In this document: positions 1 to 64,000 of the stretch, in pieces
Layout: every line of letters begins with the position of its first letter
Numbering within the stretch: the stretch's first letter is position 1
NCBI RefSeq assembly: GCF_001005315.1
Contig: NZ_LBMG01000002.1
Span: 124,001-188,000 of the forward strand
Origin: Kordia jejudonensis
GTDB lineage: Bacteria; Bacteroidota; Bacteroidia; Flavobacteriales; Flavobacteriaceae
DNA: 64,000 nucleotides
Direction: 5' to 3'
Position numbers and translations under genes: made by a program
Notes under the pieces: model-generated
Database searches by the model: none
Told to the model about the DNA's origin: nothing
The model's input: the letters and a program-made list of their open reading frames with translations, nothing else

Positions 1-1
1 T

Positions 2-238
2 TTGAAACAAACAGCATCGATTTATGGGTTAACATTTTTAGAAGCTGGTGGATCATTTAATTCGTTTAAAGAATATAGTCCGTTTGAATTAAATCGCTCA
101 GCTGGAGCAGGATTGCGTATATTTATGCCAGCATTCGGATTATTAGGTATTGATTTTGGATACGGATTTGACCCAATTCCAGGAACAACACAACGAAATG
201 GATGGGAAACACATTTCATAATCGGGCAGCAATTTTAA
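2..238 (+). CDS. bamA: BamA-type outer membrane assembly protein, C-terminal fragment
   Basis: This is the last 78 residues of a protein whose start lies before the window; the frame is open to the first base, so the TTG at 2-4 is just an internal codon. What remains looks like the final strands of an outer membrane beta-barrel: alternating aromatic and small residues (FGLLGIDFGYGFD) and a C-terminal Phe (IIGQQF), the usual Bam recognition signal. The two OmpH/Skp-like genes that follow are the classic downstream neighbours of bamA, which is the main reason for this assignment. BamA inserts outer membrane proteins. Another 16-strand barrel of the Omp85 family cannot be excluded from the fragment alone. 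Confidence 0.72.
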   Translation: MKQTASIYGLTFLEAGGSFNSFKEYSPFELNRSAGAGLRIFMPAFGLLGIDFGYGFDPIPGTTQRNGWETHFIIGQQF

Positions 239-287
239 GCCATTTTTATTTTTGGCACGATATTTTCTATTAACAAACCGACACAGT

Positions 288-1178
288 ATGAAAACTAAAG
301 TTCTTTTATTATTAACAATGCTTTTTGCACTATCATCACAAGCACAAAAACGTGTAAATGGTGCAAGAGTTGGCTACATCGATATGGAGTACATTTTAGA
401 AAATGTAACTGCGTATAAAGAAGCAAATACACAGCTTGAAGCAAAAGCGCAACGCTGGAAAGCTGAAATGCAAAAAAAGCAAGGTGAGATTGATCAAATG
501 AAAAAAAATCTCAGCGCCGAGCGTGTATTACTCACAAAAGAATTGGTAGATGAGCGTGAAGAAGAAATTCAACTATTAGCAGAAGAATTAGAAAAATACC
601 AACAAGATCGTTTTGGTCCTAATGGTAGCTTAATGATTCAACGTCAGAATTTGGTAAAACCAATTCAAGACCAAGTATTAAACGCGGTTCAAGACATTGC
701 TAAGAAAAGAAGATATGATTTTGTATTTGACAAGTCAGCAGATGTTGTAATGCTCTATTCTTCAAAGAAATTTGATATTAGCGATCTTGTATTAAGAACG
801 ATTAATAGAGATGTAAAACGAGAAGGAAGAGCAGCCAAACTCAAAAAGCAAAGTGAAAAAACGAAGTTTGATGATACGGAGAAAGAAGTAGATCCTGAAG
901 TAGAAGCAAAAAAGCAAGCAGTTGCCGATAAGAAAGCGGAACGTCAAAAACTACTCGATGAGCGAAAGCAAAAACGTTTGGAAGATCGTGAAGCGAAGAA
1001 AAAAGCATACGAAGAAAAGCGTAAAAAATTAATCGCTGATCGTGAAGCAAAGAAAAAAGCAGCTGAAGAAAAACGAAAAAAACGCGCTGAAGAAAAAAAG
1101 AAGAAAGAAGAAGAACGCGAGCAGCAGAAAGAAGAAAATGAAAATGAAGGCAGCGGCGGCGCAGGAAATGGAAAATAA
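288..1178 (+). CDS. OmpH/Skp-family periplasmic chaperone with long charged tail
   Basis: Periplasmic chaperone of the OmpH/Skp family, expected to escort unfolded outer membrane proteins to the Bam machine encoded just upstream. I place the start at the ATG at 288, which opens a clean signal peptide (MKTKVLLLLTMLFALSSQAQ); an upstream in-frame TTG at 252 would put a charged stretch in front of it. The conserved OmpH opening (RVGYIDMEYILENV) follows, then a long coiled coil and the QNLVKPIQDQVLNAVQDIAKK and YDFVFDKSADV segments. After about residue 190 there is a C-terminal extension of roughly 100 residues, almost all Lys, Glu, Arg and Ala, ending in a Gly-rich tip. Ordinary OmpH proteins are about 170 residues, so the tail is the odd part. 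Confidence 0.88.
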   Translation: MKTKVLLLLTMLFALSSQAQKRVNGARVGYIDMEYILENVTAYKEANTQLEAKAQRWKAEMQKKQGEIDQMKKNLSAERVLLTKELVDEREEEIQLLAEELEKYQQDRFGPNGSLMIQRQNLVKPIQDQVLNAVQDIAKKRRYDFVFDKSADVVMLYSSKKFDISDLVLRTINRDVKREGRAAKLKKQSEKTKFDDTEKEVDPEVEAKKQAVADKKAERQKLLDERKQKRLEDREAKKKAYEEKRKKLIADREAKKKAAEEKRKKRAEEKKKKEEEREQQKEENENEGSGGAGNGK

Positions 1179-1222
1179 CAAAAATTAAATATAAATAACA
1201 CTTAAAGTAAATAATTGAAATC

Positions 1223-1732
1223 ATGAAACAAATGAAAAAGCTAATAGCTATTGCAGTCTTATTTTTTGGAGTAGTAAGTTTTACAAATGCACAAACTAAA
1301 GTTGCCCATATTGATACGCAAAAATTAATTAGTGCAATGCCAGAAATGAAAGCTGCTAAGACAGAATTCGACAAGTTACAACAATCATTAGGAGCAGATA
1401 TTGAAGCGTCAATTACAGAGTACAGAAACAAATTAACTCAATATACAAACGAAGCGCCTACAAAAACTGATGCTGAAAATGCTAGTAGAAAGCAAGAATT
1501 GGCTGAACTAGAAGCACGTATACAAGAAGCAAGAGCTGCTGCTGACAAAACAACACAGCAAAAGTATATTGATCTTACAAAGCCTATTCAAGAAAGAGCT
1601 TTGGCTGCAATTCAAAAAGTTGCCAAAAGTCTTGGTTATGCTTACGTTTTAGATGCAACTGCTGGTTCAGGATTACTTCTTGCAGATGGAAAAGACTTGA
1701 TGGCAGAGGTTAAAAAAGAATTAGGCATTTAA
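1223..1732 (+). CDS. OmpH/Skp-family periplasmic chaperone
   Basis: Second OmpH/Skp-type chaperone, 169 residues, the normal family length. It has a signal peptide (to about residue 23, ending NAQ), the conserved start of the mature protein (KVAHIDTQKLISAMPEM), a central alpha-helical coiled coil, and the C-terminal block with IQERALAAIQKVAKSLGYAYVLDA. It lies 44 bases after the longer paralogue and probably shares its transcript with bamA. Tandem ompH genes after bamA are common in Flavobacteriia. The protein likely trimerises around unfolded outer membrane clients in the periplasm; trimerisation and client role come from the family, not from this sequence. Confidence 0.92.
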   Translation: MKQMKKLIAIAVLFFGVVSFTNAQTKVAHIDTQKLISAMPEMKAAKTEFDKLQQSLGADIEASITEYRNKLTQYTNEAPTKTDAENASRKQELAELEARIQEARAAADKTTQQKYIDLTKPIQERALAAIQKVAKSLGYAYVLDATAGSGLLLADGKDLMAEVKKELGI

Positions 1733-1819
1733 TTGCAAAAAACTCAAAAAAATTCATAATAATTTATACTATTTCTTGTAAAAATATGTTATTTTAGAAC
1801 TAACATTAAAATATATATT

Positions 1820-2047
1820 ATGAAGAAAAAAAGTTTAAAAAATTTAGGATTAAAAAAAGAGTCAATCTCTAATTTAAGTAATACTGTTACTGGTGGAGAA
1901 AGAGGAGGAGAAAGTACAAACATGTTTTGTCCTACTACATATTGTAGTCAATTCACTTCTTGTGACTTCTGCCCAACATCAGTATGTGACACGCAAGTTA
2001 CATGCCCAACATGGGTTACTTGTGACTGTCCTGTTCTAACTGAATAA
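1820..2047 (+). CDS. Cys-rich RiPP precursor, class I lanthipeptide-like
   Basis: A 75-residue peptide with a leader-core layout. The Lys-rich leader (MKKKSLKNLGLKKESISNLS) fits the L-x-L-x-K-x-x-I-x-x-L pattern of Bacteroidota class I lanthipeptide leaders and is followed by TVTGG, a plausible double-glycine cleavage site. The core, from about residue 34, is made of Cys, Thr, Ser and Pro: FCPTTYC, CPTSVC, CPTWVTC, with nine Cys spaced mostly five or six apart. Such a core suits Thr/Ser dehydration and thioether rings, but no LanB, LanC or transporter gene occurs in this window, so any enzymes act from elsewhere. A terminator follows. The A-rich leader TAACATTAAAA sits just before the ATG. 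An unmodified metal-binding peptide is the alternative. Confidence 0.75.
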   Translation: MKKKSLKNLGLKKESISNLSNTVTGGERGGESTNMFCPTTYCSQFTSCDFCPTSVCDTQVTCPTWVTCDCPVLTE

Positions 2048-2070
2048 AACAGAGAATAAAGTAAATGGAA

Positions 2071-2096
2071 AAGCCGCCTATTGAGCGGCTTTTTTA
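2071..2096 (+). terminator. Rho-independent terminator after the first Cys-rich peptide gene
   Basis: A seven-base stem AAGCCGC/GCGGCTT with a seven-base loop (CTATTGA) is followed by six T. It lies 24 bases after the stop codon at 2047 and ends that transcript. Confidence 0.88.
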
Positions 2097-2116
2097 TTGG
2101 AAACATTTAGATAACT

Positions 2117-2153
2117 AAAAAATGCTGCTTGAAAATTTTCAGACAGCATTTTT
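2117..2153 (-). terminator. Hairpin terminator after the second Cys-rich peptide gene
   Basis: The arms AAAATGCTG (2119-2127) and CAGCATTTT (2144-2152) are perfectly complementary, and the loop itself holds a perfect 12-base palindrome, TGAAAATTTTCA (2130-2141), so one long hairpin with small bulges can form. On the minus strand it is followed by a T-run, which suits termination of the gene at 2180-2413. It stands back to back with the terminator at 2071-2096. Confidence 0.75.
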
Positions 2154-2179
2154 AGTTTTCCCTCATATCATTTTAATGA

Positions 2180-2413
2180 CTAACATCCACCATGACATGT
2201 GCGGCAATGTAACGGATCACTTAGTGGATGATTATTTGTCAAACAATTATTGGTACCACAAGCGGCAGTGCCACAATTATAGGTTCCGCAGTTATTCGTT
2301 CCACAATTTCTAGTAGGACAATAAAAGGTAATGTAACCACCTTTGATGTCGCCTAAGTTGGATACATTTGTTTTCCCTAAAAGCAGTTTACCAGTCAATT
2401 TCTTTTTTTTCAT
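2180..2413 (-). CDS. Cys-rich RiPP precursor with CGTxN repeats
   Basis: A 77-residue peptide that converges on its relative at 1820-2047. The leader (MKKKKLTGKLLLGKTNVSNL) again shows the L-x-L-x-K-x-x-[IV]-x-x-L pattern and is followed by DIKGG, a possible double-glycine site. The core opens YCPTRNC, matching FCPTTYC in the other peptide, then repeats a pentapeptide: CGTNN, CGTYN, CGTAA, CGTNN, CLTNN. It ends HCRTCHGGC. Nine Cys in total, each in the repeat followed two residues later by a Thr. Five 15-base units in the DNA encode the repeat. A TATATTTG element at 2445-2452 (minus) could be the promoter -7 box, but no clear TTG box lies at the right distance. The modification enzymes are not nearby. 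Confidence 0.75.
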   Translation of the reverse strand: MKKKKLTGKLLLGKTNVSNLGDIKGGYITFYCPTRNCGTNNCGTYNCGTAACGTNNCLTNNHPLSDPLHCRTCHGGC

Positions 2414-2580
2414 AATACATATGTTAAATGTTAATAGTATTTCAAATATAATTGAGAACTATACTGTTTATATCCTACATTTTGTACGATTTTTACCATA
2501 CATAAATCTTCTCCTACTAAAACAGACACATTCCTATATTTATTCGTATTCTTTTTTTTCTTTTCCCTATTTTTACAACT

Positions 2581-3360
2581 ATGAGTAATTCTCCTATTGG
2601 CATATTCGATTCTGGCATTGGCGGCACTTCTATTTGGAAAGAAATTCACAAGTTGCTTCCCAATGAAAACACTATTTATTTAGCAGATAGTGTACATGCA
2701 CCATACGGACCAAAAGGAAAAAAGAGAATTACAGAATTAAGTATAAAAAATACTGAGTTATTATTAGCCAACAACTGTAAACTTATCGTAGTGGCCTGCA
2801 ATACCGCAACGACAAATGCTATAAAACAACTTAGAAATACGTATGATGTTCCTTTTATAGGAATTGAACCGGCCATTAAACCTGCCGCTTTACAAACGAA
2901 ATCCAACGCGATTGGTATTTTAGCAACAAAAGGCACACTATCAAGCGAATTGTTTCACAGAACGTCTGATTTGTACACAAACGGCATTAATGTGATAGAG
3001 CAAGTCGGGGAAGGATTAGTGCCACTGATTGAAAACGGGCAAATAGCATCTCCAGAAATGGAAAATCTATTAAAAGAATATCTGCAACCTATGCTAGACG
3101 CAAAAATTGACTATTTAGTTTTAGGATGCAGTCACTATCCGTATTTAATTCCTACGTTAAAAACAGTACTTCCTAAGCATGTAAAAATTATAGATTCAGG
3201 CATCGCTGTAGCGCGACAAACAAAAGCTGTTTTGGATAGACATAACTTACGAAATGCTTCTCAAGAAAACGGAAATTGTACTTTTTACAGCAATGGAAAT
3301 CCAGATATTTTGAATGATATTCTTCAGAACAAATATCCTGTACTAAAACTCGATTTTTAA
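2581..3360 (+). CDS. murI: glutamate racemase
   Basis: Glutamate racemase turns L-glutamate into D-glutamate for peptidoglycan in the cytoplasm, without a cofactor. The 259-residue length is typical. The two catalytic cysteines are in their conserved settings, VACNTATTNA (Cys73) and LGCSHYPYL (Cys183), and the N-terminal FDSGIGG carries the conserved Asp10 and Ser11. The APYGPKG loop is also present. In related genomes murI often follows bamA and the ompH genes, as here, apart from the inserted Cys-rich peptide genes. Its stop codon overlaps the stop of the convergent gene at 3357-3872. Confidence 0.96.
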   Translation: MSNSPIGIFDSGIGGTSIWKEIHKLLPNENTIYLADSVHAPYGPKGKKRITELSIKNTELLLANNCKLIVVACNTATTNAIKQLRNTYDVPFIGIEPAIKPAALQTKSNAIGILATKGTLSSELFHRTSDLYTNGINVIEQVGEGLVPLIENGQIASPEMENLLKEYLQPMLDAKIDYLVLGCSHYPYLIPTLKTVLPKHVKIIDSGIAVARQTKAVLDRHNLRNASQENGNCTFYSNGNPDILNDILQNKYPVLKLDF

Positions 3361-3872
3361 TCTTCTTTAAACCAACTTGAATAATGGACATAATTGTCTG
3401 CAATCCGATTGATCTCGCCAGAAATTAATTCGTCACTAATATCTTTTACCTTCTTTGCAGGAACTCCAGCATAAATGCTACCAGAAGCTACATGCGTATT
3501 TTTAGTCACTACTGCTCCAGCTGCAATAATACTGTTACTTTCTATCACGCAATCGTCCATTACAATACTTCCCATTCCGATCAGTACATTGTCATGAATT
3601 GTACAACCGTGAACAATAGCATTATGGCCAATAGAAACATTATTCCCAATCGTTGTGGGCGATTTTTGATACGTTGCATGAATGACAGCACCATCTTGCA
3701 CATTGACCTTATTGCCCATTTTTATAAAATGAACATCGCCGCGTAGGACTGCATTGAACCAAATACTACATTGATTTCCCATAGTTACTTCTCCGAAAAT
3801 TGTAGCATTTTCAGCAATAAAACAATCGTTTCCAATTTGTGGATGTTTTCCGTTGACAGGTTTTATAATCAT
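3357..3872 (-). CDS. gamma-carbonic anhydrase family hexapeptide-repeat protein
   Basis: A 171-residue left-handed beta-helix protein built of hexapeptide repeats (IGNDCF, VTMGNQ, IGNNVS, VLIGMG and others), expected to be a cytoplasmic trimer. The residues that matter in gamma-carbonic anhydrases are in place: Arg44 and Asp46 (LRGDVHF), Gln59 (NVQDG), and the three metal-binding His65, His83 and His88 (IHAT, IGHNAIVHG). The acidic loop with the proton-shuttle Glu of the archaeal Cam enzyme is not evident, as in most YrdA/PaaY-type relatives, so CO2 hydration is likely but unproven. The region before its ATG is a 504-base octamer array with no recognisable promoter, so transcription may come by read-through from the regulator gene at 4721-5452. 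Confidence 0.88.
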   Translation of the reverse strand: MIIKPVNGKHPQIGNDCFIAENATIFGEVTMGNQCSIWFNAVLRGDVHFIKMGNKVNVQDGAVIHATYQKSPTTIGNNVSIGHNAIVHGCTIHDNVLIGMGSIVMDDCVIESNSIIAAGAVVTKNTHVASGSIYAGVPAKKVKDISDELISGEINRIADNYVHYSSWFKED

Positions 3873-3882
3873 GGGGTTTGGG

Positions 3883-4386
3883 TTTAGTTGTTTAGTTGTT
3901 TAGTTGTTTAGTTGTTTAGTTGTTTAGTTGTTTAGTTGTTTAGTTGTTTAGTTGTTTAGTTGTTTAGTTGTTTAGTTGTTTAGTTGTTTAGTTGTTTAGT
4001 TGTTTAGTTGTTTAGTTGTTTAGTTGTTTAGTTGTTTAGTTGTTTAGTTGTTTAGTTGTTTAGTTGTTTAGTTGTTTAGTTGTTTAGTTGTTTAGTTGTT
4101 TAGTTGTTTAGTTGTTTAGTTGTTTAGTTGTTTAGTTGTTTAGTTGTTTAGTTGTTTAGTTGTTTAGTTGTTTAGTTGTTTAGTTGTTTAGTTGTTTAGT
4201 TGTTTAGTTGTTTAGTTGTTTAGTTGTTTAGTTGTTTAGTTGTTTAGTTGTTTAGTTGTTTAGTTGTTTAGTTGTTTAGTTGTTTAGTTGTTTAGTTGTT
4301 TAGTTGTTTAGTTGTTTAGTTGTTTAGTTGTTTAGTTGTTTAGTTGTTTAGTTGTTTAGTTGTTTAGTTGTTTAGTTGTTTAGTTG
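3883..4386 (+). repeat. 63 perfect copies of the octamer TTTAGTTG
   Basis: The unit TTTAGTTG repeats without a visible interruption for 504 bases, exactly 63 copies as given. The array starts ten bases upstream of the start codon of the gamma-carbonic-anhydrase-like gene, so it fills the place where its promoter and leader should be. Reading on the minus strand it is CAACTAAA. Eight is not a multiple of three and the unit gives no long open frame. Perfect identity implies recent expansion by slippage, and copy number may differ between cells or assemblies. Confidence 0.97.
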
Positions 4387-4445
4387 AAACTAATACTTTT
4401 ACATTTAAAATTTAATATTTTTTGTCACGAATTCACGAATGATGT

Positions 4446-4526
4446 TCTTGGGTCTTGGGTCTTGGGTCTTGGGTCTTGGGTCTTGGGTCTTGGGTCTTGG
4501 GTCTTGGGTCTTGGGTCTTGGGTCTT
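4446..4526 (+). repeat. 11.6 copies of the heptamer TCTTGGG
   Basis: A perfect heptamer array with eleven GGG tracts, each separated by four bases. That spacing meets the G3+N1-7 rule for G-quadruplexes on the plus strand. For the minus-strand LytTR gene upstream in transcription, the G-rich strand is the template. Confidence 0.95.
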
Positions 4527-4580
4527 AAAAAGTAGCTTTTTTACATTTATAATTCAGCATTCAACATTTATAATTTCAAA

Positions 4581-4666
4581 ATTCGTTATTCGTTATTCTT
4601 TGTTCTTTGATCTTTGATCTTTGTTTATTCGTTGAGTTGAGGAGTTGAGTTGAGTTGAGTTGAGTT
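4581..4666 (+). repeat. Mosaic of short arrays: TTATTCG, WTCTTTG and GAGTT
   Basis: Three short arrays follow each other: two copies and a bit of TTATTCG (4581-4598), four copies of [AT]TCTTTG (4596-4623), and five of GAGTT (4642-4666). The TTATTCG unit recurs almost six times at 47900-47940 beside another gene, so the same repeat family is used at separate loci. Confidence 0.85.
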
Positions 4667-4720
4667 GAAACTCATATTTTTTCATTCAACATATAAAATT
4701 TAACATTTACAATTCATACA

Positions 4721-5452
4721 CTATTTAAAATACGACAATAAATTTGCCTTTTTCGTGGCAGAAACCATAACTTCTTTTCCATTGCTTAATACTACACTTC
4801 CGCCTTTTCCTTTTTTATATTTTACAACTGCATTTACATTGACCAAGTATGATTTATGAATCCGAGCAAAAGGATATTGACTCAATGCTTCTTCAAAATA
4901 CTTTAGCGTTTTACTTACTACAATTCTGGAGTTGTTAATGTATATTTCTGTGTAATTGTCATCTGCTTTGCAATACATAATATCAGCCACATTCAACACT
5001 TCAAAACCATCTTGTTGTGGAATGGTAATTTTTCCATTGATCGTATCAATCTTGGGAGAAAGAACGGTATCTGACAAACTATCTTCTTTGGTTTTTATTG
5101 CCATGACATGATCTACCGCTTTGATAAGTTCGTCAATCGAAATTGGCTTTAATAAGTAATACGAAGCATGACTGTTTAGCGCTTCAATCGCATAATGATC
5201 GTACGCCGTAACAAAAATAGTTTCAAACGAACGATCGCCTACTTTTTCCAACAAATCAAAAGCATTTCCGAAAGGCATTTCTACATCTAAAAAAACCAAA
5301 TCTAACTCGTGATTTCGAATGAGCACCAATGCATCTTCAATATTTGATGCTTCGCCTACAATTTGAATATTTGGACAATATTTGCCAACATATTTTTTAA
5401 GGATTTCTCTACTAATTTCTTCGTCTTCAACAATTATTGTTTGCAGTTGCAT
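4721..5452 (-). CDS. LytTR-family response regulator
   Basis: A 243-residue cytoplasmic response regulator. The receiver domain (about 1-120) has the acidic pocket VEDEE (Asp10, Glu11), the phospho-acceptor Asp56 in VFLDVEMP, and the conserved Lys in LLKPIS. The C-terminal half (about 140-243) is a LytTR DNA-binding domain, with the typical DIMYCKADDNYTEIY and FARIHKSYLVNV segments. Its ATG directly abuts the stop codon of the sensor kinase upstream (TAAATG), so the pair is almost surely translated together and works as a two-component system. Targets cannot be read from the sequence. A repeat block follows the gene instead of a clear terminator. Confidence 0.95.
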   Translation of the reverse strand: MQLQTIIVEDEEISREILKKYVGKYCPNIQIVGEASNIEDALVLIRNHELDLVFLDVEMPFGNAFDLLEKVGDRSFETIFVTAYDHYAIEALNSHASYYLLKPISIDELIKAVDHVMAIKTKEDSLSDTVLSPKIDTINGKITIPQQDGFEVLNVADIMYCKADDNYTEIYINNSRIVVSKTLKYFEEALSQYPFARIHKSYLVNVNAVVKYKKGKGGSVVLSNGKEVMVSATKKANLLSYFK

Positions 5453-7663
5453 TTAGTCTTTTTTGAGTGTTAATATTACTTTTGTTCCTTGTCCGTCTGC
5501 CGATAAATCAGCAATCGTCACATCTACTTTATCTTTGTACATGTCATTTAAAATGGCAATCCGTTTTTTAATGTTCCCCATTCCTTTTGACTTTTGACGG
5601 AGTTGATTTTTCGTTTTCAATTCCATAGAGCGCTTCCGTCCTATTCCATCGTCTTCAATGGTAATTTGAAGCATTCCATCGTCTTTTTTGAAGATAGAAA
5701 TGTTAAGCATTCCTTTTTCTTCTTTGTAACGCAATCCGTGCCAAATAGCATTTTCAATATAAGGTTGTAATAGCATTGGCGGAATTTGAAAGTCTGAAAC
5801 CTTCACGTTTTCATCTACAACAATTGTATATTCAAACTTATCCTGAAAACGCATGTGTTCTAAACGCAGGTACAACTCCAACAATTCTAATTCTTTGGAA
5901 AGTGGTATAAAATCTTCATCAGAATTCTCCAAAACGGCACGCATTAAGGTAGAAAATTCAGAAAGATATCGATTTGCATTTCGTTCATCATTGATGGCAA
6001 TATAATTGTTTACAGAGTTTAACGCATTGAAAATAAAATGCGGATTCATCTGCGTTCGCAATGATTTTAGCGCTAATAAATTGTTTGCCAATTTTTGTTG
6101 CTTGCTATTTCGATACAATAGATAAATGGTAAAAACGAGCAACGAAATGGCAAATATTAGTGAGTAAATGGTGTATTTCTGACTTTGATTTGTTTCTTCC
6201 GCAAATTCTTTTTGAATGATGTTATTTTTTATACGCGCTTCACGCAACTCACGATCAGCTTCCAAACTTCGTATCCGCAATTGGTTGTCTTGAATTCGTT
6301 TGGCAAATCGGCTTGCTTGCGAAATTTCTTGTTCTCTTTTCAACACCAATTCATTGACCACTTCTACATACTCTTCAAATACTTTTTTGGCTTGATCAAA
6401 ATCGCCTATATTCTCTAAACTTTCCGATAGTTTACGTGTGGCATCTTTTTTAATGATTAAATCTTCTTTTTTGCCTGCTTCAGAAATACTTTTTTCAAAA
6501 TACGGAATCGCTTCATCATATTTTTCTTGTAATAAAAAGGCGTTTCCAATTTTATAATTAATTTTTTGAGACGTAATCAAAGTAGAATCTGCGACCGTTC
6601 CTGACAACGTTTCTTCTTCAATTCCTGACTTTTCTAAATCCTCCAAATTCTGCTTTCGCAATTCAATTTCTTTATCAAATGAATTTGTGGTATTGTAAAA
6701 ATCGGCTACTCTATTTTGCTCTACAATCGCTCTGCCTTCGTTTTGTTTTTTTGCCAAACTCAACGAATTGGAGAAGTATCCTTTAGCCGTTTGAATTTTT
6801 CCTTGTGCAGCGTAGTTTTCGCCAATTTTAGAGTTTAAGTCTGTGATTTTTGGCGTGATTAAATCTTCTTGCGCAATCGCCAATCCTTTGTTGTAATTTT
6901 CTAATGCTTTGTCATACTCTTTTAATGCTTTGTAGGCATCTCCCAAACCTTCATATACAATGGTTTGTTGATAACGAGACAGATTATTTCGCAAGATTGT
7001 TTGAAAAGAAGTGATTGCTTCATCATATTCTTTATTCAATAATTGTGTGGTTCCGATAGCAATCCACAAACTTGAAGTACTATAGGTATTTAAGGCAATT
7101 CGATAATTACTTATTGCCAAGTCATATTGTTTCCAATACACATAAATATCGCCCAAAACTGCATATGAATCGGATAGTTTCTTGTCATCTGAGCTATCGT
7201 ACAGATTCTCTAAAGATTTCTCCACATATTGAATACTTTTATCAATATCCTTTTTCTTAAACAATACCGCAGAATCGAGTAAAACACGATGTGAAGTTGT
7301 ACTTCCTTCTCGTTTTAAGGTTTTTTCCTTTATCACTTCGTCATAACCTTGCACAAGAACTTCAATGCGTTCATCACTGGTAATCATATGGTATTCTCTA
7401 CCAAAACTTGGATGTTCTATAATAAGTTGATCGCCCAAACGTGTTCGTATCGTAAATTGACCAGAACTATTGGTTTTTGTTTCTTCTCCACCAATTATCC
7501 GAATCACAGCAAGAGGAATTGGAGTTCTTTTTTCGTAACTCTTAACTTCTCCTCTTACGGTAAATATTGTGTTTTCTTTTTTTTCTCTTGATGTATTTTG
7601 TGCTGAAAATTCATGAAAAGAAAAGAGGAATACAAATACGAATATGTATGTAAGATGCTTCAT
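5453..7663 (-). CDS. LytS-type sensor histidine kinase with TPR sensor region
   Basis: A 736-residue membrane-bound sensor kinase. In order: signal peptide (1-21), a carboxypeptidase-regulatory-like beta domain (about 32-100, VRGEVKSYEKRTPIPLAV, SSGQFTIRT), a periplasmic TPR array (about 130-440; helix pairs such as GDAYKALKEYDKALENYNKG), a coiled coil, one membrane segment (about 497-517), then the His-kinase domain with phospho-acceptor His542 (MNPHFIFNALNSVNNY) and an ATPase domain with Asn638 (IENAIWHG), DDGIG (671-675) and KGMGN (693-697). This is the LytS/YehU type that pairs with LytTR regulators, here the next gene. The periplasmic TPR and beta domain suggest sensing of a protein or envelope signal, but the ligand is unknown. 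Confidence 0.95.
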   Translation of the reverse strand: MKHLTYIFVFVFLFSFHEFSAQNTSREKKENTIFTVRGEVKSYEKRTPIPLAVIRIIGGEETKTNSSGQFTIRTRLGDQLIIEHPSFGREYHMITSDERIEVLVQGYDEVIKEKTLKREGSTTSHRVLLDSAVLFKKKDIDKSIQYVEKSLENLYDSSDDKKLSDSYAVLGDIYVYWKQYDLAISNYRIALNTYSTSSLWIAIGTTQLLNKEYDEAITSFQTILRNNLSRYQQTIVYEGLGDAYKALKEYDKALENYNKGLAIAQEDLITPKITDLNSKIGENYAAQGKIQTAKGYFSNSLSLAKKQNEGRAIVEQNRVADFYNTTNSFDKEIELRKQNLEDLEKSGIEEETLSGTVADSTLITSQKINYKIGNAFLLQEKYDEAIPYFEKSISEAGKKEDLIIKKDATRKLSESLENIGDFDQAKKVFEEYVEVVNELVLKREQEISQASRFAKRIQDNQLRIRSLEADRELREARIKNNIIQKEFAEETNQSQKYTIYSLIFAISLLVFTIYLLYRNSKQQKLANNLLALKSLRTQMNPHFIFNALNSVNNYIAINDERNANRYLSEFSTLMRAVLENSDEDFIPLSKELELLELYLRLEHMRFQDKFEYTIVVDENVKVSDFQIPPMLLQPYIENAIWHGLRYKEEKGMLNISIFKKDDGMLQITIEDDGIGRKRSMELKTKNQLRQKSKGMGNIKKRIAILNDMYKDKVDVTIADLSADGQGTKVILTLKKD

Positions 7664-7810
7664 TTTTGTGTTTAAGAATGATAAACTTACGCACTTTCAA
7701 TGATATACTAAAATGCAAGCTTCGTAAAAACAGTGATTTTACCTATTTTTTGCTGTATTTTATGATGCTTCTCTCAATAATCGGTAAACTACACTCATTG
7801 AAATTACCCG

Positions 7811-7840
7811 TTGGCTCATTACTCATTTTTTTCAACTTTG
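7811..7840 (+). promoter_or_regulatory. Putative promoter of the SIMPL gene
   Basis: A TTG (7811-7813), 19 bases, then CAACTTTG (7833-7840), one base off the Bacteroidota -7 consensus TAnnTTTG. Transcription would start about 30 bases before the ATG at 7879. Confidence 0.4.
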
Positions 7841-7878
7841 TTTGCAGGTACTTTTAGCATAAATTTTTAAAAGTCATC

Positions 7879-8913
7879 ATGAAAAAAATAAATTTAATAC
7901 TGTGTTTTTTGGTTACACAATTTACAATTGCACAGCATTTAGGAAATTACGATCAGAATGTTTTAATTTCAAGACAAAATATAGCCACTTCGAGCGCTAA
8001 GATGGGAAATGCACAACGGTATGGACATCAAAACGGAAATCCGAGAAGAGCTTTAAATCCAAGCGCAAATATTACTATTGATGTGCACGCGCTTTTAAAT
8101 GCGAAAGCAAGTTCGTACACGGCAATTTTTAATGTGGCACAAATAGGACCTTCCGCAGATGCCACAAGTACATTGATGAATGAGCGCGTTTCAAATATTA
8201 GAAAAGCACTGTTAGCAATAGGAATTAAAAAAAGTGACATCGCTATCGACGTTATTTCTTTTGTGCCTGTGTATGAAATTGAAGTGACAAAAAAATTGTT
8301 TAGCACAAAGTATAACGAAGTACCAAAAGGTTTTGAGTTGCAACAAAACATTCATATTCAATTTAAAAAAACACAACAATTTGAGAAAATATTAGCGGCT
8401 TGTGCTTCTAATGAAGTGTACAATTTAGTGAAGGTTGATTATTTTATTGAAAATATAAGACAAGTGTATGAAAAGTTGCAAACGCAATTAGTACAATTGA
8501 TTCAAGAGAAAAAGGCATATTACAAGTTACTTGGTTTTGATTTATCAGATTACAATGCCGTTATAGCAGATGATAAATATTGTTATTTCCCAAAGGACTT
8601 TTATAGAAATTATCAAGCCTACAACAGTATTTCGTTTGAAGCTTTGAAAAGAAATAAAGGTGTCACAAAAGCAAAAAAGCAAACTTCATATTACTACCAA
8701 CCACTTTCATATGAAAACTATGACGTTGTGATTAATCCTTCCATTTTAGAACCCGTTGTGCAAGTAGGCATGCAAATAAAATTAGTGTATTCGCCAAAAC
8801 CAAAAGAGCAAAAACAAGAGCCAAAAACAGAGATCAAAACGGAGCACAAATATTATGTAATTTCTCCTGACGGGAAAATTGATGTAAAACCATTAAATAC
8901 AAGTTCTAACTAA
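7879..8913 (+). CDS. SIMPL (DUF541) domain secreted protein
   Basis: A 344-residue exported protein with a signal peptide ending in TIAQ (about residue 19). The central part (about 60-300) has the pattern of the SIMPL/DUF541 family: an N-terminal strand with A-x-Y-T-A-I-F-N-V, a helix with RVSNIRKALLAIGIKKSDI, then VISFVPVYEIE, and a later strand VVQVGMQIKLVYSP. Proteins of this family, such as BP26 and YggE, form periplasmic or outer-membrane oligomers; their role is poorly known and often tied to stress. The C-terminal tail (about 310-344) is Lys/Glu/Pro-rich. It precedes a vWA lipoprotein gene on the same strand by 73 bases, so the two may be co-transcribed. Confidence 0.75.
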   Translation: MKKINLILCFLVTQFTIAQHLGNYDQNVLISRQNIATSSAKMGNAQRYGHQNGNPRRALNPSANITIDVHALLNAKASSYTAIFNVAQIGPSADATSTLMNERVSNIRKALLAIGIKKSDIAIDVISFVPVYEIEVTKKLFSTKYNEVPKGFELQQNIHIQFKKTQQFEKILAACASNEVYNLVKVDYFIENIRQVYEKLQTQLVQLIQEKKAYYKLLGFDLSDYNAVIADDKYCYFPKDFYRNYQAYNSISFEALKRNKGVTKAKKQTSYYYQPLSYENYDVVINPSILEPVVQVGMQIKLVYSPKPKEQKQEPKTEIKTEHKYYVISPDGKIDVKPLNTSSN

Positions 8914-8986
8914 TTACTTACAGAAATAAACAAAACCGCCATTGTTTTAACCAGATTTTGAATTAAGAACTAAAAACGAATAAGAG

Positions 8987-10168
8987 ATGAAAAAACTAAA
9001 TCTAATTTTAGCAAGCGTAGTACTTTTTACGATGTCTTGCAAAGGAAATTCAAAGCAAGACACTGCATTTGCAGACAATGCAACTGTGGGAACAAAAACG
9101 GTAATTGAAACAAGCGTTTTAACAGCCAAGAAAAAAAACACCATTAAAGTTGCACTGTTGTTAGATACGAGCAATAGTATGGATGGCTTAATTCATCAGG
9201 CAAAGGCGCAATTATGGGAAATTGTAAACGAACTGTCTTACGCTAAATGTGATAACGAAAAGCCAAATTTGGAAATTGCATTGTATGAATACGGAAATGA
9301 TAATTTACCTTCCTCAGAAGGACATATACGACAGGTATTAGCCTTTAGCAACGATTTGGATGAAATATCTGAGAAGTTATTTTCATTAACTACACGTGGC
9401 GGAAATGAATTTTGTGGACATGTAATTCAAACTTCGATTGATCAGTTGAATTGGGGAACCAATGACAAAGATTTGAAATTACTTTTTATTGCAGGAAACG
9501 AACCATTTACACAAGGCCGTGTGAATTATAAAGATGCCATCACCAATGCAATTGAAAAAGACGTCGTTGTCAATACAATTTTTTGTGGCAGTTATGAGCA
9601 AGGAATTTCAGGAATGTGGAAAGATGGTGCGGTATTGGGCAAAGGCGATTATATGACCATTGCACACACACAAAGTATTGTACATGTAAAAACTCCGTAT
9701 GATAAAAAAATTATGGAATACAACACCAAGCTAAACAAAACCTATATTGGCTATGGTAAAAAAGGATCTATAAATACACTTCGTCAAAGTGCGCAAGATG
9801 CGAATGCAATTTCAGTAGATGAAGAAATTGCGGTGGAACGTGCGGTTTCAAAAAGTTCAGGATTGTATAAAAATTCATCTTGGGATTTGGTTGATGCTGT
9901 TGAAAATGACGAAGTAAAGATTGAAGAACTGTCAAAAGCTGAATTGCCACAAGAATTGAAAGGCAAATCAAAAGAAGAAATTGCTACGTATGTCAAAAAG
10001 CAACGCGATAATCGAAAAAAGATTCAGCAAGAAATTCGCAAACTTGATGCGCAACGTAAATCATTCATTTCAAATTTGCGCAAAACTGACGCTACTAAAA
10101 GTGATTTAGAAAGCGCAATCATCAAAGCTATCAAAACGCAAGCGGCACGTAAAAATTATGTGTGGTAA
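8987..10168 (+). CDS. von Willebrand factor A domain lipoprotein
   Basis: A 393-residue lipoprotein: the signal peptide ends in a lipobox (FTMSC, Cys18). A vWA domain spans about 53-260, with a complete metal-ion-dependent adhesion motif start, DTSNS (Asp60, Ser62, Ser64), and a conserved Thr region (LTTRGG). Such domains bind protein partners through a divalent metal. The rest (about 290-393) is a charged helical tail rich in Lys and Glu (KKQRDNRKKIQQEIRKL). It probably sits on the periplasmic face of a membrane; the partner is unknown. It ends at a bidirectional terminator shared with the PorP/SprF gene. Confidence 0.85.
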   Translation: MKKLNLILASVVLFTMSCKGNSKQDTAFADNATVGTKTVIETSVLTAKKKNTIKVALLLDTSNSMDGLIHQAKAQLWEIVNELSYAKCDNEKPNLEIALYEYGNDNLPSSEGHIRQVLAFSNDLDEISEKLFSLTTRGGNEFCGHVIQTSIDQLNWGTNDKDLKLLFIAGNEPFTQGRVNYKDAITNAIEKDVVVNTIFCGSYEQGISGMWKDGAVLGKGDYMTIAHTQSIVHVKTPYDKKIMEYNTKLNKTYIGYGKKGSINTLRQSAQDANAISVDEEIAVERAVSKSSGLYKNSSWDLVDAVENDEVKIEELSKAELPQELKGKSKEEIATYVKKQRDNRKKIQQEIRKLDAQRKSFISNLRKTDATKSDLESAIIKAIKTQAARKNYVW

Positions 10169-10200
10169 GCTCTTTAGACCGCTGCGCTGTTAGATGTCAG

Positions 10201-10227
10201 ATTGGTTAGATTGGTTAGATTGGTTAG
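10201..10227 (+). repeat. Three copies of ATTGGTTAG
   Basis: A short perfect nonamer array in the gap between two convergent genes, directly before their shared terminator. It contains GGTTAG, related in flavour to the TTTAGTTG and TGTTAGAC arrays elsewhere in the window. Confidence 0.85.
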
Positions 10228-10232
10228 AAAAT

Positions 10233-10263
10233 AAAAAGGCTTGCAACATTGCAAGCCTTTTTT
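10233..10263. terminator. Bidirectional terminator
   Basis: The stem AAAAAGGCTTGC/GCAAGCCTTTTT with loop AACATT serves both the vWA gene (plus) and the PorP/SprF gene (minus), since it has an A-run on one side and a T-run on the other. Confidence 0.92.
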
Positions 10264-10286
10264 GATATCTAAAGTTTTCTAATTTC

Positions 10287-11291
10287 TTAATTAATTGCAG
10301 GACAGTTACAATCGTATGGATCTCTGCTGTCTCCGAAGTCAAATCCTAAGGTAAGTTGGTGGAATCCTCCGTTGGATAATACAATTGAATTTGCTTGATA
10401 CGAATATGTATAAGCAAACATAAATTTCTTATAATTTACACCAACAAAAGGCGTAATGTATTGTAGTTTTTGATTGTCAACCTGTGTTCCGTTTACGAAT
10501 TCAGCTCCGTCTAAACTTCTTCTGTATGATAATCCTCCCCAAATTGAACCAAACTCAACATCTTTGTATACTTTCATATTTAAATCTACAGAAGATTCTT
10601 GTGTTTCATCTGCATATTGAAACATAATTGAAGGTTCATATTGCCAATCGCTATCATATCCACCAAAAACATATCCTGTAGATGCTAAATAGCGACGTTG
10701 ATTTTGTGATTCAAACTGCTCAGAAAATAAATCTCTTTTCGTTGGCAGTGCATTTTTGATTGTTAAATGCGCATAAAAGTCTAAGAAATAGTAAGAAGCT
10801 CCAAAGTCTACATTAAAATATGTAGCATTTGCTTGCGTTCCGCCAATAGTTGGATCAGGATTGTTGATAATATCAAAACCAGTTTCATCCAATGTACCTT
10901 GTGTAAATCCTGTACTCAATCCAAAAGATAATTGATTCAAGTCAACTCGGTTTCTTGACAATAGTAAGTGATATGCAAATGTTAAATAAGCTCCTTGTTG
11001 AGAGAAGTTACCGTTTGCGTCATTATAAATAATAGCTCCAAAACCAACTTTGTCGCCAACTCTTGAGTTGAAACTTAAGGTTTGTAATGAAGGTGCATCT
11101 TCAACATCAAACCATTGTTGTCTTGCGGTTAACCTCAATTTGGCTGCTGATGAAGCTCCTGCCATTGAAGGATGAATCAAGTACAAATTGTCCGAAAGGT
11201 AATCTGAATAAACGGGAATTCCATCTTGAGAAAAAGAACATTGCATTCCGAATGCGATCGCAACAATAGCTAAGTATTTTTTAAAATTCAT
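10287..11291 (-). CDS. PorP/SprF-family type IX secretion membrane protein
   Basis: A 334-residue outer membrane beta-barrel of the PorP/SprF family. Visible signs: a signal peptide ending SFSQ (residue 22), the family's opening with YSDYLSDNLYLIHPSMAGA and RQQWFDVEDAPSLQTLSFNS, the FGAIIYNDANGNFSQQGAYLTFAYH block, and a C-terminal strand GGFHQLTLGFDFG. These proteins help attach or export selected type IX cargo; many genomes have several paralogues, each next to a cargo adhesin, but no large adhesin gene is adjacent here. The nearest upstream base region is a 435-base gap. It could be a stand-alone paralogue rather than core PorP. Confidence 0.9.
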   Translation of the reverse strand: MNFKKYLAIVAIAFGMQCSFSQDGIPVYSDYLSDNLYLIHPSMAGASSAAKLRLTARQQWFDVEDAPSLQTLSFNSRVGDKVGFGAIIYNDANGNFSQQGAYLTFAYHLLLSRNRVDLNQLSFGLSTGFTQGTLDETGFDIINNPDPTIGGTQANATYFNVDFGASYYFLDFYAHLTIKNALPTKRDLFSEQFESQNQRRYLASTGYVFGGYDSDWQYEPSIMFQYADETQESSVDLNMKVYKDVEFGSIWGGLSYRRSLDGAEFVNGTQVDNQKLQYITPFVGVNYKKFMFAYTYSYQANSIVLSNGGFHQLTLGFDFGDSRDPYDCNCPAIN

Positions 11292-11726
11292 TAGTGTTTA
11301 TCTTTTTGTGTATAAAGTAATCGACATCTATTTATAAATGATCGAACACTCAATGCAACTTATTATTTGATAACGAGGCCTTTTAAATATTGTGTTTCAG
11401 TTAGTTATATGCAATACTACCGCTAAACTGGTGTTTTTACATTGTAAAATGCTACACATTTGGTCAAATATATAAATTATTTGATAAGAATGTAATTCTT
11501 ATCTCAATTTATTATTCGATGTTAGCACTAAGAATCCTATTTTAACAAAATGATTTCTTTTAACTAGCAATTTTAAGGCGTTAATTTATTAAAAACGTAT
11601 TTATTTCTTAATTATTTTAACAAAAAAATAAAATTATTATAAACTAAAGTCCAAACCTATACAATTTCCTTCACTATTGCATCACAATACAACGATAATA
11701 GTTATTTTTGTAAAAAAAATTATCCC
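11292..11726. other. 435-base divergent intergenic region
   Basis: It lies between the divergent PorP/SprF and NifU genes and has no credible gene. It holds a TATATTTG element on the minus strand (11465-11472) that might drive the PorP/SprF gene with a leader of about 170 bases, a perfect 9-base inverted repeat with a 3-base gap (GATAAGAAT/ATTCTTATC, 11483-11503), and the NifU promoter candidate at its right end. Confidence 0.7.
11677..11710 (+). promoter_or_regulatory. Putative promoter of the NifU gene
   Basis: TTG at 11677-11679 and a perfect TATTTTTG at 11703-11710, 23 bases apart, at the upper edge of the spacing known for Flavobacterium. The predicted start site leaves a leader of only about 11 bases before the ATG at 11727. 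Confidence 0.48.
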
Positions 11727-12632
11727 ATGAGTGGTATCACTATAAGTATTGAAAAAACAAGTAATCCTGCGATCATTAAATTTGAAGCAAGTACATTTTT
11801 AACAAGACACAATAGTTACGAGTTTAAAAATATTGATGATGCAAAAGATTCGCCTTTAGCGCAACAATTATTTTACCTTCCATTTGTAAAAACAATCTTT
11901 ATTTCTGGAAATTTCATTGCCATAGAACGTTACAATATTGTAACATGGGAAGATGTTCAAGAGGAAGTTGCCGAACAAATTCAGCAGTATATTAACGAAG
12001 GAAAAGAAATTATTAGTGAAACTGCAACTGCAAAACGCGTAGTTCCTGTAACAATTTATGCCGAAAGCACGCCAAATCCAACAGTGATGAAGTTTGTTGC
12101 CAATAAGAAGATTATAGATCGCATGCTTGAATTTAAGAGTATTGACGAAACAAAATACGCGCCTTTAGCACAAGCTTTATTTCATTTCCCGTTTGTAAAA
12201 GAAATTTTTCTCGATAAAAACTACATCTCTATCACGAAGTATGACATGGTAGAATGGAATGAAATTGTCATGGAAATTCGAGAATTTGTTCGAAACTATA
12301 TTCAAGAAGGAAAAGAAGTCATTTCTAAAGATATTCCTGCTGAACAGAAAGAACAAATTGAATTATCAGAAGAAAGTTTTGAAGCTTTAGACGACATTTC
12401 AAAAGAAATTGTAAACATCTTAGATGAATACATAAAACCTGCCGTAGCAAGTGATGGCGGAAATATTATGTTTGATTCGTATGATCCAACATCTAAAATT
12501 GTAAAAGTAGTATTGCAAGGCGCATGTAGCGGTTGTCCGTCGTCGACAATGACATTGAAAAGTGGAATTGAAAATACGCTCAAAAACTTATTGAAAGGAC
12601 ATGTAAACGAAGTTGTAGCTATTAATGGATAA
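11727..12632 (+). CDS. NifU-family Fe-S scaffold with two N-domains
   Basis: A 301-residue cytoplasmic iron-sulfur cluster carrier. Two Nfu N-terminal domains follow each other (about 3-95 and 108-200): compare TSNPAIIKFE with STPNPTVMKFV, and SPLAQQLFYLPFVKTIF with APLAQALFHFPFVKEIF. The C-terminal NifU domain (about 220-301) has the DGGNI motif and the cluster-binding Cys267 and Cys270 (GACSGCPSSTMTLKSGIE). Two subunits would hold a cluster between their CxxC motifs and pass it to client enzymes, of which this window has several (QueG, ActB). The duplicated N-domain is a visible internal repeat; its benefit is unknown. The gene is followed by a dodecin gene. Confidence 0.94.
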   Translation: MSGITISIEKTSNPAIIKFEASTFLTRHNSYEFKNIDDAKDSPLAQQLFYLPFVKTIFISGNFIAIERYNIVTWEDVQEEVAEQIQQYINEGKEIISETATAKRVVPVTIYAESTPNPTVMKFVANKKIIDRMLEFKSIDETKYAPLAQALFHFPFVKEIFLDKNYISITKYDMVEWNEIVMEIREFVRNYIQEGKEVISKDIPAEQKEQIELSEESFEALDDISKEIVNILDEYIKPAVASDGGNIMFDSYDPTSKIVKVVLQGACSGCPSSTMTLKSGIENTLKNLLKGHVNEVVAING

Positions 12633-12712
12633 CCTTTCACTTTTATTATTGAAAGAATTACCGTAATTTTAAAGAACTAAATTATTATTATAACCTTTAA
12701 AAGACCAGTATT

Positions 12713-12913
12713 ATGGCAATATTGAAAGTAATCGAAGTTCTTTCGAATTCAAAGAAAAGTTGGGAAGATGCAACATCAAAAGCAGTTAAAAATGCATCGA
12801 AGTCGGTAAAAAATATCCGATCTGTATATGTAAATGAGCAGAGCGCTATTGTGCAAGATGGTACGGTAGTTGAGTACAGAGTAAACCTTAAACTTACGTT
12901 TGAAGTAAAATAA
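12713..12913 (+). CDS. dodecin family protein
   Basis: A 66-residue protein matching the whole of the dodecin family: a short strand (AILKVIEVLS), one helix (SWEDATSKAVKNASKSV) and two long strands (IRSVYVNEQSAIV and EYRVNLKLTFEV). Dodecins form hollow dodecamers in the cytoplasm that store or buffer flavins, or in some members coenzyme A. The Trp in SWEDA sits near the position that stacks on flavin in archaeal and bacterial flavin-binding dodecins. It lies 80 bases after the NifU gene on the same strand. Confidence 0.93.
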   Translation: MAILKVIEVLSNSKKSWEDATSKAVKNASKSVKNIRSVYVNEQSAIVQDGTVVEYRVNLKLTFEVK

Positions 12914-12935
12914 GCACACACCTATCATAGTACTA

Positions 12936-13077
12936 AGAGATTATCTGAAAAACTAAATTTTTGTCAAACCGAACTTGATTCAACTTCTCAAAATCATTGA
13001 AAAGTCAGTGTAATGAAATGCTGAATACAAATTCTTTAAGACACTTTTTGTTACTTTTCAGATAGTCTCTTTTTTTA
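12936..13077. repeat. Long inverted repeat, terminator or MITE-like remnant
   Basis: The arms AGAGATTATCTGAAAA (12936-12951) and TTTTCAGATAGTCTCT (13055-13070) are complementary with one mismatch and enclose 103 bases without a gene; seven T follow the right arm. It can work as a terminator after the dodecin gene, but the long spaced arms also look like a small non-coding mobile element. Inside it, GAACTTGATTCA (12971-12982) occurs as its reverse complement at 31766-31777. Confidence 0.6.
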
Positions 13078-13085
13078 TTTTTCAA

Positions 13086-13901
13086 TCACATTATAAGGTT
13101 TCGTTCCTCAATTTGTGCCAATATCTCTATTTCTTCAGCAATCAATTCATTATTAGTTTCCACACGTTTCCATTTGAGCAACAAATCGTTCATAATCCAA
13201 AACCATCGTTGCTGTAAATTTGTTACTTTGGGAATATAATGCGTGTTATTTATAAGATGTAAACCGTTAAAAATCATAAAGAAAAAGAATCGTGAAGACA
13301 TTTTCCATGTGGTTTTATGATGATTGATTTTATAATCGAAACTTGCAAAAAAAGACATTGCTCGTGAAAATAAATCGCTTAATTTATCAAATAAAGGCTG
13401 TACGACTTTCGATTGTTCATGCCATAAAATTGCGATATTGGCTTCCCAAATTTCTTCATTTATTGCAGCTGCTTGTTCTTTATTATGTAATACAGCTCTA
13501 CAACTATTCAATTGTTCAAAAGCATCAATTATGATTTTATCTTTTCCTCTTATTAGCAATTCTGATTTAAAAGTTTCAAAGTCTAATTGCGCAAAAGCGA
13601 GATGTGCCCAACCAATTTCTAAAAAAATAGTATTATTGATAATTCTGATCACTTGAAAATCATCTTCTAAAGTTCTATTTTGCTTTTTACACGTAGCAGA
13701 AAGTGACTTAATTCCTGACTTTTTCCAGTTCCACATGCGCAATTTTTCTCCAATATGAAACGACGCAAAAGCTGCCATTCCTGCCCATTTATACAATTGT
13801 GGTTTTCGCTGATATAATTGTGCATAATAGGTTGTAATTGTACGATTTCGTCGTATTCCATTTTCCTCAGGTGGAAGATTAAATTGGTAAGCTGTATCCA
13901 T
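13086..13901 (-). CDS. Hypothetical protein, 271 residues
   Basis: I do not recognise a family. The sequence has no signal peptide and looks like a soluble, mostly helical protein, rich in Trp, Phe and Ile (YKWAGMAAFASFHIGEKLRMWNWKKSG, FLEIGWAHLAFAQLDF, SSRFFFFMIFNGLHLINNTHYIPKVT). The last could be a membrane-associated helix. Its open frame is clean from ATG to stop and codon use looks like that of its neighbours, so I take it as real. It is convergent with the dodecin gene across a long inverted repeat and divergent from the DUF1304 gene. No function is proposed. Confidence 0.78.
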   Translation of the reverse strand: MDTAYQFNLPPEENGIRRNRTITTYYAQLYQRKPQLYKWAGMAAFASFHIGEKLRMWNWKKSGIKSLSATCKKQNRTLEDDFQVIRIINNTIFLEIGWAHLAFAQLDFETFKSELLIRGKDKIIIDAFEQLNSCRAVLHNKEQAAAINEEIWEANIAILWHEQSKVVQPLFDKLSDLFSRAMSFFASFDYKINHHKTTWKMSSRFFFFMIFNGLHLINNTHYIPKVTNLQQRWFWIMNDLLLKWKRVETNNELIAEEIEILAQIEERNLIM

Positions 13902-14119
13902 ATGTTATGCAGAACAAACGTTTGAAAAAATGATAAAATTTAGAAAATTATTCCACATCTGTCATCAAAAATATCTTTTGGTTGTGCAAACGAAGTTAGG
14001 AAAACAATTTTTAATTATTTAAAAAATACTGGAGACTTGGTATGTTTTAAAAAATACAATTACACTCATTATTAGTGACGAATCAACGAATAGTTCTAGT
14101 TTTTTCATAACTTGAACAT

Positions 14120-14488
14120 ATGAAAACGGTACTACTTATTTTAATTGCGCTTGTCGCGATAGAACACGTCTACATTTTATACATAGAAATGTTTTTATGG
14201 ACGAAACCAAAAGGCATGAAAACATTTGGGTTAAAATCAAAAGAATTTGCCGAAGAAACCAAAACGCTTGCCGCAAATCAAGGGTTGTATAACGGTTTTT
14301 TAGCCGCAGGATTATTTTGGTCATTGTATACTGGCGATCTTTCTGTGAGTTTATTTTTTATCATTTGCGTCTGTGTTGCTGCTTTGTATGGTGCATATTC
14401 CACAAAAAACAATCGTATTTTAGTTGTACAAGGCACGCCTGCGTTTATAGCACTGATTGCCTTATTAGTTGATCGATTTTTTATGTAG
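14120..14488 (+). CDS. DUF1304 family membrane protein
   Basis: A 122-residue integral membrane protein with four predicted helices (about 2-25, 55-72, 75-92, 100-119). The pattern EHVYILYIEMFLW, then NQGLYNGFLAAGLFW, with a Gly/Ala-rich end, is that of the DUF1304 family of small inner membrane proteins of unknown function. It is followed on the same strand, after 93 bases, by the MscS-family channel gene. The spacing allows, but does not show, a shared transcript. Confidence 0.85.
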   Translation: MKTVLLILIALVAIEHVYILYIEMFLWTKPKGMKTFGLKSKEFAEETKTLAANQGLYNGFLAAGLFWSLYTGDLSVSLFFIICVCVAALYGAYSTKNNRILVVQGTPAFIALIALLVDRFFM

Positions 14489-14581
14489 TTCAAAGAAACT
14501 CATCATTTTCCTACATACATTTCATTTAAAAGTTATGGAAATATATATTTTTACCTAAAATTTAAAAAACCTGTAAAAGTT

Positions 14582-15421
14582 ATGCAAGATAATGTTACGA
14601 AAATAGTCACTGAGGAGAAAGACTGGATCACACAATTTAAAGATGTTATGATCGATTATGCCCCAAAAGTAGTCGCTGCGTTGATCATTTTGATCGTAGG
14701 TCTATTTGTTATAAACATAATGGTTGGATTGGTAAAACGCATCATGAAAAAACGTGGAATTGATGCAACGCTACAGAAGTTTTTAGGCAATTTGCTCGGC
14801 TGGACACTTAAAATTTTATTATTTGTTATTGTAGCTTCAAAATTAGGTGTGGAAACGACTTCTTTTGCCGCTGTTATTGGTGCCGCTGGTTTGGCTATCG
14901 GACTTGCCTTACAAGGTTCACTTTCTAACTTTGCTGGTGGTGTTTTAATTATGATTTTTAAACCGTTTAAAATTGGAGACTTTATTGAAGCGCAAGGCGA
15001 AAAAGGAACCGTGAAGGAAATTCAAATTTTTACTACACATATTAATACCATTGGAAATAAGCTAGCAATTATTCCTAATGGAGCCTTATCTAATGGAAAT
15101 ATTCTTAACTATTCTGCGGAAGAAAAACTACGTGTTGATATGGTTTTTGGCGTTTCTTATGATGCTGATATTAAGCAAACTAAAGATGTGTTAATGAAAG
15201 TTTTAACAGATAATTCAAAGATTCTTTCAGATCCTGCACCAACAGTAAACGTGTTAGAATTAGCAGATAGCTCTGTTAACTTTGCCGTGCGTCCATGGAC
15301 TGCAACAGCCAATTATTGGGATGTGTATTTTGAAACTATGGAAGAAACGAAAAAAGCACTTGATGCTGCTGGAATTGAAATTCCTTATCCACACGCGGTT
15401 GAGATACAAAAACAAGAATAA
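14582..15421 (+). CDS. MscS-family small mechanosensitive channel
   Basis: A 279-residue inner membrane channel that releases solutes on osmotic downshift. Three membrane helices are visible: about 28-52, 70-88, and the pore helix TM3 with the Gly/Ala packing pattern AAVIGAAGLAIGLALQGSLSNFAGG (near 95-120). The cytoplasmic MscS beta domain follows (FKIGDFIEAQGEKGTVKEI, then IPNGALSNGNILNYS) and the mixed C-terminal domain. Length and layout match E. coli MscS. A nine-copy octamer array begins two bases after the stop codon. Confidence 0.96.
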   Translation: MQDNVTKIVTEEKDWITQFKDVMIDYAPKVVAALIILIVGLFVINIMVGLVKRIMKKRGIDATLQKFLGNLLGWTLKILLFVIVASKLGVETTSFAAVIGAAGLAIGLALQGSLSNFAGGVLIMIFKPFKIGDFIEAQGEKGTVKEIQIFTTHINTIGNKLAIIPNGALSNGNILNYSAEEKLRVDMVFGVSYDADIKQTKDVLMKVLTDNSKILSDPAPTVNVLELADSSVNFAVRPWTATANYWDVYFETMEETKKALDAAGIEIPYPHAVEIQKQE

Positions 15422-15422
15422 T

Positions 15423-15494
15423 TGTTAGACTGTTAGACTGTTAGACTGTTAGACTGTTAGACTGTTAGACTGTTAGACTGTTAGACTGTTAGAC
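15423..15494 (+). repeat. Nine perfect copies of TGTTAGAC
   Basis: A 72-base perfect octamer array in the gap between the convergent MscS and tsaB genes, directly after the MscS stop and just before their shared terminator. Confidence 0.96.
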
Positions 15495-15502
15495 AAAATT
15501 AT

Positions 15503-15556
15503 AAATATCCTGTTTCTAAAGTACTTAATACTTAGAAACAGGATATTTCTTTTTTG
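15503..15556. terminator. Bidirectional terminator with 17-base stem
   Basis: A perfect 17-base stem (15503-15519 with 15532-15548, AAATATCCTGTTTCTAA and its complement), a 12-base loop, then CTTTTTT. It ends both the MscS and tsaB transcripts. Confidence 0.92.
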
Positions 15557-15566
15557 ATATATTTCG

Positions 15567-16244
15567 TTACTTTTTCTTCGGCTTTGTAACGACGAAATCT
15601 TTTAGGTAATACGGTTCAAAATACGCAACATCTTCGAAAGCTTTGTCAGTGTGTTTTTGTATGCCTAATGGAATCATATGTTTTGCGGAAGGAAAAAAGA
15701 TTTCATCAAAGAAAACCGCATTTTCATGCGTGATGATTCCTTTGCATTTTTCGGCGCCATTTCCAATAAAATAGACGTTTCCTTTGTTTAAATATTCTGA
15801 GAATGAATTTTCATCAATGATTTCTGCTTCTGTTCCTCGTATTTGCGTATACGACGCATCAAATACTGCCGAATACACTTCCATACGGCGCGCATCTAGT
15901 AACGGAACAATAACGCCTTCTGTAATTGTTATTGATTGTGCTAAAATGGCAAGTGTTTCAATGGAAAGTAAAGGTACATCTGACGCAAAACACAATCCCT
16001 TGGCGGTAGAGACACCAATTCGCAATCCTGTGTACGATCCTGGACCTTTTCCAACTACAATAGCCTGCAAGTCATTTGGTGTTATGTTTGCCGTTTCACA
16101 CGCTTCTTTGATGAATACATGTAGTTTTTCTGAATGCGAATAGTTTTTATCATTTTCTTCTTTGAAATATAAAACTGTGTCCGCATCTGCTATGCAAACC
16201 GAGCAATTTGTGGTTGCCGTTTCTATGTACAATCGTAATGCCAT
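15567..16244 (-). CDS. tsaB: tRNA threonylcarbamoyladenosine biosynthesis protein TsaB
   Basis: TsaB is the inactive ASKHA-fold partner of TsaD in making the t6A base of tRNAs, in the cytoplasm. The 225-residue form starting at 16244 begins LRLYIETATTNCSVC, the usual TsaB opening; a longer frame to 16286 adds a hydrophobic stretch without family support. Other family marks are the segment AIVVGKGPGSYTGLRIGVSTAKGL, conserved in TsaB, and LLDARRMEVYSAVFD. A TACTTTTG at 16266-16273 (minus) may be the promoter -7 box, although it overlaps the T-run of the upstream terminator and no TTG box is well placed. Confidence 0.93.
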   Translation of the reverse strand: MALRLYIETATTNCSVCIADADTVLYFKEENDKNYSHSEKLHVFIKEACETANITPNDLQAIVVGKGPGSYTGLRIGVSTAKGLCFASDVPLLSIETLAILAQSITITEGVIVPLLDARRMEVYSAVFDASYTQIRGTEAEIIDENSFSEYLNKGNVYFIGNGAEKCKGIITHENAVFFDEIFFPSAKHMIPLGIQKHTDKAFEDVAYFEPYYLKDFVVTKPKKK

Positions 16245-16273
16245 GTATGTTGAATGTATTTTCTGCAAAAGTA

Positions 16274-16313
16274 AAAAAAGCATCAACCTTTATAAAAGGA
16301 TTGATGCTTTTTT
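16274..16313 (-). terminator. Terminator of the efflux operon
   Basis: A stem of AAAAGCATCAA with TTGATGCTTTT, extended by CCTTT/AAAGG with one bulge, and T-runs on both sides. It lies 20 bases after the stop of the TolC-like gene, the last of a five-gene operon. Confidence 0.85.
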
Positions 16314-16333
16314 CTGTATTTTATATTTCTATT

Positions 16334-17662
16334 TTAGATTTTCGTTAGTGGAAGTCCAAAATAGAATTCAAGTATTTTTAATCTGAAAATATAATCAAAT
16401 TTTGTTCGAACTACGTCAGATTCTGCTGCTTCTAAACGTTGTTGTGATTGACTAAAATCGAACGAATTCATCATACCTTCACTGAAACGTTCCGTTGAGT
16501 TTCTGTGAGCTTCTCTACGTGATGTTAGTGTTTTTTCAGAAGCTTCATAAGCTTTTAAAGCACCTTTTGCATCGTTATACGCTTGGTTTACCGTAGCTTC
16601 TAAGTTGATCTTCGTTTGCTCTAAATTAAACTTAGCTCTTTCAATATTTACACTACTTCGCCTAACGCTGTTTCGTGCTCTAAATCCACTTAGGATCGGA
16701 ATACTTAAGCTTAAACCAAATGAGTGACCTTTGTTATCAGATAACTGATCAAAAAATGGTGGTGGCGTAAATAATTCTGAGTTGAAGTATCGTGTGTTGA
16801 ATCCGTAGAATCCTGAAAGACTTGGGTAACGTGATCCTTTAGCGATTTTTAAATCATATTCAGCCAATTCAATGTTTGACTGCGCAATTTTTACATCATT
16901 ACGAACTTCTAATGATTTTTCAAATATTTGCTTTGGCGTATTGTTCATGATCGTTGCTGCAGGAATAACATAGTTTCCTTCTGCAATATCAAAGTTTTCA
17001 TAATCTGTAATTAACAGCAATTGTGCCAATGATATTTTAGAAAAGCGCAATGCATTTTCAGAATTGATGATTTGTTGTTCTTGTGTTGCAGCTGTTGCTT
17101 CAATTTCTAACAAATCGCCTCTAGCTACGACACCTTCATTTACCAATTCTTTGGTACGTGCTAATTGTTCTTGAGTTACATCGTACTGTGCTTGATTTAC
17201 TTTTAACGATTCTTTGTTGAATAGTATTTGTAAAAATGCTTGTACTACTTGTAGCGATGTATTGTCTTTAATATCGTCAATTTGATATTGATTTGCCAAT
17301 AACGCCAAGTTAGCTCTATGCAAACGGTTTATGTTTTGTAAACCATTGTAGATAGCGATGTTTGCGTTTAGTCCACCACTTGAACTCTGTGTAGTTGCCG
17401 TTACATTTTGACCTGTTACAGGGTTTGGGTTCAAACCAATGTTCCAAGAATGTGAAGCAGAAGCGCTTATCGTAGGTAAAAAGGCACCTTTTGCGTCGCT
17501 TTTGTCAATTTCGCCACTTTGCCTGTCTAATTGGGCTTGTTTTATGGCAATATTATTTTCAAGTGCATATTCTACACACTCTTTTAGTGTCCACTGTTTT
17601 TGTGCATTAACTGTGGTAGCAGTTCCTGCGATTAGTAATATATATATAACTATTTTTTTCAT
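16334..17662 (-). CDS. TolC-family outer membrane efflux protein
   Basis: Outer membrane exit duct of a tripartite exporter, 442 residues, the usual size. After a signal peptide (MKKIVIYILLIAGTATTVNAQ) come two halves of the TolC fold, each with long helices and barrel strands: WTLKECVEYALENNIAIKQAQLD opens the first, VRNDVKIAQSNIELAEYDLKIAKG the second. GLSLSIPILSGFRARNSVRRS is the second barrel segment. It is the last gene of the minus-strand run ATPase, permease, permease, adaptor, TolC, with a 22-base gap to the adaptor gene. The exported substrate is unknown; antibiotics, peptides and lipids are all exported by relatives. Confidence 0.95.
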   Translation of the reverse strand: MKKIVIYILLIAGTATTVNAQKQWTLKECVEYALENNIAIKQAQLDRQSGEIDKSDAKGAFLPTISASASHSWNIGLNPNPVTGQNVTATTQSSSGGLNANIAIYNGLQNINRLHRANLALLANQYQIDDIKDNTSLQVVQAFLQILFNKESLKVNQAQYDVTQEQLARTKELVNEGVVARGDLLEIEATAATQEQQIINSENALRFSKISLAQLLLITDYENFDIAEGNYVIPAATIMNNTPKQIFEKSLEVRNDVKIAQSNIELAEYDLKIAKGSRYPSLSGFYGFNTRYFNSELFTPPPFFDQLSDNKGHSFGLSLSIPILSGFRARNSVRRSSVNIERAKFNLEQTKINLEATVNQAYNDAKGALKAYEASEKTLTSRREAHRNSTERFSEGMMNSFDFSQSQQRLEAAESDVVRTKFDYIFRLKILEFYFGLPLTKI

Positions 17663-17684
17663 ATTGTTCCGTTAATGTATTTTG

Positions 17685-18857
17685 TTAATCGTTTGATTCG
17701 TCGTCTTCGCTATCGTCATTTTCGTCGTCATCAGTATTTGTTTCTTCTTTGACATCTTCTTTTTTGACAGCTTTTACATTCCAAACTTTAATTTTATCGC
17801 CTTCTTTTACTCCTGAGAGAATTTCAATGTTTTTTCCATCAGAGATTCCAAGTTCGATGTATTTTTTCTCAAATTCTTGATCTCCAGTTTCAATTTCAAC
17901 ATATGGTTTGTCATCATTTCTTGAATCAAAGCGTAATAATGCTTCATCGATTACTAAAACATCTTCTTTTTTCTCTAGTTCAATAGAGGCGTTTGCACTA
18001 TATCCTGCCCTGATAAAAAAGTTATCATCTAAGGCTACATCTGCTTTTATTTTGAATTGTACAGCTCCACTTTCTTCAACACCTTTTGGTGCTACAAATG
18101 TTAGTTTTGCATTAAATTCTTTGTCTTCAATAGCTCCTAAGCTTACTTTTAATTCAGAGTTTGGCTTTAGTTTTCCAACTTCAGCTTCGTCAACTTTTCC
18201 TTCGAAAATCATTTTTCCAAGATCTGCTATCGTTGCAATACTTGTTCCAGCATTGAATGTGTTACTTTCAATTACTTGATCTCCTTCTTTTACAGGAATA
18301 ACTAAGATTGTTCCAGATACTGTAGCTCTAATATTCGTGTTTGCAGCTGATCCACCAACAGAACCTTTTTTGATGATTTGTAAATCACTTTGTGAATTTC
18401 TCAGGTTTTGCTTTGCTTGATCGAATGACAGTTGTGCATTTTCAAATTCTTGTGAAGATATGATTCCTTTGTCGAATAGTGATTTATTTCTATTGTAAAG
18501 AATTCGTGCATTATCGAGTACAATTTGCAAGTTTTTGATGTTGTTTTTTGCACTGTTTAATGATTGTTCATTTGGCACAACTTTAATTCTGGCAATTAGA
18601 TCGCCTGTATTAATTTTGTCGCCTTCTTCAACATATATTTTTTCAATGATTCCTGAAATTTGAGGTTTGATTTCAACTTCATCTTCTGGAATTACTGTTC
18701 CTGCTGCTACCGTTTTTCTAACAATTGATGTTCTAAATGGTTCTTCTGTTTCAAAAACTTCAACATTTTTTTTGTTTGATGACATGAAGTAACCTCCTGC
18801 GAAAACGATTGCTACGACAAATAAAAATATGAATAGTATTAATAAAAATTTTTTCAT
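17685..18857 (-). CDS. HlyD/MacA-like periplasmic adaptor
   Basis: Membrane fusion protein linking the ABC permeases to TolC in the periplasm. Of 390 residues, about 5-25 form an N-terminal membrane anchor. A split lipoyl/biotinyl-like domain follows (EVEIKPQISGIIEKIYVEEGDKINTGDLIARI and IRATVSGTILVIPVKEGDQV) around a coiled-coil hairpin (about 100-165), then beta-barrel and membrane-proximal domains with KPNSELKVSLGA and ALLRFDSRNDDKPYVEI. The last 20 or so residues are nearly all Asp, Glu and Asn, an unusual acidic tail. Size and gene order match MacA of the MacAB-TolC type. Confidence 0.94.
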   Translation of the reverse strand: MKKFLLILFIFLFVVAIVFAGGYFMSSNKKNVEVFETEEPFRTSIVRKTVAAGTVIPEDEVEIKPQISGIIEKIYVEEGDKINTGDLIARIKVVPNEQSLNSAKNNIKNLQIVLDNARILYNRNKSLFDKGIISSQEFENAQLSFDQAKQNLRNSQSDLQIIKKGSVGGSAANTNIRATVSGTILVIPVKEGDQVIESNTFNAGTSIATIADLGKMIFEGKVDEAEVGKLKPNSELKVSLGAIEDKEFNAKLTFVAPKGVEESGAVQFKIKADVALDDNFFIRAGYSANASIELEKKEDVLVIDEALLRFDSRNDDKPYVEIETGDQEFEKKYIELGISDGKNIEILSGVKEGDKIKVWNVKAVKKEDVKEETNTDDDENDDSEDDESND

Positions 18858-18902
18858 TTTTCTGGTTCTTAATTTATGATTTTATATTGACTGATGTTAT
18901 GG

Positions 18903-20165
18903 TTATTCTTCTCGTAATGCTTCAATTGGTCGAACACTAACCGCACGTTGTGCTGGTATGAGTCCTATAAGTGATCCTAAGGTAATCATGATTAATAAAG
19001 CCAACGCTATATATTCTAAGCTTACCGTTGGATTTAGAAATGGGAAGTCTTCTATGTTTTTGGTCGCTGCATTTATTCCTCTTAAGGAAAGACCTCCTGT
19101 AGTAATTCCGAGTATTCCTGCTAGTACCGTTAAAAAGACTGCTTCTAATATGATTTGTCCTCGAATTTCTCCTGGTGTTGCTCCTAAAGCCCTTCGAATT
19201 CCGATTTCTTTGGTTCGTTCTTTTACTGTAATCAGAAGAATGTTTCCTATGGCTATGACACCCGCAAGTATCGTAGCAATTCCCACAACTAGAGCTGTAA
19301 ATTTTAATCCTTTTACAAATCCAGTGATTTTACCGAACATTTCTCCAAAGTTAGCAGAACCAAATGCGCGTTCGTCTTCTGGATGTACGGAATACCTTCT
19401 TTTGAGTAATGTTTTCGCTTCTTCTTCAATCCTTACAATGTCTTCGTCAGGATATCCTGCAATAACCATCCAACCGATACGGTCTCCTGAGTTGTATACT
19501 TTTTTGAATGTTGTAAATGGAATGAATATAGAATCGTCTCCTTCAAAGAAATCTGTTGTATTTTCTTTGTAGACACCTACCACTTGAAAATACACATTAC
19601 TAATTTTTATATATTGTCCTATTGGATCTTCATCTTTTTCAAAGAGCTCTGTTAGTATTCGCTCTCCAATAACACATATTTTACGACTGTCGTCAATATC
19701 TTTTTGATTCAGAAAACGTCCTTTTCTGATTTTCTTTTTTGCAATTTTATCAATTATTGGATAGTCTCCAAAAACTTTATAGCTTCCAGACTTTACATTG
19801 TTTACAACTAATGGCGCTTCTGCACCGAAAACGCCTCTTGCATTTCTTGGCGCAACAAAATCAACACCTCCAATTTGATTGGCAATTCTGTAGGTATCGC
19901 CTAATTCAATTTGCATACTTCTGTTTCTGTTGAAACCTCCATATGGAATTCCTGTTTGTTGTCCCCAAAGAAATATACTGTTGGTTGCCATGCCTCTGAA
20001 ATTATATTCAAAACCATTTTCCATTCCTTTTGCAGCACCTTGCAATACAATGAAAAGTAATATTCCCCAGAATACTCCAATGATTGTAATTGCCGTTCGC
20101 ATTTTATTTTTGCGAATTGCTCCAAATATTTCTTGCCATGTATCTCTTGTGAATATAAACTTCAT
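18903..20165 (-). CDS. MacB-type ABC transporter permease
   Basis: Inner membrane permease of the MacB/FtsX class, 420 residues. It has one N-terminal helix (about 22-42), a large periplasmic domain (about 45-290) and three C-terminal helices with the FtsX motif region (VKERTKEIGIRRALGATPGEIRGQIILEA). The final segment is QRAVSVRPIEALREE, the conserved end of the family. It follows a paralogous permease by 18 bases. Two different permease halves next to one ATPase gene suggest a heterodimeric transporter. MacB-type machines use ATP to move periplasmic substrates through TolC rather than through the inner membrane. Confidence 0.94.
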   Translation of the reverse strand: MKFIFTRDTWQEIFGAIRKNKMRTAITIIGVFWGILLFIVLQGAAKGMENGFEYNFRGMATNSIFLWGQQTGIPYGGFNRNRSMQIELGDTYRIANQIGGVDFVAPRNARGVFGAEAPLVVNNVKSGSYKVFGDYPIIDKIAKKKIRKGRFLNQKDIDDSRKICVIGERILTELFEKDEDPIGQYIKISNVYFQVVGVYKENTTDFFEGDDSIFIPFTTFKKVYNSGDRIGWMVIAGYPDEDIVRIEEEAKTLLKRRYSVHPEDERAFGSANFGEMFGKITGFVKGLKFTALVVGIATILAGVIAIGNILLITVKERTKEIGIRRALGATPGEIRGQIILEAVFLTVLAGILGITTGGLSLRGINAATKNIEDFPFLNPTVSLEYIALALLIMITLGSLIGLIPAQRAVSVRPIEALREE

Positions 20166-20183
20166 GTGTGTGTTCTTTTCCTG

Positions 20184-21413
20184 TTATTCGTCTCTTAATG
20201 CTACAATTGGTTGAACTTTTGCAGCTCTTCTTGCTGGAATGTATCCTGCGATTAGTCCTGAAAAGATTAAAATAACTGTTGCCCAAATAATGGTTGATTG
20301 ACTTACGTTTGGATTTGTAATGAACCAATCTTCTAATTTGGTTCCCATGGAATTGAGTATATAATTCCCCAGAAATATTCCTAGATACCCAAATAACATG
20401 GTAATGATAAGTGTTTCTTGTAAGATCATTCCAATAACTGAACCTGGTGTAGCTCCGAGTGCTTTCCGAATTCCGAGTTCTTTGGTTCGTTCTTTTACGA
20501 TATAAACCATAATGTTACTAATTCCGATAACTCCTGCCAACAACGTTCCTATTCCAATGACGGTTACTATGATTTGTAATACGTTAGCAATGGCTAGGTT
20601 TTGTTGTAAGTCTTCAATAACGCTACCAATGTAAATTCCGTTTTGATCACTTGGTGCAATATTGTGTTTATTTTTTAGAAGTTTTTCAATGTCATTGGAA
20701 AGTCGCATTGCGCCTGCCGCACCCAATTCCATATTATATGATAAGTTGATCTGATCAATTACTTCCGTATTTTTATATATTAATTGTATCGTACTTACGG
20801 GCATGTAAATGTTGCGTTCTTCTCTATCGCCTCCAGCGTCACTAAAAACACCAACGACACGGTAAATGATTTTATTGAGCGAAATGAATTTTCCTATTGC
20901 ATTTTCATTGCCAAATAAATCTTTTTCTACTAAACGACCAATTACAGCAATACGTGCATCATTTTTAATGTCGTATTCATTGATGTAACGGCCTTTGTCT
21001 ATGATTGTTTTTTCAAGATATTGGTGATCTGGATGCACAGCTCTTACACTGTATGAACCATATTCGCCTTTGTATTTTGCTGTGACACCTTTGTAGATTC
21101 GTGCGGTTGTGTATTCAATTCGATCACCAAATTTTTCTTTGATGAGTTCTAAGTCTTCATTTTCGAACTCAATTCTTCGATTTTCTTTAAATCCTTTGAA
21201 TGGTTTTGTGGCAAATCCTGGATATATGAATAATGTATTTTGTGCATCATCTTGGAAGAATTTGTAGAATGTATTTTTGAGTCCATTCCCCATTCCAAAT
21301 AACACGGTAAATATTAAGATTCCAAGCGTCACTGTAAAACCTGCCAATAATGTTCTTAGCTTGTTTTTGTTGATTGTTTGGAATATTTCTCGCCAACGAT
21401 CTAAATCAAACAT
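20184..21413 (-). CDS. MacB-type ABC transporter permease
   Basis: Paralogue of the next gene in the operon, 409 residues, with the same build: N-terminal helix (about 20-40), periplasmic MacB domain, three C-terminal helices and the FtsX core VKERTKELGIRKALGATPGSVIGMILQE. It ends RRAAKVQPIVALRDE. Its start overlaps the ATPase stop by eight bases, so translation is coupled. It likely pairs with the other permease to form the membrane part of one exporter. Confidence 0.94.
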   Translation of the reverse strand: MFDLDRWREIFQTINKNKLRTLLAGFTVTLGILIFTVLFGMGNGLKNTFYKFFQDDAQNTLFIYPGFATKPFKGFKENRRIEFENEDLELIKEKFGDRIEYTTARIYKGVTAKYKGEYGSYSVRAVHPDHQYLEKTIIDKGRYINEYDIKNDARIAVIGRLVEKDLFGNENAIGKFISLNKIIYRVVGVFSDAGGDREERNIYMPVSTIQLIYKNTEVIDQINLSYNMELGAAGAMRLSNDIEKLLKNKHNIAPSDQNGIYIGSVIEDLQQNLAIANVLQIIVTVIGIGTLLAGVIGISNIMVYIVKERTKELGIRKALGATPGSVIGMILQETLIITMLFGYLGIFLGNYILNSMGTKLEDWFITNPNVSQSTIIWATVILIFSGLIAGYIPARRAAKVQPIVALRDE

Positions 21414-22107
21414 ATTGTGAAGCTCTTACTTGTTCAACTTTTTTATCTTCTAATATTTTACCATCTTTTAGCATTACAATCCTTTTGGTCATGTCTGCAA
21501 TATCTGGTTCATGTGTTACCACTAAGATGGTTTTTCCTTCATCATTGATACTTTGTAGAAAGTCCATCACTTCGTATGAAGTTGTGGTGTCTAATGCTCC
21601 TGTAGGCTCATCGGCTAGTAATACTTTTGGTTCTGAAGCTAATGCGCGTGCTATGGCAACACGTTGTTTTTGTCCTCCTGAAAGTTCACTTGGCAAATGA
21701 TGTGCCCAGTCTGCCAATCCTACTTTTTCTAAGTAGTATAGCGACTTTTCTTTTCTTATTTTTCTTGAAATTCCTTGATAGTATAAAGGCAATGCTACAT
21801 TTTCAGCTGCATTTTTATAGTTGATCAAGTTGAATGATTGAAATATAAATCCTAAGAATTTATTACGGTATAATGCCGCCTTTTTTTCGCTAAGATTTTT
21901 GATAGGAACACCATCTAATACATACGATCCTTTGTCTGCTAGATCGAGCATTCCGATAATGTTTAGTAGTGTAGATTTTCCTGAACCTGAAGAACCCATT
22001 ATTGACACAAATTCTCCTTCTTTTATATCGAGATCTATTCCTTTGAGTACGTGAAGCTCATTGCTTCCCATACGGTAAGATTTATGCAATTCATTGATTT
22101 GAATCAT
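21406..22107 (-). CDS. ABC transporter ATPase, LolD/MacB type
   Basis: A 233-residue cytoplasmic ATPase that powers the two permeases. All nucleotide motifs are present: Walker A GSSGSGKST, Q-loop (GFIFQSFNL), signature LSGGQKQR, Walker B VLLADEPTGALD, and the switch His in VVTHEP. The sequence is of the LolD/FtsE/MacB-N group, in which the ATPase couples to extracytoplasmic conformational change. It is the first gene of the five-gene operon; no strong promoter match was seen in the 116 bases upstream. Confidence 0.95.
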   Translation of the reverse strand: MIQINELHKSYRMGSNELHVLKGIDLDIKEGEFVSIMGSSGSGKSTLLNIIGMLDLADKGSYVLDGVPIKNLSEKKAALYRNKFLGFIFQSFNLINYKNAAENVALPLYYQGISRKIRKEKSLYYLEKVGLADWAHHLPSELSGGQKQRVAIARALASEPKVLLADEPTGALDTTTSYEVMDFLQSINDEGKTILVVTHEPDIADMTKRIVMLKDGKILEDKKVEQVRASQYV

Positions 22108-22223
22108 AATTGGTTGGTTTAGTTTTGTACAATATTACGTATTTGTTAGAATACCTGATATTAATATTGTGTTAATCTTATTTTGTAATAAGACTATCCA
22201 AAAATGATTTCGTTACAAAAAAT

Positions 22224-22463
22224 TTATGTTTTTTTTGCTGTAGTCTTTTTATTGTAGGTTTTGTAGATAAAAAAACCTAGTGTAGCTACTAAGATATATG
22301 GAATTGCCATTAGATATACGATTCCATTATTGATGCCTTTTGCTTGTGAAGGATCGGACTCAGATTCAAGTACAGCTCTGCACATAGCGCATTGTGCTTC
22401 AAGTGGAATTACACTTAAAAGAAATAATATGAGTATTGTATATGTTAGACGTGTATTATACAT
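22224..22463 (-). CDS. Small membrane protein with a CxxC motif
   Basis: A 79-residue protein with a signal peptide (to about residue 23), immediately followed by CAMCRAVLE, then a membrane helix (about 48-66) and a Lys-rich end. The CAMC motif would face the periplasm. I do not know a named family, but genes of this type often close the cytochrome oxidase assembly cluster in Bacteroidota. It overlaps the DUF420 gene by eight bases. A role in copper or thiol handling for the oxidase is an inference from position and from the CxxC. Confidence 0.75.
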   Translation of the reverse strand: MYNTRLTYTILILFLLSVIPLEAQCAMCRAVLESESDPSQAKGINNGIVYLMAIPYILVATLGFFIYKTYNKKTTAKKT

Positions 22464-22986
22464 AATATGGAGAAATCATTAGATACACTATTACACCTGT
22501 AATTGCCACATATAGCCAAATTGGAAATGTGATTTTTGCAATTTTTTTGTGTTTATCAAAACGTTTTGCCAGTGCTTTTACATACGTTATTAAAACTAAT
22601 GGAATGATTATAATACTGAGAACAATATGCGTTATTAGGATAAAAAAGTAGAGGTATCTGATTGTTCCTTGTCCACCAAAACTTGTAGAATCGGAAGTCA
22701 TATGATACGCTACATACATCCCTAAGAATGCAACAGAAAGTCCAATACAGGTTTTCATCAGATTTTCATGTAGTTTTCTTTTTTTGTTTTTAATCGCAAT
22801 TACAGCTGCTATTAATGCGATTGCGGTAATTCCGTTGATGGTTGCATAAATTGGTGGCAAAAAGGTCAACGGCGTTGCATTCGGTATTTTCACACCAAAT
22901 AAAGCAGCTACTACAAGCGGAATTGCAATTGATAATATTATAATCCAGTTTTTGTATTTCTTTTCTATATCATTCGTTGTTTCCAT
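22456..22986 (-). CDS. DUF420 family membrane protein (CtaM-like)
   Basis: A 176-residue inner membrane protein with five predicted helices. The YATINGITAIALIAAVIAIKNKKRKLHENLMKT stretch and the conserved His residues in AYHMTSDS and LITHIVLS mark the DUF420 family. In Staphylococcus aureus the DUF420 protein CtaM is needed for active heme-copper oxidase; a matching role fits the neighbours here (SCO protein, oxidase subunits, heme O synthase). It lies 15 bases after the SCO gene. Confidence 0.88.
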   Translation of the reverse strand: METTNDIEKKYKNWIIILSIAIPLVVAALFGVKIPNATPLTFLPPIYATINGITAIALIAAVIAIKNKKRKLHENLMKTCIGLSVAFLGMYVAYHMTSDSTSFGGQGTIRYLYFFILITHIVLSIIIIPLVLITYVKALAKRFDKHKKIAKITFPIWLYVAITGVIVYLMISPYYV

Positions 22987-23001
22987 ACAATTTTATACTT
23001 T

Positions 23002-23703
23002 TTATTCTTCGTCTAATAAATTTTGAATGTCTTGTTGTAGCATTTTCACTTCCGCTTCATCCGTTCCTTGGTAGTATATTTTAGGATTTCCCTGACTGTC
23101 TTTTCGTGAGCGAATGAATCCGTTTTTGTCTATTAACGCAAAGTATCCTTGATGTTCAAATCCGCCAGCCACATCTGGATTGATTCCTGTAAAAATATTG
23201 AATCCTGTGTTTGACAATTTGTGAATTTCCTCTATGTCTCCCGTAAGGAAATGCCAATTGAGCGATTGCACACCGTAACGTTCTGCATATTCTTTTAATA
23301 CTTTTGGAGTATCGACTTCTGGGTCAATTGAAAACGAAGCAATGGCAAAGTCTTCTCTTTTATGAAACTCAGCGTCTAAGGTTCGCATGTTGCTGTTCAT
23401 TACTGGGCAAATTGTCGGACAGGAAGTGAAGAAGAATTCCATAACCGTAACTTTCCCTTTAAAATCTTCGTTAGTAATTTCTAGATTATCTTGATTTGTG
23501 AATACGAAATCAGGAACACTTTTGGCTTCTCCGTTTATTTTAAGGTATGCAAGTTTTGTGTTGCGTTCAGTTCCTTCAATATTCATTCGATCTTTTTCCA
23601 CCACGCTTTCTTGTTGTACTCTATCAACAATTTTTGGGATGAATATAATTCCAAAAACTAGGATTACTAATGCAATTCCTATGTATGAATAATTTTTTTT
23701 CAT
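23002..23703 (-). CDS. SCO1/SenC-family copper chaperone
   Basis: A membrane-anchored copper delivery protein for the CuA site of cytochrome oxidase, 233 residues from the ATG at 23703. A longer open frame to 23805 would add a charged stretch with no family support and overlap the previous gene. An N-terminal anchor (about 5-25) precedes a thioredoxin fold with the copper-binding CPxxxCP motif (SCPTICPVM), the SIDPEVDTPKVLKEYAERYG segment, and the third ligand His in FEHQGYFALID. It follows by four bases a gene for a related fold lacking those cysteines. Confidence 0.93.
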   Translation of the reverse strand: MKKNYSYIGIALVILVFGIIFIPKIVDRVQQESVVEKDRMNIEGTERNTKLAYLKINGEAKSVPDFVFTNQDNLEITNEDFKGKVTVMEFFFTSCPTICPVMNSNMRTLDAEFHKREDFAIASFSIDPEVDTPKVLKEYAERYGVQSLNWHFLTGDIEEIHKLSNTGFNIFTGINPDVAGGFEHQGYFALIDKNGFIRSRKDSQGNPKIYYQGTDEAEVKMLQQDIQNLLDEE

Positions 23704-23707
23704 GATA

Positions 23708-24415
23708 CTATTCTTTATCCTTTTTGATCGTTTCTTTTCTTCTATCTTGCGATTGTTCTTTTTTAGATTTTCCTCTGTATTCTTCAAATAAGATTCTGAT
23801 ATCATCAGTCATTTTCCCTGAAAGTACCGAAATTTCAATGGTATCATATCCATACAATTTGTACGGCTCTTTTTTTTCTTCAATTTCAGTTTTAGAACGA
23901 TCGTCAAGACGTCCGCGAATGTTTCGATCTTTGTCAATAATGTATACGTAATCTGAACTATTGTATCCATCTAAACCTAAAGGAGATTGCAGTTCATCAA
24001 ATATGCGTCTGAGTTCTTTATCGTCTACTTCTACAAAGTTCCAAGCTTTGAGTTCATCCGCAAAACGACTCATTTCATGTTTAAGTGCCTCTATTTCTTC
24101 TTGTTGACCTGGCGTGACCAACATGACCAACTGAAAGTGTTTGAATCCGCTAAATCGTTTGTAAATTTTTTGGTTCAGGTTTAGGATGTTTATTTTTCGA
24201 TCTTTTACATTGGAACCTAAAAACCCTAGAATTGTAATTTTTCCATCAAATTGAATTGCATCTTTTTCTTCAATAGAACTGTAATTGACAAGTTCTGCTA
24301 CATTGTGGTTCGCAATTATAGGAAGCGGATTGTAATTGTGCGTTGTAAAAAGAAGAATAAGTACAATAGTTACTGGCAACAAGAATAAAACGGCTAATAT
24401 GATCTTCTTTTTCAT
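23708..24415 (-). CDS. Membrane-anchored thioredoxin-fold protein without SCO cysteines
   Basis: A 235-residue protein with an N-terminal membrane anchor (about 5-23). The body resembles the thioredoxin/SCO fold in pattern: KITILGFLGSNVKDRKINILNLNQKI, a strand FQLVMLVTPG, then DYVYIIDKDRNIRGRLDDRSK, the last matching the place where SCO proteins read LIDKNGFIRSR. The Cys pair of SCO is absent; SNVKDRK sits where it should be. The C-terminus is Lys/Glu-rich. It lies next to the true SCO gene, so it may be a structural partner in oxidase assembly. The fold assignment is by eye. Confidence 0.75.
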   Translation of the reverse strand: MKKKIILAVLFLLPVTIVLILLFTTHNYNPLPIIANHNVAELVNYSSIEEKDAIQFDGKITILGFLGSNVKDRKINILNLNQKIYKRFSGFKHFQLVMLVTPGQQEEIEALKHEMSRFADELKAWNFVEVDDKELRRIFDELQSPLGLDGYNSSDYVYIIDKDRNIRGRLDDRSKTEIEEKKEPYKLYGYDTIEISVLSGKMTDDIRILFEEYRGKSKKEQSQDRRKETIKKDKE

Positions 24416-24624
24416 CGTCTTGAATGTTATGAAATAGTTTGAAAATCAGCAGGAAATCACTAAAAATTCAAGCTATATTTTTAATACTACAAAAATAAAA
24501 ATCACTTGGCGATTATGCCCTATTTTTTATTGTTTTTTTTACGTTTTGATCTCCTTTTACGAAAGAATTAACAAAGTAAATTTAGACAATATCCAATATA
24601 GATTTCTACTTATTTATTATGTAT

Positions 24625-24653
24625 AAAAAAAGACGGTATAAAACCGTCTTTTT
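24625..24653. terminator. Terminator after the oxidase subunit IV gene
   Basis: An 11-base perfect stem AAAAAGACGGT/ACCGTCTTTTT with loop ATAAA, with A- and T-runs on either side. It separates the cyoE-cox transcript from the SCO cluster. Confidence 0.92.
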
Positions 24654-24672
24654 CACTATATATGTATCTTTT

Positions 24673-25062
24673 TTAAAAGTTCCATTTGATGAAACCATTT
24701 GTTTTTACACCTTCAATATAGGTTCCTTCTTGCAACAAAATGAACAATAAGTAAGCTACTAGGAATACTGCTGTCCAAACAACGGCTCTACGTAACGAAC
24801 TTTTTTCATCACGCAAGTGCATAAAGTCCCAAGCGATGTAATATGCTTTTACTAACGTAAGTATAATGAATACCCAGTTTAATAATTTCATTCCGATGAA
24901 ATAATTATCAACTAAAATTGAAGGTTTCCAAATACCAAATCCTACTTCAATGATGGTAATTATTGATAAGAAGATTAAAACTCCCCAGATTTTCTGAACG
25001 TTAGATTTAAACTTTAATCTACCTCTAAAGATGGCTAATTTATGTGTGTTATCGTGTCCCAT
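24673..25062 (-). CDS. cytochrome c oxidase subunit IV family protein
   Basis: A 129-residue membrane protein with three helices (about 25-46, 53-75, 90-112). The pattern with LVKAYYIAWDFMHLRDEKSSLRRAVVW is typical of the prokaryotic subunit IV (COX4_pro) family. It is the last gene of the run cyoE, two subunit III genes, subunit IV. Its role is to stabilise the heme-copper oxidase whose subunits I and II are at 49-52 kb. Confidence 0.9.
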   Translation of the reverse strand: MGHDNTHKLAIFRGRLKFKSNVQKIWGVLIFLSIITIIEVGFGIWKPSILVDNYFIGMKLLNWVFIILTLVKAYYIAWDFMHLRDEKSSLRRAVVWTAVFLVAYLLFILLQEGTYIEGVKTNGFIKWNF

Positions 25063-25092
25063 GATAATTTCTTAATACTTGTGCTTTAAAAT

Positions 25093-26178
25093 TTAAACTA
25101 GATAGAAGAATGTAAATACGAATACCCAAACTAAATCGACAAAGTGCCAGTATAGTCCAACTTTTTCTACCATTTCATAGTTATTTTTTCTTCTGTCGTA
25201 CGTTCCTAAAATGATATTAAAGAAAATGATTAGGTTAATCACAACTCCAGAAAATACGTGGAATCCGTGGAATCCTGTAATGAAAAAGAAGAAATCTCCA
25301 AAGAGTCTATTTCCGTATTCGTTGTGAATAAGGTTTGCTCCTTTTACATATACAACAGCGTCTTTTAATGCTTTTTCAGAAGCCGCCCTGTTTAGTACTC
25401 CTTTTTGTCCTGTTTGATCTGTATTGACGTAGCTAGCTTTCATACGTGCTGCTTTCGCTAGATCTGCAGGATCCGTTGAAGCTTCAAGTGCTTCCATGTT
25501 TGGCATTAATTCTTGTGTACGAACTGCCAAGTTTGCATGTTTGTTGAAACCAGTTACGATGTCTTCTACAGTATATGCTGGTAAAGCTGACTCTGACATG
25601 AACCAAAGTCCGTTTTTGCTTTCGTGTTGTACTCTTTCTTGGTGTGAAGCAATGGCAAAATCTTCTACAGAAACACGGTGCATTTTTTCATCGCCTTCTT
25701 CCATTTTTGTGTCTACAAATTGCAGAATTTGACCACCTTTTGTTTCTACAGCTCCGTAATATCCTTGAATGAAGTTTGTCCATTCCCAAGCTTGTGATCC
25801 TAAGAAGATTCCTCCACCAATAATGGTAAGAAACATGTAGAAAGTTACTTTCTTCTTGTTCATATGATGTCCAGCATCTACGGCTAATACCATCGTTACA
25901 GAAGAAGCAATTAATATAAATGTCATTAAGGCTACGAAGTACATTGGGTGATCTCCGTGCAGACCAGGAAAGTGATTATACACTTCATCGGCAATTGGCC
26001 AAGAATCAATAAATTTAAATCTTGAAAAACCGTATGCGGCTAAAAATCCTGAGAATGTTAGTGCATCCGATAAAATGAAGAACCACATCATCATTTTTCC
26101 ATAGCTTGCTTGTAGCGGTTTGTTTCCGCCTCCCCAAACTTTACCTTCTGTACCTGTATTTGAAACAGTAGCTTCCAT
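25093..26178 (-). CDS. cytochrome c oxidase subunit III with large insertion
   Basis: Heme-copper oxidase subunit III, 361 residues, well above the usual 190-270. The family core is clear: SYGKMMMWFFILSDALTFSGFLAAYG at the start, SQAWEW, and at the end GFHGFHVFSGVVINLIIFF and VGLYWHFVDLVWVFVFTFFYL. Between the helix ending in SQAWEWTNFIQG and the HGFHV helix lies a hydrophilic insertion of about 150 residues (about 138-290), rich in Ala, Glu and Lys, with no membrane helix. It precedes subunit IV by 30 bases. Confidence 0.93.
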   Translation of the reverse strand: MEATVSNTGTEGKVWGGGNKPLQASYGKMMMWFFILSDALTFSGFLAAYGFSRFKFIDSWPIADEVYNHFPGLHGDHPMYFVALMTFILIASSVTMVLAVDAGHHMNKKKVTFYMFLTIIGGGIFLGSQAWEWTNFIQGYYGAVETKGGQILQFVDTKMEEGDEKMHRVSVEDFAIASHQERVQHESKNGLWFMSESALPAYTVEDIVTGFNKHANLAVRTQELMPNMEALEASTDPADLAKAARMKASYVNTDQTGQKGVLNRAASEKALKDAVVYVKGANLIHNEYGNRLFGDFFFFITGFHGFHVFSGVVINLIIFFNIILGTYDRRKNNYEMVEKVGLYWHFVDLVWVFVFTFFYLV

Positions 26179-26224
26179 AAAAAGTATACATTTTTAAAAA
26201 ATTGTTCAAATTTACGTTTTTTTC

Positions 26225-26806
26225 TTATCTAAAGAAATATAAAAATAAAAACAAGTAGACCCACAGAAAATCTAGGAAATGCCAAAACATTGCACCTAGT
26301 TCTAAACCAAGCGTTTGCCCTTGTTTATACTTTTGTTTAAAATGATTATAAATTACGACTAATAGCACCAAAATTCCAGCAACTACGTGCGCTAAGTGTG
26401 TTACAGTAACAATATACAAGAATGATGTCGTTACTGTACTCCCTTTTCCTGTAAAATGGTAACCACTTTCTATGATTTGTGAGAATCCTAAAAATTGTGA
26501 AGCTACAAATACAAGACCGAGCGCTAATGTTACTAAAAGATATAGTGTTGTTGCTTGTTGTAATCCTTTTTGAATTGCATTTTTTGCCAAATGAAATGTA
26601 ATACTACTTGCCAATATAGCAATAGTACTTATGTAAAATGCATAAGGCATTGCAAAGTCATTTAACCAATCTGGACGTTCTTTACTTACAATGTAAGCAC
26701 TTGTCAATCCTCCAAACATCATAAACATGCTTAACATAGCAAACCACAACATCATTTTTTTTGATCGTGCTTGCTTTTCCTGAAATGTTCCTTGTGTTAA
26801 ATCCAT
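26225..26806 (-). CDS. cytochrome c oxidase subunit III, short form
   Basis: A second subunit III-family protein, 193 residues and five helices, without the insertion of its neighbour. It has the opening KKMMLWFAMLSMFMMFGGLTSAYIV, a middle SQFLGFSQII, and the final pair THLAHVVAGILVLLVVIY and LELGAMFWHFLDFLWVYLFLFLYF. Two such genes in a row are usual in Flavobacteriia; whether both enter one oxidase is not known from the sequence. It starts five bases after cyoE. Confidence 0.92.
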   Translation of the reverse strand: MDLTQGTFQEKQARSKKMMLWFAMLSMFMMFGGLTSAYIVSKERPDWLNDFAMPYAFYISTIAILASSITFHLAKNAIQKGLQQATTLYLLVTLALGLVFVASQFLGFSQIIESGYHFTGKGSTVTTSFLYIVTVTHLAHVVAGILVLLVVIYNHFKQKYKQGQTLGLELGAMFWHFLDFLWVYLFLFLYFFR

Positions 26807-26811
26807 TGTTG

Positions 26812-27720
26812 TTATATAAATTTATCTACTACAAATACGATTTGTATTAATGTAATGTATGCTACACTAGCCAACATAAGTGCTTTTGCTGACTTATTGT
26901 CCATTTTTTGGTACAGTCTTACTCCGTAATATAATAATCCAATTCCTATTATAAATATAAGTACTGCCGCAGGAATTGATAAGCTTAAAGCGCCTGTGAG
27001 TCCTGTAGCTGGAAATATAGAAACGAGTATTAACCAAATGGTATACATTATAATTTGTAAAGCTGTCGCTTTGTTTTTCTTGCCTGTTGGCAACATAAAG
27101 AAGCCTCCTTTTTTGTAATCATCAAAAAGAAACCATCCAATTGCCCAAAAGTGTGGAAACTGCCAAAAGAACTGAATCATAAACAATGTTCCTGGTTCAA
27201 TACCAAAATCATCTGTTGCCGCAACCCAACCTAACATAAAAGGTATCGCGCCTGGCAATGCTCCGATAAATACAGCCAACGGTGTTTTTGTTTTGAGTGG
27301 CGTATAAACACATGTATACAAAAAGATAGAAATAGCGCCAAACATTGCTGTTTTTTCATTTACAATATATAAAGTAGCTATTCCTAAGATCGTTAACGTA
27401 GCTGCAATTATAAAAGCAACATTGACAGACATGCGCCCAGAAGCTACTGGTCTGTTTTTGGTACGATCCATTAAAGCGTCCAAATCACGTTCAATAATTT
27501 GATTGAATGCGTTTGACGCACCAACCATAAAATAACCTCCAATAGCAAGCAACGCTAAGACTTTGAAGTTAACTCCTTCAGCACCTACACCAAGCATGTA
27601 TCCCGCTAAGGAAGAAAAAACAACACTTATTGCCAATCCTACTTTGGTAAGCTGTTTAAAATCTTCTATGATAGAAGCTAATGAGTATGTTTTTTTGAGT
27701 GTATTCAATGCAGTTTTCAT
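26812..27720 (-). CDS. cyoE: protoheme IX farnesyltransferase (heme O synthase)
   Basis: Transfers a farnesyl group to heme B to make heme O, a step towards the heme A of the oxidase. The 302-residue form from the ATG at 27720 has the UbiA-type prenyltransferase signature NQIIERDLDALMDRTKNRP and a second Asp-rich site (LFDDYKKGG), with about eight or nine membrane helices. The longer frame to 27780 overruns the promoter at 27740-27770, so it is rejected. It is the first gene of the oxidase cluster and is also called ctaB. Confidence 0.96.
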   Translation of the reverse strand: MKTALNTLKKTYSLASIIEDFKQLTKVGLAISVVFSSLAGYMLGVGAEGVNFKVLALLAIGGYFMVGASNAFNQIIERDLDALMDRTKNRPVASGRMSVNVAFIIAATLTILGIATLYIVNEKTAMFGAISIFLYTCVYTPLKTKTPLAVFIGALPGAIPFMLGWVAATDDFGIEPGTLFMIQFFWQFPHFWAIGWFLFDDYKKGGFFMLPTGKKNKATALQIIMYTIWLILVSIFPATGLTGALSLSIPAAVLIFIIGIGLLYYGVRLYQKMDNKSAKALMLASVAYITLIQIVFVVDKFI

Positions 27721-27739
27721 CAACCTTTCTAAATTCCTG

Positions 27740-27770
27740 CAAAGATAACCCACAAATCGTTTGTATGCAA
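27740..27770 (-). promoter_or_regulatory. Promoter of the cyoE-cox operon
   Basis: TTG (27768-27770), 20 bases, then TATCTTTG (27740-27747) on the minus strand: a full match to the Bacteroidota consensus TTG-N19-21-TAnnTTTG. The leader before the cyoE ATG would be about 14 bases. It stands back to back with a TATCTTTG (27824-27831, plus) before the MBL gene. Confidence 0.68.
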
Positions 27771-27878
27771 TGATTTTCAAAGAGTTTTACTTCTTTTCTA
27801 AATAGATATTGTAATTCTATTTTTATCTTTGGAAAGGTTGTCGGTTTGTAAACGACTATTGTTTAAAATTTATAGGAT

Positions 27879-28780
27879 ATGAAATTTCAAAAAATTACGC
27901 TTTTAATTATCTTTTTACTGCTTTCATTTGTTGGTTTTTCTCAACAGAAAGAAGTAACTATTAAAGTAAATAAAGTTTCGGATAATGTATATATGCTAGT
28001 TGACAAGGTGGAAATATTGCCATTTCCGTTGGCGAAGATGGTGTGTTTATGATTGATGACCAGTTTGCTCCGTTGACACCAAAAATTTTAGCCGCTATTA
28101 AAACCGTTACCGAAAAGCCTATAAAGTTTTTGATAAATACACATTGGCATGGCGATCATACTGGCGGAAACGAAAATATGCAAAAAGAAGGCGCCGTGAT
28201 TGTCGCGCATGAAAATGTAAGAAAACGCATGAGCGTAGCGCAGTTTAATAAAGAACGAAACAGAACAACGCCAGCTTCTCCAAAGGAAGCATTGCCCGTT
28301 ATTACGTTTTCAAAAGATGTTTCTTTTCATTTTAATGATGAAGATATTTTTATTTTTCATGTGCATGAAGCGCATACAGATGGTGATGCAATGGTATATT
28401 TCACGAAAAGTAATGTGTTGCACATGGGAGATACGTATTTTCAAGGAAAGTATCCGTATATCGATTTGAATTCTGGCGGAAGCACGCAAGGATATATTGC
28501 TGCTATTAAAAAAGCTTTACTTTTAATTAATGATGATACTAAGATTATTCCTGGACACAGAAATGTTTCAGACAAAGCTGCTTTGGAAACGTATGTAAAA
28601 ATGTTAGAAGAGATTGAAGCGAATGTTATTGCCGAAATTAACGCAGGAAAATCTGAAAAAGAAGTAACCGAAAATACTTCACTCACAAAAAAATATGATG
28701 ATTTAAATTTTGGAGATTGGTTTATCTCTGGAAAAGTATTGCGAAAAACATTTTATCGTAGCTTACAAAAAGGCAAGTAA
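27879..28780 (+). pseudogene. MBL-fold metallo-hydrolase, frameshifted
   Basis: An exported metallo-beta-lactamase-fold hydrolase, broken in the given sequence. The ATG at 27879 starts a signal peptide (FLLLSFVGFSQQ) and continues to VSDNVYMLV; this frame then runs into a stop at 28050-28052. The rest of the protein is in another frame from about 28004 (QGGNIAISVGEDGVFMIDDQ) to 28780. One missing base near 28002, turning a Gly codon GGA into GA, restores a continuous protein of about 300 residues with the order expected in the family. The zinc motif THWHGDHTGG, the AHTDGDAMVYF segment and PGHRN are all intact. Either a recent loss or a sequencing error; an intact gene would be a periplasmic hydrolase of the class B/quorum-quencher-like group, substrate unknown. 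A TATCTTTG at 27824 may be its -7 box. Confidence 0.85.
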
Positions 28781-28966
28781 GTTTTTAATGTTGGCTACTA
28801 TAATTCCAGCCACTCCAAAAAATAAGATGCCTAGAAGAAATACTGGATATTCTTTTACAATGTACGTTGATCCTTTTCGTCTTTTGTCCACAGAGACGTC
28901 AAGAGATTTGTATCCTAAATATATAAATGGTATTACAAATAGGAGAATAATGATGGCTTTAATCAT
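28763..28966 (-). CDS. Small two-helix membrane protein
   Basis: A 67-residue open frame with two hydrophobic helices (about 3-19 and 42-62) joined by a charged loop (SVDKRRKGSTY). It overlaps the end of the convergent MBL gene by 18 bases. The residue pattern is that of a real membrane protein rather than chance, but I know no family and no terminator or promoter supports it. Confidence 0.5.
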   Translation of the reverse strand: MIKAIIILLFVIPFIYLGYKSLDVSVDKRRKGSTYIVKEYPVFLLGILFFGVAGIIVANIKNLLAFL

Positions 28967-29072
28967 TTTCTGTTCATAGGTTTTGGGTGCAGATCTAAGA
29001 TATTATCTTATGACCTTAGTAATTATCGAGGCTATAGTCACAAATTTAAGAAAAAAATTGAAAAGTACAATA

Positions 29073-31184
29073 CTAAAAATCCAAATACCAATTAAAAATA
29101 TCGGTTCGAATTCCTAACGAAAACCAAGTGGTATTTTCTTTGAAATCTACCATCGTATTTGCCTCAGGATTAAAGCTTCTATAGGTTAGATTTGCAAATA
29201 TTTTCAGGTTTGTTTTTGGATTTACAAGGTATCCAGCATTTAAATCTGCCAAAAACACATTGGTTTTGTTTCCTTGTAATAGTTCAATGCCCGAATCAGC
29301 AATTCTTTCATCATTATCAATAAAAATGTTTCCACCATAACTTGCTGCATCTACTGTTGGATCAAAGTCCAATCCGCGTTGTCCGTAAATCATTTTAGCA
29401 CTTCCATACCAACGATTGTAGTTGTAACGCGCAATTCCGATAACTTCTCTAAAGTTTGCGCCCCATAAATGTGCCAACGATTGATTGTTGTGACCGTAGT
29501 TGGTAGCAACTTCATTGTGCGAATAGGTATATGGACGCACTTGATTGTATTCAAATTGTAATAGTAAGTTGTCTACTTTGAAAGCGTTGTAATATTTTGC
29601 ACCAAGCTGAAATCCAAATTTATTTTTCCAGCTTTTGTTTCCTGATTTGATGTCGTTTAATGAAAATTCATCTAGAATAAATTGTCCGTAGAAATTTACA
29701 TTGTCGCTCCACTTGTATTTTGAACTTAGTCCAACAATGGCGTTTCCTGCTCGTGAACCTGTAGAAAATTCAATAGCTCTGTAAAATATAATTGGATTTA
29801 CATAATTAAAGTCAAACCCGCGATTGTTATCGTTTTTCCAAACTACCGATTCAAACAAACCGATATTTAATTTTTTGGAAACATTCCAACTCAAGTAATG
29901 GTTTGCAATATATTTGGTTAAAAATGCACCATCTTCTGTCACTTCTGGTCGTACATCGCGCAACCACATCCATGTATTTGTATATTTTATTTTCCAAAAA
30001 GACGTATTTAGTTTTACAAACGGATACGGACTTACGGCATCACTTACAAATAATGAACGATATCCGTCTCCGATGAAGTTTTTACCATGTCCTAATTGAA
30101 TGTTAAACATTTTATTCGGCGCATAGGAAATGTATCCTTCTGCTACTGGATAATCATACGCATCTGTTTTGAATTCTTTGGCGATTCCACGTCCTGGAAT
30201 GATTGCTGGATTTCCGCCAGCAGGTTTTATACTTTCTGCATATCGATTAAAATAATCCGCAAATCGTCCTTGACTTTCAAATACCGTTGCCGAAAAGTTT
30301 AAGTTTTTACCCAAACCTCCTTGCACTTGAACTCCTCTTGTATTGTTATACGTGTAATCGACTTCGCTGTTGGTATTTTTACCAAGTTGTAAATCAATGA
30401 TCGGATCTAACACAAACCAATAGTCTTTTCCTTTGACAGTAACCATGTGTTCGTTCCAAAGTTTACGACCCAACCAACTAGAAGCATTTTTTTGCAGTTT
30501 AGCCTGTTGTGCATTAAAATCGTAATAAGAAGCAACAGTATTATAAAGGTAAGGTTTTGAAGCAGTATGACTGTTGGTTCCGACCAAATTTATAGCCTGA
30601 TCGAAATACGAATACATATCGTGCGAAAACGGAATGTTTAGGTTGCTATTGTATATTTCATCTTTATAAATTCCTAAAGAATCATTTACAGTGTCAAATT
30701 CTTTTTTGGCAGCAATCTCCAATTCATTTTCTTTTTCTTGTAGTGTTTTTGGCGCTTTTATGGCTTCTATACTTCCCAGAGGAATTGCCAATTGCATCGT
30801 AAATTGAACATATACGTTACGACCGCTATATGTTGCAGGTTTTATCGTAGGGAGTGAATCAAAAACGCTGCGTATTTCTTCTTTCAATTCATTGTAAACA
30901 GCATCTACGTATAAAATTTTAAATTTTCCTTCTGCGGTAACTTCAAATAGAAATACCATTTCACCAGTATAATTCTCCTTTGTTACAATTTCGGGAAGCG
31001 TAAAGTTTTTATTGATAAATGTGCGTAACGTTGTATTGAAGCAATTTTCTAAGTTTTCAATATCCTCAGTTTCACATTCAGGAAATACAGGATATTTTTC
31101 ATAATCGCTAGTAGATGTCTGTGCAGTAGCAATTTGAATTATTAAAAAAACAAATATAAATAGAGACGTTTTAAGTCGATACAT
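29073..31184 (-). CDS. remB: RemB-like gliding motility outer membrane protein
   Basis: A 703-residue exported protein (signal peptide to about residue 21, ATAQ). Residues about 30-140 form a TonB-C-like domain with the signature YPVFPECE and a second Cys (ENCFN), ending FTMQLAIPLG. The rest, from about 190, is a 14- to 16-strand-like outer membrane barrel similar to capsule-assembly Wzi proteins (LGHGKNFIGDGYRSLF is typical), ending with a Phe (NWYLDF). Gene order sprA, gcvH, vanZ-like, tonB, remB corresponds to that I recall for Flavobacterium johnsoniae, where RemB is a mobile surface protein with a part in gliding. Identity rests on order and build; a plain Wzi-type barrel is the alternative. 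Confidence 0.7.
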   Translation of the reverse strand: MYRLKTSLFIFVFLIIQIATAQTSTSDYEKYPVFPECETEDIENLENCFNTTLRTFINKNFTLPEIVTKENYTGEMVFLFEVTAEGKFKILYVDAVYNELKEEIRSVFDSLPTIKPATYSGRNVYVQFTMQLAIPLGSIEAIKAPKTLQEKENELEIAAKKEFDTVNDSLGIYKDEIYNSNLNIPFSHDMYSYFDQAINLVGTNSHTASKPYLYNTVASYYDFNAQQAKLQKNASSWLGRKLWNEHMVTVKGKDYWFVLDPIIDLQLGKNTNSEVDYTYNNTRGVQVQGGLGKNLNFSATVFESQGRFADYFNRYAESIKPAGGNPAIIPGRGIAKEFKTDAYDYPVAEGYISYAPNKMFNIQLGHGKNFIGDGYRSLFVSDAVSPYPFVKLNTSFWKIKYTNTWMWLRDVRPEVTEDGAFLTKYIANHYLSWNVSKKLNIGLFESVVWKNDNNRGFDFNYVNPIIFYRAIEFSTGSRAGNAIVGLSSKYKWSDNVNFYGQFILDEFSLNDIKSGNKSWKNKFGFQLGAKYYNAFKVDNLLLQFEYNQVRPYTYSHNEVATNYGHNNQSLAHLWGANFREVIGIARYNYNRWYGSAKMIYGQRGLDFDPTVDAASYGGNIFIDNDERIADSGIELLQGNKTNVFLADLNAGYLVNPKTNLKIFANLTYRSFNPEANTMVDFKENTTWFSLGIRTDIFNWYLDF

Positions 31185-31203
31185 ATGTGAGGCTTTATGT
31201 GCC

Positions 31204-31236
31204 GAAAGATACTATATTTTGCTAAAAATTAATCAA
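31204..31236 (-). promoter_or_regulatory. Putative promoter of the RemB-like gene
   Basis: TTG (31234-31236), 22 bases, then TATCTTTC (31204-31211) on the minus strand, one base off the -7 consensus, with a leader of about 14 bases before the ATG. Confidence 0.38.
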
Positions 31237-31386
31237 TGGATTGTATTTATGATGTGCAAAGATGTTAAAGAATTGTCTTATTTACTATTTTTCAACTTGA
31301 TAAAGCCTTAAAATCCACAATATCAACTAGTAAAAAGCCGACATTTCATGTCAAATACATAAATTTTGGGCTATTATATACATTAT

Positions 31387-31506
31387 TTAATCGTTTAAAA
31401 GGCTGAGTACGTTTGTTTTTCGTATTTTTGCAGTATACTTTTTGATTAAATAACCTTTGTAAGTCTTGGTAACATTTACAAAAGGCTTTAAGTTGACATT
31501 TTTCAT
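31387..31506 (-). CDS. Possible 39-residue basic small protein
   Basis: An ATG at 31506 opens a 39-codon frame (begins MKNVNLKPFVNVTKTYKGYL, strongly basic). The bases before it (ATTAACATTAAAACCGAT, then TATTATG) are nearly the same as those before the TonB gene at 32830, including a spaced GGTATRCTT upstream. So it either is a real small gene with a similar leader or marks the start of a lost gene, perhaps a third TonB copy. The peptide itself resembles neither TonB N-terminus. Low support. Confidence 0.3.
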   Translation of the reverse strand: MKNVNLKPFVNVTKTYKGYLIKKYTAKIRKTNVLSLLND

Positions 31507-31558
31507 AATAATCGGTTTTAATGTTAATGTAATGATATGTCACAGAAAGTATACCTAA

Positions 31559-31590
31559 AAAACCGAGTTAATAACTCGGTTTTCCTTTTT
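31559..31590. terminator. Rho-independent terminator
   Basis: The stem AAAACCGAG/CTCGGTTTT with loop TTAATAA and T-rich sequence after it. It lies 437 bases beyond the TonB stop codon, so what it ends today is not obvious. Confidence 0.78.
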
Positions 31591-31689
31591 TAGTATACTA
31601 ACGTCAGTTTGATATAAGTGATTCATTCATATTTGTAATTTAGCTTAGAAACTCCATACTAAATACCACATTTTCAGTATTTTATTTTC

Positions 31690-31927
31690 ATTTTAGCTCA
31701 CATAATTTTATTTTCTTAAATAGGAATTCGTGAATCTTCGATTTCTTTGCTTTCCCAAAGAATACTGAATCAAGTTCAGCACAGGCTTCAACAAAAGAGA
31801 GGGAACTTTTCCAGAGGTATTTTTAATTTTTCTTTTAAGGAAAAACTAAAACCGCATGAATTTCCCTAAATTTTTTAGTTCACTATCTCTTATTTTAAAT
31901 CAAGGAGTTCATGAATCTTCGATTTCC
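31690..31927 (+). repeat. Imperfect direct repeat of about 55 bases
   Basis: The copy at 31690-31746 and that at 31873-31927 share TTTTAGYTCAC, a TTATTTT tract, and a final 22-base block (GAATTCGTGAATCTTCGATT versus GAGTTCATGAATCTTCGATT, then TC) with 20 of 22 bases equal. Between them, TGAATCAAGTTC (31766-31777) is the reverse complement of a 12-mer inside the long inverted repeat at 12936-13077. Confidence 0.6.
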
Positions 31928-32026
31928 AAGGCTTCAAAAATTTTTAACGGAAAATCCCTGCTATACTGCGGAAAAGAAAAATATCGAACTAAATTTTTAC
32001 GTCGAACTAAGGTTATACTTTGTATT

Positions 32027-32830
32027 TTAATTTACTCTGAAAACAACAGGCAATGTATATTTTACTTTTACATTTTCACCTCTTTGTCTTCCTGGTTGCA
32101 TTTTAGGAAGCAACTTTACAACACGTTCCGCTTCTTTTTCTAATTTTGGATGCGGTCCACGCGACTTGATTTCTGAGATATTTCCGTTTTCGTCAATTGT
32201 AAATAATACTGTGATTCTTTTTATACCTTGATCTAAACTTAAATCTTCAGCTAAACCTGTGTTGAATTTTCGATTGACATGTTTCTGAATTTTTTCAGAC
32301 ATACACTTTTTTAGCTTTGCTTTAGAATCTTTGAATTTTTCACATCCCGGGAATATTGGAGAATCTTCAATCATTGTAAAAGGAATTTCTTCAATAGTTT
32401 CAGGATCATCATCCACATCTACATCGCCTGTTGCAACTAATGTTGTCACTTCTATTGGATCTTCCTGTGTTTTGATGACTTCATCTTTCAATATTTCATC
32501 ATCTTTTACAGGATCAACTTCGTCATAAATGATTTTAGACTCAACTTTTGGCTCTGGTTCTTTGATTTCCTTTACCAGCTTTTGTTCTACCCTAAAATCT
32601 TCCATGACATACGTGTCAGGATCTTGAATTGGCGTTGCATCTGCAATTTCATCGTGCGCAACTTCCGTTTGAATTTGAAATATTGTGTATACTAAAAATA
32701 GACTCAGCATGAGGCTTACTGAGAATCGTAAAAAAGGATTTTTTTGAATACGGAGATCGTCCTTTTTGGCTAGGTGGCTTTCGCGTACACCATTTCCGCT
32801 CACATTGTTCTTGTGATTTGCTTTGTTCAT
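32027..32830 (-). CDS. TonB-family energy transducer
   Basis: A 267-residue inner membrane protein. A basic N-terminus in the cytoplasm leads to a membrane helix (about 34-53, FSVSLMLSLFLVYTIFQI), then an acidic Pro/Glu/Asp-rich periplasmic stretch (about 60-155) and a TonB C-terminal domain (about 160-267). That domain has the signature SPIFPGCEKF, a second Cys (KKCMSEKIQKHVNRKFN), the TonB-C core ITVLFTIDENGNISEI and the end KVKYTLPVVF. Members of this group transmit proton-motive force to outer membrane transporters. No ExbB or ExbD gene lies nearby. A paralogue is encoded directly upstream, separated by a terminator. Confidence 0.93.
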   Translation of the reverse strand: MNKANHKNNVSGNGVRESHLAKKDDLRIQKNPFLRFSVSLMLSLFLVYTIFQIQTEVAHDEIADATPIQDPDTYVMEDFRVEQKLVKEIKEPEPKVESKIIYDEVDPVKDDEILKDEVIKTQEDPIEVTTLVATGDVDVDDDPETIEEIPFTMIEDSPIFPGCEKFKDSKAKLKKCMSEKIQKHVNRKFNTGLAEDLSLDQGIKRITVLFTIDENGNISEIKSRGPHPKLEKEAERVVKLLPKMQPGRQRGENVKVKYTLPVVFRVN

Positions 32831-32883
32831 AATACATCGGTTTTAATGTTAATGTTCTGTTAATCACAAGAAGCATACCAAAC

Positions 32884-32918
32884 AAAAAAAGTCCAAGCAA
32901 ATGCTTGGACTTTTTTTT
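32884..32918 (-). terminator. Terminator after the upstream TonB gene
   Basis: The stem AAAAAAAGTCCAAG/CTTGGACTTTTTTT with loop CAAATG lies 21 bases beyond the stop of the TonB gene at 32939. It splits the two TonB genes into separate transcripts. Confidence 0.9.
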
Positions 32919-32938
32919 GTTTTTTGAGTGTATTTAGA

Positions 32939-33655
32939 TTATTGCACCTTGAAAACGATTGGTAAGTTGTAGGTTACTTTAACCGTTTTACCTCTTTGCT
33001 TTCCTGGTTTCATTCTAGGCAAGCTTTTTACAACCTTTTCAGCTTCTTTTGCTAATCTTGGGTGTGGCGCTCTTGATCGTACACCTGTAATATTTCCTGT
33101 TTTGTCAATAGTAAATACTACATATATTTTTTGAACTCCTTCTAAGTCTAAATCTCCAGCTAACTCAGTGTTGAATTTTCTGTTAACGTGTTTTTGCACT
33201 TTTTCAGACATACATTTTTTACGTTCTGCCTTGCTAGAATATTTCTCACATCCTGGAAATATTGGTGCATCTTCAATAATTGAGAATGGTACATCTTCAA
33301 TTACTTCTTCTTCTTCTACTACTTCTACGTCTTCAACTTCTTCGATTACTTCGTCTTCCGTAGTTTCTGTAGATTCAATTACAGTTTCTTCAACTTCTTC
33401 CTCATCTTCCACAACTTCAATGATTTCTGGAGCTGGTGGCGGTGGTGGTGGTGGTGGTTGCTGTAATTGCTGCGTCATGATCATTTCTTCTTCATCATCT
33501 TCAAGCATTTCAGCAGTTTCTTGTTGTACTACTTTATCGTAGGCAGTCCATTCGATACCTTGCCATATTAGGAACGTTACTAACGCAAGTCCTAAAGCAA
33601 GATAGAAAAAACTGTTTTTCCTTAAATCAACATCTGGATTCTTCTTTGCTTCCAT
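32939..33655 (-). CDS. TonB-family energy transducer
   Basis: Paralogue of the TonB at 32027-32830, 238 residues. A membrane helix (about 16-34) is followed by a Pro run (QQPPPPPPPPAPE) and a very acidic Glu/Val/Thr stretch (about 75-125), then the TonB-C domain (about 128-238) with APIFPGCEKY, KKCMSEKVQKHVNRKFN, VVFTIDKTGNITGV and KVTYNLPIVFKV. The two C-terminal domains are closely alike over about 110 residues, while the periplasmic linkers differ in length and make-up. That suggests a duplication, then divergence in how they span the periplasm. Confidence 0.94.
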   Translation of the reverse strand: MEAKKNPDVDLRKNSFFYLALGLALVTFLIWQGIEWTAYDKVVQQETAEMLEDDEEEMIMTQQLQQPPPPPPPPAPEIIEVVEDEEEVEETVIESTETTEDEVIEEVEDVEVVEEEEVIEDVPFSIIEDAPIFPGCEKYSSKAERKKCMSEKVQKHVNRKFNTELAGDLDLEGVQKIYVVFTIDKTGNITGVRSRAPHPRLAKEAEKVVKSLPRMKPGKQRGKTVKVTYNLPIVFKVQ

Positions 33656-33710
33656 AATAGTTTTAGTTTTAATGTTTGCTAATTTAATTATTTATTAGTA
33701 AATAAAACAA

Positions 33711-34106
33711 TTAATTTTTCATTTTTAACTTAATCGTGTGTGATATGAAATACTTTATCAAAATTCCTGCCACAATTGCACCTACGGCATTTGCTAACGC
33801 GTCTTGCCAATCTCCTTGCCTATTTTCTACAAGTGTTGCCTGAAAAATTTCCATGACGATTCCGTAAATAATAGCAAATGAAACACTTACGATTAGTGCA
33901 TTTTTACTTAGAAAAGGAGTTGTTTTTCCTTTTGTGAATGCTATAAACCAACTTATTGCAAATGTGAAATAGAAAATTCCATGTATAAGTTTATCTGCAA
34001 AGGAGAATGGTAACGGTGGACCATCTTCAATAGACGCTAAACTTAGAAATGTAATCAGTAATGTCAGAACAATTGCTAAGCTAGAAAATATATACTTATG
34101 CACCAA
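33711..34106 (-). CDS. VanZ-like family membrane protein
   Basis: A 131-residue integral membrane protein with four helices (about 5-24, 36-56, 67-87, 104-123). The motifs [19 protein letters not shown] and GIVMEIFQ with [19 protein letters not shown] belong to the VanZ-like family. Its cellular role is unknown despite the glycopeptide-resistance name. It overlaps the gcvH stop by 11 bases and must be translated with it. Confidence 0.9.
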
Positions 34107-34476
34107 CTACTTCTTTGTATGCATCTGCATCCAATAAATCGTCAATTTCAGAAGCATCTTTAATTTTTATTTTGATCATCCAACCTTCGCCGTAAGGATC
34201 TTTGTTTACTAATTCTGAATCATCTTCTAACACTTCATTGAATTCTATAACTTCTCCAGTTAATGGCATGAATAAGTCTGAAACTGTTTTTACTGCTTCT
34301 ACAGTTCCAAATACTTCATCTTTATCAACTTCTTCATCTAATGTTTCAACATCAACATATACAATATCTCCTAATTCACCTTGAGCGAAATCAGTAATTC
34401 CTACGATAGCAATATCTCCTTCAATTTTTACCCATTCGTGGTCTTTTGTATATTTTAAGTCCGCTGGTACGTTCAT
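34096..34476 (-). CDS. gcvH: glycine cleavage system H protein
   Basis: The lipoyl carrier of the glycine cleavage complex in the cytoplasm, 126 residues. It shuttles the aminomethyl group between the P, T and L proteins. The lipoylated Lys63 lies in [20 protein letters not shown], and the family pattern [30 protein letters not shown] is complete. The other gcv genes are not in the window; gcvH standing alone beside sprA is usual in Flavobacteriia. A strong promoter (34505-34535) precedes it. Confidence 0.97.
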
Positions 34477-34504
34477 TTTATGTGTGTTTATTTTTTGTTA
34501 TGAG

Positions 34505-34535
34505 CAAATGTAATTCTTTATCTTTAAGTTGTCAA
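34505..34535 (-). promoter_or_regulatory. Promoter of gcvH
   Basis: TTG (34533-34535), 20 bases, then TACATTTG (34505-34512) on the minus strand: a full consensus match. It lies in the 71 bases between sprA and gcvH, so gcvH and the VanZ-like gene do not depend on sprA transcription. Leader length is about 23 bases. Confidence 0.68.
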
Positions 34536-34547
34536 CTTCAATTATTG

Positions 34548-37500
34548 TTAATTTCCAAAATTGTAGCGAAGTGTGAAACCTGATCTGATTGTTGTTTGTG
34601 GAAATGCTGTTGAAACCGCAAATTCAGAAAACGTATGATCATAGTAGAATAGTGCTGTTAAGTTTTTGCTTAATGCATAGTCTGCCGTAAATTTTAGCGA
34701 CCATAGTGTTTGTCCTGCTGTTACTTGATTGTTGAATAGATCAAGACTTCGGATTATTGTGATATTGTCACGCAATGATAAATCTGCTTTTAGGTTTAAA
34801 TCGCCTTTTAACGTTGTTTTCTTTCCTGCAATTCTAGTGTCAATTCGAACGTCTTTGAAACGATATCCTAAACCAACAATGTATTCGTTTCCTGCTACTT
34901 CCGTTAGTAAATTATTGTCGAAACTTAATGATAAAGCTCTGTCGCGTTTTACCTCAGCAAGTATTTTGATTGAATTTTTCATTTCAAAATCAACTCGTAT
35001 TAATGGATTGAATTGTTCCACTAAGTTGATGTTAGAGAATATATTTTGATTGTGAAAGTTTCCTCCTTGATCTAAATTTAATGTAGGATCAAATGGATTT
35101 TCCGCATTGTAGTCTAAGTTATTTCTAAATGAATTGATGGTATAACTTGAACGATATCCGTGCGATAATGAGAAACGCTTGAAACGTTTTTTAAACCATT
35201 TTAATCGCATTAAACCTGTGTATTTTATTGTCCAGTTTGGAATTGGCACATCTCTAAAGGCTCCTAGTTTTACATCGTTTGCATCTTGTCCTGAATATGC
35301 TGCCAAGAATGCTGGCAATAGTACTGCTTGATTGTTTTTTCCAAATCCGTCAGGAAAACCATCGCCATCAGTATCTGTTAATGGTTGTCCGTTTGCCAAA
35401 GCGACACGTCTTGCAATAATGGCTCTATTTTCTTCAAATTGTGAGAATGTTTCTGAGTTGTTTTCATCACTTTTCTTGAACGCCGTTTTGATAAGTAAGG
35501 TAGAAATTCCAAAGTTTCCAAAGGTGTTTCCTGCTCCATTTGGCGATAGCGATGTGTATTCGCCATTTTGTACATTGAACTGCTCCGAGAAGTTTTCTGA
35601 GAAGTTACGATTTGCAACTACATCAATTTTTAAATCTCGCATTGGTTCTACCGTAGCTGTAAAATCTAATGTAGTATTGTGAACTTGCGTAAATTGCTGG
35701 TTAAATTCTGCGAATTCAGTTAAGTATCCTTGGCGTGCTGCTTCGTAACGAATGTCTGCTTGACTACCAAATACGAATCCGATAGAAGGTTTTAATGTAC
35801 CGATAAACCCGATAGATGGTGTGTATCCTGGCAACACTTTCCCATTGTTTTCAGAATAACTTAGGTTGATTCTTTTTACACTTCCTAAGATATCTACAGC
35901 AGTGTTAAATATTTTTGTGCCAACACTACTTTTAGAACTTGTATTCTTTTTTTGATCAGCTGTCGCATTTCCTCCTGGAGGTCCTGGTTTTGATCTGTTT
36001 CCTGATCGGAGATTTGTTTTACGATTTCCTTGTCGCTTTCTGACCAATCCTATGTATTTATAGAATTTTGTCATATCTAAAGAAGCATTAATATTGTGCG
36101 TGTTTGCGTTTTGAATTGTATTCAAACGCTCGCCTGCCACTTCTTGCAATACATCCGAACCTCGTTGCCAGTTGAAATCTCCAGTATAAGTATACGTAGC
36201 ATTTACGAAACTAAAGGTTGGAATTTTATTTAGTGGTAAATCATACGTTAGTTGTAATGACTGCGTATGCGTATTTGGATCTCCTACATCCCAAAATCCA
36301 TCCCAAATTCCATAATCAACATCTATATCTCCATTGTCATCAAAGTAATTGTTGATAATGTTGTTGTTTGCAGCTGTAAAGTTAAAACGTAACGAGTTCG
36401 TTAGGTTATAATTAATTGCATACGACCAATCGAACAAAAAGTTACGTTGCTGTAATCGTGGTAAATTGTCTATTTCTGCATCAGGCAATAATGGATCTCT
36501 ATATACTTGATCGTTGAAACTTCGGGTAATATTTGAGTTTAACGAAATACTTGTTGGTAATGGATTGAAATTTAAGTCTTTTAACCATTTCCAATATCTT
36601 CCCGTAAATAGCGAATCTGCTTTTTTGAACGGTTCAATTGATTTGGGTTGAAAGTTATAATTGTAATCAAAACCAGCACGCACATTTTGATCGCGCAATG
36701 ATTTTATTTCATAATCGTGATGTTCGGTTTCGTTGTATGAATACGATAATGTAAAATTTTCCACATCATAGAAATGTGGTTTTTGCTCCGCACCTCTTTC
36801 TTTACGAACACCAATAAAGTTGATACTCTTACGTTTTGTATAACTGATTGCTTCTTCTGTAATTCTGTCCTTTTCGGCTTGTGTTTCTGCTAAGTCCAAT
36901 CGATCTTCTAAACGAATATCTTGATAGAAAGGATCAAACTCAGGTGTAATGATTTCTTCTCCAATACTGTAATTGAATGGAATTTTAACGCCCCATTTTT
37001 TTGGTAATAATTGCCCAACATTTACATTGGTTACAATGTCGTATTGTTTTACTTCTTCTCTACTACGTTCGTTTGGCGATTGCTCTAAAGCTCCAAAACC
37101 AACCGTGCTAATTCGTCCTGTTGCAGATACACTTGCAAAGTCAGCTAAGTTTGCATCTAACGATCCTACAGCTGCCCAACCGCCTTCGTTTTCAAGTTCG
37201 GCTAATCGCAATTCATTGAACCAAAATTCTCCACAGATTGGAACACCTCCGATTGGTGTATTGGTAGCATCTAAACCTTCTGCGGTAGCATTTTTGATAC
37301 CAACCATCATTGATCGTACACGACCGATTGTCGGGTTCCCTATGATGGCAATTCGCATACGTTCATCTGAAGCATAGTCTGCAAATTGGTTGGCAATTGG
37401 TTCAGCATTTTCATTATAATAGGTTGCTTCTGTTGCGCCTAATGCGTTGTTAAAGTTCGCTGCTTTGATTCGCGTTAGCAATGCTAATGGAATATCAAAT

Positions 37501-40500
37501 TCGTTGCGCCAAACATCTTCTGGTGAAGATTCATTGGACAATGTAACATTTAATGGAATTTCTACTTGATAGTAGTTTTGCGTAAAGTCATTACCAATTC
37601 TCAGGAATGCAACTGATTGTTGATCTCCCAACTGATTTGATTGTCCTACTAACGATTCTGCATGGACAAACATTTTAAGTTTTTTGTATTGTCGTAAGTC
37701 AATATCAATGTTTTTAAACACACCTCTGGCATCTCCTGATTCCAAGTCGCAAATTGACATTGCTAACGATTGTTCATTTTGACGCAGTACTGTATTGTTA
37801 TTGTTTAATTGCTCACGAACAACGCCTGGTGGTATTACATATCCAATAGGAACTTTGTTTGCATTTTCTTCGATGTTTACAGTATTTACATCAAATTGTG
37901 TTTGTTCGTCTGCGCCAGTTTGTGGATCATCGCCATTTTCTTGTAACGTTAGGTTGTAACGTCTCCAATCACCACGAATTAAGTCTAAGGTTGCAAAACG
38001 CAATACTAATGGTTCGTCAAAACCTGTCATATACATACGAATGAAACGAATAGAACGTAAATCGTTTAATGGAATTTTTTCTTCTGGTGTAACGGTCGCA
38101 TCTGCAGATTGGTTGAAATCTGATATTGGAATTTTTATCTGAAGCCAACGTGCACTTACTTGCTGGTTGAGTCCTAATACAGATCCAGGCACAGCTGCAG
38201 TAGTAACGCGTTCTTCAATGATATATGGCGTTGCTGTCGTCATGTTTGCATTTACCGGAATTCTAAATTGATAGTAATTATCAATTGTATTCATGGTTTG
38301 ATCTCGGTTGATGTCTTCCACATCTGGAACCGTTGTTGAACCTCTGTTGGTGTCTGAAACTCCAATTGGAGAGTTTCCTTGCGTTCCGTTGAAGTTTTTG
38401 TATCGGTTTAAAACGTCTCCACTAGCATTCAGGAAATATTGATAGTTATCTGCTGCTGGATCGGCTTCACCTGCGTATGCATCATATTTTAAAGCTTCGC
38501 CTGCATCATCTAATCCATCCAAACCAACATCTTGCGCTTGTCGGTTAGCATCATCAGCATCAAACGCATATACGAGTGATTGTGTTTGTGGCACTTCTCC
38601 CCAAACCGTTTCCGTAACTAATGGGTTTACAGCATCAGCTTCTGGCAATCCATTTTCATATTGCTTACGACCATCTTTTAATACATCTTCAGAAATATTA
38701 CCAATATTGAATACCAATTCTCCACTGATGTTGTTGTTACGAGAACCATCTTCATTATACGTAGGATCTAATACCCAAAACTGGATAAATTCAACGTTTG
38801 CTTGTTCGAAGTTTGTTGTAGTTACTGGACGAATAATTCCTCCAAAGTTTCTATCTGGCGATTCGTTATTAAATTGCGGATTGTTGTTGTATGGACCTCT
38901 TTCGTCAGGGTAATATGCTAAATCTAATGTGGTTTGTAGATTGGTTTGTCCAATAGCAATGTCCGTTTGCGGAAATATTTCATCAACGAATACTCTACGC
39001 GTTTGGTTTGTTGATATGTCATCATCACTTACTTCGCCTGGCGCTTGATTTCCGTAGAACACAGGATCAATGGTATACCATGCTAGTTTTGCTCTTCTGT
39101 ATCCAACTTGTATTTGATCGTTTGAAAATTGCCCACCTAAGTTATCGCCTAATACATCTCCTGATGTTCCTGGCGCACTTGATAAAAACCAACCTAATGG
39201 CGATTTGATATCTATGGTAGATTGTGCTCCTTCAAAATCGTCAACATATGCGGTAGATTCGCCTTCAAAGTCTGCATTTTTTGGACTTCCTGGTGAAAGG
39301 TATGCAAATTCTCCACGAACCGAGACATTGGAAGGCACATCTGTATCAATGTTTGGCAATTTGTTTACCAAGCGTGTTAAGAAAGGAACTTCTGTGGAGT
39401 AGTTAGCATTGAAACCAAAAATAGAGTTATTTACTGGCTCTGCTCCGTAGTTTGCTTTTTGTGTAATTGGTCGTTCGTTCAGGTTTAAGAACGTTGCTCC
39501 AATTAAGAAATCTTTGTTGAATTGATGTTCTACATTTATTCCTGTAAATCGTTTTGTTTGTTGTCCGAATAGCGAGTTGTTTTCTACCGAAACGTCAATT
39601 GGTGTGTTTGATGCTTTTAAGGCTTCGTCCAAAATTTGAACGCGTCCTAATTGATAGTTTACCGTATAATCGATTCCTTCTTGCAATACTCTTCCTCCAG
39701 CTGTTACCACAACTGAACCTCTTGGCACGTTGAATGCGCCTAGCGGAATTCCGTCGCCACCTTCAGATTTGTAGCGTCCTTTTAATTGGAATTTGTTTAA
39801 TTCTGCATCATCTAATGCGCCCGCTTTTGTTTCTGAATACATTGTTCTGTATACATACCGTGTTTGGTTGGCATTGTAATCTGCAGGATCTTCATAGTCT
39901 TCTGTAGCTGCATTACGGAGTTGTTCAAATAGAAATTCTCCAAACGGTTCTACTGTTGTAAAGATGATTCGTCCAAATTCTTGATCGACTGTAAGTCCAG
40001 GATAGTAATCAAAGAAACCATCTCCACCAGCTTGTGGATTTTGATAAATGTCTAATCGATCTAAATTGAATACTTTTAATAATATTTCATCTTGAATGTC
40101 TGCTGGAAGCGCTGGACCACCATCAACAGCTGTTATGTAGTTTACAGGCGATGGATCTGTATATAAAATGTTTAGTCTGAAATCGTCTGGACTTAGTTGA
40201 TATGCATTTGTAGCATAGATGTTTTTCATCATTAAGTCCCAAATTGGATCATCGACTTCAGTAATACTACTTTTTAATAGTTTTACAACTAAGTTTTGAT
40301 TGTCAATTTGTGTTGGATTCCCGTTTGTATCTGTACTTGTTACTTGGGTTGCGTCAATTCCTCCGTTGGCAAATTCTCCAACTTGGTATACCTGTCCATT
40401 GGCAGTAAACTGGAATGCAACTCCTAAAACTTCATCATTACTCAACCGTTGATTTAAAGAAATGTATCCAAGTTTCGTATGTAATTGATATTCGTTTTCG

Positions 40501-41831
40501 TTTAGTTTTCGAGCATTTTCAAGATATACATAGTCAAAACCTTCTTGCACGTTTCCGGCGAGTGTTCCAAACCCTTGTTGCACTGTTGCAATATCTCTAA
40601 TAGCATCGGTTAGCACGGAAGCTCCAGTACCAATACCTTGTGGATTGAAATCGTTGTTTTCGTTGTCTGGAAATGCATTTGGATCTGCCGAGTTAAAAAA
40701 TCCTGCTGGCGCTGGAACTGGCAATTGGTTTATTTTTGTCTTGTCAGGATCAGATTCTCCTAAATCCTGCAAACCTACTATGTTTCTTACATTTTGTGTT
40801 TGTGCAGATCGGTTGGTTACCCAAACTTCAACTCTTGTAATTTCTACAGGCGTATTGACAAATGGGTAATTTTCTAACGCTATGTTATATCGATCTCGAA
40901 AGTATTGTGATAGGAAAAAGTGACGATCTTCGTCATAGTCTAACGCAAACATTTCAAATTCTTCAATAGTTCCACCACCTTGTGCTGTAATGGTTCTGGT
41001 TTGTGAACGCTGTTCAGAGAATACTCCTGTAACGCGTGTATTTCCAAATTTTAATTCTGTTTTTACCCCAAATAAACTTTGTGCTCCTGTGATTAAGGAA
41101 CTATTTAGCGGCATACTTACGTTACCAATTTCAATTTTTTGAAGTATGTCGTCTTCTGTTGGTGTGTATTCTAATTTTATTTGATTTTGGAAGTCAAATG
41201 TTGATTCTGTATCGTAGTTTGCGGTTACTTGCAAGCGTTCTCCAACTTTACCCAGTAAACTTAAACTGATTCGCTGATCAAAGTCAAAACTTAGATTACT
41301 TCTGTTTCTTGGCGATAATGCTGGATTGTCATTTTTTTGGAAACGAATTCCCAAGTCCATAGCTACCGAACCTTGCGGAATTACCTCAATGGTATTTCCT
41401 CCAAAGATACTTTCAAAGAAATTTGAATTGATATAGAATTTTGGCAATAGATTTTTCTGTGCGTCTTCCGAACCATCTTTTTTACCATCCATTGCATTTA
41501 ATTTTTCCTTGAAATACCCTTTCATGGTTTCTTTTAAGAGTAATTCTCGGTATTGCTGTGGAGTTAAAATTAATGGATAACGAATGTCAAAATCGGCAAC
41601 AGATTGTGTGTAGATGTATCTATCGATTTTTGGATCATAGGTATATTTTGACACAATACTAGTTGGATTTTTGAGTTGTATTTTACCCAAAGCAAATCCA
41701 GTTTGCACTTGTGTTGAATCTTGTTGCGTTGTTGTCGGCTCTTGCGCTACAAGTATGGTTGAAAATAACAAAGCGAATACGGCAAGCGTATTTTTTACGG
41801 TTTTTGTTATTAGGCTGGTAATATTTTTCAA
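34548..41831 (-). CDS. sprA: type IX secretion translocon protein SprA
   Basis: SprA (Sov in Porphyromonas) is the giant outer membrane barrel through which the type IX system exports adhesins and enzymes. Its 2427 residues match the size of the family, and the start (signal peptide to about residue 29, LVAQ) leads into the typical GKIQLKNPTSIVSKYTYDP and RYIYTQSVADFDIRYPLILTPQQYREL segments. The middle shows repeated IEVIPQGSVAMDLGIRF, GERLQVTANYDTESTFDF and FDDFEGAQ-like blocks (YVDDFEGAQSTIDIKSPLGW), the end a C-terminal barrel strand (GFTLRYNFGN). It follows ruvA by five bases, as in many relatives. No break or frameshift was seen. Confidence 0.97.
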   Translation of the reverse strand: MKNITSLITKTVKNTLAVFALLFSTILVAQEPTTTQQDSTQVQTGFALGKIQLKNPTSIVSKYTYDPKIDRYIYTQSVADFDIRYPLILTPQQYRELLLKETMKGYFKEKLNAMDGKKDGSEDAQKNLLPKFYINSNFFESIFGGNTIEVIPQGSVAMDLGIRFQKNDNPALSPRNRSNLSFDFDQRISLSLLGKVGERLQVTANYDTESTFDFQNQIKLEYTPTEDDILQKIEIGNVSMPLNSSLITGAQSLFGVKTELKFGNTRVTGVFSEQRSQTRTITAQGGGTIEEFEMFALDYDEDRHFFLSQYFRDRYNIALENYPFVNTPVEITRVEVWVTNRSAQTQNVRNIVGLQDLGESDPDKTKINQLPVPAPAGFFNSADPNAFPDNENNDFNPQGIGTGASVLTDAIRDIATVQQGFGTLAGNVQEGFDYVYLENARKLNENEYQLHTKLGYISLNQRLSNDEVLGVAFQFTANGQVYQVGEFANGGIDATQVTSTDTNGNPTQIDNQNLVVKLLKSSITEVDDPIWDLMMKNIYATNAYQLSPDDFRLNILYTDPSPVNYITAVDGGPALPADIQDEILLKVFNLDRLDIYQNPQAGGDGFFDYYPGLTVDQEFGRIIFTTVEPFGEFLFEQLRNAATEDYEDPADYNANQTRYVYRTMYSETKAGALDDAELNKFQLKGRYKSEGGDGIPLGAFNVPRGSVVVTAGGRVLQEGIDYTVNYQLGRVQILDEALKASNTPIDVSVENNSLFGQQTKRFTGINVEHQFNKDFLIGATFLNLNERPITQKANYGAEPVNNSIFGFNANYSTEVPFLTRLVNKLPNIDTDVPSNVSVRGEFAYLSPGSPKNADFEGESTAYVDDFEGAQSTIDIKSPLGWFLSSAPGTSGDVLGDNLGGQFSNDQIQVGYRRAKLAWYTIDPVFYGNQAPGEVSDDDISTNQTRRVFVDEIFPQTDIAIGQTNLQTTLDLAYYPDERGPYNNNPQFNNESPDRNFGGIIRPVTTTNFEQANVEFIQFWVLDPTYNEDGSRNNNISGELVFNIGNISEDVLKDGRKQYENGLPEADAVNPLVTETVWGEVPQTQSLVYAFDADDANRQAQDVGLDGLDDAGEALKYDAYAGEADPAADNYQYFLNASGDVLNRYKNFNGTQGNSPIGVSDTNRGSTTVPDVEDINRDQTMNTIDNYYQFRIPVNANMTTATPYIIEERVTTAAVPGSVLGLNQQVSARWLQIKIPISDFNQSADATVTPEEKIPLNDLRSIRFIRMYMTGFDEPLVLRFATLDLIRGDWRRYNLTLQENGDDPQTGADEQTQFDVNTVNIEENANKVPIGYVIPPGVVREQLNNNNTVLRQNEQSLAMSICDLESGDARGVFKNIDIDLRQYKKLKMFVHAESLVGQSNQLGDQQSVAFLRIGNDFTQNYYQVEIPLNVTLSNESSPEDVWRNEFDIPLALLTRIKAANFNNALGATEATYYNENAEPIANQFADYASDERMRIAIIGNPTIGRVRSMMVGIKNATAEGLDATNTPIGGVPICGEFWFNELRLAELENEGGWAAVGSLDANLADFASVSATGRISTVGFGALEQSPNERSREEVKQYDIVTNVNVGQLLPKKWGVKIPFNYSIGEEIITPEFDPFYQDIRLEDRLDLAETQAEKDRITEEAISYTKRKSINFIGVRKERGAEQKPHFYDVENFTLSYSYNETEHHDYEIKSLRDQNVRAGFDYNYNFQPKSIEPFKKADSLFTGRYWKWLKDLNFNPLPTSISLNSNITRSFNDQVYRDPLLPDAEIDNLPRLQQRNFLFDWSYAINYNLTNSLRFNFTAANNNIINNYFDDNGDIDVDYGIWDGFWDVGDPNTHTQSLQLTYDLPLNKIPTFSFVNATYTYTGDFNWQRGSDVLQEVAGERLNTIQNANTHNINASLDMTKFYKYIGLVRKRQGNRKTNLRSGNRSKPGPPGGNATADQKKNTSSKSSVGTKIFNTAVDILGSVKRINLSYSENNGKVLPGYTPSIGFIGTLKPSIGFVFGSQADIRYEAARQGYLTEFAEFNQQFTQVHNTTLDFTATVEPMRDLKIDVVANRNFSENFSEQFNVQNGEYTSLSPNGAGNTFGNFGISTLLIKTAFKKSDENNSETFSQFEENRAIIARRVALANGQPLTDTDGDGFPDGFGKNNQAVLLPAFLAAYSGQDANDVKLGAFRDVPIPNWTIKYTGLMRLKWFKKRFKRFSLSHGYRSSYTINSFRNNLDYNAENPFDPTLNLDQGGNFHNQNIFSNINLVEQFNPLIRVDFEMKNSIKILAEVKRDRALSLSFDNNLLTEVAGNEYIVGLGYRFKDVRIDTRIAGKKTTLKGDLNLKADLSLRDNITIIRSLDLFNNQVTAGQTLWSLKFTADYALSKNLTALFYYDHTFSEFAVSTAFPQTTIRSGFTLRYNFGN

Positions 41832-41836
41832 GGTAC

Positions 41837-42418
41837 TTATAAGTTTTTTAATGCCAGTTTGATCAATTCTTCTACACTTCCATTTGGCATTTCTTTAATT
41901 ATTTTATCGAGGACTCTTTCAGATTGTTTTCGGGCAAAACCTAATACTTCCAAAGCAGATAACGTTTCTTCTTTGTTTGTATTGCTTTGCGACATAGAAA
42001 CTTCGTCAAGATCGTATAATTTTAAGATTTTATCTTTTAATTCAATGATAACACGTTGTGCCGTTTTTGCACCAATTCCTTTTACACTTTGAATGGTGGC
42101 TACATCTGCGGAACCTATGGCTTCACATATTTTTTCTGAAGATAATGAGGACAACATGGTGCGCGCAGTGCTTGTTCCAATTCCTGAAACAGAGATAAGT
42201 AAACGAAATATTGCGCGTTCGGCTTTTTGGAAAAAACCATATAACGTTTGTGCATCTTCACGAACATGAAGATGTGTAAATAGTTTGATATGTTCTTGGT
42301 TTGGAATTTGTGAGTACGTCGTTAGAGAGATATTGATAAAGTATCCGACTCCATTACATTCTATCACGACATCCGTTGGATTTTTCTCTACGAGTTTCCC
42401 TTGTATGTGAGTAATCAT
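41837..42418 (-). CDS. ruvA: Holliday junction branch migration protein RuvA
   Basis: RuvA binds Holliday junctions and loads the RuvB motor during recombination repair. The 193 residues include the OB-fold start MITHIQGKLVEKNPTDVVIECNGVGYFI, two helix-hairpin-helix motifs (LLISVSGIGTSTARTML and IQSVKGIGAKTAQRVIIEL) and the mobile C-terminal domain III (SALEVLGFARKQSERVLDKI). A TACATTTG at 42442-42449 (minus) is a likely -7 box, with about 18 bases of leader. ruvB is 6 kb away in the same window, on the same strand. Confidence 0.96.
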   Translation of the reverse strand: MITHIQGKLVEKNPTDVVIECNGVGYFINISLTTYSQIPNQEHIKLFTHLHVREDAQTLYGFFQKAERAIFRLLISVSGIGTSTARTMLSSLSSEKICEAIGSADVATIQSVKGIGAKTAQRVIIELKDKILKLYDLDEVSMSQSNTNKEETLSALEVLGFARKQSERVLDKIIKEMPNGSVEELIKLALKNL

Positions 42419-42516
42419 CTATTTGCTACTAGTTAAAGTCCCAAATGTAATAAATTTATTCACATTTATTTAACGTTTTTAACCTTTAATCTACGAATGT
42501 AGCATTCGCATCGTTT

Positions 42517-44820
42517 TTAGGATTCTTCTTTTCGCAATTGCCATTTTTCTTTTTCTTGTGCATCCACCACAACTACAGCTGCCATATTGATTATTTCGTC
42601 AACACTTGCGCCCAATTGCAAAATGTGTACAGGCTTACTCATACCAAGCATTATGGGTCCAATAGAATCTGCTTTGTTTAGCTCTTTCATGAGTTTATAG
42701 GTAATGTTTGCCGCATCTAAGTTTGGAAATACCAGCGTGTTTACTTCTTTTCCTGCCAATTTGGAGAATGGGAATTTTTCTGCTAACATTTCTCGGTTTA
42801 GTGCAAAATCTGACTGAACAGCTCCATCAACATTGACATCTGGATAGAATTTGTGTAGATATTCTACAGCTTCACTTACTTTTTTGGCTCTTTCATTTTC
42901 TGACGAACCAAAGTTTGAGTACGATAGCATTGCAATATTTGGTTCTAGTCCGAACATTTTTACTGCAAGTGCCGTCATTTGTGCAATTTTTGCCAATTCG
43001 CGGGCAGTTGGGTCAATGTTTATAGAAGTATCTGATAAGAACATTGGTCCTCGCTCCGTAATCATTAAGTTGGTTGTTGCTACTTTTTTGACACCTTTTG
43101 CTGTTCCAATGAGTTCTAACATTGGTTTTACAACCATTGGGTAACTTCTTGAATAGCCTGAGATTAATCCGTCTGCATAACCATCATTTACCAACATTGC
43201 TGCAAAGTAGTTACGTTCGCGCATTTTCTTTTGTGCATCAATTAAGGTAACGCCTTTGCGCTTTCTAGATTCCCAATAAAGGTTTGCAAATTGTTCTCTG
43301 CGTTCTGTTTGTTCGTCACTTTTAGGATCAATCACTTCAACATCACCATCAAATTCTAGTTCGGCTCTGAGTTCTTGAATTGTTTTTTCATTTCCTAATA
43401 AAATCGGAATTGCAATACCTTCATCGTATACATATTGTGCCGCTTTTAATACGTCTAAGTAGTCAGCTTCTGTAAATACAACTCGTTTTGGATTGGTACG
43501 TGCTCTTTTGTGCAATAGACGAATGATTTTGTTATCGGCTCCTAAGCGGTGTAAGAGTTCGTCTTCATAACGTACCCAATCTTCAATAGGTTCTGTAGCA
43601 ACACCTGATTCCATTGCGGCTCTTGCAATTGCTGGTGGAATTTTGGCAATGAGTCGCGGATCAAATGGTTTTGGAATAATGTAATCTTTCCCGAAGTTGA
43701 GCTTGGTTTCTCCGTACGCAATGTTTACTTGTTCTGGCACTGGCTCTTTTGCCAATGCTGCTAATGCTTTTACGGCTGCCATTTTCATGGCTTCGTTAAT
43801 TTTTGTTGCACGCACATCTAAAGCTCCACGGAATATGAATGGAAAACCAAGTACGTTGTTTACTTGATTTGGATGATCGGATCGACCCGTTGCCATGATA
43901 ATATCTTCACGTGAAGCGATGGCTTCTCGGTACGAGATTTCTGGTGTCGGATTTGCCATTGCAAACACAATTGGGTTGTCTGCCATTGAGCGTAACATGT
44001 CTTGTGAAACGATGTTTCCTACAGAAAGTCCTAAGAATACATCTGCGCCTTTTAACGCATCTGCTAAAGAGTCATAGTGTTTTGATGTTCTGAAACGCGC
44101 TTGCATTGGCGATAAGTCTGTACGTCCTTTGTGCAATAAACCATCTACATCAAACATGGCGATGTTTTCCAGTTTCGCGCCAAGCGCCACATACAGATTC
44201 ATGCATGAAATGGCTGCCGAACCAGCTCCTGAAATGACAAAACGCACGTCTTCAATGTTTTTTTCGGCAATTTCTAAGGCATTGATTAACGCAGCTGAAG
44301 AAATGATTGCTGTTCCGTGTTGATCGTCGTGCATCACAGGAATATCAAGTTCTTCAACAAGTCTACGTTCTATTTCAAACGCTTCTGGCGCTGCAATGTC
44401 TTCTAAGTTGATTCCACCAAAAGTAGGCGCAATATTTTTTACAGTTTCAATAAATTGATCTACATCTTTTGTATCTACTTCAATATCGAACACATCGATA
44501 TCTGCAAATATTTTGAAGAGCAAACCTTTTCCTTCCATCACAGGTTTTGACGCTTCCGGACCAATGTCACCTAAACCCAAAACCGCTGTTCCGTTTGAAA
44601 TTACTGCCACTAAGTTTCCTTTTGTAGTGTATTTATAAACGTTTGCTTTGTCCTTTGCTATTTCTAAACAAGGTTCTGCAACACCTGGCGAATATGCTAA
44701 TGATAAGTCACGTTGGGTAGAATATCTTTTGGTAGGAACCACTTTTATTTTTCCTGGTTGCGGTTTCGCATGGTATATTAGTGCTTCTCTCCTTTTGCGT
44801 TCTTTGTTGCTTTTGCTCAT
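42517..44820 (-). CDS. maeB: NADP-dependent malic enzyme with phosphotransacetylase-like domain
   Basis: Oxidative decarboxylation of malate to pyruvate, giving NADPH. The 767 residues match the long MaeB form: an N-terminal malic enzyme (about 1-425), with SLAYSPGVAEPCLEIAKD, the catalytic region DDQHGTAIISSAALINAL and the nucleotide-binding GAGSAAISCMN; and a C-terminal phosphotransacetylase-like domain (about 435-767; KRVVFTEADYLDVLKAAQ, GYADGLISGYSRSYP). In enterobacteria the second domain does not make acetyl phosphate but senses acetyl-CoA and lets it inhibit the enzyme. A TAAATTTG at 44877-44884 (minus) may be the -7 box. Confidence 0.96.
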   Translation of the reverse strand: MSKSNKERKRREALIYHAKPQPGKIKVVPTKRYSTQRDLSLAYSPGVAEPCLEIAKDKANVYKYTTKGNLVAVISNGTAVLGLGDIGPEASKPVMEGKGLLFKIFADIDVFDIEVDTKDVDQFIETVKNIAPTFGGINLEDIAAPEAFEIERRLVEELDIPVMHDDQHGTAIISSAALINALEIAEKNIEDVRFVISGAGSAAISCMNLYVALGAKLENIAMFDVDGLLHKGRTDLSPMQARFRTSKHYDSLADALKGADVFLGLSVGNIVSQDMLRSMADNPIVFAMANPTPEISYREAIASREDIIMATGRSDHPNQVNNVLGFPFIFRGALDVRATKINEAMKMAAVKALAALAKEPVPEQVNIAYGETKLNFGKDYIIPKPFDPRLIAKIPPAIARAAMESGVATEPIEDWVRYEDELLHRLGADNKIIRLLHKRARTNPKRVVFTEADYLDVLKAAQYVYDEGIAIPILLGNEKTIQELRAELEFDGDVEVIDPKSDEQTERREQFANLYWESRKRKGVTLIDAQKKMRERNYFAAMLVNDGYADGLISGYSRSYPMVVKPMLELIGTAKGVKKVATTNLMITERGPMFLSDTSINIDPTARELAKIAQMTALAVKMFGLEPNIAMLSYSNFGSSENERAKKVSEAVEYLHKFYPDVNVDGAVQSDFALNREMLAEKFPFSKLAGKEVNTLVFPNLDAANITYKLMKELNKADSIGPIMLGMSKPVHILQLGASVDEIINMAAVVVVDAQEKEKWQLRKEES

Positions 44821-44933
44821 ATAGATCGATTTCGTCGCCTGTAAGTGATTTATGGTTTACAAGCAATATGAATTTGCAAATTTAAATGTCTGAGTTTAAA
44901 GGAAAAAATTAAATGTGGTTTCTTTGGTTTTAT

Positions 44934-45539
44934 TTAACGTTGATTGTTTTGAAGTCTTTTGTAATCAGTTCCGCAATGGCTTTCAAATTCTTGTATATTT
45001 TCAAAAAAAACAAGTCCAGCCATGCCTGTTCCATGTGGTGCCGTGATTGTTTCTGATAGTAAATTTCCATTTTCAAGTTCTAGGAAACCAACCGAATCAG
45101 CATCTTCAAATATTAAAAAATCTACTATTTTTTCATTTTCTAACTTTTTGATGGTGTTGTCTTGGTAAGTTATTGTTTCAATTATGTATTCCTTCGGTAT
45201 CTTATTTTTTATACCGATCATATATTTTAAGCGTCCAAAAAGTGAAGATTTTTGATGTTCTTCCACTTCTTTTTGTATGTCGTTCCATGTTTTGCCTTCG
45301 GGAAAATTATATTCAATAGTATCTATCTTGATTTTATTTTTTGCTTTTTGAATTAAACTCTGTGCACCAGATTTTAGTTTAGTTTCTATGTTTTCAGAAG
45401 TACTACTCCAAGGAATTTTAACCGTTTTATCATTAGTCAATTTGATAAAAACTTCTGCTTCGTCTATTCCGCCAACTTCTAGTTTTGACCACAGTAAGAT
45501 GTCTTTGATGCTAGTTCCGATAAGTTCTTTTGTATTCAC
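44934..45539 (-). CDS. Hypothetical protein, 201 residues
   Basis: I do not recognise a family. The protein has no signal peptide or membrane helix; it looks soluble, with short strands (AEVFIKLTNDKTVKIPW, KEYIIETITYQDNTIKKL, DFLIFEDADSVGFLELENG) and helical parts rich in Lys. The C-terminal region carries APHGTGMAGLVFFENIQEFE and one Cys. It starts 11 bases after queG stops, so it is likely the third gene of the P450-queG transcript. Function unknown. Confidence 0.75.
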   Translation of the reverse strand: MNTKELIGTSIKDILLWSKLEVGGIDEAEVFIKLTNDKTVKIPWSSTSENIETKLKSGAQSLIQKAKNKIKIDTIEYNFPEGKTWNDIQKEVEEHQKSSLFGRLKYMIGIKNKIPKEYIIETITYQDNTIKKLENEKIVDFLIFEDADSVGFLELENGNLLSETITAPHGTGMAGLVFFENIQEFESHCGTDYKRLQNNQR

Positions 45540-45550
45540 TTCTATTGAGT

Positions 45551-46480
45551 TTAGCTATTTTTCAAGAAATTGATGTTTCGCATCAAACCTGTATATTTTG
45601 TTCGCTTTACCGCAGATTTTTTAAAGAGTTCACTAAAGACTTCTTGCGTGATTTCTTCCCATTCTTTTTTAGACATCGACAACAATTCGGGATGCGGATT
45701 GAATAAAGGTTCGTTGTGTGGTTTTGAGAAACGATTCCACGGGCAAACATCTTGGCAGACATCGCAACCGAACATCCAATTGTCAAATTGCCCTTGTACA
45801 TGTGTTGGAATTTCATTTTTGAGTTCGATGGTAAAGTACGAGATACATTTGCTTCCATCCACCACATATGGTTCTACGATGGCTTGCGTTGGACACGCGT
45901 CAATACACGCTGTGCAGCTTCCGCAATGATCTGTAACAGGCGAATCGTATTCGAGTTCCAAATCGATGATGAGTTCGGCAATGAAATAGAATGAACCTAC
46001 TTTTTGTGTGAGCAAGTTACTGTGTTTTCCCATCCAACCCAAACCACTTTTTGCTGCCCAAGCTTTGTCTAATACAGGAGCCGAATCAACAAACGCGCGT
46101 CCTGAAACTTCGCCAATTTCCTCTTGAATGAAGTTGAGCAAGTGTTTAAGTTTGTCTTTGATGACGAAATGATAATCCGTTCCGTACGCATATTTTGAAA
46201 TTTTTGGCGCTTCTGAATCTTTTTGAGTTTCTAGCGGAAAGTAATTTAGCAATAATGAAACCACTGATTTTGAATCGTCAACCAGTTTTGTAGGATCTAA
46301 TCGTTTGTCGAAATGATTTTCCATGTAACTCATTTCGCCGTGCATATTTTTGTTGAGCCACACTTCTAATCGCGGTGCTTCTTCTTCTAAGAATTCCGCT
46401 TTGGAGATTCCGCAAGATAGAAAACCAAGCCGTTTTGCTTCTTCTTTGATGCGTTTGGTATGTGTTGCTTTTACATTCAA
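45551..46480 (-). CDS. queG: epoxyqueuosine reductase
   Basis: QueG does the last step of queuosine synthesis in tRNA, reducing epoxyqueuosine with cobalamin and two [4Fe-4S] clusters. The 309 residues show the N-terminal cobalamin-binding domain with the active-site region [27 protein letters not shown], and a ferredoxin-like part with [24 protein letters not shown] and [14 protein letters not shown]. It has no HEAT-repeat tail, which some longer relatives carry. Its start overlaps the P450 stop by four bases (ATGA). NifU (11727-12632) is a candidate cluster donor. Confidence 0.96.
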
Positions 46481-47811
46481 GAAGTACGTTTTGTAAATTT
46501 TAGACGTAAGTCGATTGGCTTTAGTGTAATTAACGGTGCAATTTCTATTTCAGTTTGATCTGTTTCGATATGATATTTTTTTAATACAGCATATACCGTC
46601 AACATCATTTCGTATAAAGCAAATCCGTTTCCGATACACATCCGTGGTCCTGCGCCAAATGGAAAGTAATATCCTGCTGTTTTTTTACGGTTTTCATCTG
46701 AGAAACGCTCTGGAATGAACGCATCAGGATTATCCCAATATTTTTTGTTTCGATGTAATTCGTAAAACGAAATCCCGATCATTGTGCCTTTTTCTATATT
46801 GAATTCTGTAAAGGAATCGTCTTCAATGGCAACTCTGTCTGTAATCCACGCTGGCGGATATAATCGCATGGATTCTTCTACGCAGTTTTTTACATAGTTG
46901 AGTTTTGCCAGCTTTTCCATATGTGGCAAAGAATTGTCAACCGTATCCACTTCTGCAACTGCTTTTTGAAGTGTTTCTTCATTGCTTGCCAATAAGTGAA
47001 ATGTAAATGTGAGTGCATTTGCCGTCGTTTCGTGACCTGCCACAAAGAAGATTAGGATTTCATCAATGAGTTGTTCATTGGTCATGGACGTTCCATCATC
47101 TTCGTATTTTGCTTTTAGCAACATGTCTAGTAAATCGTCATGTTCTTGGTTTGATACACGACGTTCGTCAATAACTTTGTTAATGATGTTTCTACTTTCT
47201 TGAACTAATTTCATGTGTTTCCCAACCAAACCGCTCACTTTGTACCACCATTTTTTGTGTGGCTGACGGATTTCACGAATGATAAAGTCTTGCAATTTTT
47301 CAATGATTTCTTGCAAACGATGCATGGTATTGTCGTCCGAAGAATAGTTGAACAACGATTTTGCTACGACATGAAACGCCAATTGATTCATGATTGGATA
47401 TAATGCTACCGTTTTATTTTCCTGAATGGTTTTTAGTTGTTTTTCTATTTCGCCTTCCATGATTGCCACAAGTTTCTGCAGTTTTTCTTTATGAAATGCG
47501 GGTTGAATGAGTCTGCGTTGTTTTAACCAATAATCGCCACTTGCGGTTAGTAACCCTTTTCCAACGTATTTGGATAAGTATTTTGTTTGAATTTTGGATT
47601 TGTTATAATTCCGATGATTTTTTCGCAGAATGTGTTTTGTGATTTCGGCATCGCGTGTAAGCATCACTGGTTTGGCAAAAGGTGCTTTTATTGCAAATGA
47701 ATCCCCATGTTTGTCAAAACCTTCTTTGTGAAACGGAATTGGGTTTCGTGTTATTGAGGACGATCTGAATAACAGGTTTAAGAAAGGAATTTTGTTTGGG
47801 TATTTGTACAT
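46477..47811 (-). CDS. cytochrome P450
   Basis: A 444-residue cytoplasmic P450 monooxygenase. The heme-binding loop is [20 protein letters not shown] with Cys392; the I-helix oxygen motif is AGHETT (258-263), the K-helix ExxR is E313-R316 (EESMR), and PERF follows (366-369). Overall it looks like a CYP102/CYP4-type class that often hydroxylates fatty acids, but the reductase is not fused and no ferredoxin gene lies beside it, so its electron donor and substrate are open. It is translated with queG. The region upstream is a repeat block. Confidence 0.95.
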
Positions 47812-47979
47812 GTTTGGGTGTTGGGTGTTTGGGTCGCTATGCTTTTGGGTTTTGGGTGTTGGGTGTTGGGTGTTGGGTTTAAGTCGCTTTGCTCCTTTGT
47901 TATTCGTTATTCGTTATTCGTTATTCGTTATTCGTTATTCAAAAATACTTTTACATTCAACATTTATAATTCATCATTC
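47812..47979 (+). repeat. Second repeat block: GGGTGTT and TTATTCG arrays
   Basis: Between the P450 start and the ruvB stop. It holds degenerate G-rich repeats, with three perfect copies and a part of GGGTGTT (47854-47877; four GGG tracts, a G-quadruplex pattern), a doublet TCGCTATGCTTTT/TCGCTTTGCTCCT, five full and one partial copy of TTATTCG (47900-47940), and an AT-rich tail with CATTCAACATTTATAATT (47954-47971), identical for 18 bases to 4558-4575. A TATTTTTG on the minus strand (47940-47947) might serve the P450 gene. Confidence 0.9.
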
Positions 47980-49002
47980 CTAAAAAAGTCCACCTTGAAC
48001 GCCACCTTTGACTCTTCCCAAATGTTTGTATGCAAGCTCCGTAACTTCTCTTCCTCTAGGTGTCCTGATGATGAAACCTTGCTGAATGAGAAATGGTTCG
48101 TATACTTCTTCAATGGTTTCGCCACTTTCTGAAACGGCTGTCGCTAGTGTTGTGATTCCTACAGGTCCACCCTTGAATTTGTCAATGATTGTGGATAGAA
48201 TTCTATTGTCCATTTCATCTAAACCGTATGCATCTACATTTAGCGCTTTTAGACCGTAACGAGCAATTTCTATATCGATATTTCCGTTTCCTTTTATTTG
48301 AGCAAAATCGCGCACTCTTCGTAATAATGCATTTGCGATACGCGGTGTTCCACGACTTCTTCCTGCAATTTCTATGGCAGCTTCCATGGTAATAGGAACT
48401 TTTAGTATTTGCGCACTTCGTTGTACAATAGTTGATAGTAATTCCGTAGAATAGTATTGTAAACGGCTAGCAATTCCGAAACGTGCTCGCATTGGCGCTG
48501 TTAGTAATCCTGAACGTGTTGTTGCACCAACTAGTGTGAATGGATTTAGGTTGATTTGAACCGTTCGGGCATTTGGCCCAGATTCAATCATGATATCGAT
48601 TTTGTAATCTTCCATTGCGGAATAGAGATATTCTTCCACTATGGGACTTAATCGATGTATTTCGTCTATGAATAGGACATCACGCTCATCCAAGTTGGTC
48701 AGTAATCCTGCCAAATCGCCTGGCTTGTCTAACACAGGTCCTGAGGTTACTTTGATACCTACTTCGAGTTCGTTTGCTAAAATGTGTGCTAATGTTGTTT
48801 TTCCCAATCCTGGAGGTCCATGAAATAAGGTATGATCTAGTGCTTCATCACGTAGATTGGCTGCTTGCACAAAGACTTGCAAGTTTTCTAATACTTGATC
48901 TTGTCCAGTAAAATCTCCAAAAGATAGTGGACGCAATGCTTTTTCAACATCTAATTCTTCAGATGAGTAGTTCTGATTTGTAGGGTCTAAATTGTCATTC
49001 AT
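47980..49002 (-). CDS. ruvB: Holliday junction DNA helicase RuvB
   Basis: The AAA+ motor that drives branch migration with RuvA. The 340 residues have Walker [14 protein letters not shown], Walker [12 protein letters not shown], sensor 1 (LVGATTRSG), the Arg finger segment (APMRARFGI) and the C-terminal winged helix with [14 protein letters not shown]. It follows the coxA terminator. A TATCTTTG (49008-49015, minus) lies only about seven bases before the ATG, which would make a nearly leaderless message; no TTG box supports it. Confidence 0.97.
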
Positions 49003-49008
49003 TACTAC

Positions 49009-49050
49009 AAAGATAAAAAAAGAAAAGCCTTTCTGAGTAGAAAGGCTTTG
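49009..49050 (-). terminator. Terminator of the act-cox operon
   Basis: An 11-base perfect stem AAAGCCTTTCT/AGAAAGGCTTT with loop GAGT (49024-49049), followed on the minus strand by a T-run. It lies 45 bases after the coxA stop. Confidence 0.88.
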
Positions 49051-49094
49051 ATATAATGAATCTCTTGTGTGAGATCTACGTTTTCGCGGAGATG

Positions 49095-50894
49095 TTAGTG
49101 ATGTAATTCTTCTTCGTCATCCTTCATTGGAACATTCTGAGGAACGAAATCATCATCATGTCCTGGTTTGCTATAGTCATATGCCCAACGGTGTACATGA
49201 GGAATTTCTCCTGGCCAGTTTCCGTGAATGTGCTCTACTGGTGCTGTCCATTCTAATGTATTTGATCTCCATGGGTTTTGTGGCGCTTTTTTTCCGTAGA
49301 ACATACTACTAAAGAAGTTGTAAAGGAATACTAACTGGAATGCTCCACCAATGATTGCAAATGTTGTAATAACTACGTTTACGTTTGCTAAATCGTCAAA
49401 TAACGGGAATTCAGAGTTTGTATAATAACGTCTTGGTAAACCTGCCATTCCGATAAAGTGCATTGGAAAGAAAACTCCATATGCCGTAATCGCTGTTACC
49501 CAGAAGTGAACATATCCTAAGTTTTTGTTCATCATTCTACCAAACATTCTAGGGAACCAGTGATAGACACCTGCAAACATTCCGTAAAGAGCAGATATAC
49601 CCATTACTAAGTGGAAGTGTGCTACCACGAAATATGTATCGTGAACATTGATATCTAATGTACTGTCTCCAAGAATAATTCCTGTTAATCCTCCAGTGAT
49701 GAATGTTGATACTAATCCGATAGAGAAAAGCATTGCTGGATTCATCTGTAAGTTACCTTTCCAGAGTGTTGTGATATAGTTAAATGCTTTTACCGCTGAT
49801 GGTATGGCAATTAATAGTGTTGTAAATGTAAATACTGATCCAAGGAATGGATTCATTCCTGAGATAAACATATGGTGTCCCCAAACAATTGTTGAAAGGA
49901 ATGCAATTGCTAAGATAGAAGCTACCATGGCTCGGTAACCGAAAATTGGTTTTCGAGAGTTTGTAGCAATTACTTCTGAGGTAATCCCTAATGCTGGAAG
50001 TAATACAATGTATACTTCAGGATGTCCTAAGAACCAGAATAAGTGTTCAAATAGTACTGGCGAACCACCTTGATAGTGTAATACTTCTCCTTGTATGAAT
50101 ATGTCTGATAGATAGAACGATGTTCCAAAGCTTCTATCGAATATTAATAATAATGCTGCTGATAATAATACTGGGAACGAAACCACACCAATGATAGCCG
50201 TTACAAAGAACGCCCAAATTGTTAATGGTAATCTTGTCATAGACATTCCTTTTGTTCTAAGGTTGATTACCGTCACTATGTAGTTTAGTGATCCTAGTAA
50301 TGATGATGCAATGAATATTGCCATTGAGACTAACCATAACGTCATTCCTAACCCAGATCCTGGAATTGCTTCTGGTAAGGCACTTAACGGTGGATAGATT
50401 GTCCAACCTGATGATGCTGCTCCACCTTCTACAAATAAGGATAATACCATGATTACACTTGAAATAAAGAATAACCAGTATGATACCATGTTTAGGAATC
50501 CTGAAGCCATATCTCTAGCTCCAATTTGCAATGGAATTAGTAAGTTACTAAATGTACCACTTAGACCTGCCGTTAATACAAAGAATACCATGATTGTACC
50601 ATGAATTGTAACTAAGGCTAAGTATTTATCTGCACTCAATACGCCGTCAGGAGCCCAATTCCCTAAAAATATTTCAAAGATTGTAAATGATTCCTTTGGC
50701 CATGCAATTTGCATACGAAAAAATATAGACATCATGATACCAATAACTCCCATGATCGTACCTGTAATAAGATACTGCTTGGCAATCATTTTGTGATCTT
50801 GACTAAATATGTATTTAGTCATGAATGTCTCTTTGTGATGATGTCCGTGATCGTCGTGTCCGTGATCTTCTGCGTGTACTGCTGTTGCTGACAT
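49095..50894 (-). CDS. coxA: cytochrome c oxidase subunit I
   Basis: The catalytic subunit, carrying heme a and the heme a3-CuB centre; it reduces O2 and pumps protons. The 599 residues have about twelve to fourteen helices and the expected ligand motifs: [13 protein letters not shown] (the cross-linked His-Tyr pair), [12 protein letters not shown] (CuB His pair), and [15 protein letters not shown] (heme ligands). The N-terminus is His-rich ([16 protein letters not shown]) and the C-terminus ends EEELHH, both possible metal-binding tips. It is the last gene of the act operon. Confidence 0.97.
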
Positions 50895-50929
50895 ATCTAT
50901 ATATTATATCTTTTTAATTATTTTTTTAA

Positions 50930-51997
50930 TTATTCCTTTCCTCCGAAAGTTTTTTGTTCTGCGATCCACTTGTTGTAGTCTTCTTCACTTTCTACAATCA
51001 CTTTCATTTGCATGTTGTAATGTGATTCCCCACAAATTTTATTACATAGTAATAGGAAATCAAATTCGTATGCTTCTAACGCATCTTTTCCTTCCGCTAG
51101 GAGTTTTTCACTTTTAGCAGCTCTTATATCATTGATACGTCTTACTTTGTTTGTGATTTTTGATGTTTCACGCATTTCCTCTGTCGTCATGTTTGGCGTC
51201 ATCGCAAATTCGGTAATCATCCCAGGAACACAGTTCATTTGCATTCTGAAGTGTGGCATATACGCAGAGTGTAATACATCTTGCGAACGCATTTTGAATA
51301 CTACTTTTCTGTTGACAGGCAAGTGTAGTTCTTGTACGATGATATCATCTTGTGCATATGGATCTTCTGTATCTAAACCTAAGATATTTGCCGCAGGACC
51401 TAAATCGATTAAACGTACATTTGCCTTACCTAATACATTGTCTTCTCCAGCGTATCTTGCTTTCCAGTTGAACTGTTGTGCATATAATTCTACTACAATT
51501 GGATCGTCTTCCATGTTTACATCCATGATTTCATTCCAAGTGAATAGTCCATAAAGAATTAAACCAGCTAATGTAATTACTGGAATGATTGTCCAGATAA
51601 ATTCCAATTTATCATTGTCTGCATAGTATAATGCTTTTTGTCCTTCTCTACCTCTGTATTTGAATGCGAAGTAGTGTAATAATGCTTGTGTTAGCGTTTG
51701 TACGAAGAAGATCAATATCATTGATATGATCATTAAGGTATCAACACTTGCACCGTGTTCTGATGCAGCGTTTCCAATTAATGGCAAGTCACCCCATTTT
51801 ACGAAAGAGATTATTGTAATAATGTATATGAACATCAAGAATCCCATCATGAGGTATCCATTGATATTGTTATCCTTGTCATTAGCTACCTGAGAGTTAT
51901 CTGCTTTCGCTTGCGATAAATCGAAAATCTTCGTCAGCTGCCAAATTGCGATTGCAATTAGGATAATTACTATAAACGTTAGTAAACCAGTAGTCAT
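50930..51997 (-). CDS. coxB: cytochrome c oxidase subunit II
   Basis: Accepts electrons at the CuA centre. The 355-residue protein has four hydrophobic helices (about 3-20, 47-65, 86-108, 132-152), two more than the usual pair, then a periplasmic cupredoxin domain. The CuA ligands are His243 (VLHSAYMP), Cys318, Cys322, His326 and Met329 (CNKICGESHYNM); the position that is Glu in many oxidases is Lys320. A stretch of about 50 residues between the strands (about 268-315, rich in Lys, Arg and Glu) is an insertion. Copper probably comes from the SCO protein at 23002-23703. Confidence 0.95.
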   Translation of the reverse strand: MTTGLLTFIVIILIAIAIWQLTKIFDLSQAKADNSQVANDKDNNINGYLMMGFLMFIYIITIISFVKWGDLPLIGNAASEHGASVDTLMIISMILIFFVQTLTQALLHYFAFKYRGREGQKALYYADNDKLEFIWTIIPVITLAGLILYGLFTWNEIMDVNMEDDPIVVELYAQQFNWKARYAGEDNVLGKANVRLIDLGPAANILGLDTEDPYAQDDIIVQELHLPVNRKVVFKMRSQDVLHSAYMPHFRMQMNCVPGMITEFAMTPNMTTEEMRETSKITNKVRRINDIRAAKSEKLLAEGKDALEAYEFDFLLLCNKICGESHYNMQMKVIVESEEDYNKWIAEQKTFGGKE

Positions 51998-52023
51998 CTT
52001 ATTTTATACTGTTTTGAGATTAA

Positions 52024-53454
52024 TTAATAATGAAATTGTTTACTTTCTTCAATAAACGGATTTCGTTTTGCCAATAATGGTGCTTTTGTTAGTGCTGTAA
52101 ATACTACAAATATGAATAATCCTAAGAAGAATAATATTCCTCCTATTTCTGGCATTCCTAATGACCAGTTTGGACCAACTGTAGCTGGCATAACCATATT
52201 GAATACATCTATGTAGTGACCAAATAGGATCACTGTTCCTGCAATTACTATAATCCAATTAAGTCTCTTAAAGTCGCTATTCATTAAGATGAGTAATGGG
52301 AATATTAAGTTTAATGCAATCATTCCGAAGAATGGCAAGTTATAGTCTTCAATACGTGTAACGAAGTATGTTACTTCTTCTGGAATGTTTGAGTACCAGA
52401 TTAACATGAATTGAGAGAACCATAAGTATGTCCAGAAAATACTAACACCGAACATAAATTTTGCTAAATCGTGTAAGTGACTATCATTTACATATGGTAA
52501 TAGTCCTTTTGATTTAAGATATATTGTTACTAAAGCAATTACTGTGATTCCAGATACAAACATACTTGCGAATACGTACCATCCAAATAATGTACTAAAC
52601 CAGTGGTGATCGAAAGACATAATCCAGTCCCATGACATCATAGATTCAGAGATTAAGAATAGTACTAAAAATATTGCAGCCAATCTGAAGTTTTTCTTGA
52701 AGTTGCTATTATCATCAGCATCATCTTGTCGTAACGAGAATTTTCTTGATAGTTGACGATATGCAACCCAAATAGCACTATATATTACGGCTCTGATTAG
52801 GAACCAAGGCACATTTAACCATGCTTTTTTACCATACGTTAACGTGTCAAAAATTTCACTGTCAGGGTCTACTAATTTTGGATCCATCCAGTGGAATAAG
52901 TGATTTAAGTGTAAGCTTGGCATACAAAGTACCAAAAGTATAATGATACTGATTGTTCCAGGAATGATGTAGGCAGTGATTCCTTCCATAACTCTGAAAA
53001 GTACTGGCGACCATCCTGCTTGCGCGGCGCGTTGTATGGCATAGAATGCTAATACTCCTAATGATATCATCATAAAGAAGAACGCTGCGATGTATATTGC
53101 TGCCCAAGGCTTGTTTTGTAATTGTGTTAATTTGTGCTCATCGTGCTTTGCTGAATTGTGGTGACCAGCTCCAGCGTCATGATGACCTTCAGAAGCATGC
53201 GCATCATCATGAGAAGTTTCTCCGTGATGATCGTTTGTTGCATGGGCATCAGTTTTGTGATCGTCATGGTGAGCTGTTTTACCATCATCATGACTCGCTT
53301 CTTCTCCATGTCCGCCATGTCCGTGTGCAGCTTCATGAGCTTTCATTTCCTCTACAGAACCTGGTGTAGTAGCAAAACTTACTCCTACTAATATTCCTCC
53401 AAGAATCATGGAAATTATTGCGAAAAGTCTTAATCTATTTGAAAACGTATACAT
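52024..53454 (-). CDS. actF: Alternative Complex III subunit ActF with His-rich loop
   Basis: Membrane subunit of the quinol:cytochrome c oxidoreductase called Alternative Complex III. The 476 residues contain about ten helices and show the ActF family stretches FLISESMMSWDWIMSFDHHWFSTLFGWYVF and NLPFFGMIALNLIFP. ActF and the related ActC frame the proton path in known structures. Between the first helix (about 10-30) and the second (about 118-138) lies a periplasmic loop with 19 His among about 70 residues, mixed with Asp, Glu and Gly, which may bind copper or zinc. Confidence 0.94.
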   Translation of the reverse strand: MYTFSNRLRLFAIISMILGGILVGVSFATTPGSVEEMKAHEAAHGHGGHGEEASHDDGKTAHHDDHKTDAHATNDHHGETSHDDAHASEGHHDAGAGHHNSAKHDEHKLTQLQNKPWAAIYIAAFFFMMISLGVLAFYAIQRAAQAGWSPVLFRVMEGITAYIIPGTISIIILLVLCMPSLHLNHLFHWMDPKLVDPDSEIFDTLTYGKKAWLNVPWFLIRAVIYSAIWVAYRQLSRKFSLRQDDADDNSNFKKNFRLAAIFLVLFLISESMMSWDWIMSFDHHWFSTLFGWYVFASMFVSGITVIALVTIYLKSKGLLPYVNDSHLHDLAKFMFGVSIFWTYLWFSQFMLIWYSNIPEEVTYFVTRIEDYNLPFFGMIALNLIFPLLILMNSDFKRLNWIIVIAGTVILFGHYIDVFNMVMPATVGPNWSLGMPEIGGILFFLGLFIFVVFTALTKAPLLAKRNPFIEESKQFHY

Positions 53455-53482
53455 TGTATATAATTCTATGTCTTTATTGATC

Positions 53483-54058
53483 TTATTTTAAATCTGCTTT
53501 CAACTTTAATACATGTTGAACTACTTGCCAACGCTCTTTTGTATCTAATTGACTAGCGTGTGATCCCATGTTGTTTTTACCGTACATTAATACATGGTAA
53601 ATACTTCCTTCTGTAATTGCTCTTCCTGCATCATTGTAAGCTGGAATTCCTAGGAATTTTTCACGCTTCATGAGAATCCCTTGTCCATCTCCTTTATTTC
53701 CATGACATATGGCACAGTAAATTCCATATAGTTCTTTACCTTTTGCCATATTTTCTTCATTGGTAACCAAAGGTGATTTGAGTTCAGCTTTTGCGGCTTC
53801 GTATCCTTCATTGGTATTTTCATACTCATAAGGCAACCAACCTCTTTTTACACTTCCTTCTGCTGGAATTTGCGCTTCCATATTGTGCTCTGCAAAACCT
53901 CCATAAGGAACGCCATCAACTTCTTGATACGCTTCATATCCTACAGGTTCGTACATGTTAGGAAAATACTGGTAGTTTGGTTGTGATTTATTAAAGCATG
54001 AAGTCATTAGCATTGCTGCTCCAAAAACGACTCCTATTTTTATAAGGCTCTTTATCAT
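53483..54058 (-). CDS. actE: Alternative Complex III cytochrome c ActE
   Basis: A monoheme cytochrome c lipoprotein, 191 residues. The lipobox MTSC gives Cys21 as the lipid site; a single heme motif CAICH (Cys115, Cys118, His119) and a distal Met in NNMGSH are visible. ActE takes electrons from the ActA/ActB chain and hands them on to the oxidase. It lies four bases after actD and 28 before actF. Confidence 0.95.
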   Translation of the reverse strand: MIKSLIKIGVVFGAAMLMTSCFNKSQPNYQYFPNMYEPVGYEAYQEVDGVPYGGFAEHNMEAQIPAEGSVKRGWLPYEYENTNEGYEAAKAELKSPLVTNEENMAKGKELYGIYCAICHGNKGDGQGILMKREKFLGIPAYNDAGRAITEGSIYHVLMYGKNNMGSHASQLDTKERWQVVQHVLKLKADLK

Positions 54059-54062
54059 CTTA

Positions 54063-54593
54063 TTAATGCTTTTTGTCAGTGACTTTTATTTCTGTAGCAC
54101 CCGTTGCAAGCAACAATGCTGTTAATTCTTCTTCATTTCCTCCGTGAACTGCCACTTCCATTAAGAAGTGATCGTCTGTGGTTCTTGGATCAGGGTTTTC
54201 TGCTTCTTTAAATGGCCATAATTTACTTCTCATGTAAAAAGTAATTACCATTAAATGTGCTGCAAAGAAAACGGTCATTTCAAACATAATTGGCACGAAT
54301 GCTGGCATGTTTTCTATAAAACTAAAGCTTGGCTTTCCACCGATATTTTGAGGCCAATCCACAATCATAATGTAATACATCATTGTGGTGGCAACAGCCA
54401 ATCCAACACATCCATACATGAATGCTGTAATTGCCAATCGCGTAGGCGCAAGTCCCATTGCTTTGTCTAGTCCATGTACAGGAAATGGCGTGTACACTTC
54501 TTCGATGTGATGATTTTCTTGACGTACTTTTTTCACTGCTGACATTAGTACATCATCATCGGTATACATTGCTTGTATTACTTTACTACTCAT
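54063..54593 (-). CDS. actD: Alternative Complex III subunit ActD (DUF3341)
   Basis: A 176-residue membrane subunit with two helices (about 53-76 and 94-117). The DUF3341 pattern is clear: YTPFPVHGLDKAMGLAPTRL, and later FFAAHLMVITFYMRSKLWPF and DPRTTDDHFLMEV. It has no cofactors and serves assembly and stability. It overlaps actC by eight bases. Confidence 0.94.
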   Translation of the reverse strand: MSSKVIQAMYTDDDVLMSAVKKVRQENHHIEEVYTPFPVHGLDKAMGLAPTRLAITAFMYGCVGLAVATTMMYYIMIVDWPQNIGGKPSFSFIENMPAFVPIMFEMTVFFAAHLMVITFYMRSKLWPFKEAENPDPRTTDDHFLMEVAVHGGNEEELTALLLATGATEIKVTDKKH

Positions 54594-55977
54594 GGTTACC
54601 GTCTCTTAATTTTTTATATTTTTCTCCTGATGATTTTAAGATTGATTTTACTTCCGCCTGTGCAATGACAGGGAATGTTCTTGAATATAGTAAGAACAAT
54701 ACAAAGAAGAAGCCAATCGTACCTATAAATATTCCTATGTCTACAAATGTTGGTGAGAACATCGTCCATGATGATGGAAGGTAATCTCTGTGTAATGATG
54801 TTACGATAATTACGAAACGCTCAAACCACATTCCAATGTTTACGACAATAGAGATTATAAAAGAGAACATAATACTTGTTCTTAATTTTTTAGACCACAT
54901 AAATTGTGGAGAGAACACGTTACATGTCATCATTGCCCAGTATGCCCACCAGTAAGGACCAGTTGCTCTGTTTAAGAATGCATATTGTTCAAATTCTACT
55001 CCTGAATACCATGCGATGAATAATTCTGTAATGTATGCACAACCAACGATAGAACCAGTAATCATGATTACGATGTTCATTAATTCGATGTGTTGTAATG
55101 TAATATAGTCTTCCATATTACACACTTTACGCATGATGATTAATAAGGTGTTTACCATGGCAAATCCTGAGAAAATCGCTCCTGCCACGAAATATGGTGG
55201 GAAGATTGTCGTATGCCATCCTGGTATTACCGATGTTGCGAAGTCAAACGATACAATGGTATGTACAGAAAGTACTAATGGTGTTGCTAAACCTGCAAGT
55301 ACCAATGATACTTCTTCAAAACGTTGCCAATCTTTAGCACGTCCACTCCAACCGAAACTTACTAAACTGTAAATTTTCTTTTGGAAAGGCTTTACTGCTC
55401 TATCTCTAATCATTGCAAAATCTGGTAATAAACCTGTCCACCAGAATACTAATGATACAGATAAATAGGTAGAAATTGCAAATACATCCCAAAGTAGTGG
55501 AGAGTTAAAGTTTACCCATAACGATCCAAATTGGTTTGGAATTGGCAATACCCAGTATGCTAACCAAGGACGTCCCATGTGAATGATAGGGAATAATCCT
55601 GCTTGTACTACTGAGAAAATGGTCATAGCTTCCGCAGATCGGTTAATTGCCATTCTCCATTTTTGACGGAAAAGTAATAGTACGGCAGAAATCAATGTTC
55701 CTGCGTGACCAATACCAACCCACCAAACGAAGTTTGTGATATCCCAAGCCCAACCGACAGTTTTGTTAAGACCCCAAACTCCAATACCAGTAGATATTGT
55801 GTAAATAATACATCCAATTCCCCAAAGGAATGCTACTAATGCAATAGAAAATACTATCCACCATTGCTTATTAGCTTTTCCTTCTACAGGAGCAACAATA
55901 TCAAGTGTTACATCATGATATGATTTGTCTCCAGTTACTAAGGGTTTTCTTATAGGTGCTTCGTAATGCGACGCCAT
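54586..55977 (-). CDS. actC: Alternative Complex III subunit ActC (NrfD family)
   Basis: A NrfD/PsrC-type membrane protein, 463 residues and about ten helices, that carries the quinol site. Visible motifs are WWVGIGHAGTLISAVLLLFRQKWR, FPIIHMGRPW and VHTIVSFDFATSVIPGWHTTIFPPYFVAGAIFSG, all conserved in ActC. Quinol is oxidised near the periplasmic side and electrons enter the ActB clusters. It precedes actD in the operon. Confidence 0.96.
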   Translation of the reverse strand: MASHYEAPIRKPLVTGDKSYHDVTLDIVAPVEGKANKQWWIVFSIALVAFLWGIGCIIYTISTGIGVWGLNKTVGWAWDITNFVWWVGIGHAGTLISAVLLLFRQKWRMAINRSAEAMTIFSVVQAGLFPIIHMGRPWLAYWVLPIPNQFGSLWVNFNSPLLWDVFAISTYLSVSLVFWWTGLLPDFAMIRDRAVKPFQKKIYSLVSFGWSGRAKDWQRFEEVSLVLAGLATPLVLSVHTIVSFDFATSVIPGWHTTIFPPYFVAGAIFSGFAMVNTLLIIMRKVCNMEDYITLQHIELMNIVIMITGSIVGCAYITELFIAWYSGVEFEQYAFLNRATGPYWWAYWAMMTCNVFSPQFMWSKKLRTSIMFSFIISIVVNIGMWFERFVIIVTSLHRDYLPSSWTMFSPTFVDIGIFIGTIGFFFVLFLLYSRTFPVIAQAEVKSILKSSGEKYKKLRDGNHE

Positions 55978-56012
55978 AATCCGTTTATAATTGTTTCTTA
56001 TTAATTCTTTTT

Positions 56013-59000
56013 TTATGCTTCTTTAGTGTTTCTAACCTTCACGTAATACTGTACGTTTGGCTTCGTTCCTACGTGTTCTAATAAATGATACATACGATCA
56101 TCTTTTAGAGACTTAGCAACTTTACTTTCCTTGTCATTGATATCTCCAAATACCATTGCACCTGAGCTACATGCTGATGAACAAGCGGTTTGGAATTCTC
56201 CATCTTTGATTTGACGACCTTCACGTTTTGCATCAAGGATTGTTTTTTGTGTCATTTGAATACACATAGAACATTTTTCCATCACTCCACGAGAACGAAC
56301 TACTACGTCTGGGTTTAATACCATACGACCTAAATCGTCATTCATATGATAATCAAATTCATCATTCTTATTGTATAAGAACCAGTTGAATCGACGTACT
56401 TTATAAGGACAGTTGTTTGCACAGTAACGAGTTCCTACACAACGGTTATATGCCATGTGGTTTTGACCTTGACGACCGTGCGATGTTGCAGCAACTGGAC
56501 AAACCGTCTCACATGGAGCGTGGTTACAGTGCTGACACATTACTGGTTGAAATGCTACTTGTGGATTCTCAGACGGATCTTCTAATCTAGCAAAACCAGA
56601 AAGTGATCCATTTCCTTCTCTATCTCCAAACACATAATTCCCAAGACCAAGTCCATCAAAGTTTTCTTTTGCCTCGTCATCTCCAGCAAACGTTTCTTCT
56701 GAAGAATAGTATCTATCAATACGCAACCAGTGCATATCTCTACTTCTTCTAACTTCCGTTTTACCAACTACTGGCACATTGTTTTCTGCGTGACATGCAA
56801 TTACACATGCGCCACAACCTGTACAAGCGTTTAAGTCAATTGATAGGTTAAAGTGATGTCCGATAGAACGATCAAATTCATCCCACAAATCAGCATCTGG
56901 TGATGTTGCAGAAATCATTTCGTGATCTTTAGACACGTGTGGCATTACATTCCATCCGTGTTTTAGATCTTCTTTACCGTATGTATTGAAAATTTCTATG
57001 GTCGTTTCTTTAACGATATCACCTCTACCCATTAAGGTATTGTGCAACTGTACACATGCAAATTCATGCATTTCTCTTGCAGCAGCCGTTACCGTTACTT
57101 CTTGAGCTGAGTTGAAGTTATTGTAGAATGTGTAAGCGTTTACACCTGTCTGCATCTCTTCTTTGATTCCAGCTTCTTTACCATAACCAACTGCTAAACC
57201 AACTGTTCCTTTGGCTTGACCTGGTTGAATGATAACTGGCACTTCTAAAGAAACACCATTGACAGTTACTTTTGCATAACTACCATTTAAACCACCATTC
57301 GCAACATTTTCGTTTACTAATTCTAGTTTGGCAGCATCTGCTTTGGAAACTGTTAGATAGTTATCCCAAGAAGCTCTTGTAATTGGATCAGGGAATTCTT
57401 GTAACCAAGGATTGTTTGCTTGCTGTCCGTCTCCCATTCCTGTTTTAGCATATAAAACCAACTCCATTCCTGTAGCTACTTTTGTTCCTGCTAATTTTCT
57501 AGCCTGAGCATTTACATCAACACTTTGAGGTGCCGTTTCTTCTCCTTCTTCAGCTTCAGGTGCATTTTCTATGGCATCTGTTGCTTCGTCAGCTAAACTT
57601 ACCGTGGCAGTTGTTTTGAATACACCATCATGAACAGCTTTGTTCCAAGAAGTTCCTCCTAAGATATCAGCAGACCAAGTTTCTTTGATGTATTCGTAAT
57701 ATGTTTGTTCACTTCCTGTCCATTTTAATAAAGCATCTTGAAATTGTCTTGTATCAAATAATGGACGGATAGTAGGTTGCATTACACTGTAATGACCTTT
57801 TTTCATTTCAACATCTCCCCAAGATTCTAAATAATGTGGAGCCGGAGCAATGTATTTTGTATTTAGTGCCGTTTCGTCTTCTTTCATTGTAAACGTAACA
57901 GCTAGTTCTAATTTCTGAAGACCTTCAGCGAATTCTTTTCCGTTTGCCAAAGTGTATACTGGATTTACACCAGCCATGATTACTCCACCAACAGCTCCGT
58001 TTTTAACATCAGCAACTAACTTCGCAACTGCTTTGTCGTTTCCTTGTCTTATTTTACGAGGCGCATTTGCATCAAATGCTTCACTATTGAGGTATTCATT
58101 TATTGCTAAAACTAAACTTTGCGCATCTACATCATTGATTCCAGATACAACTACTGCTTTTGTTTTTGCTTGTTTTATTTGACCAACCGCTTTTGCGATA
58201 GCATCTTCTACTTTGTCAGAAAGTTTTCTTCCAGAAACAGCATTTCCAGTAATTCCTGCGTAAATTTTAGCTAATGCAACTTTTTGATCAGATGGTGTTA
58301 ATGGCACACGCTTATCAGCATTTGCTCCTGATAAAGACATGTTAGACTCAAATTGAATGTGTCTTGACATTTTTGCCTGACCATGTTTTCCTTGAGGAAT
58401 TCTTCCTTTTGCATATCCATCATCATATCCACCACCTTGCCAGTCTCCTAAGATATCAGCTCCAACAGACACGATGAGTTCTGCTTTCGCGAAATCATAG
58501 TCAGCTAAACCTCTTTCTCCGTATTTTGCTTCGAAAGCGTCTAATGCAGTTGACTCAGATATTGCATCATATGTTACGTGACGTACGTTGGAAAACTTCG
58601 CTTTGAATTCTTCAATCAATTTAGCCGTTGAAGGACTTGCAAAGGTTTGCGTTAACAACACTAATGGTTTTCCTGAATCTGCAACGGTTCTTATACGTTG
58701 AAAAACTTCTCCATCAAATTCTTCCCAACTTGTTTCCTCGCCAGCAATTTTAGGTGTTTTCACTCTCATACTGTCATATAAAGATAGTACAGATGCTTGA
58801 ATTCTAGCATTTGCACTTCCTTTTACAGCAGCTTCCTTGTTGTTTTCAACTTTGATTGGACGACCTTCTCTTGTTTTAATTAAGATACTTGCAAAGTCGT
58901 ATCCATCTGCAATTGTTGTTGCATAGTAGTCTGCAACTCCTGGAATGATCGTTTCAGGCTGCACTACATAAGGAATAGACTTGATTACTGGTCCTTCACA

Positions 59001-59210
59001 GGCTGCTAATGTAGCAGCGGCTGTACTAAAACCAACATATTTAAGAAAGTCTCTACGAGAAGTTGAAGAAGACTCTAAAGTCTCTTTATCCCCTAAGAAT
59101 TCATCTACAGGAACTTCTTCTACAAACTCATTCTGTCTAAGCGTCTCAACAATGGTGCTATTCTCATTTAGCTCCTCAACACTTTTCCAGTATTTCTTGT
59201 TTGATGCCAT
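56013..59210 (-). CDS. actB: Alternative Complex III iron-sulfur subunit ActB
   Basis: A 1065-residue periplasmic protein fused from two parts. An N-terminal twin-arginine-like signal (RRDFLKYVGFSTAAATLAAC, near 53-72) leads to a molybdopterin-oxidoreductase-like domain (about 75-740) that in this family has lost its cofactor. The C-terminal part (about 790-1040) has four cysteine clusters for Fe-S centres: CTGCGACVIACHAENN, CQHCNHAPCETVCP, CVGTRYCANNCPYK and CSMCIQMTQ with CSSACSSGAM. The electron route is quinol (ActC) to these clusters to the hemes of ActA and ActE. It sits between actA and actC. Confidence 0.96.
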   Translation of the reverse strand: MASNKKYWKSVEELNENSTIVETLRQNEFVEEVPVDEFLGDKETLESSSTSRRDFLKYVGFSTAAATLAACEGPVIKSIPYVVQPETIIPGVADYYATTIADGYDFASILIKTREGRPIKVENNKEAAVKGSANARIQASVLSLYDSMRVKTPKIAGEETSWEEFDGEVFQRIRTVADSGKPLVLLTQTFASPSTAKLIEEFKAKFSNVRHVTYDAISESTALDAFEAKYGERGLADYDFAKAELIVSVGADILGDWQGGGYDDGYAKGRIPQGKHGQAKMSRHIQFESNMSLSGANADKRVPLTPSDQKVALAKIYAGITGNAVSGRKLSDKVEDAIAKAVGQIKQAKTKAVVVSGINDVDAQSLVLAINEYLNSEAFDANAPRKIRQGNDKAVAKLVADVKNGAVGGVIMAGVNPVYTLANGKEFAEGLQKLELAVTFTMKEDETALNTKYIAPAPHYLESWGDVEMKKGHYSVMQPTIRPLFDTRQFQDALLKWTGSEQTYYEYIKETWSADILGGTSWNKAVHDGVFKTTATVSLADEATDAIENAPEAEEGEETAPQSVDVNAQARKLAGTKVATGMELVLYAKTGMGDGQQANNPWLQEFPDPITRASWDNYLTVSKADAAKLELVNENVANGGLNGSYAKVTVNGVSLEVPVIIQPGQAKGTVGLAVGYGKEAGIKEEMQTGVNAYTFYNNFNSAQEVTVTAAAREMHEFACVQLHNTLMGRGDIVKETTIEIFNTYGKEDLKHGWNVMPHVSKDHEMISATSPDADLWDEFDRSIGHHFNLSIDLNACTGCGACVIACHAENNVPVVGKTEVRRSRDMHWLRIDRYYSSEETFAGDDEAKENFDGLGLGNYVFGDREGNGSLSGFARLEDPSENPQVAFQPVMCQHCNHAPCETVCPVAATSHGRQGQNHMAYNRCVGTRYCANNCPYKVRRFNWFLYNKNDEFDYHMNDDLGRMVLNPDVVVRSRGVMEKCSMCIQMTQKTILDAKREGRQIKDGEFQTACSSACSSGAMVFGDINDKESKVAKSLKDDRMYHLLEHVGTKPNVQYYVKVRNTKEA

Positions 59211-59243
59211 ATTATATATATAAAATTAGCTTCTTAATTAATA

Positions 59244-60533
59244 TTAATAGTGACATTTTCCACATTCTAACGCTCCCATTTGAGACGCTTTGAATGATTC
59301 AACACCATATTTTTCTTTTAGTTGCTCGTGAATCTTTTCGTAGTATGCACTTCCTTTTAGATTCACATCTGTTTCTCTGTGACAGTTGATACACCATCCC
59401 ATTGTTAGTGGAGAATGTTGCTCAACGATTTCCATTTCTTGGATTTGTCCGTGACATTTTTGACAATCAACACCTGCAACAGTTACGTGCTGCGAGTGAT
59501 TGAAGTACACAAAGTCTGGAAGATTGTGAATACGAACCCATTTTACTGGTTTCGGTTCATTTACATACGCTTGTGTTGCTGGATCCCATCCTGTAGCTTT
59601 ATATATTTTCTGAATTTCTTTATCGTAGAAATCTTTTGAATATTTAGCTGAAGTCTCTCCATTGTATTCTGCAATGTTCATGTGACAGTTCATACAAATG
59701 TTTAGTGACGGAATTCCCGAATGCTTACTTACTCTTGCAGAAGAGTGACAGTATTTACATTCTATCTTGTTATCTCCTGCATGAATTTTGTGCGAGAAGT
59801 GAATTGGCTGAATTGGCTGATATCCTTGATCGATTCCTACTTGCATTAAGTATCCATATGCAAAGTATGCAGAACCTAATAGGAAGAATATTGTAGTTAC
59901 AATAACCAAGAATTGATTTTGCGCAAACGCTTTCCAAATTGGTGTTCCTTTTGTTTCTTCTTCAAGATTTAATGTCCCGTTTGCTGCAGCAAATTTGCGA
60001 AGTGTTTTATTTACTAAGAATAATCCTAGTGCTAGTAATCCAAATAATACGATTAATGCCCAAAGCACCATTTGATTTGAGAAACCAGATTCAACAACCT
60101 GAACAGTCTTTTCGTCTGGCGTCGGCGGTTTAATTGGCTCAGAAGCCGTATACGCAAGAATGTTATCGATTTCCTCATTTGTCAACGTTGGAAAAGCCGT
60201 CATTGCTTTTTTTCCATTTTCCTCATATACTTTTACGGCATATGCATCTCCAGACTTGATCAATGCGGAACTATTTCTAATCCACTTGTACAACCATTCT
60301 CTGTCTAAACCTTCCTCTTCCGCTAAGCGTTGCTCAATATTCCTCAACATTGGACCAGTAGACATGGCGTCTAATTTGTGACAAGCTGCACAGTTGGCAT
60401 TGAACAAACTTTTACCAGCTGCCACTGCCGCTGCACTATCTTGTGCAAAGAGAGAAGTTGAAAATGCTAGCGTCAGCGCTAGCGCGATTCCTAAAATTCT
60501 TGAAATTGAATTACGGTGATTCACCTTTTTCAT
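59244..60533 (-). CDS. actA: Alternative Complex III multiheme cytochrome ActA
   Basis: A 429-residue cytochrome with six CxxCH heme motifs. The signal peptide (to about residue 30) is followed by a class I cytochrome c domain with CAACH (48-52), a membrane helix (about 155-172), a second helix (about 208-230) and a cytochrome c7-like pentaheme domain with CKYCH, CMNCH, CQKCH, CINCH and CGKCH. ActA proteins commonly carry the pentaheme part; here an extra monoheme domain is fused at the front. It is the first gene of the operon. A TATTTTTG at 60615-60622 (minus) could be the -7 box. Confidence 0.95.
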   Translation of the reverse strand: MKKVNHRNSISRILGIALALTLAFSTSLFAQDSAAAVAAGKSLFNANCAACHKLDAMSTGPMLRNIEQRLAEEEGLDREWLYKWIRNSSALIKSGDAYAVKVYEENGKKAMTAFPTLTNEEIDNILAYTASEPIKPPTPDEKTVQVVESGFSNQMVLWALIVLFGLLALGLFLVNKTLRKFAAANGTLNLEEETKGTPIWKAFAQNQFLVIVTTIFFLLGSAYFAYGYLMQVGIDQGYQPIQPIHFSHKIHAGDNKIECKYCHSSARVSKHSGIPSLNICMNCHMNIAEYNGETSAKYSKDFYDKEIQKIYKATGWDPATQAYVNEPKPVKWVRIHNLPDFVYFNHSQHVTVAGVDCQKCHGQIQEMEIVEQHSPLTMGWCINCHRETDVNLKGSAYYEKIHEQLKEKYGVESFKASQMGALECGKCHY

Positions 60534-60720
60534 ATTTTTAAGTCTTCTTAATTTGGCATGATTTTTTCTAAGGTTATTTTAATCTTAGACGTTCATGCGT
60601 TTTCCAAATTTGAGCAAAAATACAAATAGCGTTTAATTTGAGAAATGTTAGCGAACTCTTAATTTGTAATTTATAGTAATTCTAAATAAGATTTCATGCT
60701 TAAAGTTCGTTAGTATATTT

Positions 60721-60728
60721 TACATTTG
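60721..60728 (+). promoter_or_regulatory. Putative -7 element of the SPOR gene
   Basis: A perfect TACATTTG lies 18 bases before the ATG at 60747. No TTG is found at the right distance upstream, so only half of the consensus is met. Confidence 0.38.
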
Positions 60729-60746
60729 CACTAAATAGTATTCATT

Positions 60747-61145
60747 ATGAGATTTTTACCGATTAGAAAGTTAACTTTTATGGCGCTTGGTCTGTTTTTT
60801 TGCACCGAAATTACAAATGCGCAAGAAGGACAGATTAACGTGTCACAAGACCCAAAAATTGACAAATTACTTACATATAAGACAGAAATTAACCAAGAAA
60901 CGGATAATGACAATCGTTTCCGAATTCAAATCTTTAATGGAAATCGTAAAAATGCTGAAAAAGCTAAGTCGCGATTTGAATTGAAGCATCCATATATTCA
61001 ATCAAAATTAAAGTTTGAAACTCCAAATTACAAGGTTTGGATTGGGAATTTTAGAACGCGTTTAGAGGCAGATCGTTATTTAGAAGAAGTGAAGGATTTA
61101 TTCCCAAATGCTTTTGTGTTTAATCCTCCAAAGAAGAAAAAATAA
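60747..61145 (+). CDS. SPOR domain exported protein
   Basis: A 132-residue protein with a signal peptide ending NAQ (about residue 25). After a short linker, a SPOR fold spans about 52-127: FRIQIFNGNRKNAEKAKSRFE, then YKVWIGNFRTRLEADRYLEEVKDLFPNAFVF, which is the repeat-like SPOR pattern. SPOR domains bind glycan strands lacking peptides, mainly at the division septum, so this protein likely acts on or at peptidoglycan. The end is Lys-rich (PPKKKK). It faces infB across a shared terminator. Confidence 0.93.
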   Translation: MRFLPIRKLTFMALGLFFCTEITNAQEGQINVSQDPKIDKLLTYKTEINQETDNDNRFRIQIFNGNRKNAEKAKSRFELKHPYIQSKLKFETPNYKVWIGNFRTRLEADRYLEEVKDLFPNAFVFNPPKKKK

Positions 61146-61170
61146 GCTGTTTTTTGAACTTTTATGATAT

Positions 61171-61203
61171 AAAAAAAGGATCGCAAATGCGATCCTTTTT
61201 TTG
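61171..61203. terminator. Bidirectional terminator
   Basis: A near-perfect hairpin AAAAAAAGGATCGCA/TGCGATCCTTTTTTT with loop AA (in practice a wider loop), between the convergent SPOR and infB genes. Confidence 0.93.
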
Positions 61204-61218
61204 TTATGTAATTGATAT

Positions 61219-64000
61219 TTATTTCAATTTCTTTTTCACTTCTACTTCTTGGAAACATTCTACAATATCACCTTCTTTGATGTCGTTGTAGTTCTTCACT
61301 TGTAATCCACAATCATACCCTTTACTAACTTCTTTAACATCGTCTTTGAAACGTTTTAACGAAGCTAATTCTCCTGTAAAGATTACCACTCCATCACGAA
61401 TTAATCGGATACCAGCATTTCTGTAAATTTTACCATCTGTTACCATACAACCTGCAATTGTTCCAATTTTGGAGATTTTGAAGGTTTCTCTAATTTCAGC
61501 ATTACCCGTGATTTCTTCTTTCATTTCAGGAGATAATAGTCCTTCCATGGCATCTTTTACATCATTGATAGCATCATAGATAATGGAGTACGTACGGATA
61601 TCGATTTCTTCTTTATCAGCAACGTTTCTGGCATTTCCTGCTGGTCGCACGTTGAATCCGATGATAATTGCATCAGAAGCACTTGCTAATAACACATCAC
61701 TTTCTGTGATGGCTCCAACTCCTTTGTGAATGATTTTTACTTCAATTTCTTCCGTAGATAGTTTTTGGAATGAATCTGTCAATGCTTCAACCGAACCATC
61801 CACATCACCTTTAAGAATGATGTTCAGCTCTTGGAAGTCACCAATTTTGATTCTTCGACCAATGTCTGTCAACGTTGTTCTTCTTTGCGTTCTTACAGAT
61901 TGCTCTCGTAGTAATTGTGTACGTTTGGCTGCAATTTGTTTTGCATCTTTTTCGTCTTCAAATACATTGAATTTGTCACCTGCTTGTGGCGCTCCATCTA
62001 ATCCTAAGATTGATACTGGCGTTGATGGATTTGCAGTTTTTACTTTTTTCCCACGCTCATCAAACATTGCTTTAATTTTACCACTGTGCTTTCCAGCCAA
62101 TAGGTAATCTCCAATTTTTAATGTTCCGTTTTGTATTAGAATTGTTGATACATATCCACGACCTTTGTCAAGGAATGCTTCTACGACAGTTCCAACTGCA
62201 TTTTTATCTGGGTTTGCTTGTAATTCTAATAATTCAGCTTCAAGCAATACTTTTTCTAGTAATTCGTCAACTCCTAATCCTGTTTTTGCAGAGATATCAT
62301 GCGATTGAATTTTTCCTCCCCAATCTTCCACGAGAAGGTTCATAGCCGCTAATTTTTCTTTTATTTTATCAGGATTTGCCGTTGGTCTATCAATTTTGTT
62401 AATCGCAAATATGATAGGAACTCCAGCCGCTTGCGCGTGACTGATGGCTTCTTTTGTTTGCGGCATGACATCGTCGTCTGCTGCAATTACAATGATTGCG
62501 ATATCCGTTACTTGCGCACCACGTGCACGCATTGCTGTAAAGGCTTCGTGACCCGGTGTATCTAAGAAAGTGATTCGTTGTCCATTTTCAAGCTGTACTC
62601 CGTATGCTCCAATATGCTGTGTGATTCCTCCTGATTCTCCAGCAATTACATTTTCTTTACGAATATGGTCAAGTAGCGATGTTTTACCATGATCTACGTG
62701 TCCCATTACAGTTACTATTGGTGCTCTTGCAGATAAGTCTTCCGGCGCATCTTCTTCTTCTTGAATTGCTTCTTCAATATCAGCGGCAACGAAATCTACA
62801 CTAAATCCAAATTCTTCAGCAACTATGGACAATGTATCTGCATCAAGACGTTGGTTCATGGTTACCATGATTCCTAACATCATACATTTAGATATAATTT
62901 CATTGATTCCGACATCCATCATGGTAGCAAGTTCACCAACAGTTACAAATTCTGTTGCTTTTAAGATTTTGCTTTCTGCTGCTTGTTGCTCTAGACTTTC
63001 TTCGGTTTTCTGTCTGTGTATGTCACGCTTCCCTTTACGGTATTTTGCTCCACGAGATTTGTTACTTTTCCCTTGAAGTTTTTCAAGCGTTTCACGTACT
63101 TGTTTTTGCACTTCTTCTTCAGTAGGCTCAACTTTTACAACAGGCGCTTTTCGTTGTGGTCCTCTACGGTTTCCACCTCTATTTCCTCCGCCACGGTTTC
63201 CACCACGGTTGTTATTGTTTCCTCCTGGACGATTGTTGTTTCCTCCTGGACCTGATTTAGAAATACGCTTACGTTTCTTTCTTTTATCTGCTTCTGATTC
63301 TTTTTTAGAATCTTCTTTTTTCTTTTTTGCTTTGTTGAACTGTGTCAAGTCAATTTTTTGACCTGTCATTTTCGGACCAGAAAGCTTTTGATATTTTGTT
63401 TCAATTACTTTTTTCTCTGGCACTGACGCTTCAGTTTCCTCCTTTTTCGTAGTTTCTTCAACAACCTTTGCAGGTGTTTTGGGCTTTTGAGGTGCTTTTT
63501 GCACAGGCGCTTTTTTAGACTCAGCAGGCTTTTGAACTGGTGTCTTTTTTTCAGCTTTTACTTCAGGAGCTTTTTGCTTTTCTACAGCTTTTGGTGCTTC
63601 TTCTTGCTTAGGTTTCGCTTGAACTTCTTTAGCAGGTGTAGCTTTTGGTGCTTCTTCAACTTTTTTCTGAACTGGTTCCGATTTGTCTTTTTGAGGGTTT
63701 AGATCTATTTTTCCAATCGTTTTTGGTCCAGAAAGGTTTGCTTTAGCGCGCACCACTTCTTCACGCTCCATTTTTCTTCGTTGTGCTTCTTCTTGTTCTT
63801 TTACAAGTTGCTCTCTCAACGCTTCTTTTTCTTTTCTTTTTTCTTCTCCTAATTCCTTAGAAGCCACTTTTTTGCTCTTGTCGGTTTGAAAACCATCAAG
63901 TAGCACATTGTATATTTCTTGTGATATTTTCGCGGTAGGTCTTTTTTCCACAGAATGTCCATTCTGAGATAAGAAATCCACGGCTCTATCAATTGAAATA
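61219..64000 (-). CDS. infB: translation initiation factor IF-2, 5' end cut by the window
   Basis: IF-2 brings initiator tRNA to the 30S subunit and promotes subunit joining, with GTP. The open frame runs past 63981 to the window edge ([12 protein letters not shown] is encoded at 63964-63999), so the true start lies outside. Visible here: the end of the N-terminal domain, a long Lys/Pro/Ala/Glu-rich linker (about 75-200 of the visible part), an Arg/Gly/Asn-rich stretch ([16 protein letters not shown]), then the GTPase domain with [19 protein letters not shown] and NKIDRP, and the C-terminal C1/C2 domains with the tRNA-binding end. Length so far, about 926 residues, is normal for the phylum. 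Confidence 0.97.

What the first reader, a model, noticed from the sequence alone, without database searches (positions are those of the whole stretch)
1820..2413. Convergent pair of orphan Cys-rich RiPP-like precursors
Two small genes face each other tail to tail, each with its own terminator, between the ompH genes and murI. Both encode a Lys-rich leader with an L-x-L-x-K-x-x-[IV]-x-x-L pattern, a GG site, and a core beginning [FY]CPTxxC with nine Cys in all. Leader form is like that of Bacteroidota class I lanthipeptides (established), but no LanB, LanC, protease or exporter lies in the 64 kb. They are therefore orphan precursors that need enzymes in trans, or a metal- or disulfide-bound peptide family that only resembles RiPPs (inference).
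Basis: partly seen in the sequence, partly recalled or inferred. Interest (0 to 1): 0.78.

Follow-up and report, generated by a model that had tools for sequence, protein, structure and literature searches.

The report
Scattered lanthipeptide precursor genes in Kordia
Two tiny neighbouring genes encode cysteine-rich peptides that belong to a large library of similar genes scattered through this marine bacterium's genome, which carries a single matching dehydratase that could turn them into ring-bearing (lanthionine) peptides.

Summary
Both genes are real: P1 (1820-2047, +, 75 aa, 8 Cys) and P2 (2180-2413, -, 77 aa, 9 Cys), tail to tail, each with its own terminator-like hairpin. Their leaders carry LxLxKx5L...GG, a motif published for class I lanthipeptide precursors of Bacteroidetes. 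The genome (Kordia, judged by its LanB) holds one split LanB with LanC, C39-ABC exporter, HlyD and two precursors on contig C143, so 'orphan' is true of the 64 kb only. In the stretches I fetched there are 153 distinct precursors of this type (0, 1 and 0 false hits in shuffles), 151 of them on other contigs than LanB. All 11 genomes of the genus have one LanB and 45-98 leader hits each; 29 relatives outside it have 0-2. P2 is under purifying selection with relatives in 11 of 11 genomes; P1 was found at this site only here. Best reading: substrates of one class I machine acting in trans, a class I analogue of prochlorosins. Modification itself is not shown. Rivals: a second LanC system, or unmodified disulfide peptides. 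That Kordia is RiPP-rich is in print; one LanB serving a scattered class I library I did not find in my searches.

The parts
1820..2047 (+). P1, 75-aa precursor (stop included in coordinates)
   Evidence: leader HMM of LanB-adjacent precursors from other genera E 4.5e-8
1820..1897 (+). P1 leader, residues 1-26, LxLxKx5L and GG
1898..2044 (+). P1 core if cleaved after the first GG; 8 Cys, 14 Ser/Thr
   Evidence: cleavage site inferred
2064..2098 (+). terminator-like hairpin of P1
   Evidence: z -4.83
2118..2157 (-). terminator-like hairpin of P2
   Evidence: z -4.96
2180..2413 (-). P2, 77-aa precursor (stop included in coordinates)
   Evidence: relatives in 11 of 11 genus genomes; dN 0.054, dS 1.58 against G008
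2336..2413 (-). P2 leader, residues 1-26, LxLxKx5L and GG
2183..2335 (-). P2 core if cleaved after GG; 9 Cys, 9 Ser/Thr, C-x-T-x-x repeats and a conserved HPxSDPLHC tail
   Evidence: cleavage site inferred

Best explanation
P1 and P2 are precursor peptides of a dispersed class I lanthipeptide library. Proposed path: each peptide is made from its own short gene (shown: ORF, hairpins; inferred: expression). The LxLxKx5L leader is bound by the genome's single LanB glutamylation protein (751 aa, contig C143), which uses glutamyl-tRNA to activate core Ser/Thr; the separate 305-aa elimination protein makes Dha/Dhb; the adjacent LanC adds core Cys to form (methyl)lanthionine rings; the C39-ABC exporter with HlyD cuts after GG and secretes the core. 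Shown here: the genes, their families, their co-occurrence and the shared leader type. Inferred: binding, modification, cleavage and export of P1 and P2. What the peptides do outside the cell is unknown; many different cores on one leader type fit diversification, although P2 itself is conserved.
For: One LanB (PF04738, E 7.8e-152) in the genome, with PF14028 elimination protein, LanC, C39-ABC, HlyD and two LxLxK precursors beside it. LanB is similar to NisB over residues 37-743 (8.9e-25). All 11 genus genomes have exactly one LanB (E<=0.001) and 45-98 leader hits (E<=0.1); of 29 others, 5 have leader hits (1,1,2,1,1) and 3 have LanB. 19 of 20 LanB loci hold LxLxK precursors. HMM of LanB-adjacent leaders of other genera finds P1 at 4.5e-8 and 148 of 1,024 own small ORFs at E<=0.01, 0 in shuffled proteins. 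G004 (one contig) has 50 leader hits and one LANC_like match at E<=1e-8, the one beside LanB. Cores: 11.9% Cys, 12.2% Thr, 7.2% Ser; Ser+Thr at least equal to Cys in 151 of 153; Ser/Thr enriched at Cys-3 to -5 (z 4.1-4.8) and +2 (z 8.9).
Against: No expression, binding or mass data. Both peptides are below the curated cut-offs of NF038153 (14.0 and 13.7 against 22), although the LanB-adjacent precursors of this genome are below it too (19.4, 17.8). P2's leader matches the other-genera HMM only at E 0.18, and an HMM of the Kordia LanB-adjacent leaders does not list P1 or P2 at E<=10. Ser/Thr enrichment before the first Cys is seen only at -5 and -6 (z 2.7, 3.7), not at -3 and -4. The genome has other RiPP enzymes, and four precursors flank the C160 LanC.
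Confidence: 0.6

Rival explanations
1. RiPP precursors served by another enzyme set, above all the lone LanC with a neighbouring nucleotidyltransferase on contig C160, possibly with another way of activating Ser/Thr; or the class V-like kinase/HopA1/LanC set on C2.
For: C160 LanC (390 aa) and nucleotidyltransferase (272 aa) are flanked by four LxLxK precursors. A paper reports LanC with nucleotidyltransferase around Kordia precursors (PMC11118758, passages). 4 LANC_like places besides the LanB-adjacent one in this genome.
Against: G004 has 50 leader hits but only the LanB-adjacent LANC_like match at E<=1e-8, G005 has 72 with two. Leader precursors are dense everywhere, so four near one LanC say little. 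Around the C2 set the nearest LxLxK precursor found is about 9 kb away.
Confidence: 0.15
2. Secreted Cys-rich peptides held by disulfides (or metal) and not modified; the leader serves only C39 cleavage and export.
For: Many Cys (8 and 9); a GG leader and C39 exporter need no LanB (general knowledge). P2's Cys and His-rich tail is conserved.
Against: One LanB and a large leader set go together in 11 of 11 genus genomes against 3 LanB and 0-2 leader hits in 29 others; the motif is the published class I one (PMC7268733); cores are also rich in Thr/Ser. A haem-c reading of CRTCH in P2 fails: 5 of 13 family rows lack the His.
Confidence: 0.15
3. CefA-type 'Cys-every-fifth' RiPPs made by a different (for example SPASM) maturase.
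For: P2 core matches NF038108 at 23.1 bits, below the cut-off of 30; an own-genome paralogue (L013) passes it at 38.1; 3 SPASM matches in this genome and at least 1 in each of 11 genus genomes.
Against: L013 also passes the class I leader cut-off (28.4 against 22). Two of the three SPASM proteins are grasp-with-spasm maturases and the small GG or MKK peptides directly beside them lack LxLxK, although LxLxK precursors lie 5-9 kb away from both. P1 does not match NF038108. No paper with 'Cys-every-fifth' was found; what enzyme NF038108 members use I could not learn here.
Confidence: 0.07

Closest known systems
Bacteroidetes class I lanthipeptide precursors with LxLxKx5L leader (PMC7268733), including split-LanB clusters as noted there for pinensin
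   Same: Exact leader motif, GG, C39 protease in the cluster, split LanB, LanC
   Different: P1 and P2 are far from any LanB; that study looked only seven genes either side of LanC (section 6)
Prochlorosins / synechococsins (ProcM, SyncM; PMC10783134 passages, PMC9872173 abstract)
   Same: Many scattered precursors with alike leaders and unlike cores, one enzyme system; leader identity 0.51 against core 0.23, shuffled core 0.20 (1,500 and 500 random pairs)
   Different: Class I (LanB + LanC) with LxLxK leader instead of class II LanM with Nif11-type leader; promiscuity shown for ProcM/SyncM, not here
Kordia RiPP precursors predicted by TrRiPP (PMC11118758, passages and section 7)
   Same: Same genus, RiPP-rich, lanthipeptide and rSAM types named; up to 176 RiPP precursors in a Bacteroidota genome
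   Different: The text I saw does not link scattered precursors to a single LanB; its supplements were not seen
CefA, Cys-every-fifth RiPP (NCBIfam NF038108)
   Same: C-x-T-x-x repeats in the P2 core
   Different: P2 below the cut-off (23.1 against 30), P1 no match

Membership tests
Class I lanthipeptide precursor (LanA), Bacteroidetes type | LxLxKx5L leader ending in GG | tested here: met
   both peptides; motif from PMC7268733 section 6
Class I lanthipeptide precursor (LanA), Bacteroidetes type | NCBIfam NF038153 over the curated cut-off (22 bits) | tested here: not met
   14.0 and 13.7 bits; LanB-adjacent precursors of this genome 19.4 and 17.8, also below
Class I lanthipeptide precursor (LanA), Bacteroidetes type | LanB and LanC encoded nearby | tested here: not met
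   LanB and LANC_like matches are all on other contigs
Class I lanthipeptide precursor (LanA), Bacteroidetes type | LanB and LanC encoded in the genome | tested here: met
Class I lanthipeptide precursor (LanA), Bacteroidetes type | Core with Cys and enough Ser/Thr for rings | tested here: met
   P1 8 Cys, 14 Ser/Thr; P2 9 Cys, 9 Ser/Thr
Class I lanthipeptide precursor (LanA), Bacteroidetes type | (Methyl)lanthionine in the product | not testable with these tools
   needs mass spectrometry
Prochlorosin-like one-enzyme library | Many scattered precursors, one modifying enzyme in the genome | tested here: met
   153 precursors on 43 contigs, one LanB
Prochlorosin-like one-enzyme library | Class II LanM and Nif11-type leader | tested here: not met
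   the five LANC_like proteins were read on Pfam/NCBIfam only as LanC-like; leaders are LxLxK. LanM itself was not searched for
Prochlorosin-like one-enzyme library | The enzyme accepts many precursors | not testable with these tools
   needs in vitro or co-expression assay
CefA (NF038108) | Score over the curated cut-off (30 bits) | tested here: not met
   P2 23.1, P1 not listed

The most novel reading that the evidence does not exclude
Every Kordia species keeps one class I split LanB-LanC-C39 machine that makes lanthipeptides from a scattered, fast-turning library of 100 or more precursors, gained one gene at a time in intergenic gaps: a class I counterpart of the prochlorosins, larger than the published SyncM set of 79, run by a naturally promiscuous LanB.
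Probability: 0.45. Interest if true: 0.75.

Novelty: new variant of a known kind. Interest (0 to 1): 0.56.

Why it matters
If one LanB really accepts this range of cores, it would be a class I enzyme with the substrate breadth so far described for ProcM-type class II enzymes, useful for making ring libraries, and it would mean that mining limited to the neighbourhood of LanB or LanC misses nearly all precursors in such genomes. The genus also offers a natural test: one LanB, many cores, 11 species, and gains at single intergenic sites that can be dated.

Tried and rejected
PDB sequence search with P2: 0 matches. Plasmid collection with P2: no match. Pfam on P1/P2: only weak sub-cut-off matches (C5HCH E 0.33, Pentapeptide_2 E 0.57), rejected. 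Haem-c reading of CRTCH in P2: rejected, 5 of 13 family rows lack the His. Common regulatory motif upstream of 153 precursors: only the start context stands out, plus a modest excess of TAxxTTTG (29 sequences against a shuffled mean of 14.5); no clear operator. HMM of Kordia LanB-adjacent leaders: finds 25 ORFs at E<=0.01 and neither P1 nor P2. In one search my pattern for the ompH end matched only the window's own locus, so spacer lengths elsewhere come from its BLAST rows. In one search the leader pattern missed the P2 relative of G001 (L140), which searches show. The precursor filter was not run on shuffled versions of those 20 loci. Structure prediction was not run: it could not test leader binding. 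Counts of precursors are lower bounds: only 150 or 148 candidates per genome were scored and only fetched stretches were read.

Full report
Observation. P1 has 8 Cys, P2 has 9. Both hold an exact LxLxKx5L motif, GG and [FY]CPTxxC. Each has its own hairpin with a T run: z -4.83 and -4.96.

Families. NCBIfam gives the class I lanthipeptide leader model NF038153 at 14.0 (P1) and 13.7 bits (P2), below its cut-off of 22, and the CefA model NF038108 for the P2 core at 23.1, below 30. The two precursors beside LanB in this genome are also below the leader cut-off (19.4, 17.8), and one paralogue, L013, passes both cut-offs (28.4 and 38.1). The cut-off is therefore a poor boundary here.

The genome. 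A search with NF038153 gives 146 matches at E<=10 out of 150 candidates scored (220 seen); by my count of its rows 27 are over the cut-off, 6 of these only with neighbours in the frame. Controls: at E<=10, 5 of 14 named genomes ring, none over the cut-off; at E<=0.1, none of 14. In the fetched stretches (and search loci) a pattern of leader plus GG-like site gives 153 distinct precursors. In the subset L040-L119 plus window it gives 143, against 0, 1 and 0 in three shuffles. Of 151 with distinct tails, 143 have a strict GG, 118 the exact LxLxKx5L, 149 at least two core Cys, 149 Ser+Thr at least equal to Cys, and 1 a Cys in the leader. They lie on 43 contigs: one search prints 44 names, of which L186 is also C112. 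Two are beside LanB on C143. Mean pairwise identity is 0.51 for leaders and 0.23 for cores (1,500 random pairs), 0.20 for a core against a shuffled core.

The machine. PF04738 matches one place, C143:51044-53011. The cluster in L040 is C39-ABC exporter, HlyD, two LxLxK precursors, a TPR/AraC-type protein, PF14028 elimination protein, LanB and LanC. LanB is similar to NisB (8.9e-25) and to 9g04 (1.3e-50). C39 also matches weakly at C101 (22.9 bits) and C24 (20.9, below cut-off). Other RiPP-type genes: four more LANC_like places, namely a class V-like kinase/HopA1/LanC set on C2 (kinase 67.3 bits to LxmK, cut-off 315), LanC plus nucleotidyltransferase on C160, and two larger proteins with partial LANC domains; and three SPASM proteins, two of them grasp-with-spasm maturases over the cut-off.

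Leader and LanB. A scan with this LanB found 20 loci (LanB 51-97% identical): 8 Kordia, 6 Aquimarina, 2 Psychroserpens, 1 each of Lacinutrix, Leptobacterium, an unclassified Flavobacteriaceae bacterium and an Aminicenantes MAG. 19 of 20 hold LxLxK precursors within the 10-kb flanks; the miss is the Aminicenantes contig of 8,152 bases. An HMM of 28 leaders from the 11 other-genera loci finds 148 of 1,024 own small ORFs at E<=0.01 (130 of them in the set of 153; 0 in shuffled proteins), P1 at 4.5e-8 (rank 37), P2 only at 0.18 (rank 167). An HMM of 12 Kordia LanB-adjacent leaders finds 25 at E<=0.01 and does not list P1 or P2. The motif is shared, but Kordia's in-cluster leaders form a branch of their own. 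Small peptides directly beside the grasp-with-spasm genes lack LxLxK, though LxLxK precursors lie 5-9 kb off.

Comparison. In 40 genomes (own included) the 11 of the genus each have one LanB and 45-98 leader hits at E<=0.1; of the other 29, 5 have leader hits (1,1,2,1,1) and 3 have LanB, one of them (G020) without leader hits. G004, on one contig, has 50 leader hits and a single LANC_like match at E<=1e-8, beside LanB. G008 has 90 leader hits and a single SPASM match. As every one of the 11 has at least one SPASM match, SPASM enzymes as a class are not excluded.

History of the site. P2 relatives occur in 11 of 11 genus genomes. At the murI site P2 is in G000, G001, G005 and G008; in the other 7 the best relative lies elsewhere and no leader ORF was seen at the site. 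P1 was not seen at the site in the other 10. In G008 the ompH match ends opposite window 1729 and the next match starts opposite window 2145, with 47 bases between, so some 415 bases holding P1 are absent. In G002, G006, G007 and G010 about 105-160 bases separate the ompH and murI matches, against 825 here. In the rest ompH is not, or hardly, within reach of the locus. P1's nearest relatives are 43-48% identical and elsewhere. P2 core against G008: dN 0.034, dS 2.16; leader 0.096, 1.05; whole gene against G005 0.20/1.28 and G001 0.17/1.81. dS is near saturation.

Core chemistry. Cores are 11.9% Cys, 12.2% Thr and 7.2% Ser. With Cys fixed, Ser/Thr is enriched at Cys+2 (z 8.9) and -3, -4, -5 (z 4.8, 4.1, 4.7). 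The +2 and -3 signals partly mirror each other through the five-residue spacing. Before first Cys only -5 and -6 stand out (z 2.7, 3.7); around isolated Cys -6, -5 and +3 (z 3.5, 2.1, 3.5); after the last Cys there is depletion (+1 z -3.9). This fits ring formation by N-terminal Ser/Thr but is not specific for it.

Literature. PMC7268733 (passages, section 6): motif, GG, C39, split LanB as in pinensin, search limited to seven genes around LanC. PMC11118758 (passages, section 7): up to 176 RiPP precursors in a Bacteroidota genome, Kordia named as an example, LanC with nucleotidyltransferase near Kordia precursors. PMC10783134 (passages) and PMC9872173 (abstract, outline): ProcM with 29 and SyncM with 79 precursors, scattered genes. 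PMC7477175 (passages): a lanthipeptide cluster in K. antarctica. PMC10734526 and PMC9248904 (passages): Kordia rich in clusters. PMC9993889 (passages): Bacteroidota class I peptides in E. coli. My searches for a class I library in trans listed none that I recognised; most hits were seen only as listings and subscription journals are mostly not held. Details of NisB/NisC chemistry and of class V are recalled.

Verdict. Real genes, part of a genus-wide dispersed library; the most likely maker is the single class I machine on C143. Modification remains inferred.

Noticed in passing
window 3882-4386 and 4446-4526: Perfect tandem arrays: GTTTAGTT x 63.1 and TCTTGGG x 11.6; smaller ones at 15423-15494 (TGTTAGAC x 9) and 47899-47940 (GTTATTC x 6).
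   Followed up: no
L041 / L228 (G000:C2, about 4063-7523): LxmK-like kinase (below cut-off), HopA1 protein and LanC in a row: a class V-like lanthipeptide gene set without an LxLxK precursor within about 9 kb.
   Followed up: partly
L042:4246-6466 (G000:C160): LanC next to a nucleotidyltransferase, flanked by four LxLxK precursors; possibly another route to Ser/Thr activation.
   Followed up: partly
L119:1344-4140 and L230:4833-7684: Two 625-650-aa proteins with a partial LANC_like domain, each beside a protein that begins MKIVQSFWSKP (DUF6734 in L119; the L230 one was not scanned).
   Followed up: no
L225:3406-6743 and L226:9395-12053 (C145, C163): Two grasp-with-spasm gene sets with their own small peptides beside them.
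   Followed up: partly
upstream of 153 own-genome precursors: Strong start context: A at -13 to -11 (83-92%), A at -3 (85%), almost no G from -20 to -9.
   Followed up: partly
L094 (G000:C79:1-4000): Five or more tandem precursors with near-identical core starts (FQSWTGTAEPCF) and ends but different middles, as if cores were exchanged in modules.
   Followed up: no
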